Below, piece by piece: positions 1-64,000 of a stretch of DNA of 64,000 nt. Both the position numbers and the translations under genes were made by a program. Within the stretch, counting starts at the first letter, position 1. Each line of letters begins with the position of its first letter. The DNA comes from Phytoseiulus persimilis (Eukaryota; Arthropoda; Arachnida; Mesostigmata; Phytoseiidae): positions 7,812,001 through 7,876,000 of the forward strand of contig CM075103.1 in the NCBI GenBank assembly GCA_037576195.1. The letters run 5' to 3'. Under the pieces are notes generated by a model. It searched no databases and was not told the origin of the DNA. It saw only the letters and a program-made list of their open reading frames with translations.

Positions 1-969
1 TCACGATCTTGATCTGACTCACTCCGGCGCAGGCCTTTGGCGCTTTCACTGTTGTTGACGCTGTCGTGTTCCAGAGCGGAGTCGGGCGTTTCTGAGAGAC
101 GTCGGTCGTGACGCGCTGCGCCGTGGATGCGGTTCCTTAGGGAACAACAAATTGTGAAGCTATTGTTTTGTGCGGCTTCTAATGGTCGGCTGCGTTATGT
201 CATTGTGACTGACCGGCCGACACCGCCTCTTTGGAGGAATTGCAAATGCCAGATAGATAATCCAAGACCAACAACAACGGGAGGAACTCCCGGAGACAAC
301 GGATCATGCATTCGCTTTGTCCTACAAAGAAGAAGACGAAGTCAGAAGAGACGCCAACGTTGGCGGCGCGACCGCTCTCATGCTATCACGCCATCAGCGG
401 CGTGGTCATTGATTCCGAGCGCCCACTAATTTCACCGTAGAATCAAATCCTGCATCTATTTCTGCGGTTTCTCGTTTTGTGTTTTTATCGGTGTTCATGA
501 ACAGCATCAGCTTTCCCTCTCCATCTGGAGCATGCGAAACCCGTAGGAGTGAATTGGGTGGCGCGTTATCGAATTACCGTGGCTGGCGAATTCTGGGAGA
601 ACTAGTCTCGAATCGGGAGAACTCACTGGGGGTTTGCCCCCAGCCACATCGGAGTTTGGTTTCGGATACGGGTAAATCCACTAATCTCAGAGCTTCGAAA
701 ACTGGATGGTAGCCGTCGGCCTCGAGCAAAGCCGAGGCGCCATGTTCGAAGTAGACGCACACTTCCGCTCAATGCCTTGCCCTCCGATTGCGTCGCCAGG
801 ATACGCGACTGGAGCTCACCAGTAGGCTGTCGAAATCCCTCGTTCAAGGTCAACACAGATGAGGGATACTTTCCCGGAACTCGAGACGGCTTTGGAGATC
901 TCAAGGAAGGAAACGGGTGTCGAAGTGGGCCGCGATTGCGATGAAGAGATCATTTTGAGATGAGGGGTT

Positions 970-1269
970 TTAGCAGACAGAAATTGAAAATTCTTCCAGG
1001 CCAGAATGAAGTGGCAGGTATCCAGTGATAAGTCTGTTGCGTGGAACCGAGGCGACCACGGAAAAAAGAAGCGAGCTGATGCCTGTCGCGAAACTTGATT
1101 GAAATTTAGAACAATGTTCTGTTCTATCCGGCTCCTCTAGATGCTGATCGGCATTTTGCTGTTGTTGATGACGATGCCGTTGCTGTTGTTGGTGGTGGCG
1201 GCGGTGGCTGTAGTGTTGGTGGTGGTGCATGTGATGTCCGATGGATGCTCCGATGAAGTTTCCTCTCAT
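970..1269 (-). CDS. His/Gln-rich open frame, possible exon
   Basis: The minus frame starts at ATG (1269) after a TGA and runs 99 codons. Residues about 11-40 are almost only His and Gln (HHMHHHQHYSHRRHH, then QQQQRHRHQQQQ), followed by ordinary sequence (NADQHLEEPDRTEH). His and Gln codons are mixed (CAC/CAT, CAA/CAG), which favours selection for the residues over simple slippage of one triplet. Such tracts are common in arthropod transcription factors, but no DNA-binding domain is visible. All frames are open across the triplet tract, so this may be only low-complexity DNA. Confidence 0.22.
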   Translation of the reverse strand: MRGNFIGASIGHHMHHHQHYSHRRHHQQQQRHRHQQQQNADQHLEEPDRTEHCSKFQSSFATGISSLLFSVVASVPRNRLITGYLPLHSGLEEFSISVC

Positions 1270-4200
1270 TCAGAGAGGAATGAACCTCGGACACGAAGTC
1301 GTGATCCGTCGAATCGAAGACAAGACTCTTCGACTGACTCGTCTGCTGCCCACAGCCATGTATACGATGTTACAGCGAACGGCCGAGCGGCCAAGCGCGC
1401 CGCATCCTCGAACCGATGTAAGAGCAGTCAGACTTTCTGCTTTCTGGAGCGATTACCGAGCTGTTCGCTTACGGCGAAATCGAGCCGTGCGGCTCACTAT
1501 GATATCGATTTTCGTTTTTCATTTTTGCTTCTCACTCGTACCTCACTTCGGCTGTGCTTCAATTTGTTCTTCAATTTTTCTTCCACGACTGCCCTCAACT
1601 CCTCTCTTTCTCTCTGTTTTCGAGCTAATCAACTTGCTAAGCCGGAGCGAGTTCTTTTTTTTTCGCCGACATCAGATGTCGGCTGAGAATCTGTTTCTCT
1701 CTTTTGAGAGGAATCTGCGACGAAACTGGGATCTCCTCCCAGGTTCATTTTCTTCCTGAGGGAGATTTCTCCAGTGAGGAAATTGTCTCCACAACTCCAC
1801 AATATCCTGAGTTGGATTTCTTCAACGTGTAATTCATCATTCGTTCGACTTTTGAGCTGCTCGAGGTCTCGCTCGTCATTGCTCGGGATTCTTCGTTGTA
1901 TGTCGAAGTCGTAAGTAATCGAAAAGCGAGCCAGTCATCAAACTTCCTGCTCACGTGAACTGCGCGCATTGGTCAGCAAGCTCATCACTGCGTTCCATTA
2001 GTTTTTACTTCATAGAGACTACCCCTTTCGAGAAGCTCGGAGCTGGAGCCTCTTCTCTGCGCGAGGCACGACTTGATCAGGTCTACTGTGAACCAATACC
2101 GTCCGTTTGTGTGTCGAAGCTACAGACTGAAAAAGCCGCAATCGAAAGCAAAGATAATCTTTCGGGTTGACACCGGAGATTCGGTCCGAGGGTCGGAAAC
2201 TCGGTCAGATGACGGATTTAGAGATCGGAACCACAGCACTTGTTCCTCACTACCAGAGGGATGCCCGTCGTACTCAACTTCCCAGCTCGGGCTCCATTTG
2301 GTCACAGATCTGATAGGTTCAAGGGGACTATAACTGTCGTCACGGGATGAGGGGCGAATGGGGTGCGAATCCGGCTCGCGGGGTCAAATTTAATGAGCTC
2401 GAAGTATCTTCTAACATTGTCATTAATTATCAGAGTCTCTTCCGAGGCTTTGGAAGATCGATCAGAGCGTCGTTGAGCGTTGTCGACAGGTTCTTCTGCC
2501 AGACGTTTCATCACTATATCCAGCTCATCAGAAATGATGATGGCCCACCCGTTCCCACCACGTTGTGAGACTGAGACATCGAGACAGCTTGATCGGTGTT
2601 TGATTGAGAGCGTTGTGGACGTGTATGAAAACCGCGAGTGAGAGAAATCGGCTCGGGATGACTGACGACAAGACCAAAGATTCACCACCCTTCCACTCAA
2701 GGGGGTCCAGGGCAGTGGAAAAATAGATTTTCCGGAAATATCTCCAAACTTATCGAAGGTGGTCACGTTCTGATTGAGGAAACCATACTCGATATTTTCG
2801 AGGGCTCGATATTTTATTGATCCTGTTCTGGGCCTTTGAAACTATGACGTTGACTAGAACAGCCTACGAAACGTGTCAATTGTTCTTCACTTTCCATCTC
2901 AGGTCCATTCGATGCAATCGATGAATGTGTTGAGCCGCTCAGATGTGTCTGACACGGAACCTCTCCGAAAGTGGATCCGGCACCTCGTTAGTCAACGTCA
3001 AAGCGCTAATCATATCAGGCGTATGGCGGCGTCATAAAAACTCAGAAACCTGGGAGGCCCTCCAACGTGAAACCACGTGTTGCTTGCCCCCAGTCCTGGA
3101 GACTAATTATTCTACTCGTGTTCCGAAGTTTTCTGAAGATTTCCGTATCCGAATTTCCTCTTCAAATCAATTCATAGTGGAGAAAAACCGCAGCTCCACG
3201 GGGAACGTATCATGCGCTGGACTGAGTTATACTCTTTTCGGTGTTCGTTGTCAGAAACTGTTTCGCCTCGCGGGAATTCCTCCGTGTAACTTCTATTCTT
3301 GGCATCTGGCTGGATAAGAGGAGATGGAATGGGGGCTAGTACCACTTTGATTATGGGCAACGATTCACTGTTTGATGAGTCCGAGGTGTGTATATTCACA
3401 AATGCTGGCAACACTAATGACCGCTCCTAATGGGCTACGGTGAATTCTGGACAGTCTGCAAATAGCGGCTCTACCGAACGCCGCATTGACGATCAGAGCT
3501 CTCGCGTGAACTCTCGAGTAAACATTCACTCGCGATGAATCGAGGGCTCTTCCAGCTCATGTTGACCTTTTTTGGGATAAACGGGAAGAAATCGGTCCCT
3601 TAGGCGGCAAAATTGATGTCGAGATTCTGATGGCGAGTTTGGATGATACAGGGTCACGGTGGACTTCTATTTTTTTCCATGACACAGGCTCATACGAGGG
3701 TTCGTTTTGATAGAGCAGAACCATTCTCTACAGATCGAGTACTGAGGTATGCATAAAAAACTTGCAATGACGGGATACATATTGATACTTCCAGATTAAC
3801 TTGTTACTAGAGTGTTGTACGACGTACGTGGAATTAGGTGCGGATTCCGTGCTCTGGGCATGAGCTCCACTATCAACGAGCTCTCCTAACGAGAGCCGCT
3901 ACTTCGCATTCTGAAAATTCGACTCCGACGATACTGTCGAATCAGCGGATACGAGGAGACATTTCGAATTTCGGCGCCATATCCGCTACCCCGCATCCGA
4001 CAAGCCTTTCTCCGCATCCTTGAGCATCCCATCCTCCCGTTATCATAACAATCGCTTCAGTTTCTTGCTTTCGAATATCGTGATGATGGAATGCCTCGGT
4101 TTCCTGCAGTGTACTTTGCTTGCCGTGGCAGGCTCTCTCCACAAGTACCGCGTTTGAATGTTCGACGCGGGATTGAAATCGTCTCTGTCTCGTTCCGAGA

Positions 4201-4943
4201 AGATGATGTTCATTCCCGCCGTTCCGTGAGTATGCGGTTCGAGGAGGTTGTTCTCGAGCTACATGAAACTGTTCGAAGCTCCGTCTTCGTGGTGCAGGTA
4301 TCCGAGTGGGAGAGAGAAAGAGAGAGGCAGGGTCAGTTTTCCGGGAACACGTCAAGATCGTTCCGTTCTAGTAAATGGAGGGTACCCTCCGTCAACTCTG
4401 AGCAGCAATCGAAGTGAAATATAGTTGTTATAGTCTGATTGTTTGCACGAAGGAACTCCCCCTCACACATGGAGTCGGGACACCCCGATGGAAGCTCTCA
4501 GCAGGGAATCGTTAGAGATCCACTGCACCAGGAAGCGAATAGACTCACGCGACAATGAGCAGATAGGGAGTGAGCGAGATTCAGACAACTTCTCTGGAGA
4601 CTGCATGGCCTTACGTTGGCTCCCATCAGCTCTCCTCCTCTCATCTTTGATTCAAGAGACACGTTCCTGTCAGAGAAAGAGACGAAGAGGGCATGGAGCG
4701 ATCCGGAGCCGGAAGGATAGAAGCGGGATCCTTGCAGGGAGCTTGAGGGAGTCCATCGGACAGCTGATGGAAAAAAAATCTGTACGCTTGCTAGCTCGAT
4801 ATCAAAAGCCTGAGGGAGTGATCCAGCAACAGGCTCTGGCTGTCCTGCGACAAAAGAATGAATGGGGTTTAGCCCGGGGCGTGCCATTACCGAGGTATGC
4901 CGGCCAGCTCAGCAGTCGTCCCGTCGACCAACAGACTAGCCAA

Positions 4944-4958
4944 TGTGTGTGTGTGTGT
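4944..4958 (+). repeat. (TG)n microsatellite
   Basis: Fifteen bases of alternating T and G. Confidence 0.8.
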
Positions 4959-7167
4959 CCTTCTATGTGTCTGGCATTCCTCGTCAGTCCGTCTCTTGGC
5001 GACTACACTGACCCTCGAATACGCTAGCTCGTTGTCGACTCGAATCAGGACGATGCACACGGGAACCAACGCTATTCAACGGAATCAATTTTTTCACGAC
5101 AGGCGTCGTCGACGGAGCCGTAGTTTCCGTATCAATCCTTGTACCTGTCGAGAATCGGCAGAACTCATCAGGGCCTTGAAAACCATTTTCAGGCTCCCGG
5201 AGCTGGGCAGGACTGACTCCGATGAAGTCCGAGGCGTACTTCGGAACAGGGCAACAACGAATTTCTAATGAGTCTCATCTCGAGGTCGGTAATTTCGGGT
5301 GGCAACAATTAGTATGACTTTTGGCTCGCTCCCTCACGTTGGGCCTCTGAACCCAGAAGCTGGAGATAGGTTCATTCAAATGTGTTGGTCGAAGGCTACG
5401 TAGTGATTCGCGGCTACGAGATAATGAATGCTCAAATGCTGCTGGCGGAAATCTCCTATTCCTGCAAGCAGGCGGACCGATTCATTGTCAGTCATAGATA
5501 TAGGGAGGTGGGAGAAGCGTTAGGAATTCGGGTGAGTGCTCACGCCGCCAGACTCTCCTCTGAAAAACAACTGCATGCACCTGCTCAATGGAGGAAATCT
5601 TCTCGTGCCAATTACATATGTAGATGGCAGTGCTTTGTCAACCAGACATCCTCTTCCGTTCAAGGGGCAAACATAATTTCGGAAACACTCAATATTGTCC
5701 CAACGCGATTTTTTTCGCGGCAATGAGCTTCCAGAGATCGCGTCGCTGTTTTAACTTCTTGATCCATCTCTGACGATGCTAGATAGGGAAAAACGATTGA
5801 GACAACCTTCGTTCACCCCAATGAGCTGCGCAATTTTAGTCATGACACTTTTTCGTCTGCCCCATCGTTTCGGTTCAAACCCGGAAACACCTCGGAAGTT
5901 GAGTTCAAGTTCGAATTCCGCACCACGAATTCGTAGCTCAAATCTGTACTTGGACTTGTGTACAACGAGTTCCTCGAGCAACAGTCAGAGATGGAGGGGA
6001 GAGTGATATGACTAAAAATGTACATCATAATGAGCTGGGCAAAGGCGATCGCCATCCTTTCCTCGTATCTAGCGCTATGACGGGGAAAACGATGGCGCGA
6101 AAAAAATGAAAACAACGGAGCGGTATTTTAGTGCTCTCTGTGGCGGACACTTCCACGCGTTGGGCATGGCGGTCTTAGAACCAACCGTTTCAAGACCACG
6201 AATCAGATCTAAAATCCATATCACAGATGGGCGAAGTCAATGATGGGTCTCGGGAACCATCTGCAACTGTTTGAGCTCATGGCACCAACTTCGACCCTCG
6301 GATCCCGAGATAAATCTCTCAGGATTCGGTTTTTGCGCATAGCTTGCGATATGGTTGCCTCGGCGAAGTACAAACTCACAGGAGTTTCTTCCATTTCCAA
6401 TTTTCTCTTCCCCCTTCTGAGCGGCTAATGGGCTAATCGAACGTTATGGAGCGAATTCAATACACGAACACTAGAAGCGCTTGCCGCGCCCTTCGGTTGG
6501 CTACTGGGCACCGTGAGCTGGGAGGTGTCGAATGAATGTTTCCGCGGCGTCGTCGAGGAAGGTGTGGAGAAGGGATGTTCAAGCGTGCTTTTTTGTTCGT
6601 TGCGTTGTTTCCGATCTGGCTCAGAGAATCGCTTCATGGTTTCTTCGTCAGGTCGCTCGCCCGTTCGTCGGCTGGCTCGCTCGCCAGAAGTTAGCCCTGT
6701 TCAAACTGCCGTCGGTGGTGTGTTACCATTTCATGGATTGCGATTCTCATCAAACATCCCTCTTGGGAAACAACTTCTCTGTCGACGAAGAGAAGAGCAG
6801 CTTCATTGACGACGGGTACAGGATGATGATGCTTCCGATGACGAACTTTGAGATGCTGCTCATGATGATGATGAAAGGGAGAGACGTAGCAACCAGTGGA
6901 GTTGGACACGACTCTGACACGCAACCCTCCCGGTCCGTCGTACCAGTCACGACGTGTTGATGGCCCGCGCCCGATGACTCCATTTCACTTTGCGGCCAGC
7001 CATCCTTTGCCTTTGCCTTTGAAACGGAACTGGAAAATGTTTTGTGTTTGTTCGCTCTGGATCACTTTCAGACGACAGGCTCTGTCCGGCTGCGTCGTGC
7101 GCAACGCACCCGGCTTCCTTGGGGCACGGGCTCCGGAAACGCAATTATCCTTCCAGAGGTGTCGTTG

Positions 7168-7336
7168 TGAAACTTTTAATGTTGTTCTCTCGCCAGAGTC
7201 AATCTCGCGACCCACAATGGAGGTTTCGCGGCTTCTGCGAATCAAACTAGTCGAGGTCATGACGAGACGTTATGTCAGACACGGGGGCGCCAGTTTTCGA
7301 CTCGTATCATCGGACTGCGTGGTAACGGTTCAATAG
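7168..7336 (+). CDS. Coding-like segment A of a tandem pair
   Basis: The plus frame reads CETFNVVLSPESISRPTMEV, then SRLLRIKLVEV..., and ends TAG at 7336. It aligns with segment B at 7512-7647: LSPESIS-RPTMEVSRLLRIKL against LTKEIWSRKPTMEKSCLLRINL. Within the core, CTT/CTC, CTG/TTG, ATC/ATT and CTA/CTG differ silently, a sign of past selection on the protein. The open frame extends upstream to 6896. No family recognised; it may be an exon or part of an old repeat. Confidence 0.3.
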
Positions 7337-7511
7337 GTCGGTTTTTCGCGGGATCTCCGGAATCTACGTTGATCGATGCGACCGATGAAGCAGTGTGTGA
7401 TCTTGAGCGTTCGGGTGAGCAATGCGGTCGTTATTTAGAAGAGGCAGCGTTTCCGCCTCTTGAAGGTGACGGGTTAATCGAAGCTGCCGAATGTCGGTTC
7501 TTTTCAGTCTT

Positions 7512-7647
7512 CGGTACCCCATTAAAAATCTCACAAAAGAGATCTGGAGCCGAAAACCGACAATGGAGAAGTCGTGCCTCTTGCGAATTAATCTGGATTC
7601 ATGCGGGGAGGGCCAATTTCCCTCGTTATTTCGATAGCATTATCAGC
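7512..7647 (+). CDS. Coding-like segment B of a tandem pair
   Basis: A good acceptor (GGTTCTTTTCAG, near 7509) leads into LRYPIKNLTKEIWSRKPTME, then KSCLLRINL..., stopping at TAG near 7647. It is the partner of segment A about 345 bases upstream, with mostly silent differences over the shared core. Past LLRIxL the two diverge. A competing 102-codon frame (from 7369) overlaps it. No function can be assigned. Confidence 0.28.
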
Positions 7648-7679
7648 CGTCGAGAATCGGGGAAGAATTGCGATTGAAC

Positions 7680-10600
7680 TGGAATCGTTCCTGCGCGGCT
7701 TCCAGAAAGAGGTGGTCCCAGTATTTCGGAGATGAAACGCTGCAACAGCTCTCGAGCTTTGCTGCGATTCGAAGACCTTGATTGCGTAGCAGATTCCCCA
7801 GCAGAGGACTCTCATTTCGGATTCTGATTAGGGAACATCACTCCTAAATCAAATGCCTATTTTCCAGCTCAAAACCCGTGAGTCCTCTAAGTTCCTTCTG
7901 GAACGAGAATACTATTTTGAATGCACTCACTCCCTGGTTCTGGAGTCCCACCATCTCGAGCCAGCATGTAGACTCAGTTTTCCCGCCTTATTCATGGCTC
8001 CCGGTGGCATTCATTCCGTTTTTTTCCTCAAAAATGGACCATAATACTCACTGCGGAATATGTTGTCCGGGCAATGAACGGGAGCGACTGAGTAAACTTC
8101 ACGATGTGTCCGGGAAATTTCGATGCAGGTCGTCAGCCTGAAAGTCAGCCCTGAGGGAGTGCATCATCGGACTGCTTTTTGGAGCGGACGAGCCCTTCGC
8201 AATGAGTTCTGAGCGCGATTCATCTGCCCGGGGCCCGCAAAGGATCAGCCGGGACGGAACTGAGCGCCGCGCGCACTGAGAGGGGTTGGGGGAGTTTGTT
8301 CTGAGGCATCTCGTGGGTGTTTTCTCCCTCTTCAAAACTGGGCCAAGCTGAGCTCTCCAACCTCGAACCTCAAGCAGATACACAGCCGCGAACAGGTGTA
8401 GATAGTAGGCCAGTTTGACAGATTTTTCGATCGAGTAACTGATTGTCAGGAAAGTCAGGTTGGGGAGCCCAACTCTACTGGTGGACTTTCTTGAAGCCGA
8501 CGAAACTACGCTCAAATGAACTCTCTAGAGTCTGGATCCTCCGAGCGTCCAGATGGATCCCAGGCCCTCAGTGGATGAAAGGTGCTCGGAAAATTTCGCT
8601 GGATTTACTTCAGGCATACACAGACTTGTCTGAGGAGTAATCGAATCCGGACATACTCAATCATATGGGATGCGTGATGCCCAAAGCCAGAAATTGGTAT
8701 CCAGGTCACAGAAGTCCACGGCAAGCTCCACAAATCCATTCTCCGTGTAATCCTGAACGCGCATCGCTCACGTAGAAGGCACCGTCACTATCCCAAACAG
8801 TGCGTCTTGCTGGTTTTAACTGCATCGAGAAATGCACGATATGCTGGTTCGGTCTCTCTTAACAGCGACTCCCTCAAACACCCGCAAAGAGTTCGTCCTT
8901 GCACACATTTCCGGAGCCATCTCCAAGATACCGAAAAACGGCCAAAAGAAGACACATGCACAGCTAGATCTGACATTCACACCTGGATTTGCTTTGTATT
9001 CACGGCGAGGAGAGAAACGGGGTCGGAGGGCGATCGTTAGAGCAGATTCATGGAGCTTGTTGAGCGAGTTTCTTGATGCGGGATAAGACATAGGTGCTCA
9101 GAGAACCGGATCAAAAGCATCCCTCGCGGAAATGGTAGTCGAGTGGAACGGCTTCATACGGGAGGAAAGAAACAAGCTGAACATAACGGAGCGTTGCCAC
9201 CTGGGGCTGGCGCTTGCGGAGGTGCTCCGAGCAAAATAGCGGCTGGAAGAGCTCAGAGGTGGGGTGAGAGCGGGGGAGGATGCGATGACTTTCTCAATGT
9301 GTAGGGTGTTTCCGATCGTGCAGAGACAAGAGAGGGTTCTCAAACGGATGCACACACCTCCGTTCATCATAGTCTACAGAGTCAGCTGACAGATAGTGGG
9401 TGCATCTGTATACTTTCGAGGCTCGGCGGGTGCTTCGTCACGATGTTGCGGAAGTGTACTAAATTTTCAACATATTGTCCTCGTTACACGAAAATCTGTC
9501 TGTCTCCTGGTTGTTGTCCTCGGACGGGCTCGGCGCTCTCTCTAAACCGCTGCAGTCGCAGAACACAAGCAGGAACCAGCCAGCGCTACCGAAGTGACCG
9601 CTGGATCGAGGATCAGGATATTAGGCGGATTTAACGCGGGGCCCATCTTTTCTGTTTCTTTGTCTTCCCTCCAGATATACTCCGAGACGCGCGGACAGAC
9701 TGTACAGCGGCTCCCCCTCTCTCTCCAGATACGTCCCTGTTTTGTCTGTTTGTACGGCCGCAAGTCCTCCAGACGCCTCATCCACCGGCATACAGAGGGA
9801 CCGATTCTGGCTCTTCAGACGGCGATGCGTCTATCAGTCAGTTCCTCCGTCCGCGAAATGTTTCCATACAGCACAGCATGAATCTGTGATCACGACCGTG
9901 CTTAAGCTTCGTACGTTGTTGACCGCTTGTCTTTGAAGCCGATCCGATAAGATTTATCGCCATTAGCACGACGCGTCCGGAGTCTTTTATGCGTTACACG
10001 TACCAGCAAACAGATCACGCAGGCGAACGCTCGTTCGATTGACTCGCCATCGGAATAACTCGGGCGTCGGAATCTGAGTTCGATGAGCTCACTTAGTTCT
10101 GGCACACTCATTCCGTGCTCCTGGAAACGCGGTGGAATCTTCGCAGCTTTTCTGGTCGCTAGACCTGGTTACTTCAAAACTCGACTCGGGGAGAATTCGA
10201 GGCTCCTGCTTCTAGGAGAATCATTGTTCTTCGCTTTCATATATACAGATGCGAGTGCGGACTTTCGGTTCCCATAGGGCAGATCCAAGTCCGAGGAATG
10301 TCGGGAGAATCCCCAACCGCCTCTGAATGGAACGACAATCGGATCAAGAAGTCATGATGAGTTTCGGCCCGAGCTACCCGTCAAGATTACTCCGCGACCG
10401 GGAGCTGATCCTGGTCATTGGAGATTCGAACCAACATCCATTTGTTCACGAATGCACTAGCACTGCCGCTCATGTCATCCTGTGTTCGCGAGAATTCTTG
10501 CTCGAATTCCACGGTTCTTGAACGTTCAGACGATGCACGGAGATATTACGCGACGAATCTTGCCTGATTTCTTCTTCTGCTCGCTTCTGTCCGAATTCTC

Positions 10601-13600
10601 TTCAAATGTCACCCGAAGCTCATTTGCATCCATCTAGCACTGCACCCTGAACATGGTGGAATAAGCGATAAGAAGCTTAGTCTTCTCCCTCCGCGATGCT
10701 TCTAGCCATGAAGTACAGCGAGCTTTACGCTCCACGTGTATCCCCTACCCGCATCCATTCCACGCTTCTAATCGATACAATTCCATTCAGAATTTACCGT
10801 AAAATTCATGATGGCAATCGCTTGCAGTCGAGTCGGAATCCGATACGGCTGCTTCGATTTTTCCGGTCGAGGCATAAACCTCTTCCCTCGTTGGATACCA
10901 AGTGGAATCGCGCTAAGTGGGTCGATCACTGCCTTTCGAGTCCGCCGATCGAGGAGTCGAACTCGACTTGTAGCAAACGACAACTAAAAATCTTGTTATA
11001 CCATGGTGGGCAATGCCTTTGGGGAAGCTGGAGCGGCAGAGCAGATGATATCGCGCTTGGAAGCGTCACAAAGAAGGGAGAGTTGCGGGGTGTTAAGCCA
11101 AGAGGTGGGTGTCGCGCAACTTGGCAAGGGGCTCTTGTCTTAGTGCGGGCGAACGTCATCCGGCCCTGAAGCATATTAGAGGATCCAGCGTTCTGAGCAT
11201 CGGTTTGTTTCGGGAACTACGCTCAGATGGGGGGGAAAAAACGGGAAACAACATGGGTAGATGGGTAGATTCCAAGGCAGCGGCTAGAAATTTCGGCGAG
11301 CTCGTGTACTCGACCGGGAGGCTTCGAGCCTTGCGGACTTTCACTATGAAGCCCTCGGGAGGGAAAACTTCCCTTTGCGATGAATTAGGACGTCTTTCCA
11401 GAAGGCCAGAAGAAAAACTACAGTAGAATATTGATTGTATCAACGCAAGCTACATCAAATCTTGCGATTCAACCCTCAACTACATCAACTTCTTCCGATT
11501 CCAACTCTCAATTTCATCAATCATTCTTCAAACGTATGCGTTGATTGGTTATAATCGAAGTCGCAGTTCTCAAATTACTCGGGATGTATGCCGGAAGGTT
11601 TTTACCCACTCGGAGGCACCTTCCGCTGTGCTGCATCGGGGAATCGAGAGCCTGTGCAGCACCTTGGGAGCAGGATAAGCCTGTTGATGCGTGCCCGATG
11701 TTCACTTCTAGAGTCGTTTATTCCCGAACATCAGCGAAATCATGTGTTGAACGGAACGGAGCTCCGAAAGATGTTCGTATGCACCAAGTTGGGTCGTCCG
11801 TTGATCGCATTGGATACCAGACGGTTTTAGGTCTACTCGCGCAGTTAGTGATTCCCAGAGTAGCCGAGCTTCAAGCCGAGTTCCTAGGTGGAAGCATGTT
11901 TCAATAGAAGGAAGAGCTATACCGCTCTTCACCCCCGTGGACGGAACCGACGTGATGGTAAGAACGCTCTTCCCCACAAAAGTCGGAGAAATATGAGCCA
12001 CATGGAACAACTGACGAAATACGGCCTGGTGTCAGCGGCCGAGCTGGTTGCCGTTGACGTAGCCTGGCCACGGACGCCAGTCCCGCAAGCCCCACCTTAG
12101 GGCCATGAGCCTGAAACACCATACTACTCCATGGGCCTCTTCGGGCTCCTCAGCCCCTCGGAGTTGTCAGTTGTCGGAGTTGTTGGAGTGAACCTTGGAG
12201 GATGGATAAATATTCGTGGCGAGACCGCGTCTCACCCGCCCTCCGGCCAGCTCGTTCGCCCCGTAAAGTTGCCGGCCAGATCCTGGCTTAGCGCACCAGC
12301 TGTTGAGAGCCAAGTTTTACAACACGGGCACGGCCTGTCAACACAGAAGCTTTATGGAACGAGTCTCATGCACAACGCTCGGCTTTCCACCGACGTTCCC
12401 GGAGAACTTCACTCGGAGCAAGGATGGTGCCCATGCGAAAAAATTCTTCGCCCTCCGTCAGCCGCGGTAGACCTGCGGCTAGCTGTAGGCGGTTGAGCAC
12501 GTCTGAACGTGGAGCGCGAACCGCACTGACCACTCGACGGTCCCGTCAGCGGAGCCTCATTCTACTCGACGCCGATCTCCTGAAAGAGATCCGAGAGCTC
12601 TCTTGAAAACAATTGGGAGGAAGGATCGGCCTCCAACGCAGAGAGACTGGCGGCGACAAGACGCAAGGAAGGTGTCTGGATGGTAACAGTGTCAGGGGAG
12701 CAGCTTGCTCACTAGCTGGTCCCCTCGGTGGCGATGATATAACTCCTCATTGAAGTGTTCTCATTCGAGTGACGGGAGTCAAAGTCAACAATAGAGCGGA
12801 GCTCACAGAGGAGGATTGAGGCCGTGAGCTGGTCAGGCAAGCAGCTACTGAGATGTGGGAGGGGGTCTACTCGAACAGGAGGACACTCGTGGAACACACG
12901 AGCCCATAGTGTTTGCCTGAGGCATCAGGAAGCGGCGCTTCAAACTCCGCTCATCGGATCATGGTGCCAGTCCGGCATTCAGTTCCAAAACTCTCAGCGC
13001 TCCGATCGCAGCGGGGCGGGCGGGTGGCCTGTTGCTCATGAGATATCGCAATATTCGTTATCAGCACTTCGGCTTTCGTTTCTCGTTGAGGCTCATGGTC
13101 ACACGTGTTATTCGATCACGTTTTTTGCTCTCGGGCTCAAGCCGTGAGCGGAGGCAAGCCGCCACTTGTTGCGGGGCGTTGGGTTCCGATTGTCGCTTTT
13201 GATAAGTCATCGGCTCGCCGAGTTACTCGGCGTCCTCTGAAGCCTTCAACCATCCATACACGTACGCGTGCCAAGCATCTAATTGCTCCATGATATCTCA
13301 CTGAACCAATCCTGGCGACGAGGGAACTAATCCCCCCGAGTTTCGCCGCATCAGGAGGATTCAACAATCTCGCTTAAGTGCAATGACGCATGCTCTTCTG
13401 TATTTTTCTTTCGTTTCCATACTCCATCCTTACTATCGACGCCATCATGGTGAAGATGCCCTATCAAAGCCATATCTGAGACGAAAGCTTGGTCTTTTAG
13501 CTTGAACTGCAACATGGGGGATCGTCGTCCGGGTTATGTATTGGAACCCCGCGCTCTCTACAAATCTCGCACAAACCGAAAACCGATCCCCCCGTCGGAA

Positions 13601-16600
13601 TAGAGGAATGAGATGGAGTTGCCCGTTGGGCTCAGCGACTGGCAACTCTGCCTAGATTTTCTGAATTCGATTCCCCGCGGGAGACTCTAAACGGGACAGT
13701 CGCAACCCCGGGACGCCCACGGCGACGAGCGGTGAGATTTGATGAGCCTCCCGGAGAGCCTGTCGGCAAGGGCGAAATTGTCGAGAAACTTGACTACGAG
13801 AGTTGCTTAACTGCGCCATTTAGGAATCTTAAATATCAATGAGCGAGGGCAATAAAAGCCCCATGAGCGAAGTCTTCTGAGCCTCGGGCGACTCCGCGCC
13901 ATTGGACGATTGACTTCGACAGACGCCGCCGCGAAAACGGTACGACGGAGTGTTGTGCTCGTTCATTCACCTCTAAAACTCCTGGTCGGCAGTTCCTTGC
14001 AATGGTCCTCTTTGAAACTGCTCAAAACAGCTCGATTGAATCATATCTAACAGGAAGAAGTAATAATGGACGTCCATGTATGATGGAATACGTCTCGTTC
14101 TTCCATGCTAACTTTTTTTCTCTTCTGGCTGTCCAACTTCGGTTTCGTATCAAGTTGAACTTCTTTCCGAAGGTTCCACTCGAGAAGTAGGGCACGATGG
14201 AAATCATGTCCCGAAAAAGAGCAAGAGCGGCTATCTGAGGCGCTAATCTCAAGGGTCGAACCGAGCGCTTGGGCGCCCACTTCTAGCTCGAGTCTGTGAA
14301 ACCACAGTTCGAGGCTTTGTGGCTCTGCGTATCTGCACTCTCGCTACGAAGCAAGAGGAATACTAGGATATTGTGGTCGGAAACCGTTGAGATTTCACGA
14401 GGTCCAAAGCAAGCCCCTTGCAGCGGGTATCGGGAAATACGAAGGACTGAGCACGGCGTGTACTCAAGCTCGGTGTATCCGAGCCGAGGTGTGGCTAGGC
14501 ACGCGGAAGGACATTGTAGACACAAGGCGAATCGTTTCAACGGAGGCGAAATGAAGGGTGTGGATGCAAAGTTCTTGGGTGATCCAACTCTGAAAATTCC
14601 CCTCCTGCCCCCCTCCGCTCGCCCAATACTACTCGCGTCCCTCTGAAATCAGCTCGGCACAGATTTCCTCGGGCGTGTAGTTCTACTTTCGCATCCTCTG
14701 AATACCCCCCTCTGGTCGCCGCGTCGGTGAGTGGCTTTGTTGTTGGCCACCTCGAGGGGTGGGATGGGGAGGCAATGTTAGAAGGGGTGGTGCAACTCTA
14801 GGTATGCAATAGACAAATAGCTCCACAACTTCAGTATCTCTCGCAGTGTGCGAAGTTTCACGCTCGCTGAACATTCATGCTTCAGCGGAGATAGGTCAGT
14901 CAACACAGCGAGCAGGCTGTCTGCTCCTTGATCTGACTCAAGCGGCGTTCGGAACGAGTTCCCATATGGATCAAGTATGTTTGTAAACGAAACACACGTG
15001 TTCCCGTGGTGGGTCCTCTCAGCTCCATACCGCTCCGCGAGTTATGATCCGAGCTGATCAGAACTCCAAACGCAGTTCCGGGGGTCGGCTTCCGGAGAAA
15101 GATTCTGAGCCAGCGGCGAAGTTAATCTGCCTCATGTCCCATGACACGCGACTTCAGGCCAATGCCCTGGATGAGGGGTAACTCTACGGGAGGGTGGATA
15201 ACTTTTCCGCAATATGAAACGAGATTGGAGCAATTCCGCACTCGGCTCTGGATAGACTCCACGGACCACGACAGTGGCTGGCAACTTACTTGAGTGCTAT
15301 TTCTCAACACCTCACGGTCCCCGCAGGCGGGTCGTGCGGTTCTCAGGATGCCTGGTTCTCGGATGAATCCGATTCTCCGCTTATTCGCTGTATCCAGGCT
15401 GGCATATACGACCGAATCCTGAAAACCGTCAGAGGTCGCTAGGCGAATCCCGCGAGTATGACGTCCTCGAAATTCTACATGGCATGGTCGCCGGAATAGT
15501 TTGAAGTGGGGCAGTATGCGCCACAAATTCAGATCTCGAATCCGCGTCTGGTCAAGAGTGATAACAGCGTGCTCGAGTAGCCGGAGATTGATTTCATCAT
15601 CAATCCTTCGATCTTAGGAACTGGGCACCGAATCTTTGGTTGACACCAATGAGCTCCAGACAAAAAAATAAGTCGAGACGTTCACGTAATCCAAGTATGG
15701 TTTCTTGTCCTGTTTCAGCCTCAAGCCGTCCCTGACCACATTCGATAACCACTCGAATCGAATTACTATCGAATCTCATATAGAGGAGTCACCTCCTCTT
15801 GAATCGTTCTCATTGAGAGCTCACACGAGGGGGATGATAATTGCTGTGATCCAGCTTTGAAAGAGGATCAGGAGTAGTTTCGATTCGGGGGTTTGTCGGA
15901 AGAGGCAACGATGGCGCATTGTCAACACCCAATACGCCAACGGCACCGAGCCGGATAATATATTCACGGCTTCTGAAGGCAGCATTCACAAAAGTGAAAC
16001 CTGGAAAGTTGGGGCGCCATCACACAAGGAACGGCGGTTGAAGTGACAGGCAACACACATTGAACACAGAGGCAACATCCCGTGCTTCTGTTTACCGTTC
16101 CGTCTTCTCTTACCCGCCTCTCTTCTCCTGGCGCGGCTAGTTGACCGACGTGAAACGCCCTGTTTTGGCTGTCTTCCGCGGCGGTCCGGTGGAATAGACC
16201 CAAGGCACAAGTACCAGTCCCAAATACCAGGAGGGATATTTTGATTCCTCGGCACGAGCGAGCTCGAGCTATCCGTATACAGGGTGCCCACTCCCTCGCT
16301 GTTCCCCAGAGAGAGCGTCATCGAGGGTAAAGTAGGTCAGATTACCCGCGATCAACCACATAGCAACCGGCAATGCACATCGGTACTGAGATTCCGCAAC
16401 GAATACCGTTCAACGCTATGGTCGTTGGAATCAATGGGATACGCGACAACTTAAGGAATTGATAATTTTTTTGACCTCGAATAACAGGGATCATCATTCC
16501 CAGGTTCAATTACTCAAAGAGCGTGGGTGATTGAGTCGTGCGCAGACAGATCGACGACATTTTGATTTCATGGTATTTCAGGAGGCCTTCCCATAGAAGA

Positions 16601-19600
16601 GAAAGAAGACCTGTGAGCCGTCGCTATTCCCCAAATCCCGCTATGCGTCTGTTATCGATAGGCTTCAAGGCTTATAGAATCACCCACAAGAAGTACGATC
16701 GGGTCGGCTCCTAGGATTTGTATTATTCCATCACCCCTCCCCACCCCTACGTCCAGAACTTTTCGTCCTTCTATAGTCTCCCACCCCTTATCTTTCGTGA
16801 GGAGCGCGGAAATATCCCATAGTGAGCGGGCATAGGTCATTAACCTTACGGGTAATTCATGTGCGTTACCTAACGAAATCGTCGACGGATGGTCGTGCGG
16901 TCAACGCGTTCTGCACCAAGCGTTCAATTTTGCGCAATCTTGATCCTACCTCAAACGGGAGGTCGGAGATCGGGCAGCTTTTCGGAAACCTCGACAGCCA
17001 AAGCTCAACCTCACGTCCCGAGAAAGGTTCTTGTGATTTGCGTTCTCCCTTGACGAGCTCCTGCTGAAGTCTCCGCTGCCCCGGGAAAAATAAGAGCCCC
17101 TGAGCCTCGGAGGACGCCCCTGTGCGACGTGGTCCTTTAGGAGGTGGGGCGAGCTGTGCCCTTTTAATGGAGAACCCATCGTTCGGCGTGGACGAGAACC
17201 GCTCAGAAACTGCCCACCCTTGGGCGTTTTTTCGAAAGGTTGCATTCAAGGGGAGAGGAGAAAATGTATCGTTCTTGCATGGAGTATTGCGAGGAAAGAC
17301 AATCTGGAATGTGTATGAGATTTCAACAGCTCCATATTACTGATGCGCATGAGTTTTCATGAGTTCAACACTCCAGATCATTCGGGCGCAGGTGGAACAG
17401 TCAGGTTGTTGCTGTCATTGTTGGCTCACGTCGCGCAGGAGAGCTGGTCGTCTCAAGTCGCAACGTGCTGCGGGTCGATCCTATACCAACATGAGGATTC
17501 GGCCGTTGGTTCAGAGATTTCCTCCCCATGACCGTGATTTCCTCCCCCTCCCGTCTATCACACGTTTATTGCTCTGTTTCGATGAGGGATAATTTTTCCA
17601 ATGAAGACGTCGCATTGATGAAAGACTAAGAACAGGATCGATTTGATATCCCAGGAGAGAAAGAAACGCGAAAAGCGAACTGTAATCCACTTCAGGATGG
17701 TTACCTCGAAGAAGCGGAATGGAGAAAGGAAGAAATTCGTTCTTCGGTAAACCCATCCGCTCTTGCTCGCTCGCAAGCTCGCACCATTGCGACGCCCGCT
17801 TCGAAAACGATTCCATCCTCTAGACGAGGAAAGTCGTACTCTGGACAAAAATTCACCTATAACCAAGAGATCTCGAAAATCTTCGTTCCAGCTTAAATTC
17901 AGCATTCGCGTCAGTCGACCGAGATGGTCGCAATGTACCATTTCAGGGGATGAGAATGATGAGACATTCCGATCTCCAATTTGTCTACTGCTGTCAGACT
18001 TCGTTTTACCAAGCTCTAGAAGTGCTCCAGCAGCCCTTTGGAACATCCCAGCTTTCCAGTGGCTCCATCTTTCCTTTATTACCCTCTGTTGACAACCATG
18101 TGGGGGAGGAAAATTGATTCAGGATATGAAAAGTCTCCAAAGGGATACCGTCGGAAGCTCGCGCAAGACTCGCTGCCTTAGCCCCGGCAAGGGAGGAGGA
18201 GCACAGGCGTCCCCCTTCCGAAAAACACCATGGAAAAGGCCGTTTCCCATGTATCGGACTGAGTTCTTATCTTGAAAACAACTGTTAGCATGGGCAACCC
18301 TTGTTGAACGAATGCTGGGCCATGAGATTCTTAGCGAGTCAAATAATCGAACTGGACCTCGTGTTCCAATCTGTTCCAGGTCGTCAGGGAAGCAACATTA
18401 CTTGGACGCAGATCTCAAACCTTCAAACTCGGGAAATGATGTTTTGGCATGCTTGAGGCTTCTGTCTTCAGGAACGGAAACCACTCACCCCAAACTCGCG
18501 CTCATGGAAAACCCTCACTCGCAAGAGAGCACTTTCCAGAAGTGGCACCCTATCGGAGCGCGCATGCCTGGATGAATTCTCACGGAATTCGGAGTTTCAT
18601 GTGACGTTATCGTACGCGGAACCTGCTCTGTTTCCGACGTTCCGGCAGTCCCGGGGCACTCCGGGAAAGGGATATTCATTGTAGCGCGATTTGCAGGGAT
18701 TCAATTGCCAGTAGGTCTCTCATGCATATGGGGTTCCGGGAGAAAGGTATCAGAAATGCTCTGAGCCATGAGTCATCGGAAATGTCACCGATGTCAATGA
18801 TATTGAAACCGACCAAATTGTGAACAAAGGTTCTTCGTACGCCCTTACTTCAGTAACTCTGCACTCTGCTCACGACGACGCAGGACGCCTAACGAGGACT
18901 TACTCGTTTGATCCAGTCTCGTTTTTCCGGGGAAACACCAACCCAAGGGCAGTATGGCGAAGATCGATTTCTCCCTCTTGACAAGCCCAATCCAGGCACG
19001 GAAATCTCCTGATCTTCTCCGATCTTCTCCAATGCGAGCGTTTAAGGATCCAATGCCGTTAAACACGACGAAGTTTGATGGAACAAAATGTAGGATATAA
19101 AGAATTGCGCAATCTTTCGTCTCCTTTCGTGAAGGTCTCAGAATTCCTTCCGTCGTGGTTCCAGCAAAGGAAATTTCAGGCCAAGGGGTCCGATGGGCAA
19201 TCCACTCCCCCCTCTTGCAAATACGCCACTGATCGAACCTTGAGAGAGATGTTCCAAGCCCCAGCACATCCGCGGTGTAATAGTCGTAGGCTGTAAGCTT
19301 ATCTCATCCGGAGGAAAATATTCGTTCCTGTGGCTTCTTTCCCCTTCCAAGAATGATCGCGTTTATTGATTTTCTTTTGGAGAAATCAACTGCCGGAGCT
19401 AATGTCTCCCTGTCTCGAAGGACTGCCTGGATGAGTGCGGAAACTAGAACAGAATTTTCGACAAGAAAAATCGTTTCTCTCGTTCCCCGATTTCCAGGAC
19501 ACAGGAGTTCAGGAGCCGCGTTTTTCGGGTGAAGAATGTCGATCGAATGTATAACAACGAGGTTTTTCGAAAGCGAAATTGCGAATCCGCTGGGTATGAA

Positions 19601-20400
19601 TATCTATGCCGGGATCGATCTTAATTCAATGCTAAGTAGACAGAGGCAACAACCACGCAGCTCGCACAACGCAGTTCGCGCGGTCGCCGTTGCTGGACTA
19701 AGTCAATCAATTCAGCGTTTTTCTTCACCTGCCCTCACGCTGCATGGACTGAAATGAATGCGAATCTGGGCGTGTGTGAGCTTGCAAATTAATTTTCGCA
19801 ATCTCTTCGCACTTCAGATGGTCCGCGTAGGCCATCCCACGAGCGGCTTGATTCATAAAATCATAAATCAGCGTGTCGCAGAAACGTCCGCTATCTGGAA
19901 GGGTACTACGCATCTTTCCGCTCGTTCGTCCACACGCTCATCAGATTAATCGTTGACCTACTAAATAGATTGGATTTTTTATTCATCCGGGCTAACGAAG
20001 TATTTGTCGACCGGGGAATCGGTGCTCGACGCGTATGAGGGTTTTCGTTGAGTCGCTCGTTCAACAGGAGGTGAATCCAACGTTGTTTCCAGAGTTTGGT
20101 TCAACGAAGCGCTTCCCATTCTCGTGAATTCCATGGTGGTGCTCCTACATCATCCGAAGTTCGGAGCTCCAATCATCATATGTCGGTGCTGTTCGGCCGT
20201 TCGAAGGGTCAGAAACAGAAGCCCAGCCTTGTACAGCGTGGTCGCCTCCGAGAAAAGGTTTGAAAGAGCAAGGGAGGAAGCGATTTACGGATAGACATGG
20301 AACCAGCTGCATGTTGAAGGTCGGCTCACATGTAAAGCCACTCACCCCCTCCCTTCTTCTCCTGCCCATCCCCTTTGTAAATCTCGCCACTTTATCACCG
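7680..20400. other. Long stretch without a supported gene
   Basis: No splice-linked exons, RNA genes or elements recognised. A good minus-strand donor-like GTAAGT occurs near 15290 but the frame upstream has no other support. Confidence 0.4.
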
Positions 20401-20411
20401 ATATTAGAGAC

Positions 20412-20465
20412 GTAACGATGAGGTGAGCCGGCCCGACATGATGCCAGCCCGACATGATGCCAGCC
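20412..20465 (+). repeat. Tandem GCCCGACATGATGCCA units; partner at 21.68 kb
   Basis: About 2.5 copies of a 16-base unit (GCCCGACATGATGCCA). The first copy with its upstream flank (ACGATGAGGTGAGCCG) is repeated in the same orientation, diverged, at about 21674-21706. Confidence 0.65.
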
Positions 20466-20655
20466 CGACTCCTTCGCTTCTCGTCAAGGTCATGGGATAC
20501 TCACTCCCATACCCTACCGTTTTCCGTGGCGTGTCCAGGAATCGCGAAGGGAGGGGGGATCTCCATTGGACCAGGTCGGGTATTCTCCCTGATGGTTCGA
20601 TGAGTGTCCATTGAGGGCGAGTGAAGCGGAAGGAGAGTACCTATTCAACAGTCTA

Positions 20656-20760
20656 GGACATTTTGGCGCAGACATTTTGGCGCTGGACATTTTGGCGCGA
20701 ACATTTTGGCGCAACGGACATTTTGGCGCAGGATATTTTGGCGCAGGACATCTTGGCGCA
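20656..20760 (+). repeat. Tandem array, 7 copies of GACATTTTGGCGC
   Basis: Seven units of 13-18 bases, differing in one or two spacer bases, with one unit carrying GATATTTT and one GACATCTT. It forms the left inverted end of the element at 20649-21162. Confidence 0.85.
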
Positions 20761-21098
20761 GATTCAGATGAAGCAGTAAGGACTCACCAAAACAGTATTG
20801 TTCAGTGGCTATCGATGCTTTCATGTGACGAATATGACCACCGGAGCTTTCATCAATCGTCCCAATTCCCACTTGCACGAAAAAGTTCGCTCGAATCGCT
20901 CACTCGGAGAGTTACTCGCTCTGAAATGCACAGGCGCCGTCGATGCAGACTCGGCAGTGATCCTCGGTTGAAGAACGCATGTCAGCATGGGCTCCCGATC
21001 GGAATGTCGACGTACGCTGGGAGAACACGCTGTGGGACTCGGTCGGAACGAATTTCAAGATGTCCACAATTATCACTTGTCTATCTAGGCGACGGACT

Positions 21099-21156
21099 CC
21101 AAAATGTCTTGCGCCAAAATGTCTCGCGCCAAAATGTCTGCGAAAAAAAATGTCCG
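21099..21156 (-). repeat. Inverted array, 4 copies of GACATTTTGGCGC
   Basis: On the plus strand the units read CCAAAATGTC with TTGCG, TCGCG or TGCG spacers; the outermost is decayed to AAAAAAATGTCCG. Together with the 20656-20760 array it gives inverted ends. Confidence 0.8.
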
Positions 21157-21673
21157 GGTCCGCCTATTCAAAACCCAGTCAGACCCATCAGCAACAGCCA
21201 GAAGAGAGATGAGGGCACTTGTATCGTAGCTTCTCCAGTTAGCTTATTTAGGATTCAGGTGATCCTGAACAGTCGATGAACCCCCTAGTCCAGTTTCCCA
21301 TGCGAGAAAAAAAAAAGTAGCAAGATGATCTAGAAAAGAAAGCTGCGCATTAGCTGAGATCGTACACCGGTAGAAGAGAAAGAAGTAAATGACGGTAACG
21401 CCTCAGGAATGACTCAGGTAACATTCGTGAGATAATGTTGTATCATGGATGGAGCTTCGACGGGAATGTTGAAGCGAGGAGTGACATTCCAGAATCCCGT
21501 CCAGGAATCCCAATTTGCATAAATGAGGCTCTTCTTACCCAGCTTTCTCCGAAAATGTGATCGGCTCTACTCTCGCTCAGCCTCAGATAAGAGTCCGAAA
21601 GAAAGAAGGAAAAAATGCGTGATGCAGACGTTGTAGATTAATGTATTGTATCTATGACCGGGTTACAAAATCT

Positions 21674-21706
21674 GACGATAAGGCACACCGGCCCGATATG
21701 ATGGCA
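21674..21706 (+). repeat. Direct copy of the 20.41 kb repeat start
   Basis: ACGATAAGGCACACCGGCCC then GATATGATGGCAG matches the 20412 start at about 27 of 33 bases, 1.26 kb downstream in the same orientation. The pair brackets the arrayed-end element. Confidence 0.55.
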
Positions 21707-21709
21707 GTG

Positions 21710-24700
21710 AGCATCCCTCTCCAATAATGACGCTCGATACCACACTACACTGAAGGCAATGTCTGTCTGTGATCAGTAGACTTCCGGAGTAAGGGACGGG
21801 CCGGCGGAGTCAGCCGGCTACTTTATTCTATATTTTATGGGCTCTGGGCGACAGTGAGCGTGAAAGATAGCTTTGATCGATTCGACTGCGGAAGGAAAGT
21901 CATCCGACTGACCACTCCATCATTGAAGCATCATTGAACTTCAACTCCTTCACAACTGTTGCGATGTCTGTGAGACCGATAAATTTCCAAGTTACAGCAA
22001 AAGCAACGGATATCGGTGAACGCCGTAGCCGAAAAAGTTCCTGAATTCGTCCCCGCGCCCTGAGCACATGCCCTGGTTGCATCTTCGTTTCTTCCGACGC
22101 GAGTGTTCCGACGGCATCGTTTGCCAGATATCCATCTCAAGCTCTGGCGTCGATCCTGCGGCCGGGAGCTGATTGCGAGCCTTCAATGTCGATTCTGAAT
22201 CATGCGGGAACTCTGCGGGCTCTTCGAGTATGAATCATGAGCGGTGGTCTCGATATCGAACTCTCCAATGAATTCAGGATACGAAATCAATATGTTGGCC
22301 TCAACGAGTGCGGAGCGATCATCATGCTTGGACACCGCGCAGGGACATCATCGAAAACCTCAGAGATCCCTCACGAGGGGAAGGCTCAACTAGTCATGGC
22401 CATCGATTCCATCCATTCGATTTTGAATCTTCGTTGGCCGATCATGGCCGTTGAGCTATTTGGCCTGTGTGTTGCAGAGACTCGAGCCGTTGCGCCGCAA
22501 CCTCAGAGGTAAACACTCGCAAGGAAGCGGAAGCTCATGGAACGTTCGAGTAGCAACGTGCAGTGCGTGTGTAAGGTTGTTGACATGTCTGTCTCGACAT
22601 TATGGAAGATCCTGATCCGAACACGCCCGCGGACCAAAACACCCCAAGACATTTCCTCATCCTTCCCAAGTCGCGTTCTAGATCTGGCTGTGGATTCTCC
22701 AGAGAGGGAAAGATGATCAGGCATCAGTTGAGATCGTCGCAATATAATCCTAGCGTCTTCGGTTCCGTCCGAGAATATGGATCATCATCCAAGGTACGAA
22801 GAGTTTTCCCTCAGGATTGATTGATTTCATGGTGTTGCTATTCGTAGAACACAATTCCAGGCTCAAGGGAGCACGGTCAGAGCGGCCCGGATATCGTCTC
22901 GAATTTCCGAGCGCCAAGTTAAATCTCGAGTTCGACGGACGAAGTCTTTTATTTCTCGAAGTTGACGGACTTGTGCCAAGTTTCAAACAATGTTATCAAG
23001 ATAGCACCAATTTGGGGATTTCTGACCTACCCATCGGAACGTGGCCACAGCACGAAATATGGCAGCTCCTCTTGATGCTTGATAAATGGATTTCCTCCGT
23101 CGATATTTCTTTCTCGTGATCCTTCGTGACCTGGGGCTCGAAATCGAGGGAGGCCCAGGCCGCACACAGCCCGCAACTTGCGGAGCCTGGGTTTCCGGAG
23201 CTTCTGGGTTGAGGACCCTATCGCCTCACGAACTGTAATAACCAGGAGCAAAATCTACTTTCAAAAGTCGTTCGTCCCACCCGAACTGAGAACGTTCCAG
23301 AGACAAGAGGCGTGTGTCAGTCAGCGGAAACATCAATCTGCTCTATGCTTCCGTTGAATCGGCATCGAAGCTCATTGTCCACCGAATGATGCAGCAAATA
23401 AGGCGAGTTGACAGAAAGCCAATCGGCGAGCGACGGGCACGATCACAAACAGAAGAACATATACTTCTCCCTCTTCACGAGCCCATTGGGCTGCGGTGGA
23501 TCGTTTTCTCCTTAGCGCTGACCCCTGACCTCCCCCAACGAGACATTTCTGTCGTTTGGCGACCATTACGTGGCCGGGTCATCTGCTCAAATCGTTGATC
23601 CACGTTGTCCGAGGGACATTGAATTTTGTTTGAGTGTTCGTCCGAGCGATTCGCCCGATAGGACGTTCCACCGCGAGCGCATTCAATTCGTCGAAGATGC
23701 CCGGCCGTTTTCCTCCTTGGCTTTGATTCATCATCAACAGGCCCATATCCAGCGTCCTCAGGGTAGTCACAGTTTCCGACGCTGTGGTTGTTCCATCATC
23801 GCGACTTCCATCCGAAACGTCGACCTGCCTCGGATGACCAGCGGAGACTCTGCGGGTGAACTTTTCTCGGCCACTGTCAGGAGTTCGTTCGTTGCATCGA
23901 AACGCTCGGAAGCGACTCGTTGACGTCGGTATGCGCTGTGATGTATTTGTGCGGAGGATGGTAATCCTTTGCTCACTCTCGACGAGCAAACGAGGACGAT
24001 CGATCAAGCGATCTCTTCTGCGATACCGAAAGGGCAACCGGTGCCGGCCTCTTATCGCTGCTGTTAGCCAACAGACCAGCGAGCCATGATTCCGGCGGCA
24101 GCAGGGCTGCTCGTCAGGGCCTGGGGCCGTCAAACCATGAGCCCAGAAGTTTGCCGGAACGATTCGGGGCCGGAGTCGGTCGGAAGCTTGGGATGAGAGC
24201 CTTTGAGCCTGTCGAGAGATCAACGACAGCTCTGTGGAGCAAAACTTTCAGCACGGGAGGAGATTCTCAATGGAAAGTTCCGAGAAACGAACGACGATTC
24301 GAGGACTCCGCTCTCGAAAATCGTGACCCAGAGTGGGACGCCGATAAGCGCGGTGACAGAAAGACGCCAGGAAGCCCACTGGGGCGAGAGCCCATCGCTT
24401 GATGAGCGAGTGAGGAGGGAATCAAGGCCGACGGCGCGTCTCCGGTAGCGCTGAGTCTGACAGAAATCCAATAGTCACGAACGAAGCGCCAAAGCCATGT
24501 TTCCAGCTCATTCCATCACGACCCGGGTCTGCTTTTCTCTTCTCAGCGCCTGCTTCTATTTATCGTGGGGTTTATGTTGTTCTTATTCTCTCTCAGTTTG
24601 TCAGTCCAGCCGGTTTCGGTAGCTGAGACGTTCCAATGAGCTGCGGGACATCAACGGCGTTGAACGGGATCGTTTGATCCGAGCCTCCGCCATGCGGAAC

Positions 24701-27700
24701 GTTCATTGCATTCGGTTTGACAGTTCCGACACTCCCCGGGAGTTGCAGGGGAAAACTTGGAAACTATCGCTCGCAAGGGGGAACTTGAGAGTGTACTTTT
24801 TCCTGCGCACCAAATCACGAAACAAGAAGAAAGGCGAGTTTGATCGCACACTCATTAACGTGTTCCGCCAAAGTTCGTCGATCTCGTAAAGTGACCCTCC
24901 CACTGCGGAATAAGTTGAACCTGGTCGTGATTCCAGCTGTCTCTACGGGCAATCACGATACATTCCAGACAGTTTTCTCCATTGTTGTACCCAAGCTAAA
25001 GAACCCCATCGTGGGCTTCGAGGCAGAACGTACCCTGGAGCAAATAGGTAGTGCTTCGTCGGGTAGCTGAAGGATTCTTCTGTACACGCAGCATAGTTCC
25101 AGAAATGGTGCAGCCAATATTCATCAGTTGATAGTTCTCACGATCCTGTATCGATGGAATGGAATCGCGTCTCGAACAAGCGGTTTTCCCCTGCAATTCC
25201 CCCTGCTTCCCTGTTCGAGATTTCTTACCGCTGCGTTTGGACTAATCAATCATGATTCCCCGAGTGAAGCTCCTCGAAAGCGGTTGATTCGGGGAATTCC
25301 TCGATCTTCCTCTGATTTCACGTGAATTTCCATGATATTCCGATTCGAGATGGTCTCAGGGGAACGGCAAATTAGTTTTCGGCAAGGAGACCTATAGGCT
25401 TCTCAAGGCGGGAACGATCTGTTGCGAAGTTGCTCAGAAGGGAATCGTATCGTACGCTCCCTGGAGGACGATGCGAAGATCTGAAATCCGGGTCCAGAAC
25501 CCGAAACGGGAACGGAAAGACTGGCCGGCGGAAGCAACCCGAGTGGGACCAACTGGGTAGTCGTTCCCGCTAGTCGGAGAATGTAGACGGGTGTCCAGGC
25601 TTGGACCTGGTAACTCACCGAGGTCAATCGAAAGCGATGTTGGGGCAATGCTTCCGAGGAGCATTTCGATGAGCAACGAGCGATTTTCGCATTTCCATGT
25701 TTCCGCTGCTCGCTCCTTCCGTCATTCTCCTTCCAGCTCATGCTATTTCCTCAGCCTGTGGCACCGAGTTCGGGCACAGGATGTTCATTCGTCTCTGAGA
25801 CCAGGGATTTACGACTCAGCCATCCCGGCGACTTTATTGGACGGCAGTGCTAGAGGAATGAATTTCGATCGACGGGGATACGAAATACGCGATTGGCGAT
25901 AAGCAAACTTCAGGTGGTGGATCGTCGTCCAAGTACCCGATATCTCGCAAATATAAGCTGATTAGACCGCTGTCGTGGTTCCAGGTCTCATTTAAGCACA
26001 GTGTTCGGAGTCCTTCCTCGGAGACTGTTACCTGACTGTGATGAGACTCTCGAACCAAATAAAACATTCCTTCCACAGCCGAAATCCCCCGATTCGCGGA
26101 TTTCACGGATACCGGAGGAGAGAATCATTTTCCGAAATTAATTTGACCGTTCTCCCTCATCTCACGGTTCAAATCCATTGATGACTCCCTAACGACGTCG
26201 ATGACTGGAGCGGAAAGCTTATTGTTATCGTGGAGTCGTGTTTTAGCTCAAATCACGACTTTAAATCGATCAAGCCGCAGCGCGTTCATCAAATCTGCCG
26301 GTCAGCTCAAGATTCTCACTAGTTTCTCATTCTTCTTCTCTCCTAGCGAGCGATGGAGCCCTCCCTGTATCAGCGGGATTTTCGAAGCGTTCGATCCGAG
26401 CCTAGCTAATAGACAAGGAGCATCAAGTCGTTCAGTTCCGTCGTATTCCGGTGCCGCCTGAGGGAGCTCGAACTCCGAGCCCAAAGGTTTTTGAGGACTT
26501 TGGTCCTCAAAATCGTCGATGAGCCCCTCATCTGCTCCGACTGCAGGTGGACTCGAATGAGGTTCTTGTCTAGATTCCGTGAAAAGTTTCTCATTCCGAC
26601 GGGAGAGGGGAGGGAAGTGCGAAATGGGAGAGGTTCGTACCTCTTGCGCTCTCGTTAGAATATGAGTCTCGTTTGACCGCCGGCTTAATCAGTAGCGAAT
26701 GCTCGGAACGTCAGGAGCTACCGCCACCATTGCAGCGAGATAGAAACAACAAGAAAAGGCTGAAAAGAGAAGGTCCATCCCACGGTTGTTCAGGTCGGTG
26801 GAATCGCCGCCTCAGACGAGTTGGTCGACTGAGCATGCTAAGTGCCAGTAAATAATTTATGAGCTCACCCTGACCAGGGATCTACTTAGCTCCCCGCCGA
26901 GCATCCAGACAGACAAGCAAACGGTCGGACTGGCCGATCGAGAGACACAGGGACGGCTCGAGTGTGTTTCCCCGCTGCCCCAGTCCGGGAAGAGGGAGAG
27001 CAAGAAACCGAAAGGAGCTCCAACGGAGCGTGTGCAGCCGAGGCTTGCCTGACCGCTTGAGCCAACAGAAACCGTCTACTGCGACGAACGACCTACGGAG
27101 AACCCCTAGGCAGAGAGGAGTCGGTAAGGAGAACGCTTCTGGGAAAAAAAAATCTCAATGCACTGACTGACGGACTGTTGCCTCGCCAACTGGATCGGGA
27201 CCCGCTCTATCCATCGATCTGGTTGACTGGCGGTTCGACTCGCTCGACGAACGCGCGAAGACAAAACTAGTACATAAATACAGCTATGCGTTCGCAGACG
27301 AGTGGCACGGATCCATTGAGCAGCGGGGACAGAGCTTTGAGGATCTGGAGAGCTGAAAGGTTCGGGATCAGAAAACACGGGCTCGCAGAGCTGGAGGATT
27401 GAAACAGGAGCCGAAGAAGGATTTCATTGAGACTGAGGTATCCTCGGGTGAACTTGGAGGGCGACGGAATCGAAGAAACGTTTCAAGGAAGTGTTCTACC
27501 AGGAAAACATGAAGAGCGAGGGTGTGATAGAGAGGCAATACGACTCAGAACGGCAGGATAGGAAAATAGTAACGAGGGGGAAACGGCATTCGCCGGTTGA
27601 AGGAGAAACTGTCGGAGTCGTGCATAGCTTATTTCGAGTGAAAAGCGTTTTCAGTTGTGCATCTCCAAAGAGTCGCCGAAAGGCGGTCGAGAATCAGGGG

Positions 27701-28390
27701 CGTTCCTTCAGCTGCGCCTACAAACTAGCGCAGGACACTCGGGTTTCCCATCCGGAGGATACTTTCCATTGAGTTCCAGGTCGTCTGTAGTGTGTTAGTA
27801 TCAGGATCCTATCAACTATCCTTTTTCAACGATAAATATCTCCAGAACTCACTGTCATCGCTGGAATTTTCAAGATCTGGCATTCTTCCGTAATCGACGG
27901 AACATTGCTACAACCGACAAGAGGATCGGGATTCACATGCCTGCACACAATGGAAAGTTCTACCATCGCTTTCAGTCAAGAAAGTAGTCCGTTATCTCCC
28001 AGACTCTGAGGCAGATATTTTTTTTCATACGGGAGCATTGGCCTCTAGCGAGATTTGCGGCTCCTGAAGAGACAGGCGTGATAACGCTATTTAGTGTTCG
28101 ATTGGTTAGTTTCTCAAAATCCTTCTCCTCGACTCCGCGCAGCCTGTTATTGGAAACACCCTGAGATACGACTGACTCATTCGCTGATGCTTGCGGTAAC
28201 GAATCAGCTCAATTTTCGTTTGAGACGCGATTCTGCTAAGGAGCCTCCTGAGTTCCTCTGAAAGTTGGAGACCGGCCAGTCCGAAGGGGAAAATTCGGAA
28301 ATGGAACCAATCTTGGAGGACATAAAAGATGCTCGCAGGGAGAACTCAGGAGAATGGAGAAACGTGTTCTGGTCGCAAATATGCCCAGCC
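21710..28390. other. Stretch without a supported gene apart from one weak frame
   Basis: The longest frame (minus, 23579-24223) has no splice, domain or paralogue evidence. A GCCGGC-armed hairpin occurs near 21800. Nothing else recognised. Confidence 0.35.
22237..22512 (+). CDS. Open frame of 91 codons, possible exon, unknown
   Basis: Reads MSGGLDIELSNEFRIRNQYV, then GLNECGAIIMLGH, and ends in TAA. Its mixed hydrophobic and polar composition is protein-like, but there is no paralogue in the window, no matching splice site I would trust and no family resemblance. Listed as weak. Confidence 0.15.
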   Translation: MSGGLDIELSNEFRIRNQYVGLNECGAIIMLGHRAGTSSKTSEIPHEGKAQLVMAIDSIHSILNLRWPIMAVELFGLCVAETRAVAPQPQR

Positions 28391-28397
28391 CTCGCAG

Positions 28398-28670
28398 GGC
28401 GAATCGTCGTCTGCGAACTCCTCCTCTGGCGATCGTTTACTTCTGCTCGTCAAATGCGTCTTGTCAAATTTCACAGATCAACAGGATCATTCCTTGCTCA
28501 CGTTTCAAGACTGGATGCCGGAAACAGAACGCGATTCGGACGCGATTCAAAGGAGGAGAACATCTATGAGCGGTCAAACCCTAGATTCTTGGGAAGGAAA
28601 TTTCATGGAGAATCTCTTCGATCCCGCTCCCTCCTATAGGTCGAGGCAACTCCAGATGGATGCGTTCTGA
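28398..28670 (+). CDS. Candidate last exon of a plus-strand gene, 90 residues
   Basis: A CCCTCGCAG acceptor is followed by 90 codons and TGA: Ser-rich GESSSANSSSGDRLLLLVKC, then VLSNFTDQQDHSLLTFQDWM, an acidic/basic stretch and QLQMDAF at the end. AATAAA lies at 28793-28798, about 125 bases past the stop, the usual arrangement for a 3' terminal exon. RLLLLVKCVL is hydrophobic but too short for a clear membrane span; NFT is a possible glycosylation site. The frame is also open upstream of the acceptor, with an ATG at 28329, so the acceptor is not compulsory. No upstream exon was identified and the family is unknown. Confidence 0.35.
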   Translation, partial: GESSSANSSSGDRLLLLVKCVLSNFTDQQDHSLLTFQDWMPETERDSDAIQRRRTSMSGQTLDSWEGNFMENLFDPAPSYRSRQLQMDAF

Positions 28671-28792
28671 GAGGCTTTATGGAGGGCAAGCTGTACCACA
28701 GCCGGGTCAAAAGTAGGAGTATCGAGGGCAAGCACTGGGCACGGAACAAATGGCCCGACGCCGACGACGAAGAGGGTCGGGGAGTCAGAGAG

Positions 28793-28798
28793 AATAAA
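28793..28798 (+). promoter_or_regulatory. Polyadenylation signal AATAAA
   Basis: A canonical AATAAA about 125 bases after the stop of the candidate terminal exon at 28398-28670. It is seen directly; its use is inferred. Confidence 0.35.
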
Positions 28799-28799
28799 C

Positions 28800-31700
28800 C
28801 GAGAGTACGGACGGGGGTCGAGTCGATATAAAATATGGTCGGCGTCGGTGTCCTCCCTGAGTTGATGTCATGCGGAACTCGAAGTTAATCCGAGCAATGT
28901 ATGTTCGTCCATGGCTGAACCGTTTAAACCAAGCTGGGGAGTGGCTCGGCGCAACTTTCAAGCCTCTTCTTCCTTCCCTGGTTTCACCCTCCCACCGGAC
29001 CATGGTCGGATCCCGATGCGCCAGCAGCTTTCAAGCTTGATTTTGTTACCAAACGTTGAGTATCAACTTCCTGCTGCTCTGTACGGCGGGAGAGATCCCA
29101 CCGCAGGGCGACATGACAAGCTGGGGTTGTCTGACCTCGATGAATCTTCAGAAAATGGACATTTGAGGAACGAACGCTCAATGAAACTGCGTTCCGTCGA
29201 CAGGAGTCACACAGAATCTCCAACATAGACGATATAGGGCAGCCTCAAACACGAAAGAGAATTATAGTTTGTAGACATTCCTGTTTTCTTTTCTTAGAAA
29301 TCAGGAATTTCAGTGAAATCGTTATTTACAGTTGGAAACGATCGGTTGAGGCTTACACACACATGTCTCCGCGGGAAGAGAGGAGCAAGGTACGGAACTC
29401 TCGAGCGTCGTTCTCGGAACTCGTAGCACAGGCTTTGACCGGGATCGATAGAGGTGGAACAGCTGTCAGAGGACAAAATTGAAGCGAACTTCGGTCCGAC
29501 TCATGATGGCCCACATTCTTCATCATCTGGGATTCCTTACTCTTTTTGAGTCGACGCTTCATGGGAACTTCACCCCTATTAACCGTAACAGATTCTATTA
29601 CGACATATATGGAATGATATGGTATTGATATCTGCAGTGATTGCTCCTCTTCAGCGAACCAAACTATAAGTGAACATTCACTCCGCATTCCCAGATACCT
29701 GTCAGCCGGCCAGAATTCAACTTACGAGAGGAATTATTCCCTTGGGAATGAACCGGTCCGATTCTGCCATTTGATCGCCTCTCTCCCCGACCATAGGAGT
29801 GATCTCTCCGATTCATAACAGACTCTGCCATCGACGAGACACTGTTCAACTTGTGGCACCGTTCCACTGGATTGCACATATATTGCACACCGTTGTTGTT
29901 GATAGGTTGCTATTGATCCGTAATGTAGCTAGTGCCATCTTTATTCTCATGCATAATCCAAACCAAAAATTATCAATCCTCCCCGTGATGAACGCAAGAG
30001 TTCTTAACCACGTGTGGCCCTATCTTGGACGCACATGCACTGCATTTGAACTAAAGCATATGTGCGTCTCGTTTCCAGCTTCTCGATGGGGAGAAAATCA
30101 AAACCTGTTGAGATTCGGCTGAGATGGTTATCCGTAAGTCCCTGTGATTAAGTCTCACGCGTCCCTCACTTTTTCGATTTCCTTGGCAGTATTTCGCCTT
30201 GTGAATGGGGGCATGGGGCACCAGTTGTTCTCGTCGTCTCTTCCGGAGATCCTTCAGATTGGCATGATTCGGAAGTGCCCCTCGATTCATCGAAAACGGC
30301 CGTTTTCTCGTGAGAATCAGACGCTCGACACTGCTGACCATGCTCGCAATGGAGGGGCCGCAGCCCTTCTCCGAGCGGACCAACAGTCTGTGATCAAAAT
30401 TGAACTCCAGAAGGAGCCTAGGGCATAGCCGGTGTTCTTTCGAGAATTTCTGGTTCACCCCAGGTGCAATTACCGGGGCGATTGTTATCACTGATTGATG
30501 ATGTTTTACAATGTATCCATCGGAGCTGACGAATGGCTGCTGGGTGCGTGAGTTTTGAGGTGGCGGAAAAGCATTATCTATCCCTCCATTCCCCCCGTAT
30601 CCACGGAATCACGGAAAAGATCGACGGATAATGCCAGGACTTACAGGCTGCAGTAATCACAGTTTAGAGCGACAGTTGTGTTCTCTGCCCCAATTTTCCG
30701 CCCTCATCTAACCCATTTGCTTCACTGAAACCCTCCTGTTAGAAAAATACTGCATATTGTGTTGCTGTTGGTGATGATATTTTCCTGATTCCCCTTATAC
30801 GTTTCCATTCCGCCAGGTGCTCCCTGGCTCGGATGCAGCTCGACGCAAATCTGGGAAAATCATCTCATATCCTACGAGCCTCATCGTTCTCTTGAGGCTG
30901 ATTGGGTCCGAATCATCCGAGAGTCCCAGCCTTTCGACCATTCCGATATCCTCCTCTTAGCTTTCCCCCAATGCGTGAATGATATGTTCTGCCGTTCGCT
31001 AATAGACACCACACTGCACGCATGTCTCACCGAGGTTGGGGGCGTAGCTAGCTCCAAGTTTCTCACGGGCAAGTCACCTGCTCTCCGGCGGATGATCGGC
31101 CTGGGACCCTTTGGGACTTCTTCTCACCTGGAGGTGCCTGTACCTCGTTGAACATCCATTGCTTTGCATCTCCTCCTCAAATCTGTCCAAGCCCACCCGA
31201 TGTCGTCGTTGCATTTTTCAATGCACGGAAGTCCGCTGAAGCGGGCCAGATCGACGGGTTCGCACTTTAGCTCCTCTATTAGCACGTTGGTCTTGACTCC
31301 GAAAACTCCACCGCCTAATATTCCTGTGTCTCGAATATCCGGCGAGAGCTCGACCTCGGATAACCGAAGCTGGGCCACGATACACTAATCAGAGGCGAAA
31401 AAAATCTCCCGGGAGGAACCATTACCAATTCCAACGTCATCATTCAGCGTCGCGACAGCTCAGCGCGCTCAGTGCGTTCTTTCAGCAAGGGCTTCACCGA
31501 TTTTTAGAGATGGCAGTCGTTCAGTGACCCCGTAAAAATAGAGAACAGCACTTTCTGCGTGACTCTCTGGAACGGTCTCTGCGTCGTGTGCCGATTAGTG
31601 TGCTCCACCGTGTGGAGATAAGTGTCAATTCTCATACGTGAGCTCGTCTATTTATAAATAAATATATATTGAGGTCATAGCCTCGAATCACAAAAATTCG

Positions 31701-32970
31701 ATGCCCCACAAGGTGTCAGAACGGGCAGCTCGGCTGGCAGGTAATCTTTAGACAAAAAACAGCTCCCCCCCTGTGAACACACAAGAACCAAGAACGAACA
31801 GAGGAACGGGTGATCGTGGGAGCGGAGAACAGGCCGAGCTATAAAGTTCACCTGTTCCACCCATTAGCCTCTGACTGGATGAAAGTGTACCTGCTACCTG
31901 ACAACATTCTCAAGCAGTAGCACAGCGGTGGCTGAAGTGGTGGCATCACTGCAGGGGGGGTGTTCCACCAAAGCCTCCGGTCGGCGCTTCCCTCAATCGT
32001 TCCTGGAATCAGAACTCCTGGTTCGAAACCCTTGGACGAAACTGTATGGTTGATGCCGGTAATTCCGGGAGCGTTGCTGCAGCGGTTAGCTGAGGACCGC
32101 TATGAGAGGGCTTTTTGCTTGCACAGCGCTCGGACGCAGCTGGTGCATTGATTGGGATCTAGAACAATGCATCGAACGAGAAGAACGGAAAATCAAATGA
32201 TAACGGAGTAACTGGGGACTGCTGACGGTTTACCAGGAAGCGTGCATCCGTTAACGACAGTGATGTCCCTTCTATCTCATCTTCGAACCTGCTCTTCCAC
32301 AATGAAAGCCGCCATCGTCGGGATCACATGTTCACCGAATTCCCCGGTCATAAAAACGCGCATGCTCGAGCTCGCGTCGAGTCTCTGCTCTGAGTCACCC
32401 TCTGGAAAGTTCCCGTGGAAGCACCGAAGTTGAGAACGACAGTGCTGCGCTCAAAAGTCGCGACAGGGAACGGCAGGCAAAGACTCGAGCCGACTACAGA
32501 CAGAAAGGAAACTAAAGTTGTTGCCCTAAAGGGCGTTTATAGAAGAAAATAAAAAAGAGAAGCCTCAAGCTTCTTTGTTGGGCCGGCACAATACAACCGT
32601 TGAACTTTTGCGTGAGACAACAGCGGGATCAGAAAATGTCTCTGTCGGTTACATCATCGGTATCACAGACTCATTCCTGATTTTAGGAGAACAGCAGTTC
32701 AACAGTGGGGGGAGCCAAATTCTGTTGTTGTTCTCGCAAGGTGGACCGAGACGCCGAATCATCCGGCGAGTCTCGACTGAACGCTCTTTTTTCAAGAAAA
32801 CGTCGACTCTCCCCAATTTGTTTTGCTAGCTCCTCGCCAAGTTCGCTCAATGAGTCGAATGAGGGCTGCGCATTGCTCAAGATCTTGAAGTCGTCGCATC
32901 CCGTTCATCAGAAGGAAGCGTCGCCGCGACTCCAGCTTTAGCGCAGACTGGATACAAATCGAATCTCACG
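28800..32970. other. Stretch without a supported gene
   Basis: No recognisable exon, RNA or element. It contains an inverted GACGCCGAC/GTCGGCGTC pair (28.75 and 28.84 kb) and an A/T-rich patch near 31655-31680. Confidence 0.35.
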
Positions 32971-32973
32971 TGT

Positions 32974-33187
32974 ACGTAGACATCAATTTTCGAATATCGG
33001 AAATTCGGAGATTATTTCCCTACTCGAAAATTAATCTTCGAGTCGGGAATTCGAGTATTTCAAGTCATCCTTAGCGCGTCAGATGCTTCGGCGTCTAGTC
33101 AACGAGTGCATTCGACCGATGTCCGACCGGAGAACCAGTTCTCGAATCGGAAATTAATTTTCGAGATCCGAAAATTGATGTCTACGT
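32974..33187. mobile_element. Fold-back (MITE-like) element, about 214 bp
   Basis: The left end ACGTAGACATCAATTTTCG (32974-32992) is matched in inverse by CGAAAATTGATGTCTACGT (33169-33187), 19 bases without mismatch. Farther in, AATTTTCGA/TCGAAAATT and CGGAAATT/AATTTCCG motifs add inverted pairing. No clear target duplication: GTGT occurs on both sides but inside ambiguous flanks. No coding capacity. Confidence 0.7.
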
Positions 33188-33867
33188 GTGTGGTGGTGGA
33201 ATCATTCCGGTTTGCTTTCTCCCGGGCTCTGATGCGAGTGGCGCTCGTCCGCCAAGGGTGTTCATGGAAGCGTTGTGTCCTGCTGGTCAGATGGGATCAG
33301 AGTTCGCGTTTTCAATCGTTCGCCCCAGAGATCTAGGGAAAACCTTTCTCTAATGCGACGAATTGGTGGAACGAAGCGAGCTCGAGGAACGTGCCGCCAT
33401 ATTCTTGATGGTGGGCTGACCCGAGTTGACAACCACCGGTGGCGTCAATGGTTTTCTCCATGACAGAAAGCTCTGCTATGAGATGTGACCCGTGGAGATG
33501 TCACTTCGCAGCTCGAGGTATACCGTGAATTTTCCAATCAAATGACCACAGGGGCTATCATATTGACGGAATCGTTTCTTCTCTGGGACAGCTCGAAGCG
33601 CCACGCATGGCTTCGAGGAGGCTTCCGAGGAATCGACTGATTCTTGGGAGCCTATTCTAGAAATGCTTCGATGACGCAAACAAGAACAAAAGGGACAACC
33701 TCCGAATCTTATCGTCGTTTTCCATCGTTAATAACGTCTCGAATTCGGTCCGAGTTCAGTGATAAGAACCAGAGGAAGGAGAAATACTTACAGAGGAGAC
33801 ATAATCCTGTAGGTCGTGATTCAGGATGGCGGAGATCATTGACCGTCTAGTTCGTGTCTCCTCTGAC

Positions 33868-34110
33868 TCAATTCCCTTCTCTCTGTTGGCCCTGTGGTTC
33901 CTTCCGAACTTTGCGATTGAGAATCTTGTCCAACGATTTTCGCAGCCCCGGCGTAGACCTTCCGAATGCTGTTCTGATTTCCGAAACCCGGCCCACACGT
34001 CGGAGATATGTAACATCCGTTCCGATATGGACAGTCGGAGCATCAAAAACTTGAAACTTCCCCGGTTCGCTAAAGTTACGGAGTCCTCCTAACTCTGCAT
34101 CATCGCGAAT
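33868..34110 (-). CDS. Candidate last exon, basic C-terminus, family unknown
   Basis: After a GATATCGCAG acceptor the frame runs 80 codons to TGA. It begins IRDDAELGGLRNFSEPGKFQ, continues VFDAPTVHIGTDVTYLRRVG, and ends in a basic, probably helical tail (LRKSLDKILNRKVRKE). The open frame extends a little upstream of the acceptor (to about 34145). A second frame over the same DNA ends at an excellent GTAAGTAT donor (minus strand, about 33793) and could join a downstream frame at 33.5-33.66 kb (KKRFRQYDSPCGHLIGKFTV). The two readings compete. No family recognised. Confidence 0.3.
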   Translation of the reverse strand: MRDDAELGGLRNFSEPGKFQVFDAPTVHIGTDVTYLRRVGRVSEIRTAFGRSTPGLRKSLDKILNRKVRKEPQGQQREGN

Positions 34111-34389
34111 CTGCGATATCGCACTCGTGCACCTCCACAGGGGACGCTCGTGTTATTTACGAGAACCTCAGGGCATACGTCATGATGGCCCGATTTGTCT
34201 CGATCTCTGGGCCTGTCCGCAGCAAATGTCCATTTCTTCGACGTGTAGAGTCGCTTCCGGAGAAGGAAAAACGAAATTGAACCTCGGGCTACTGAGTTCG
34301 GTACATAGGCTCTCGTTTCCGATAAACTGCGAAGATTCACGGAGTAGATGACATAGTCGAGCCAGCTCTGGAACAAACACATGTTACGG

Positions 34390-36340
34390 TCGATTATTAT
34401 CTCTCATTTTCGGGGAAACGTTTTCTGCGTTGGGAAGTTCTCTCCTTCCCCCACTAGTCGCTGATCTCATTCAGTAACTTCGTATAATTTCGTGAACTTG
34501 ACGATGGTTGAAAATGACGCTCAGCCTCGGACAGCTTATTTTCTCTTCCATTTGCTTCCTTCCCACGATAAGTTCCCAGGCCCAATCGTCGATGGCGGAA
34601 GCCCCTACAAAAACGTTCTCTGGCCACTGCTCCCGATCTCTGGAAGACGAATATGGCGTGAAGGAATCCTCCGAAGGAATCGCTCTGTGCCTCTGTGAGA
34701 TACGGTCAGCGTCAATTTTTATCGATGGTTTTCCCCGAACGAAGCCCTGTAAATGCCTGCTGCCTAAAGGTCATGAAACTCGAAGTGAATAGGCCGATTT
34801 CGCTCCATTGCTCTCCGGATATCTGCAGGACATCATTGATGGGTCAGTGGTCAATGTGTTTCCCGTGATACCACAGAATCGAAAAACTCCCGAGCTCCGT
34901 GTCGATGTTCGCCGGTTAGCGTCGAGCAGATAAGTCGAAACTGATTCCAAGCTGAGAGATATTATGATTTGGATCCGCTTCGCCCAAGCTCCATCGGGTG
35001 AACTCGAAGAGGAGCTGTCACAGCCGGCCGCTTCCGAAGTGATCAGAAGTTGTCGAGCCCTGGCAGTGAAGCAGCAAACGTCAACAGCGGAGAGCCCGAA
35101 TCAGAGAGCAGATCCTTTGTAATACAACGGAGGAGCGTCAATCGATTCACTGTTGGCGCTCCAAGCCCTGGCAAGTTCGCAGCAGGTAGGCGTTCCCGTG
35201 CCGGGATAAGGTAGGCACGAGCGAGACGGGCGAACATCGAGTTGGACAACGAGCGAAGGAGGGAGAGGAACAAAGGAAGCACGATAAAGAAAGACTGAGG
35301 GAGCGTGAGATAGAGAGCTATAGCGAGACTGGTCCTCGGGCCACATTCACTTTGAAGTAAGCCGCGTGTCTATGGATGGTCCAGACTCAAGACCGATAAT
35401 GATGTCGTCGTCGTCTACTACTACTGGAGTATGGCCGAGAAAGTGAGAACAAGAATGGAGGTAGAGAGCCAAAGGACGCGGCGAAAAGCAAAAAAAGGAC
35501 AACAAGAGAGCCGGAAAGGAGGATAAGAGGGGGAGAGGCACAGTGGGTAGATAGTTGGTGAAGAAAGTGGAGCTAAAAAGATAGAGCGTGAGAGGAAGAA
35601 GAGAAAGGGGGTCGAGGAAGGGCGAGGGGCGCTCGAGACTTGAGGGGGAAGGAGGACGAGCTGCGGAAGAAAAAATCCTGAGGAATAGTAGAGATGGCCA
35701 GAGTGAGCACAAGGTGGACAACGGGACCCCGCTCGCCTGCTCGCGTAGCGAGCTCACCGGCGAGGACCACATAGAGTAAGAGAGAATGTGAGCTGGACTC
35801 CTGGATCGCTCTACTTCGCGAAAGCTATCGCTTCCGAATCAAATATTGACCCACACACCCACTCACATACATCAGCAGCGAAGAGTAGGTGAGTAAGTGA
35901 GTGGAAAAGAGACTGCAAGTAAGTGGAAGAGAGGGACTGAGCTGAAGCACTCCGTGTTGCCCATATAAAATCCCTCATAGAATCGTGGCAAAAGGGGAGG
36001 ACGAAACACATCTTGCAGTGGGTGTTCCGATCCAGCACTTCAGGAAATCGTCGCTTTATCGATGGCAGGTCTGGCGAGCAATCAAACCAATAGACCAACG
36101 GCAGAGCTCCTCTCTTCTTGCCTTCGTTGGTTTCTCATGGCCGCCGTCTCCTCGAACCGTTAGCTGCCAGACTTGTCAGGGACAAGATCTGTTCGTTCCT
36201 ATCGATGGTCTCTGGAAGCTGCCCGCGCTCCACCTGGACTCCGTCTCGAAATGTGCCTTCCACTGCGGGCATCTAGATTCGGTTTCGTTACTCCCTCCCG
36301 ATTCCAATCAGAGGTCTGGGTTGGGACAGTTATTTTTTTC
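34390..36340. other. No supported gene; includes a purine tract
   Basis: Apart from the purine-rich tract, only short unsupported frames in several phases. Confidence 0.35.
35437..35765 (+). repeat. Purine-rich tract, about 330 bp
   Basis: The plus strand is mostly A and G (GAGAGGAAGAAGAGAAAGGG and similar) with strong strand asymmetry and no tandem unit. Frames on the opposite strand are long only because they lack stop triplets in C/T-rich DNA. Comparable tracts occur at 40925-41130 and 62168-62470. Confidence 0.6.
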
Positions 36341-36348
36341 GGTGAATC

Positions 36349-36615
36349 CAGAGGCGCACCCAGCTTTTTGGGGGGGGGGGGGGGGGGGGGGCGAGGATGT
36401 GATGATGATGCCGATGATGATGATGATCATCGTCTCGAGATTCTCATGACGCAATCATCATGGTTTTCAAACCTGTGAGACTGTCCTGATAAGACTGAAT
36501 CTTTGTGGAACTTTTTCGTCCATTAAAGTAGAATATAATCCACCCTTCCCAATATTATCGAAGAGTTTTTTTTCATGGCCCCCTTGCCCCCCCCCCTCCC
36601 CTGGGTACGCCACTG
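36349..36615. mobile_element. hAT-type miniature inverted-repeat element, 267 bp, with both ends
   Basis: The left end is CAGAGGCGCACCCAG and the right end reads, inverted, CAGTGGCGTACCCAG. Flanking 8-bp repeats GGTGAATC (36341-36348) and GTTGAATC (36616-36623) match at 7 of 8 positions. An 8-bp target duplication and CAGNGGCG ends are the marks of hAT transposons. It has no coding capacity and would need a transposase from elsewhere. Inside are a 22-G run, a GATGATG-rich stretch and a C-rich stretch near the right end. A related inverted copy lies at 43021-43218. Confidence 0.8.
36370..36391 (+). repeat. 22-base G run
   Basis: Uninterrupted G tract inside the hAT-type element. Length is prone to sequencing error; the inverted copy has a shorter run broken by A/T. 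Confidence 0.8.
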
Positions 36616-36784
36616 GTTGAATCCAGTGAAGAAACCTTCGTTTTCGCCCAGCTCCTCCATGAAGAATCGGGAGCCAAGAGGGAAGTCTCCTCTAACCGGA
36701 AGGGATGCATTGTATTCTGACCTTCTGCGGCACTCCCAGAGCGAGCAATACACTTCCGTCTCCATCTATCCAGGGGTCCCGGAT

Positions 36785-36852
36785 GAATTCCGGACGGGAG
36801 GCGACTCCCGGTATCATGGATTCTAAGACGGGTCGCCTCGTCCGGAAGAATT
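36785..36852. repeat. Imperfect inverted repeat
   Basis: GAATTCCGGACGGGAGGCGAC pairs with the inverse of GTCGCCTCGTCCGGAAGAATTC about 25 bases on, with two small gaps. It lies just outside the hAT-type element. Confidence 0.45.
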
Positions 36853-37231
36853 CGCTTCATCGCAGAATCGGATTCTGCTTCAATGCGGATTGAAAGTCGA
36901 ATTCGACGATTTTCTCAGTTTAAGTCTCTCTGGTACATCGGATCGCTCACCACCAAGACCTCGGACCTATTTGCTCAAGATCTATTCCGATTCGACCTAT
37001 TTCTCCAAGCTAGCGATATTGCTCAACCGTATTAAGGGTGGTCAACGTGGGTCGGAAATTTGGGCTTCCTAATTTCTCCCATTACTCGGTGAAAAATCGA
37101 GCTCATTCAAGTTCTTCTCCCAGGACGGAGAAGTCCGATCTCCGGGCGAGAGAAAGTTGTGGGATCGATCCGGCGACTCCATCGTTGGGTAGTTTGGGCC
37201 AATCGAAGAACTTTTTGCCGTCTGATTCTTT

Positions 37232-37237
37232 TTTATT
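37232..37237 (-). promoter_or_regulatory. Polyadenylation signal AATAAA
   Basis: TTTATT on the plus strand, so AATAAA on the minus strand, 116 bases past the stop of the two-exon gene at 37353-37970. Position fits; use is inferred. Confidence 0.35.
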
Positions 37238-37352
37238 GCGCTCTTCTGAGGATTGAATTGAGGACGAGGTTTCGTCAAAAAATCTGTGATTCCTATGAGG
37301 CTGATGAAAGCGGTCGCCGATTTCGAAATCTGGACCAGTCCTCGCCATCTCC

Positions 37353-37970
37353 TCAACGGATTGATGAGATAATTTCCCGCCTCCGATGGAACCGACACGA
37401 ACTCGATCGGCGGACTTGCGACGTTTCTCCGGCAGTTTTTGAAATTGGTAGAAAAAGAAGGCATTTTCCCAGCCGTTCTCGAAAATTCAATTCTTGATTG
37501 ATTCACGCAAAGAAGGAGGAGGAGGTGTTCGATACATCCACCTATTTCTTACCGCGCAATGAGCAAAAGAAAGAAAGATAAGAGAATTCCCGACTCAAGT
37601 TGACGATCCTATTGTACACATTATTGTTTCCCAGCTCTGCAAAATGGTCCGTTTCAAGGAGGTTGTACTCCGACGTGATCCAAAAATAGAAGTCCTGCAC
37701 AGTAGCTCGATATTTGCAAATAGCAGCATTGGACAGCGACGGTGAGGCGTTCGTGCCGTTATCCTTCTTCATCAACAACGCAGGCAGCAGCTCTTGGATG
37801 CGGCGTGAACTATGCCCCGCCGCCTGTTCTTGGGCTGCAAGAACAAGACTGCAGAGCTGGTGGACGAAATAATCAAGGATGCTTTGGCGCGCTTCGAAAA
37901 CGCCTGGAGGTGAATCCCCCTTGAGACCAACGAGAATTTCTAGGGACCTGTTCTGCTCCGGAATCTCCAT
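37353..37970 (-). CDS. Two-exon gene for a 180-residue protein of unknown family
   Basis: Exon 1 (37970-37553) starts with ATG after an in-frame TGA and stays open for 139 codons (MEIPEQNRSLEILVGLKGDS...). It ends at a GTAAGA donor in phase 1. A 75-base intron leads to a CGAG acceptor, and exon 2 (37477-37353) adds 40 residues (RLGKCLLFLPISKTAGETSQ...) to TGA. AATAAA occurs at 37237-37232 on the minus strand, 116 bases past the stop. The middle of exon 1 (residues about 28-72) looks alpha-helical; the C-terminal third is basic and Ser/Arg-rich. No signal peptide or membrane span is seen. A related stretch at 50.86-51.13 kb supports the strand, and its unbroken frame matches the proposed splice junction. 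I do not recognise the family. The plus strand of exon 1 also reads protein-like, which keeps confidence moderate. Confidence 0.45.
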
Positions 37971-38534
37971 CAATCCTCAAATCGACTTCGAGGATGTTCC
38001 AATCTATCGGAGGAGGAACCACTCCTCTCCTTCGCCGGGGATGAACGCTTCCGCAGAAACGGAATCGGACTGATGATGGTCGTGCCGTGCGAAACGGAGG
38101 AGGCGGACGTAGACGGTGCGAGCGCATCAGCTGACCATAGGGGACGGGAAGGGGGTAGAAGGTAACCCAAGAGAAGAGCTCGCAAGCGGAAAGACCCCCA
38201 TGTGGCATCACTTGGGTGGAGGCGAGAACAAATCTTCACCGTCCCCCGAAGCTCTGAACTCGCTTTACAAGCTTAACGAAATCAGTGCGGAGAGCATGAA
38301 TCTCCATTGTCATCATCAGCCGAGCGAGCAATATCGTGCTCGAAGCTGTGGACTCATCCACGAGAATTCCCGGAGCTCCGGTACACGTTTTCGAAGAATC
38401 ATCCTTGACTGGAGCCTCATCACAACGTTTATCGACGAAATTTTTCGAGGATCAGGAACGGTAGTCGACGTCACCAGTCATGCGACTGTTTTCTTCCTCA
38501 TTCTGGATTCGGCGACCGTTTCGTTCTCTGAGTT

Positions 38535-38827
38535 TCAATGGTCCACTTCTTCCCTCGAGATTCCTGTTCGAGCCGCATATTTGCAGAGGAGACCCACTAG
38601 ACCATGCATATTTCTGACACAGATCATGGCCGCCCCTCCCTGCAGTTCTGTTGAGGTATCTTTATCGTACCTCGAACCCGCAGTCTGAGGGGCCTTAAAT
38701 TGAAACTTCCGTCCATGGTTCCACTCAATGGTGGCTGTCCATTGCGTGAGATCGTTGTGTGCGGTAAGTGTGCATGCTCCGGGAACGATATTGACGAGCG
38801 CTCCATCCAAGTCCGAAGTTATGAACC
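38535..38827 (-). CDS. Candidate last exon, beta-rich protein of unknown family
   Basis: A GATTAG acceptor leads in phase 1 into 96 codons ending in TGA. The protein reads FITSDLDGALVNIVPGACTL, then ...TIEWNHGRKFQFKAP, then a C-terminal part with two Cys (residues 69 and 81). Alternating hydrophobic residues around IVPGACTL and ATIEWNHGRKFQF suggest beta strands. The preceding minus-strand candidate exon (39147-39417) contains MEIIPAKSCVV and CVEW in similar order, a weak hint of relatedness. No polyadenylation signal is visible nearby. Chance cannot be excluded for an open stretch of this length; the phase-1 acceptor, as in the membrane-protein gene at 45.3 kb, is the reason to list it. Confidence 0.3.
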
Positions 38828-39146
38828 CTAATCAGCCGCAATGAGCTGCGTTACCATACACCTCTGCCATCAGGTTCCTGACCGAGGCAAGGATGATCTA
38901 ATGATCGGCGATGACTGCATTGAGGCTCCTCTGGAGGAGAGGTCGAGGGTTTGAGGAGAGGATCAGAATGGTCGCATAACTCATCAAGCGATCTCGCGAT
39001 CTACTGCAAGAGAGGTCCTTGAATCCACATTCTGCAAACCCATGATTTCTCGATCGGTTCCATCCAGTAGCTCGGGATATTCCCCCTGACCACTCTATGA
39101 GGAGCCCCGATATCACCATTGCTCGAACTGGCAGAATGGAAATTAC

Positions 39147-39417
39147 CTCGACGAGTTATTCTTGGGATAATATTTTATCCGTAGGTAGCTCATTGTGCAT
39201 ACGAGCTCTGCGGCGATATGCAGCGTGAACGTCCTCCTTGCTAGAGGGCCTCGACTTGATGAATCAGGATTGGAAGGTTTTTTCAGGTTGGTTCCGATCG
39301 AGCTCAGCTGCCCGCGTACCTCAGCCGCATCTCCGGTCCATTCCACGCATTCACAGGATTCGATGATCGAGTTGCTGACCACGCATGATTTCGCGGGAAT
39401 TATTTCCATCCCGGGAG
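39147..39417 (-). CDS. Candidate internal exon, Cys-containing, family unknown
   Basis: A GCTTTGCAG acceptor with an upstream pyrimidine-rich stretch opens in phase 1 on PGMEIIPAKSCVVSNSIIES, followed by CECVEWTGDAAEV and a hydrophobic strand pattern (TFTLHIAAELVCTMSYLRI). It ends at a GTAATT donor in phase 2. Five Cys and one N-x-S site (NNSS near the end) are compatible with an extracellular protein. The phase-2 end does not fit the phase-1 start of the next candidate exon at 38827, so either a small exon lies between or one border is wrong. No family recognised. Confidence 0.3.
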
Positions 39418-39779
39418 CTGCAAAGCTTATCCGGAATTTCGGATGAGGATACCGTATAGAAGCAGATCGCGAGACGGCTTGGAAACCAAGTAATCCCATC
39501 ATCGAAGTTGGATGCCCTGGCCGTCGAGATCAGCAGAGAATGGAAAACGCCACGAGAGACCGCCGCCGCTTGAGGAATGAACCAATATGGCGCATTTTTT
39601 TCTTTCGAGCTCTCTCATAATCATCCGGATCATCAGCCACCCTGTAACGGGAGCGGGGAGGAGTCCGCTTTGCAGAGCAACGCAACACTCGTGGCTGACG
39701 GAACTTCTCCGCTCCGCGACTTGACTCGGAAGGAAACACGAAAGCGTACGATATGATGAGAGTTTATTTTTCATCCATC

Positions 39780-42700
39780 CCGCTCTTCCGAACTTGCAGC
39801 TATCGGCCGGCCGTGTTGAGCTTCAGAGGTTCGAATTCTGGAGGAATGTTAGTTGAGGGATTAATCGCGCGAGAGCTCAAATCCAGCGCGTCGCTAGTAC
39901 GACGAGCTTCCTCATGAACGCATGTCAAGAGGGCTCCCTGAAGCCGAATGGAGCATTCTCATCAGGAGAAATGAACTCCTCAGGTGAGCAAGTCGTGCTT
40001 GTAGCGAGGGCATTGGCAGCGCTCTTTAAAGTGTTGCCGGAAGCTCGACAATAAATTCTCGAAACAGGCAAAAGTTAGTCAGCGTATGCAGGCGCGTCTG
40101 AAAACGGAACTTCTCGAGAACTTCGTCGTCTTGGAACTCCTTCGGAACTCCCTATAGATCTCGCCACCCTGTGTGTTCTTTTTTCAAGGTTTCGTATAAT
40201 TCGAATGAGTCGTATGAACTTTCTTTTGACCTCATACTCTCGCCTTCGGACCCGTTGCGCGAATCGACGTTCTGAGTGGCGACACGCCAGACGGATGGAC
40301 GAATTCGTCGATTCGGACGAGCTCAGGTGACTCATTGACACCCTCGATTGTTCGCTGAGCTGGCCAAACGACATTTTCCATCATGGATCAGCAAGTGTGC
40401 TCATGTGGTGGAGAATGAAGCCGAGTGGAAAACCCGCGGACTGATGGGTCCCCGTCGGTGAGTGTGGTTGTGTGCAGTTTGTTGGCCTGTTCCGCATACT
40501 CAGCTCGACAAACGAGAAAACTGAGAACAAGAGAGAAATCAGCGGATGAGAGGAGGGACTGGATGCGATCGGCAAAGGGAGTGTCCAAGGGAGAAAAGGG
40601 GACACTCCTTAGTATGAGTGTGGGATCCCGCAGGGACAGGTGTTGATTGATTGTGAGTCGTTCAGTGCTTCTCCTCCGCGCGGAATAGATAAAAGAGTCC
40701 TATGAGTTGTGATCGGCAGCACTGCCCAAACTGTGTCATGGCGTGGATTCGTGGTCTACTCTACCATATGGAAGCCTCGAAATTCTCTCTCTCGAACCAC
40801 TCAGTCGATGTTCGCGCAGGAACTCGATCAGCCCGATCCAATGACCTGAAGAGCTGTAACCTTGCACGAGATTTACCCACCAGACCCAAGAAGATCCAGC
40901 GAGTTTGTTGAAATCGTTGCGTGCATCAAAGCGGGGGCAGAGGGTACGAGAAAGGAAAGACGAAACGAAACAGGGAATTCAGAGGGTTGTGGAACGCGAT
41001 TCCAGACAAACGGAAGACGAGGAATGCGGGGAAAGAATAGGGAACGTGGAGTTGCCGTGGAATGCGTGAAGTAACGACGTGTGAAGAAGGTACAAAACTA
41101 GAACAAGGTGAAAGGAAGGGCGGGAGATGATCCGAGGGAGGGTAGAAAACATTCTTGGTGCTCCTCCCCACGGGAACTGGTCAGGACGCTCTTTCGTAGG
41201 ATCTTTGTTGCGGTTAGTGGTTCTTTCTTTCAGTTTCCAAGGTCCTCGGCCCCAAGACGTGACATCCTGCGCCTTGCAGATGCGCAACAGGCCCGCACGC
41301 CGTGGCTAATGATCTCAGAGGGGAAAATTGCGCGGATATTTCTGATCCCGCTGATGCTGACGTCAGGTCGTAACTCACACGTCGCAATGCTCCCATCTCT
41401 CCGCTGAGTGCGTTTCGCTTCGCAGCGTATCACCGTATCCGATCAACAATGAGTTACCATGAGACATCAAGGAATATTGCTTGAGCCGACAAAAAGTCCG
41501 CGGGCACCCACGTGATTTCGAGCTCGATATGCATAGTAGTTGTTCGACTGTGAGCCCGCTCCCCCATGCTTTCGTTGTCTCCCTCATTTTCCATAACGCC
41601 TATCTCCTTCTGACTTGAGTCTCCGAGGAATTCGGGCTCACTTAAACTTGCAAGTAGCGGGACGCGTTTCGCGATTCCGCCCCCGCTAGCTGCTCTTAAC
41701 CCCTTGAGATGATCGGAGAAGGAATAAGAGAGGCGCCGCTCAAGATGAAAGACACAGCGGAGAAATGGTTTCTCCTGGAGAAATTACTGCAACATTGACT
41801 CGCCTGCCAGCTAGCCCGCTCACTCCTCTTCATCGACGTTGTCGTGCCAAAAGCACACACTTATCGGGAGGGGGGAGGAGAAATGATGAGAGTGTGTTGA
41901 ATTAGAGAAAGTGAGGCTCCGGAGAAGGATGGAGGAGTCGGAAGATGGATGAATCTCGTGCTCGGCTATGTCGTGTTTGAGCTGGCGACTTCTACAAGTC
42001 GTCAGTCGGTGAGCCGATTCCAGCTCCTGATGATCGGGAAGCCAGAGTGGGAGTTTTACCGCGATAGGATGAGTGGAATGTAGGAAATATGCCGTATTTG
42101 TTCCATTCGCTGTCTCGCCGCCGCCCAAGACCGATTCGGCGCACAGCTCTACGCCAAATCTAACATGCCCAGCTTTGTTCTTGATATGGTGTTCTCCGAA
42201 GCCTTCCGTTACAGAAGAAACAAGGATGTGTAATCCGTGCTTTCTTCGCTCCGACCGTTTTCATGGCCCTCTCGGATGAATGCGGGCTGACGTCGTCGAT
42301 TTTATATCCGTGTAAAAGCAACATGCTGTCTCGTTGTATATCCCTATCTCAACACAATCGGATGCGAGCTCTGTCTCAAATGCAGTTGGGATCCGAACTC
42401 CATGAAGATTTGCGAATCATCCCTAGATCCGATATCACTGCTAGGCTTCATCAATATCCTCCTAGTCAACAACTATGACTCATTAGTGAGTTTCAAAGGG
42501 CTAGCGGGAATCCACCCTAGAGCGCCGTCCAAAATGAATTATGGTTGTAAAGGCGCATGCGCACTGTTCCAGTTTGGCGGATCAGCGTGGAATGTTAGCC
42601 AGACTGAAACAGCTAAGCGAATTGGGCCGTGTAAAGAGATTTTAGTCGAACTGATCATTTTTATTGTATGTTGAAATCAGTCTGCTTGGGACCAGTGTCG

Positions 42701-43020
42701 ACTGATTGCGCTCGTCAGCCAGGACGACGAGCTCAGCTACTGCGCCGCAATGAGATCGTGCTCCTCGAATCAATCGGATTTCAGTCATTTCGACTACATA
42801 AGGTGGTGCCGATGGCGTTTCTTTGACTGGTTGAGAGCCTAAAATCCTACAAACAACCTGAAAGTCTGGTGTTTCTTGTGCCCGGGATCGGTTCTGCTAC
42901 TTATCTACATATCACGACTACACACAACTATGTAGAAAAGATGGCGAGCAGAGTTTCCTCGGAAGCATCCATAGGGTAAAAGTACCAGTTATGGGCCACT
43001 TACCAGTTTTGGGCAAGAGG
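39780..43020. other. No supported gene; includes a purine tract
   Basis: Short frames only, plus the purine tract at 40925-41130 and a GTGAGT donor-like site near 40457 without a partner. Confidence 0.35.
40925..41130 (+). repeat. Purine-rich tract, about 200 bp
   Basis: G/A-rich plus strand (GAGAAAGGAAAGACGAAACG) of the same character as 35437-35765. No gene supported. Confidence 0.5.
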
Positions 43021-43218
43021 CCATGGCCCCCCCCAAAACTCTCCGATATATTCTACTTTAATGGACGAAAAAGTTCCACAAAGATTCAGTCTTATCAGGA
43101 AAGTCCCACAGGTTTGAAAACCATGTTGATTGCGTCATGAAAATCTCGAGACGATGATGATCATCATCATCGACATCATCATCACATCCTTGGTCCCCCC
43201 CTAAAAAAAAAGCTGGGT
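43021..43218. mobile_element. Truncated inverted copy of the 36.3 kb hAT-type element
   Basis: In reverse orientation it matches the element at 36349-36615: poly-T/G start, GATGATGATG stretch, then GGTTTTCAAACCTGTG and CTTTTTCGTCCATTAAAG. It lacks about 20 bases near the GAATATA end and both outermost termini. The C-rich tracts also differ in length. At its 43218 side the sequence turns into a perfect palindrome instead of the expected GCGCCTCTG end. Confidence 0.8.
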
Positions 43219-43236
43219 CTTCGACGAAGACCCAGC
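43212..43236. repeat. Perfect 25-base palindrome (12-base arms)
   Basis: GCTGGGTCTTCG, a single A, then CGAAGACCCAGC. The left arm is the terminus of the truncated hAT-type copy, so the palindrome was probably made by an inverted duplication at a break. Confidence 0.85.
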
Positions 43237-43239
43237 CCG

Positions 43240-45300
43240 AGAGCTCGGAGCCCTCGAGCATATTCTCAGCCTGAAACATTCGCTTCCCGATCTGTTGTAT
43301 CAAACATGAACGTGGTCCTGAGAGAAAAGCTTGCGTCTGTCGAGTTGTCCATGATTGAGTGTATTCGTCTCGTACCTGTGCGTAACGGATTCAAGGAAAA
43401 GGCCTGGACGTCAGCGACCTGCGAACTCTGATTGCTTGATTCATTGAGCTCGATGAATCGCTCATTCATCCTCTTCATGACAAGTACTCAAGTCGATTCA
43501 GGAACTCTTGAAACAGCCTCCGATTTCGGTGACCTTCCGAGGAGTTACACATACATCATTTGATTTGAATTTCCACTGAACAGGAGTCGCAATACCAAAC
43601 AACCTACAACGGCGCGTGTCCTCCCGGGACCGGTTTCCTCTGCAACGCTTTTCGTTCGTCTTTGAAACGAAAAATACATATATCTCTGATGGTTTTCGAG
43701 GCTGTCGATTAGTCTGGAGTCCCACGTCGTGGGTTATCGGACTGGGATCCGGGGAGCACAGAAATTGAATGCAGGCTGCGAGTTTCGATTTATCGTCAAA
43801 AGTGACGCCGTCGCATCTGTTAGCCAGCATCTGCTGAAGTAACGAAATCGATTTGACAATCCTAACCAGTGCTATCAGCTCTGATTTTTCGTGCCCCTGA
43901 TATGGGTACGTTGTAATTGATTTGGACAAGAAAGCCACGTAACGGCAGAGCCACAGAATTACTCAGTTATGATCGAATGACCGCCCTATCCATACTAGGT
44001 TTCTCACAAATACCGATTGACCATCGGTATCTTACATCCACACCACAGTGCGCGTGCAGGCTCACGATCAGACTCCAAAACTATGGGATCTTCCTGGGTC
44101 GGGCTCTGACATCGGAAGGAGCGCGACCATCGAACCGGAGAAGATGGATGAGTGCGATTTCTCCAAGTTGCTCGACTGGATACGACTCTAGGTCCCCTGT
44201 GAGAGTCCCTTGCAAAACGAGCGACTTTCTGGCAGGCATGAATTCCCGAAATCCCGAACATCTGGGGTCGCGTATCCCCACAATCCCGAATACCAGGGCT
44301 TTTGACTGTCTCTCCCATCAGAACCAGTCTCGCTGGGAGCAAATTAAACCTCGATGCACACACGGGGTCCAGGAATGGACTTGTGAGGTTAGGATGTACT
44401 TGTCTCTGAGGAGTTCAGGAAAATGTGAAAGCTGCATTTGGGTCCAGCAGAGCCAACCGTCGGGGCCTATCTCACTTCGCCCGAGGAAGAAGACAGCATT
44501 GAATGGGTTCCACTCATCGAAAATACTTTATGTGATAGCAAAGATATTCCCGCCAATCCTACTCATGCAGGTGAGCGATTGCCAGACCTCTCGGATAGGT
44601 GAGGGACGAGCCCGACTCGCACCTGAGCGCGACTCGGCGCCAACAGCCTCCCAAGCCTGCTCTGGATTGCATGCTTCTCATGAGAGTCTCGCCGGATTTT
44701 AGCGGGGATTGAATCGAGGGGAAGGGCCTGAGATGATTCCGGAAGTCGATGACTCAATACTTCGGATATAGTCAGGAAGTTGGACTTGCGAAAAGGGACC
44801 GCAGTGGGATAAAAAGCTCTTGTGTGGATTTGCTTCAGGTTTTATTTCTGCCACGAACGAAAGTTGAAAAATTCGCGACCAGATCATACTTCTGGCGCGC
44901 CTCGAAACAGCTTTCCTTCTAGCCTATCATCTGCGCTGCTCGGGAATAAGGACAACGGGTGCTCGTGATACAAGGGCCAAGGCCGTTGTCTTGCCTCACA
45001 AAGGCGACGTGCCAACGCCGAGGGTCGGCAAACTCCGCAGGATGTTCGAATTGAAGCATCTTGACGAATTCCCAACTACTAGGAGGCGAATGAGACCTCA
45101 CTCCTCTGATCTCATGTGCTTGTGATACGAATTATTGCTGGAGCCTGAGAATGGTGGAACTTATGATGCGAACGAGAACTGGCGCTAGGAACTTGTCCCC
45201 CGGACCACGTTCGTCTATGTTCAATAGCAATCGACATGATCTCGAAATTATCGGCGAGTGGAGTAGAAGTTAAGATCGTTGCCGTGGGGGGTTCTCTGGA
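43240..45300. other. No supported gene; longest chance-like frame
   Basis: It contains the longest plus-strand frame in the window (261 codons, 43917-44702), which lacks any supporting feature. A minus-strand AATAAA at 44844-44839 could serve the gene at 45.3-46.5 kb. Confidence 0.3.
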
Positions 45301-45301
45301 G

Positions 45302-46469
45302 CTAGACAGCTTGTCCCGCTCGCTCGAAGGATCGGGACGTGCTGTCCATTGAGTTGTAGGAGGACAGCGCAGAAAAATGAGCACTCGTGGAGTACGCGAT
45401 GGCGAGATTCATGTCAGGGGATCGTGCGGCCCCTGGATTCCTTCGTCTTCGGTCCACGTTAACGTCGGATTGCTCAGAGAAATCCTGAAGCCAAAGAACT
45501 CGTGAGGCGAACAGAGCTCGCTCCCTCCGCAAAGAACGCTTGATTTCGGCCCAGAGCAGGATGAAAATGGTTATCACGACGATTGTCACCACCACAAGCT
45601 CTCGGGTGCTGTCTCCATTCCTTCTGACGGAAAACTTCAGCCGGCAGGTACCTGGAAACGTTAAGCCAGTTGTGACCCAATCCGAATAGAGTTCAGGACC
45701 TGGATATCTGAGATCCGGATCCTGTTCGATCAAATGCGTGCAGATGAACGCGAATCCTCAACGAACCTAGCTCGACGCAACGTGGTGACCTCTCGTGGCT
45801 GTCGCATTCCAACGACTTGAAGTTTATCTCTAACCCGGAAGAGGACGGGGACTTGGCGGAACATTCCCACAATGATCCAATCGGGTCTGTGGTATCATCT
45901 GCGGGAAGGAAGAGCATTAAAATGAAAAGTGCGCCGCTGTTGTCGTCTGGTTCTTCAGCCTCGCATTCAGACAATGTTCCGAGTCGGGAGAAAACACAAA
46001 ACTACTCACTCTTGTTGATGCAATTCACGCACTCGGGGATGCCGCTCAGTTCACAGTTCGTGCATTCCATTGCTCCGGTGCCGTTGAGAGCGCTTGCATA
46101 GAACGTTAGTGAACTCATTCCATTCAAATCTCCGAATCCTGGTTTATCTGGATCGAGAAGCTTCTGTGAGCGTGGCTCTACGAGGCACGATCGTTACCAA
46201 ACGTACTCGGACAATCATCAACGACCTCCTGCTATGAAGTCATCTGACTCTTGGCTTACCACTCCAAACTGATTGAACTCACTTGAGCACGGCGAGTGTG
46301 ATTCCTGATGAGCTGAGCTACCAGAAGTTTGTTCATCTTGAGTCTCGTTGGAAGGAGCTTTCGGGGAGTCCAGTATCGAGGTGGGATCCGGGTTTTGGCT
46401 TCCACTGGAGACGAAGCAAGCGACGAATATCACGACTACGATGAAACATTTCGACCCCATGGTTGTCAT
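45302..46469 (-). CDS. Type I membrane protein with Cys-rich ectodomain, family unknown (4 exons)
   Basis: Proposed exons, 5' to 3': 46469-46283, 46147-46010, 45898-45767, 45651-45302, giving 268 residues and a TAG stop. Residues 1-24 are a signal peptide (MTTMGSKCFIVVVIFVACFV, then Ser/Gly). A Ser/Thr/Glu-rich linker follows. Exon 2 has four close Cys (ECTNCELSGIPECVNC) and N-x-T sites; exon 3 has three more Cys after TDPIGSLWEC. Exon 4 has a hydrophobic span (VVVTIVVITIFILLW) followed by KRSLRRER, a typical stop-transfer with the tail in the cytoplasm. All three introns (135, 111 and 115 bp) are phase 1, as in many modular extracellular proteins. Donors 1 and 2 are GTGAGT; donor 3 (GTTCGT) is weak. 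Exon 1 could instead end at GTAAGC (46260), but that breaks the phase. The nearest AATAAA seen downstream is about 460 bases away. A surface receptor or adhesion role is inferred from topology only. Confidence 0.62.
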
Positions 46470-46599
46470 TCTCTGATTCACGAGTTCGTTCGTGTTCGAC
46501 CTGCGAAGTGACTCTACTCATCTTCGAGCCTGCCTCTTATGGTGAAAAGTTTGAGAGGGGAGAGGAGGATGATTCTCAAAGTTAACCATCGGAACTTCA

Positions 46600-48850
46600 T
46601 AGAGCATTATGGAATCGATCTGAAAACCACAATCACGAAGCTGAAACCAAAGTCCGCATTCGAGGGGTCGTAATCATGTCGGAATCAGAGTCCTGTCGAC
46701 CTCAGGGGGTGGAGTCTTATCGAGTTCATCGATCTCATGAATCCTGGCGTCTTTTATCTGTGCGAAAGAAGCCGCAGCTTATCAGTGTACTTCAACCTGA
46801 AACGATACGATTATCAATCCTCCTCTACATCTGCGTCGCCGCGCCAAGTCGGAGTTTCAGGAATAATCCGGTGTCCTAGGAATGGTTCTCGGAAAAACCC
46901 ATTCTCAGCAACATTCCTGCGTACGGAGTGTTTGATGTCCCAGGAATTGCTTCACTGCTGCGGGCAACGAATGTTTTTTTTTTCCGGTCGGGAGACGTGG
47001 GAGACGGACAGTCTTCATGACTTTCCGGCGTTTTGGTCGACCGTAAGCTCGCTTGCCTTCAAGTACTATCGAAGTGGGCTCTCGTCTGATGAGGACGTAA
47101 ATTCGAGAAGTTGAAAATTTCATGAATGCTCGTTTTCCCGATGGATCGCACGGTTTGAGCGATGCATCGAGTCTCCGAGAACCGGGAAACTGAGCTCCTT
47201 CCTAGTAATCTTCGTTCTGTACATGAAGACAGAAGCTTCGATTCTAGCGTGTGACGTGTCACATCAGCTTTCCGGCGTGATGAGGACTCTCCGATTTATG
47301 ATGGATCATACAGGAAACCTGAAGGTTGGGGCATCTACCCATGACATAATAGAGCTCATGTGATGTAGGGTAAAAGTGGGATTCGCAGAATCGGAGGATT
47401 TTCAACGATGCGAGTGCATGCATGAAACATGGACGTTCATGGATCCGGAGCTGACGTAGGGCTTGCGGAGATGCTGAGGGGTTGCGATGACGAGTAGTTA
47501 TTTGAGAGGGACCATCGGGAAAATGTGTCAAGGAAAGCCGTTGGAATAGAAACGGAGGAGGAGCGATGTTCGATCGACTGTATCCAATGAAGGACACATA
47601 GAGATTGCGAAAGATTCAATGCGACCTGGAATATGACGTTATACAGATCGCACTTGACTAAGAGTGGGACGAAGGTCGGTAGTGGTGCCCCGATTCCCCC
47701 CATATCGAGATTCCTGCCTAGATTCTCCACAAATGCCTTCCCGAATCTCCCTCATGCCGCTCTTTTGTCTGCCAGCAGCTTGTTTCATCGCCTGAGCTGT
47801 CTCGGAACTCCCTCATTCGGTGCCCGAATGAATTGCGCGACGTCACGCGTACGGAGCAATCTTCATGTAAGAGACGCGCGCATTTTGCAACCATGTCTCG
47901 CTGAATAGCATATAGCAGGAGCTATTCTAGTCCGGAAACTTGGGATGTCTCCAGTGTGATAAGGCTGACTCGAAATATCTGTAGAGGCTGGAAATGAACT
48001 CGGTCCCTCCCGAGAGAGCGATTATGCGTGCGCCCCTGTTCGGAGGTTTGGAACAATCGTCGATATCCGTCTCATTGAACAGAAGCTTCTTCAAAAGCGA
48101 GGCCACATTATTTTGTGGAAGTATTGGAAGCAGACAGCAGAGATTAGCTTCTTGTTCCACCGCGATAGTTCGTGCGGGACATCGGCCGAATCGCCACCGT
48201 ACACAACGACAATACAGCTTCCCGTTGCTTATTGTCGGCCTCGAACAATGAGTTGTCCCTGGAGGACGAGAATTGGCTGACACTCGTAACATCGAATACC
48301 CGAAATTAACTTCGAGAAGAGTCAACAAAACAGCGGCATGGCGAGCGTGCGGTGGAATCTAACTCTCGTCTTGGACCACTTTTTTTGCAGCTCTTGTCGA
48401 TGAGTAAATCATTGGATGCTTATAATCCTGCCAGATATCTCTGAAAACGATAACGTGCCGTCTCAATATGACTCAATATCTGCTAGTTTCATGTGTGATT
48501 TATTCTTCCTAATTCTTCCTGCAGCTCTGCGCTGTAGCCTGGAGGAAAACCAAGCGTCTCCCGAAATCTCCGCCGTGGACGCAGTGAATTCTCTAATACA
48601 CGCGCCGGCCACAATTGTTGACAAAGTGAATGCCAAATGCTGACATAGGAAAGACCGCGCCCTTGAACGAAGTTGAGGGTGAACGTCCTCGAACGTTGTT
48701 CGTTCAACCCAATCGAATCCCGGCTTACCTGCGCGGCCACCGTCTGATTTTCGAGCTTCCGTCTGATAAGACGATTCGTAGCGGAGCCGAAGTCCGCGAT
48801 AAAGAATCCGACTCTTTGAAATCTCCCCGAGTGAAACCCCCGTGGGGAGG
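46600..48850. other. No supported gene
   Basis: A plus-strand acceptor-like TTCTTCCTGCAG near 48524 opens a short frame (CSLEENQASPEISAVDAVNS) that ends by 48643. No partner exon identified. Confidence 0.3.
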
Positions 48851-48853
48851 AAG

Positions 48854-49486
48854 TTAAGCTTCCTTCCACACGAACTCCTTCCCCAATTGATTGCGAGAGC
48901 TGGATGGACGATTAGTCGTGGCACAGGATGAAACTGTAGGCTGAAATGAAGATAGCGGTGCAGTGACTCCCCAGTTTTCCGTCACGAGTTCTTCAGTCGC
49001 GTCATCAGGATGAGCGGAGCCCACGGTGGAAGTCACCTGGAAACCTGAACAGGTGTTCAGTCTCGCTGAGCAAGCTCCGACTGCTTGAACGCGGAGGGAG
49101 GGCTTTCTGGGGTACCGGGCATCGCGGGATCGTTCTCCCCGCGTTCCAGGACCCTCATCGATGAAATCTGATGAAATTCGGCCTGCTATCAATATTCTTG
49201 ATTCGATCTTGATTCTTGGATAGATTTCTGAGAGGGAGATGTTTCGCGAGCCGGGACGGAGCTGCGGATTCCGAATCAACCACAGAGCATGAGAATGATG
49301 CCACTCGTTCAACTGAGATACGAAGGTATCTCTGATGCGGCTCGAATAGGTTTCAGTCGCCCCACTAATTTTACTGCCGCTCACTTCCACTATATGTCGG
49401 AGTCTATTCAGCATCTCATTATCTGAAAGTCTCGTTATCATGGGGCTATTTCCTTCAATGGGTCGGACCTGGCAGACTTTCAACAT
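48854..49486 (-). CDS. Long open frame, possible exons of an unknown protein
   Basis: A 210-codon open frame on the minus strand includes CSARLNTCSGFQVTSTVGSA near its C-terminal half, preceded by an acceptor-like CCTGTTCAG and a TTTCCAG. The latter resembles the CGTTTCCAG acceptor of exon 4 of the gene at 45.3-46.5 kb. The N-terminal half (RLSDNEMLNRLRHIVEVSGS) looks helical. Other frames of the same DNA are also largely open. It lies inside the minus-strand cluster, which is the main reason to list it; a frame of this length can arise by chance. Confidence 0.2.
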   Translation of the reverse strand: MLKVCQVRPIEGNSPMITRLSDNEMLNRLRHIVEVSGSKISGATETYSSRIRDTFVSQLNEWHHSHALWLIRNPQLRPGSRNISLSEIYPRIKIESRILIAGRISSDFIDEGPGTRGERSRDARYPRKPSLRVQAVGACSARLNTCSGFQVTSTVGSAHPDDATEELVTENWGVTAPLSSFQPTVSSCATTNRPSSSRNQLGKEFVWKEA

Positions 49487-49582
49487 CGGAGAGGATATCT
49501 CGCGTCATGATCGACGAACTCACGGCAGCTCGGGCGCTTGCGTGCCACGCGCCGAGGAAGCCTCTTCCGAGACGGAAGGATA

Positions 49583-49598
49583 GGGGGGGGGGGGGGGG
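49583..49598 (+). repeat. 16-base G run
   Basis: Uninterrupted G tract followed by AAGTACAG; no element ends recognised around it. Confidence 0.8.
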
Positions 49599-50859
49599 AA
49601 GTACAGTAAAAAAGAAGGGGAACAGAGAAACGATGCAACGGAGCTCGCCCCGAGATCAATCCTTTGTTGCTGATAGATTTCCGACGAGATTTACAATCCG
49701 ATGCCAAATCACTGACTCAGCTTTTGCCACAGGTGCCTGCTGAGGTGGCTCCAGTAATGTAGTGGCATGAGCCCTACAGCTGCAATGTTGCGGTGGTAAG
49801 ATCACACAGATGAGCTGTGGAGACGTCAACGGAAATACGTCTTAGTCCGGTGCTGAGGTGGACAATGCAAGTAGGCCACCGGAAGTCCGTACAACGCAGG
49901 ATGTGAGCCACTCGTAGGTCTGTAATACGTGCTGCTCCGATTCGCTGGCAAAGGCTAGGCGTTCTCGTTTCGATTCCGGTTTTGTGTCGTGAGGAGGGTT
50001 CGGGAGGGACACTAGGAGAGACGAACTCGGGAAAAAAAAAAACTGCTCAGCGTATTGAGCGACGTGATTCGAATGTGGGACCGAGAGTCCTTCGATTACA
50101 GAGCCCATAAGATCTGTTAAACACTCGAACATATTTCTGATCGAACAAGAAGAATGCTGCAGTTCCGCGGGAAACTACCGAATCATTCTGTGGATTGGAT
50201 AATCATTGACACTTCATTCGCACAATATGATACTTTCAATTCCGGGGGCGAATCGGTGTACCTTCACAAATAATTTCGATTGTCATTCCTGTTCGACCAT
50301 GTTGCTTTGGTCCTCCTCAGGTCGCGTCTGGCCTAGGCTTGGATCATATGCGGTGAGCGAAGTCCTGTTCAGGGTCTCTCTTCCGCCCGCACGCGACAAC
50401 TACACCCTCCACCGGTCCTGGTAATCCAGACCGGGGCACAACGGGTCGTGCGATCGGTCGTACTTTTGCAGCCCGGTTGCTCGTGTGCAGCCTGCCGAAT
50501 CTGGTTTGGGCCAAAGGACGGCTATCACGAAAATTGGCATAGTGTTGTACGTATGTATGCCTATTTCTCCATTGAATCGTCGATTGAAGCGGAGTGATTG
50601 GGTCTCCTTGGATTGTCTCCAAGTCGAGATCAATCTCTTCCGAATAGACCCTGTTTTAGTCAAGTCAGCTTCACGCTCTCCAAGTCTGACCGTGCCTTCC
50701 GAAGAGCTTCTTTTGCCCACTGGTGCTGCCCACCGGAATCCCGAATCCGTCCAGGACACCTCAATTCGCTGAGGCTTTCCCTGGCTGCGGTGAAAGCTGC
50801 GGAATAGCTCGGTGAAACATGAGCGTTTCCAATTTTTCATCCTGGGAGACGAGATTCCG

Positions 50860-51130
50860 TCAACAGATCAGTGATTCTTGCGATGCTGATGCGATCGGTC
50901 GTCGATTCCGAGCTCTGGACCGGTCCTCGCCCTTTCTTCAGCGAATAAGGGGAATCCTTAACCGCATTCAGTGAAATCGACACGAGCTGGATCGGTTCTT
51001 CAAGACGTTTCGCGGGCAGTTTCTTGGGAGAGCTCGAGGAAAAACACGTTTTTTTTTTCACCGAGTTGGGAGCGAAAAAAGGAAGGGTGAGCGAATTCCC
51101 GACTTACGATGACCACCCTGTACACCGAAG
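50860..51130 (-). pseudogene. Diverged, probably broken copy of the 37.4-38.0 kb gene tail
   Basis: On the minus strand from 51125 the frame reads VYRVVIVSREFAHPSFF and then continues to a TGA at 51002-51000. It aligns with VYNRIVNLSREFSYLSFF and the following exon 2 of the gene at 37353-37970: both run on to TAxETS. Past that point nucleotide similarity continues to about 50860 (for example GATCNAGNTCGTGTCG), but this copy has a stop and a net one-base loss relative to the other, so the frames no longer match. Three differences in the SREF...SFF stretch are silent. The copy lacks the 75-base intron that splits its relative, with the codon GAA standing where the splice junction would be. Either an intron-less (reverse-copied or ancestral-state) duplicate or an intron gain in the other copy would explain this. 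Confidence 0.4.
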
Positions 51131-53222
51131 CTAAGGACGATCGATTCTTTTATGAGCTGCCGTGGCCCCAAGGAACACGGATGCCAAGCACTCTCGTCGG
51201 ACTCTCGAAACCCCGATTCAGAATCCCGATTGAACCCATTTTGCGTTTCCGAGAGCTGCCATGTTTCTTCTGTCCGTTCTCCTATGTGTCCACCACTGCA
51301 GCTCAAGCCCTACGTATCACTCAACGCCGAATACGAACTGCTACAGTGGGTTGCTTAAACCTCGCGAAGAGTAGCGATAAGCTACAGCCGAGAGGGAGTT
51401 CCATTTCGAGCTCTTTTCGAGCCGGCACGTAGTCGTGATGCTGCATGGCGGTATTACAGATGTGGGTGGCGGATGCAAACCTCCCTTGACAAACCGTGGG
51501 GATTAGGGGTTGGATTCCTCAGTTGATCCCTTTTTTTGGGAAATCGTGTGTACCCCGTTCTCTCAACTGGGGCCTTTATCTCTCTTGGATCGTTCACGCT
51601 GTTCCCCTCATGCCATTGCAACGACCGGTCACCCCCCTCTAGCCCGATTGCCGCGAGCCCGAATACCGCGAGCGGAAGTTTGATTCGTCTCTCCTCCTGT
51701 TCGCAGCCTGTGTGCCATGGGCCTCGTTCAGGAGAGCAGTGTCGCAAGGATACTTTCAGTGCGGTCCATCGTCACGAGACAGCGAGAGCGACTCATGCCG
51801 TGAAACAGGCCGAAATGATGTATAACTGGAGAAAGCCCAGCGGAAGCAACATGGGCTCCTTCGGGCTCCCGGCATTCGGGCTGGAGGAAAGTTCCCCTGC
51901 AACCAACACCGTGAGCCGCGGCGGGTATCTACATATTGCGACATTCACTGCTGCGATCGGAGGCAAGACGGTCAACCGCTCGGCTCGCGGCGTGCTTGAA
52001 GCCAAGACTGAGTTTCAAGCAAACTCCCGGGAACCTGTTCATGGGGGAAATGTTCGCCTTGCGAGAATAGCCGCCATGCGCGAACAGACAATGTTGCCAA
52101 CGCTCCGTTCCCGCGCTCCACTATCCATGTATTATGACCAGCGCCACCTACCAGCTCCAAACCAAAACGCCCGCAACTTTCCAGCGCTCGATCATAGATG
52201 CATTTTCTACCATCTGATGCACTCCCAAGACTTCTACGTATCGATGAGTTCCGAAAACTTCACACAAAAAAACACGCATCTACGTCTGTGAAGTTTGCGA
52301 GCTTTCTGAACTGAATAATGTAGCGAAGAGCAGGGCTGTCAACTCGTCGCGATCACGAGCCCAGAAGTCGTGGGCGAGTCACGGCGAAATCGCGCAGGCT
52401 GACAATATCGCTTCAAAACCGTGGAGAGCTATGATTTCGGCGGCGGGTTGAACGAGCGGATCAGATAAAGGCCATCGAAGACGCCGAGGGCGCGAAACCA
52501 CTTCTCCTCCATTCTGCTATGGGTCCAATCTACGGGATGGAGTGGAGTGCGCTGGAATAGTGTCATGAAATGCTGAAAATTGAAGGGATAATCGAATAAC
52601 TGAATTCGCGTTCATCTCTGAAGATGTGCAGTGTCGCGCCAATAGTAGGAGTCCGAGAACCGCTGACTCGCGATTCTCTCCCAGCCCTAATGATGAGATC
52701 TTTGATCCTAATAGCCCAGTACTGAACTAAGTTCGGAATCGTTTGCAAGAAGTACTCATTGGTGACAATCTGCCGCTTCTCGGGTTCGCGGTCACGAGTC
52801 CCCTGCCGTCCTAGCAGTGAGAACGGAGAAAGGAAATACTTTTTCCAGAACTGTATCCTTGTTTGTACCCGATATGTTCTTGGTGGCTGTACTGCCAGAA
52901 ACTGAGGAAGTTCAGGTCGACCCTCCCTCCGCCGGCTCGGGGAGATAGTGGATTCACTCAGACCCTTATCTCATTCCAGTTATGTTCTTCATGTCAAACG
53001 TTCTCAAACTTCTGACTCCGTAAGCCTATTCGAGCTGGTGTCATCTTACAGCGTACGCTCGGATCCTCCAGTCAAGGGGCGATCGAAAATAACCGATCTT
53101 CTTACGATGAAACCGGAGCTCTTCTGCCGCTTGATTCACCCTCCACTCGACATCCTTGTCAACGTTCCATTCTTCAACTACATATCGATTTCCGGTCGCT
53201 TGCATTCGTTGAGGACCTGGCT

Positions 53223-54033
53223 TCAAAACCCTCCTGGATTCATCGTAGATATCCGTGCGACTGTGCATACCCGGAATCTCGAAAACCCGAGATCACGATA
53301 GAAACTGATTGAGCCTTGGTGAAGGTGGACGAGACTTCCATGCCCAGTGGGGAATCTGAATCCATCGTAAATTCGCAGCTCATGCGGAATGAAAGGTTCC
53401 TCAGGACTGAATATCCGCACGACTTTTGCCGCACGAATGCGTGATTCTGCAGAAAATGATACATAGAGCAGACTGTGGTGTGGGACGGGGCCGAGAAATG
53501 CGCTGAGCGAACTCCACCTGACCCCTGAAGTTTGATCGAATTCTCCTCGCTTCGCACTGAACTTCGCGTCCTTGACTCGATTGCAGTCTATCCAGGTAGA
53601 GCCGATTGGATCTGTTCCCGTATCCCGATCTCGACTGTATGCGTTTCGTAGGCATGGAGTAGGATGATATAGGTTCTGCGTCGACATCTCACATGTAATG
53701 GAGATTAGCCGATTCGTCAGCTTGAGATGGCGAACTCGTTGGATTCTTGCGTACAATTGGAGTTTTCAACCCCTGTGGAAACCTCACTGCGATGGGACGA
53801 CCTCAAATCATTCAATTATAAGTTACGAAGCCGCTTCCCTCCTGGAAGATACTCAATATAAGCACCGCGTCGCGCTCCTGTCAACCCCATCCATGGCTTC
53901 TATAGTTTCCTCAGCTTTCTCTAAAACTCACCAGGTTCTCGTTCAGACTCATCGCTGAACATAGAAGTCTCGTTGACTTCCACGAAAGCTCCATTCGAGG
54001 GGGAAGAAAGTTCCGGGATTCCGGACTAAGGGT
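53223..54033 (-). CDS. Partial paralogue of the 45.3-46.5 kb membrane-protein gene; exon joins uncertain
   Basis: An open frame running down from 53756 to the stop at 53223 contains TDPIGSTWIDC (53583-53624). It matches TDPIGSLWEC of the gene at 45.3-46.5 kb, and most codon differences are silent (GAC/GAT, CCG/CCA, ATT/ATC, GGA/GGC, TCA/TCT, TGT/TGC). A strong acceptor (pyrimidine-rich, ...TTTTCTGCAG) lies at about 53450 and keeps this frame with a phase-1 join. Upstream, a frame at about 54033-53967 reads PELSSPSNGAFVEVNETSMF and ends at a perfect GTGAGT donor, again in phase 1, resembling the Ser/Glu-rich linker of the first gene. I found no signal peptide and no membrane span, and could not join a Cys exon between these parts, so the gene may be broken or secreted. 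The core homology is well supported; the borders are not. Confidence 0.42.
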
Positions 54034-54042
54034 CGCAGAACT

Positions 54043-54260
54043 GGGTCTGATACCCGGTGCCGGGTTCCAGTATCAGACCCGCAGACCAGTTCCGGGCCCG
54101 GGTATCCAAGGTCAGACCCCCGACGCCCGACTACCGATTTGAAGAATTGATTCCGGGGTCGATCCGACAATATTTTTTGTAGCCCGTAGACCCGGGTGGT
54201 CGAGGGCTGACTCGAGTACCCGGTTCCACGGGTATTGGCAACCCCAATTCCGGACCCGAA
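54043..54260. repeat. G+C-rich degenerate ACCCGGGT/GGGTCTG repeat with hairpins
   Basis: It starts with a perfect 11-base-arm hairpin (GGGTCTGATAC ... GTATCAGACCC, 54043-54080) and goes on with many short CCCGGGT/ACCCGG motifs to about 54260. The composition differs from the flanks. It lies just upstream of the candidate linker exon of the 53.2-54.0 kb gene and could be a small transposon or a simple-sequence expansion. Confidence 0.5.
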
Positions 54261-54269
54261 CCCAGTGCG

Positions 54270-57200
54270 CAGACGGAGGTTGTTTGCGGAGTGCCCGACA
54301 ACTTCATATTTGGCTATTTCGTATAAATCCAGAAACTTTCTCCGTAAGGAAGAATATCCCATTCGCCTCCCCTGCGAGTGTTTGAGCTGGTCCCGAAACG
54401 ACCTCTCGGCACCCTACATTCGGAGGACCTCTCTCATGGGAATCCAGGAGTGGCTCCGAGTGCCCCTGGTGGTCTCCAAAGTGAGGGAAAATCGAATGGA
54501 TGAACGTTCGATTCAACAGTACAAGGCTCGTGGCGAGGCTTCTCATCTTGGGTTCCGAGCCTGACGAACACGTGATCTTCGCGAACCCGCTGAGATAGGG
54601 AGATCTCGTGATCATGTTGGTCCATGAATTCACAGTTGATTCGAACCCTCATCTTGGGATCGCGATGAGCCCTAAACGATAGAATCGACATCAACCTAGA
54701 CACAGATCAATTGACCCACAATGCCATAACGGCCTACAAAACGTGACTAGTGTTCCCCCGAGGAGCGAATTCAGCCGACGAACTCGCTCTCTCCGATTTG
54801 AGAACTCCTCAAGTTCTCCTGGAGCCACGAGCGGGCGCGAATACCACACGAGTGTCAAAGCTTGTTCCTTACAAATGTCCGCTGAGTGGTGCAGGCTCCC
54901 GGAGTTGAGCGTGCCGAGAAGCACTGAATGAGTCAAGATCAGTGGCGTAGCGAGCCTCCATGATGCCCGGGGCGGATTTGATGCTCCCTTCCTTCTTTGT
55001 TTTTTGGTGAAAATATAGATGATGAATCGTAGAGGGGGTGAAAAATCAGATGCAGCGACCAGACTTTGCCCTTACTCTGGAATCTACCTAGAGGAGCTCA
55101 AGTTCCCTAATTTAACAGGCATTCTGATGCCCTAGCGACCTTACACCTTCTCACAGGTTCAACAAATCTGCGATGTTCAGGTTTCGGGCCAAATGGGACG
55201 GGGTAATTTTTTATGCTGGCGCAGAGGGCCGCAACACCTTCACAGACGGTTATAACCGCTGTAATAACCACCCGACTGTTCCTGGTCGCGGTACTGCTCA
55301 AGTTCGATTCTTTCTGTGCCGATTCGGAGCAGTGGCCTGGCGACCCTCGCTGATGCCCGGGGCGCAACCTCAATCTGATGCCCCTCACGGCGAAGTATCC
55401 GATACCAAGTCCGCTAGAGGGAGATCCCGCCACCTTCAGGGCTCATCGAAGTTTTGGGACGTTAGGTAGGACTCGGCGAATGGGGTCGCCGGATTCTAGA
55501 AGGACGTCGCGATGTTCGAGCTGGACGATACCCCCAGCCCCCCCCCCCCTCGCTACGCTAGTGATTCGCAGCCAAATGAAAGAGCCGTTGATGTCGCTTC
55601 ACGAGATTCGGGACAAAGTATACGAATCAATGCCGTGGACTATCCTGCGTTCATCGTGGCAACACTCCAGGAAGATTCGGGACCCCGTTGTACATTCGCA
55701 TCCTTTCGAGAGAGGCGGGGCCACTCTAAGCTCATACAACCGAAATCAGGTGATGATGGGCCCCGGTCCAGCCGCATAAATGAGTGAGTCCAGGGGACTG
55801 TGTCTCGGCAACCGAAAAGAACGTTTCATGCCCAACCGCCCACCAACATGGCCAACTTCAAGAAGTTAACTCATGATCCGGCTGATTCGGGTTGTCGGTG
55901 TCCCGAGCCCATGTTCCGTCTTTTGGAACCATCGTGATGAATTCGCGCTCCATCACGTCGCGTGTCCTATCGAGCACGATTCCGGTTGTAAACAAATCAG
56001 CACGGATCTCTCCAGTGAGGATGTGCCGAGCAGGAGGTCGATGCAGTGAGTGAGAAAGATTGGACGTTTGATAATATGGGTGAGGATTACTAGGGCCCAA
56101 TGCTTGGACAACGATCATAAGTTGATCCCTAATATTGCCACTCGGCTGGTCGGGCTCGTAATAGCGAAACGATACAAGGAATCGCTCGTTCAGTTGTCTG
56201 ATCCACAGATGCCGCCCCCATCCTCGAACAGCGGGTCGTATCCTCTATGATCACTCCTCATCGTTCCTCCGCGTATCTTTCCGCGAGAAACGGGCAACCT
56301 TAATCCGCGCTGGTCCACACAGGCTCTCTCAAACCAGCAAGGAGCGAGGGACTGAAGTTATTATACTTGCGGCGGTTCTGGGAGCGACAAAGCTCGGGAT
56401 GGGTCGATCAGCTCTGGTCGAGTTATGGCTTGAGCCGGGAGTAGCGAAAGCGAACTAACGAGTCATTGAAAAAGTGAACGTCCGCGCGGATGGTTAGCCC
56501 CGCTGGAAGTCGATGGTCACGCAATTTGTATGAGGTGTCAATGAAGTCGGACCGCTATCTGGTGAGGTGACCTTTATCGAGATAGATTTGGAGCCGGTGC
56601 GCCGAGACACTGTGGTAGCCGACGCGTTAAGACTCCTGGATTAAGTGCTCGCTCGTGAGGAGCGCACCGCATGGAGGTGAAAAATGACAACGCCAACAAT
56701 CAGACGAGCCAATGGTTAGGCAGACGACCTCGGTGGCCCATTGACCAACCGAGCGGCACAGGCTCTGACCCGAACTCACTGGCAGAGCCGGTTGAGTAAG
56801 AAGAATTATCTGTTTCAACAAATCTCTTGAGACGGGGAGGGAGGAGACACCCAGGCATTTTTATCCCTCGATCGATCTCCCCCGCTTCCTCTCTGGTTTT
56901 CGTCGGGGCTCCCTATAACCACACCTGTGAGAGCAGAGTGCGGCTTTCCGTCAGCCTCTCAATAGAGGGCCGATTCCGCGATAGGCTTCCACGAATTTAT
57001 TCCGCTGGTTATCGGTAGGTTTCATTGGTGAGTTCTCATTCGCCGGATCAGAGTGGGAGTAGCAGCTGGTTTCCGAAGAACCGTCATTCCACCCATTCTT
57101 GCCTTTGCCTCCCGAACAGAACTGGCGGAAAAACCTACACTGTACTCTGAGACCGTGGGAAAAAAAAACAGGTCAGACACAGAAGGATTTGGTAAAAAAA

Positions 57201-57390
57201 GTGGTTGTCTCGGCAGTTTAAGAAAATTGTCTCGGTACGACGAAACCGGTGGTCTTGTATCTTGACGAATTCTTCTGCCGTTTCTCCATCCACTCCCTGC
57301 GGTTCCTGCCTGAAAGATCAGATCCGGCACTAGCCCGAAGATCATGATCATTCTTATGGCCGCCAAGGCTCGTTCCGAGGAAAACGGGCC
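54270..57390. other. No supported gene
   Basis: Short frames only. A minus-strand frame at 54.43-54.70 kb (RVRINCEFMDQHDHEISLSQ) is protein-like but has no paired splice site or secure paralogue. Confidence 0.3.
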
Positions 57391-57402
57391 GACGCAGAGT
57401 TC

Positions 57403-57587
57403 TTAGCCACGATTGGCGTTGTTCAGTGGAATCGTATGGAGATCAAGTTGAATAGCGAAATCCATGTCGATCTCAAGTATATTGCTCGCGTTCTCTGCCT
57501 TCGTTGTCCTGGAAGGAATCAGTCGCAGAGGATTCAAATCAGTGTGAAGCTCAAACCCGAAGGGATATTGCAGGCACACTCGGCCAT
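57403..57587 (-). CDS. Candidate last exon, beta-rich, family unknown
   Basis: A CACTAATTCAG acceptor leads in phase 1 into 60 codons ending in TAA: GRVCLQYPFGFELHTDLNPL, then ...NILEIDMDFAIQLDLHTIPLNN. The regular alternation of hydrophobic and polar residues looks like a beta sandwich, and LEIDMDF resembles LEINFK of the membrane protein at 45.3-46.5 kb. The plus strand is also open here for about 76 codons (QWNRMEIKLNSEIHVDLKYI), so the strand is not settled. I found no convincing upstream exon: the stretch 57.6-57.8 kb is open on the minus strand (DIEINFVRAPAADAPARHEK) but has no good phase-1 donor. Confidence 0.27.
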
Positions 57588-58800
57588 CTGAATTAGTGAG
57601 TCACTGTCCACCGACAAGCTGGCGAAGTCCCGAAAAGAAAACTTCGAAGGGTGACGAGAACGAAGCTGCATATATTGAGCATCCAATTAATTCTTCGAAT
57701 CTGTTTCTCGTGACGCGCGGGAGCATCTGCTGCAGGAGCCCGAACGAAATTTATTTCAATATCCTGATATTCAAGATGAGAGCGCAGTTACTCCTTGGCG
57801 CAAACTGGTCGAAGCTAAAAGCCTGGAAAGAGCTGAACTTTGGAGGCAGCATCGAACAACATGAGAATCTTGAAGAACCCAGACATTGGAAGAAAAGAAC
57901 GAAAAATCAGGAGTATTGCGCAAGTATGGAGAAGTCCTGATCAACGAAGGATTGTGGTTATCGAGATCCCATGGAACGTCAAGGCAGACCACGATGTCAG
58001 CTAGACAAGATCCACGGGAAAGTGAGTGCTCGAGGTCAGTCCACGAAGAGCAAGGCAAGCAGCTGAGGAGACGAGCACGCAGGAAAGTCAAAAACCATGG
58101 TTCGGAACTGTTGAAAGTGCAACCAATACGTTATCCCCAGGACAGTGCGATCTCCCAGTGCAGGGGAAAAGTTCCGAGAGTGAGCTTTGGCGTCAGATGG
58201 GTGAGAGGGTGGGGTGCATCGCTGAATTGGAGAATACATATTTGAAATTTTGCGCAATAAGGTGGACGAAGAAGAAGAACGGCTCTTCCCTGCTCTGCTC
58301 TCTCTGTGCTCCCAGTACACCGCCTGCGACTCGGCTTCGCGAACGGCGAACCGAGAGAGTGGCTGAGCTGCAGATGGCCCCTCCGTATGAGCGCGGAGCA
58401 AACGAAACGCAAGCAGCACTCGCGAACTCAGAGGCTTATTCTTTTCTTTTCCCCTCCGATTTCGCGGTCATATCATCTCGAAGGCATTTTTGACGGAACC
58501 ATCCGCCAACGGCGGTAAGGAGGCAGGCGGAGCAGCGAGAATCTATCGTCTACGTTTGCACAGGCTTATATTGAAAAGGAGAAGCTGCGGAAACGGAAGT
58601 GGATGAAAGAAAAAATTGCGAACAGTTGCGCTCAGCATGAGTTCCCCGGCAACGGGGAATGTAGTCGTTTCCAACCAACGCAATAAGTTGGGATACTAAC
58701 TCGGTGTTCCTCAGCCGTCTGCGAGCCGTGACGCTCCTGGTGTCAAACAGGCTGCTCACACGGCAAGAGAATGCAAGCGCCAGGTCGACTTCGATCAGAG

Positions 58801-58819
58801 CACACACACACACACACAC
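58801..58819 (+). repeat. (CA)n microsatellite
   Basis: Nineteen bases of alternating C and A. Confidence 0.85.
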
Positions 58820-61800
58820 TTCTTATTGGGTATCAGCCGACCTTCCGCCGACTGGAGTCGGACGCGCTTCACGCGGTTCGACTGCGGTTCCTGGCACAGA
58901 GGGACTTTCCTTCCTCTGCATCAGATCAGCATTATTTCTAAAATTGACTTCTTATCCGGCGGATCGGCATGTGTCGTCACTTTTCTTCGTAGCAGTTCAC
59001 TCCTCAATGATCGGGAATTTCGACTGTAATGGTGGAATATCGTCGCAGACCGGAAAATTTATCTGGCTGTCTCTGGGTTCTTTCTCGTTGGTTTCGCTCC
59101 AGCTTCATGAATATGACATTAAGTCGCTCAGTCGTGCTTCTGAGGAGCTCGTTTTCTGGTTTGCAAGGTCGAATCATTCCTAGGGATACTCCGGAAGCCC
59201 TTTTCGTGGATTGCCTCTCAGTCCCTCGAATCTGACTTTGAACTGCTCCTGGTCTCATAAACGGTTCTGTAGGCTCTCGTAGACACTCGTAGATGTCGAA
59301 TCGATTCCGCAATGTACTCGTTGGACTCCGAAGAGTATGGTCAGTTCTTCGTCGACTGAATGGAATAAGATGGCTCCCGTTTCTTGAATGAAAATCTACA
59401 AAGTCGAGCAGGATGGTCACTTCTCACTAGTCGGAGAATATCTCATTGATCACATCATTGTCATGGGTGTACTCCCGTAATCTCAGTCGTTCCCCGATAA
59501 GTTTCGAAACTCTCCAGTGTTTTGCTCAACAGCGGCCACGTTGAATTTCTCCGGTTGCGTCTGTCGGAACAAAACGGAGCCTTCATGAGTACCGTATTCA
59601 GCTGGCAAGCTTGTTTCCGCTTCGGACCTTGGAGTTTGATTCCATGGAGTGTGCTCAGGATTGAAATCAGCAGTCGTCATTAAAGGTGACGCATCACATC
59701 CCTGTTGTACGCCGAACGATTGCGGAACGAAGCCATGGGCGACGTACTAACCAGGAGCTCGAGATTCGCTAGACCAGCTGACAAGATGGTGCATACAAGC
59801 CCTCACAAGGTGCTCGCGCCGCTATGAACACACTTGAGCCCGATATACCGAAGACCGTTCATTACCGAAGTCAATCATGTGGCAGCGGTTTCTTCTTTAT
59901 GTCGAGGGCAATAGTTTCGGAGTAGTCCAAGCTTCTGGGAGTATCTCCTTCAGCAGACTGTGCTCGTATTTCCAAATCGGGCACACCCCTAGTGAATCGT
60001 GTGCGAGTATCGTCGAGGCTCCCAGCTTCCCGGATAATACGACGAGTTCGACAGAAAAAGCATTCGTGTTGGAGCTTACTTTTCAGGGTTCAGGTGGGAG
60101 CCTGATCTTCTTCCTCAGACTGTCACGCTCAACAAGCGATCTCCGACCGACCGGGGCGCGTGGGAAGGTTCCGCAACCTGACAATCACCAGACTTCATTG
60201 ATGTGTCTTCCGAAACCAAGCGAGGTGAAATGATCGAACGTTCCAAAAACGTGGTTGAGATTCTTCGCCTGAGTACTCCTACGGAAGCCAAGACGTGCCA
60301 CGAAGAAGAGTTGAGTTTTCCGATGTACACACTCTGTTTTCCGCAGATGAAATGTGATGTCACACCCCTGAACAGCAGACAGTACTCCAACTCTGATAGA
60401 ATCGTTGAATTCCTTTTGTAGGTATATGTTCAAAAATTTTCCGCACTAGAGATCTTGCTGATCTATGAGGGTGAGTTGAAGTTCGTTTGCTGGAAGTGAG
60501 CGATGACTCAGCAACGCGTCTCATCCATGAACATCTTCGTTGCTCTCTGACGCATGTTATTGGCGACCTCTTATGAAGGCTGACCCGTTTCCCATTTTGT
60601 CAGCGAATATCCGTTGGCTAACTCGTTCATTTTCGAGAGACCCCATCGGAAGTTTGGCCTTGCCTCATGAAATGCTCCAGGCATTCGCCACGCAAGGAGC
60701 TCCTGGAATGGAACGCGGTATAATCTACTGAGGCAATCGATCCATCGATAACTTGAAGGACCTGTTGTTGTTGTTAGACCCTCTCCGCGTCCTATGCTCC
60801 GCTCGCGTGCCTGTCTGGGCACCCGCTCCGGCCTGGCCCTGTCTGCTAGATTGGGCCATCTCGTTCTCAAAATATTGACACGCTTCCGACTCCGATGGCA
60901 TTGAATGCAAACCGAGAGCAGGGTGAGACAAAGACATACTAATAGAAATAAGCGAGCACGCGGGAACGAACAGATATGATAGGCAGAACAGCTTGGCGCC
61001 GTCCAGAAAATTCCCAAATCCGGGAACGTTGTATCGCTGTGTCACGCAACACAGCAATCGAAAATTATGGCCGACCACGGGCAGCCGAACGAGCTTCTCG
61101 GAGTAGCGGCGTTTGGGCTGTAAAAAGAACAACATCATCGTCCGGGATATTAATTGCCCAACCGAGCAGCCTCCACGATTTTCGGGAGAACGAGAAGCTA
61201 CAGCAGAAGTGGGCTTTCCCAGCATCGGAGACGAACCGAAGTTCTGGCGTCGTTTGCTTTGACTGTTCCTCCCGGCTAGGTTTGTCTCAGCGTCTCTCCC
61301 CATTGAATCATTTTGTGTGACAGAAGCGGACACGATTCAGCAAACATTCCTCCGGAAGCAACAGCTCGAACGTCAAAGCTGTTCGTTCTGCTGTCCCCGA
61401 CACGACCGGAGTCACGTACAGCAAGTCTTCCCTGGGCCGAATGCAAACCAAGATGAAGAGGGTTTCCCGGCCTTTTCCGACCAAATTGTCTCCTCTCCGC
61501 AACAGGTTCGAATTCCAACTTTTAGCCTGGAGCACGCGCTCGTCCTGGAATCGTCACGTAGGAACGGCACTCCGTGACAAGTTTCGCAACCGAGAACGTT
61601 CCGTTTCACCCCATGTGTGCTGGATGGTATTCCAGGTCAACCGAATATTATTGTTTCCATATATTAACCTGTTGTGTGCATTTGCATATTAAAACTCTCC
61701 CCCACCAGGCATGAGTAGAATCATATCGTTTCCGAAAAGTCGAGCGAACCAAGAATCGTCGCATCGAGCACGGTTCAGTTGACGAGGTCAAACACCCGCG

Positions 61801-62167
61801 TTTTCCGGGGTGGGGTGGATGATGGAATCGCCGGGGGTCGAGGGAGGGGGCAGTGAGCTTTGGTAATACATACATATATATGGGTCGCAATATACGCTCC
61901 ACCTCACGACGCAGAGGATGCCGCAGCAGGTCGTAGGTTCAGCGATGCGCGAGGAGCGTGCTACACGAAACCGAATGCATTTGCCAGCTATAATTGCGAC
62001 CCGTTGCCAGCTTGTATGAAACGATATTGCTCCGTACAGCATCTAGGTGGGTTCAGCACCCGACGCGCGACGCCACCTTATAATCAATCTGGAGCCTTGG
62101 TAGCCGTCTTCTCGGCTTTGGTAGAGCCGCGGCTCGAACCCCAAGGGGCCGACAAACAGACCGGGAA

Positions 62168-62470
62168 ACCAGGATGAGAGCTTGAGAGCGAATGGAGAGG
62201 AGGACGTAATGAAGGCGGAACGTCCTGTAGAGCACTAGAAAGAGACGTGAAAGGCAAAATCGTGGAAGTGAGCTGGGGGGGGGGGGAGGGGGACAGAATG
62301 GAGCAGTCATGATACGCTGCGAAAAATGAAGGAAACTGAGTGGAACTCGCGACTCGGACATACTCGATATGGGAGGGAGAGAAGGTCGGGCAGGACGAAG
62401 AGGGAATATGAGGAACAGGCACAGAACCGAGACGGGTCGGTAGAGGTTGGACCGAAACCGGGTGACGTCG
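62168..62470 (+). repeat. Purine-rich tract with 12-G run
   Basis: G/A-rich plus strand with a 12-G run at 62275-62286. No gene supported. Confidence 0.55.
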
Positions 62471-64000
62471 TCGAAATCGTGATGATGCAATCCGAGCGGC
62501 TTGGGAGATTATTACGATTCGAGCCGGCCGGAGTTTCGACACGATTTTCAATTGGAAACTTGATTGGACGACTCGTCAATCTCTCGCGTTGCATTAGATG
62601 GATCCCACTCCCTCCTCTATCCCTTGTTGCTCTCCCACTGCTCCCAGCGTCCGTTTGTAGTCCGGCCCGTCAATCTGGACATCTGTGCGTCTGAGAGATT
62701 GCCGGTCGTCCTATTCAAGCGTCTCGTTCACTCGGCTCCTTTCGGTGCCTCTCGGTCGCCGATCTATTAACTTCCCAGCGGTTGGCTCATCTCTGGGCTC
62801 TGACTCGAGCGCACCCTACTGCACCCGATGCTTCAAACGCCACTGTTGGGTTGTAATCAGAGTGCAGTCGATTTGCAAATTAGAGCGGCTGGCCCATTGG
62901 AACCGAGCTCAGTGATCAACATTTACTCAAAGGAAAAGCTCTGACTTCCCAGGAAGGAGCGTCAGAGCGAGCTCAAACTTTGCGCGTGAGATGACTTCGA
63001 GTCTGTGACATGACGACCAGCTAAGCCAGTTCGGCACCCGCCCGGGATTAATGGGGAGAATAGTCGAAGGAACTCGAAGTACCGTAAACACGTCAAGAAT
63101 TCATTCCACCGCTTCAGTCCCGACCTCGAGCACGAGGCAGTGTCAATAAGGCGATGCAGATTCGCACGCGCGTTACGGACAAGAATCAACAGCTATACGA
63201 GTCGTACGCTCCCGCGTCGCAACTCATCGGGCTTGACAGGCTCAGAAGGCCCGATACGCAGCACCCGATGCTCTTCGTGGGCGTTGTTGTAGTCATTGCG
63301 CACCGGGCGAGTTGGTCAGATGGGAGAAGAAGAAGTTTCTGCTCCCGGTAAAGAGACGCCCTGACGAAGGAAGGGCGAGCGGAAAGTGGATGGCGAAGAG
63401 AATTTTCCACATTCCGCCCTTGTAACTCGAACGTCCCGAGCGGATCCAATCCATCCTCTTGTCTACAAACACATTGACCCCAGCACACGACGCTGAGTTC
63501 CGGTCAGGGCAGACGTCAGCGCCGCGTCTCTTTGGGGACTGTGGCGAGGTGCTCAGTTCGCGTGAATTCACCTCTCGAGCTCACAGTTTCCGCCCCAACG
63601 AGGCAGAGGCATGCCTGATCGTCACTGATTGGATATGACTTCATGGGTGTGATGCAACTGCTCGGATTCACCCGCTGAGAGGGGAAATACTCTGGATTGG
63701 GCTGTCGGAGATCGCAGCAGTTCCGTCGTATGCGTGGGAAGCTTCGCACTGTCTTCCCGCAGACGAACGTACGACAAACTGAGGGAAACACTCGTATGGA
63801 TCCACTTTCCCATCAATTCTGGTCTCACTAGCCGCTTTTCGTGCCCCCGTCACTAGGCTTTCTAGGAAGTGCTTCATAATAGGTTTCTGACTCGATTTCC
63901 TCAGGAATTTCACCTTTCGCCATTCGCCTCCATTCTGCTTCACAGGCAATGCTAAGAACACTGCGCCGGTCCTGATGAGGAGGTAATTGATGAGGTCTTG

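Follow-up and report, generated by a model that had tools for sequence, protein, structure and literature searches.

SARAF (TMEM66) is usually treated as a single gene and, to our knowledge, is present in a single copy in vertebrates. The purpose of its luminal part is usually regarded as unclear. The mammalian protein is described as being located mainly in the membrane of the endoplasmic reticulum (ER) and as speeding the slow inactivation of CRAC channels; in the same account, its cytosolic part binds STIM1, and how strongly the channels are inhibited is modulated by the luminal domain (PMC8391525). The last two strands of the human luminal domain, termed the luminal switch, are reported to be swapped, leading to a dimer, and a deletion of residues 150-165, carried by the monomeric mutant, removes both strands (PMC8391525). 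Two PPXY motifs of human SARAF are described as targets of WW domains of the NEDD4 family (PMC7504102). No published expansion of SARAF was evident from titles and the beginnings of abstracts in mostly non-subscription literature. Judged from its sequence, the Phytoseiulus persimilis gene presented here is a divergent SARAF-derived paralogue from a large, rapidly diverging family rather than a novel type of protein.

The gene is located on the minus strand of the window, i.e., the whole stretch of 64,000 nucleotides that was analysed. When the model was rebuilt from the window DNA, four exons joined into one frame of 278 amino acids followed by a stop codon, exactly as proposed in the first-pass annotation, and a purpose-written splice-aware aligner agreed with that annotation in placing all three GT-AG introns in phase 1. 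Exon 1 (46283..46469) contains the start codon, a signal peptide-like segment (approximately residues 1-24), a low-complexity stretch, and, closely preceding intron 1 (46178..46282, 105 nt), Cys61. The first half of the SARAF-like domain is encoded by exon 2 (46010..46177), with SARAF cysteines 1-3 (Cys101, Cys104, and Cys115) and, in addition, Cys112, which is present in the window protein only. Following intron 2 (45899..46009, 111 nt), the second part of the domain is encoded by exon 3 (45767..45898), with SARAF cysteines 4 and 5 (Cys131 and Cys150) and Cys159, a cysteine of the subfamily. Intron 3 (45652..45766, 115 nt) lies directly before a G-x-C motif, and exon 4 (45302..45651) specifies the last SARAF cysteine, Cys165, the membrane span, the presumed cytosolic tail, and the stop codon. 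An AATAAA sequence is found 456 nt past the stop. Exon 1 could be established for part of the 11 open loci of the subfamily described below; those relatives for which it was modelled or proposed begin with a hydrophobic segment and carry a Cys close to the end of this exon, as in the window gene. A plus-strand open reading frame (45748-46101) overlaps exons 2 and 3 and is taken as chance because the homology sits on the minus strand.

The order of features given in the first-pass annotation, namely a signal peptide, a Cys-rich part, a membrane span, and a basic tail, is borne out by hydropathy and residue counts. The 19-residue hydropathy maximum (2.83) covers residues 181-199, and the predicted span comprises approximately residues 180-200 (45539..45601, minus strand). 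A signal peptide and a single span with a luminal N-terminus are predicted on the basis of hydropathy only, and all three N-glycosylation sequons lie N-terminal to the span. The tail of 75 residues contains 11 K/R versus 8 D/E. The basic juxtamembrane stretch KRSLRRER (45518..45541, minus strand), a candidate arginine-based ER-retention signal, is followed by ALFASR-LWLQDFS; both are near-identical in the paralogue C1:3.557. The cysteines of the window protein are arranged as CxxC-x7-CxxC (residues 101, 104, 112, and 115) and are followed by those at positions 131, 150, 159, and 165, with Cys61 before intron 1. The pattern originally reported thus holds for the CxxC pair, whereas the spacing is seven and not eight residues and four and not three further cysteines follow, in addition to Cys61. 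The Cys-rich domain does precede the span, as was stated; the term ectodomain that was used for it should probably be replaced by luminal domain because SARAF is described as mainly ER resident (PMC8391525).

Few recognisable genes seem to be present in the window, although short exons would escape the test used: of its 32 stop-to-stop frames with at least 150 amino acids, the nine longest plus another of 179 amino acids were compared with Pfam, and none of these 10 gave a match at E 0.01. Two inverted arms (36383-36537 and 43047-43201), each of 155 nt, are 94 % complementary and 6.5 kb apart. Their sequence is an interspersed repeat: all 40 copies scored, out of 545 candidates, match it with at least 94 % identity. 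Short tandem repeats are present at 11450-11529, 20427-20469, 20655-20762, 21099-21139, and 51641-51673. The repeat at 20655-20762 has the unit AGGACATTTTGGCGC and that at 21099-21139 the unit CCAAAATGTCTCGCG; the two seem to represent a similar unit on opposite strands.

Searches with the window protein as a single sequence gave no match to SARAF in Pfam or in the PDB. The matches obtained were at chance level, both in these databases (PHD_4 in Pfam, E 0.4; MTH1880 in the PDB, E 1.9) and in NCBIfam (an antiporter subunit, E 0.056; a surface protein, 0.23). The best Pfam match of the window core alone was again PHD_4 (E 0.046), short of the cut-off of that family, and neither the protein nor its core reached the Pfam gathering score for PF06682, the SARAF family. 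TM2D proteins, TMEM9, PTTG1IP, and TNF-receptor modules had been considered as candidates before SARAF. A profile search with the Cys-rich domain had been suggested in the first-pass annotation, in which the protein was called an orphan of no nameable family. Performed with a profile of six family members, this search ranked the SARAF luminal domain 6o2u first among 177,635 PDB sequences (E 0.0063; next unrelated match, 0.85), contrary to the latter claim. Using eight members, an E-value of 5.2e-9 was obtained for 6o2u, the next unrelated match being at 7.9. No PDB chain was found with a two-member profile made of the window gene and C1:3.557; the link to the PDB therefore requires the wider family.

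Profile-profile comparison leads to the same family. HHalign of the family cores against seven SARAF cores, namely the human stretch and six from the same genome, gave 98.4 % (E 4.7e-15), and a value of 95.5 % was obtained when longer family sequences were aligned with the short SARAF cores. The value changed little upon removal of the human row (98.2 %) or of a bridging locus (97.9 %), or when the family side was reduced to the window gene plus the paralogue closest to it (97.0 %). Since these comparisons have a single target, the controls weigh more than the E-values: a reversed profile gave 0.14 %, 40 full shuffles gave at most 0.63 %, and 40 profiles in which the cysteine columns were fixed and the remainder was shuffled gave at most 4.69 %. 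Pfam SARAF was matched by three of the eight family cores (best E 1.7e-9) and by one of six longer family sequences (0.0081). The bridging locus, C3:11.139, was found with Pfam SARAF at E 0.0089 and has introns 2 and 3 of the subfamily, its extra Cys, and a short tail with PPSY; by these features, it is a bridge between the SARAF-type loci and the divergent subfamily. In a joint alignment of 15 rows, Cys occupies five of the six SARAF cysteine columns in 14-15 rows, while the second column is shifted between the two groups. In a tree of the 15 cores, all eight subfamily members fall to the same side of a weakly supported branch (82/68); of the 12 inner branches, 1 was starred. At the level of profile homology, the Cys-rich part of the window protein is a diverged SARAF luminal domain. 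The orphan label fails because of this domain and because 12 related loci, two of them degenerate or incomplete, are present in the genome. An apparent orphan with an odd cysteine pattern thus becomes placeable when its paralogues from the same genome are used as a profile.

The genome searched comprises 181 Mb in 127 contigs. The divergent family has 13 loci including the window gene, 11 of which have an open domain. Ten of these were found with the core profile and one, C1:9.064, which that profile missed, with C3:11.139 as the query (score 136, compared with no more than 55 for 56 null stretches of window DNA). The latter locus has all seven core cysteines intact, and its HHalign value to the SARAFs is 73.5 %. 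The remaining two loci were counted as degenerate or incomplete: C3:11.132, in which the C3:11.139 query revealed introns 2 and 3, has lost three core cysteines and would require odd extra introns, and C3:16.339 contains an in-frame stop and is modelled without the later exons. Four further loci were left out of the count. With C3:11.139 as the query, C2:10.762 (E 0.03) reached a score of 92 and exceeded the null (at most 55), but four of the seven cysteines in the core of that query are missing from it; it is possibly a degenerate relative. No convincing gene was seen at C1:9.354 (score 70, in-frame stop) or C3:21.617, and nothing over the threshold at C3:23.038. SARAF-derived loci form local clusters at C3:11.131-11.139, C3:16.334-16.344, C4:5.975-5.979, and C4:24.789-24.799; open and degenerate copies adjoin in three of these four.

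Several observations argue that the gene model is more than chance. Protein matches in the relatives stop close to the predicted exon borders. Using the window protein as the sole query, the splice-aware aligner placed three phase-1 introns at the positions of those in the window gene in C1:3.557 and C4:5.975, and both models reach a stop codon. In C3:16.343 and C3:16.335, N-terminal introns were modelled elsewhere than intron 1 of the window gene, which leaves introns 2 and 3 as the general ones. For both of these, the phase and, to within one residue, the column of the alignment are shared by 11 of the 13 family loci. Eight of the 11 open loci had been used to build the core profile, and their own scores therefore carry no proof. 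C3:11.134 and C3:20.607, which are outside that set, scored 94 and 111, respectively, while 56 stretches of other window DNA gave at most 29 under the same settings. The window gene and C1:3.557 are the closest pair and the only one compared; they have a pS of 0.655 and a pN of 0.322 over 257 codons, with a corrected dN/dS of approximately 0.27 at a dS near saturation. This pair is under purifying selection. The shared introns, the held-out scores, and the selection justify the statement in the first-pass annotation that the agreement of the exons is unlikely by chance, and the rebuilt model and the relatives together support a spliced minus-strand gene for a type I membrane protein. That the locus is a pseudogene or that its model arose by chance is highly improbable; two sister loci are indeed degenerate or incomplete, but the window gene has a full frame and splice sites, introns in common with its relatives, and the signature of purifying selection. 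Its exons are symmetric in phase, as had been noted. Their borders are nevertheless not those of modules: introns 2 and 3 cut a single SARAF domain throughout the subfamily, and a reading in terms of exon shuffling was rejected for that reason.

Pfam SARAF detected seven further loci in the genome, which we call SARAF-type. Their luminal domain is open in six (C3:31.578, C4:24.789, C4:24.798, C2:50.848, C3:4.886, and C1:7.508), while C4:24.797 contains a stop inside it; two matches, C2:3.10 (E 1.05) and C97 (E 3.88), were left out of the count. The total is thus 17 open loci with a SARAF-type domain, 11 from the subfamily and 6 of the SARAF type, in addition to three degenerate or incomplete ones; all these counts are lower bounds. 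One locus each was detected for Orai (PF07856) and for the SOAR domain of STIM (PF16533). In the core tree, five of the six SARAF-type loci group with human SARAF, whereas C1:7.508 falls with the window subfamily on a branch that is not starred (89/94). A phase-2 intron lies directly before the first domain Cys in four SARAF-type loci, and the fourth SARAF cysteine is lost or shifted in C4:24.798. The Gly-rich tail motif G-L-x-G-Y occurs in C3:31.578, C4:24.789, C2:50.848, and C1:7.508 and is absent from C3:4.886. The domain of this last locus is found toward the C-terminus of a 571-residue stop-to-stop frame, the N-terminal part of which is long and of low complexity.

The reading that we consider somewhat better than even is that the window protein would derive from SARAF, reside in the ER, and modulate or antagonise store-operated calcium entry. 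We infer ER residence, fold, and effect on calcium from sequence features. The signal peptide would bring the N-terminal part into the ER, where it would fold as a SARAF-type β-sandwich with the three SARAF disulphides and a probable fourth, Cys61-Cys159. One helix would span the membrane, leaving the basic tail of about 75 residues on the cytosolic side. Duplication has produced the subfamily of 11 open loci with their shared introns, beside the six open SARAF-type loci. With the luminal head and the span present and the long tail missing, the protein might act as a competitor of SARAF or tune STIM from within the ER lumen. As the window protein is devoid of the SARAF effector parts, competition or tuning would be expected rather than replacement of SARAF. 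A wider reading, which we consider less likely than not, is that in this animal lineage SARAF, a brake on calcium entry, has grown to at least 17 open loci while one locus each was detected for STIM and Orai, and that the entire subfamily, with the window gene among its members, has replaced the effector tail of SARAF by short new ones; these proteins would then be natural SARAF antagonists or lineage-specific tuners of calcium entry.

The function of the window protein may also have moved wholly away from calcium. As the main alternative, the SARAF fold could have been re-purposed for a fast-diversifying receptor or adaptor of the cell surface or the secretory pathway, apart from STIM and Orai and involved, for example, in recognition or reproduction. 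The low identity of seven relatives to the window core (19-49 %) points to rapid divergence of the copies. This divergence, the local clustering of loci on C3 and C4, where degenerate copies occur as well, and a tail in which nothing of the SARAF cytosolic region can be recognised would suit such a role. The constraint on the only pair compared (pN 0.322 versus pS 0.655) and the near-identity of the juxtamembrane stretch in these two proteins argue against it, and we regard it as possible but rather doubtful. A different role is suggested by the tails of 7 of the 11 open subfamily loci, among which C1:9.064, which contain at least one PPxY or LPxY. Combined with the targeting of the PPXY motifs of human SARAF by WW domains of the NEDD4 family (PMC7504102), these tails could make the proteins adaptors of a NEDD4-type ubiquitin ligase, with a SARAF-fold head and a PY tail. 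The window member would have lost the motif: neither PPxY nor LPxY is present in its tail or in those of three other members, and its closest paralogue, C1:3.557, is also without a PY motif. This mechanism therefore cannot be that of the window gene itself, and we hold the adaptor role to be unlikely.

The window protein and SARAF (PF06682; luminal domain in PDB 6O2U, 6O2V, and 6O2W) have a predicted type I topology in common. The six disulphide cysteines of SARAF are all kept, and the W-x-C and G-S/T-C motifs and an LTF/LTL strand at the start of the domain are found both in SARAF and in the window subfamily. By sequence, the luminal domain is also the same in the SARAF-type loci of this genome. 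Unlike SARAF, the window protein has two added cysteines. One, which precedes the final SARAF Cys by six columns, is present in all eight subfamily cores and is shared with C1:7.508; the other, Cys61 near the end of exon 1, has a similar counterpart in the relatives with a modelled or proposed exon 1. The simplest inference from these two is that they probably form the fourth disulphide, Cys61-Cys159. The distance from Cys165 to the span is approximately 15 residues, whereas the 135-residue construct used to crystallise the human domain continues for 34 residues past the same Cys, possibly including residues of a tag. Judged by length only, there would be little room in the window protein for the luminal switch of SARAF. 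The SARAF-type gene C3:31.578 also seems to lack this switch, and its loss may therefore predate the window subfamily. On the cytosolic side, the PY motif that SARAF shares with most subfamily tails is eroded to TSRSF (45326..45340, minus strand) in the window protein, where the alignment places PPPSY in C4:5.975 and C3:16.343; its tail also lacks the Gly-rich motif that is kept at four SARAF-type loci. The long cytosolic domain with which SARAF binds the SOAR of STIM1 is without a counterpart, its place being taken by the basic tail of 75 residues. A genome with many SARAF-domain proteins in which the luminal domain has been kept and the STIM-binding tail changed or dropped provides a natural experiment on the role of the luminal domain in isolation. 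The gene is of interest to specialists in calcium entry and in gene-family evolution.
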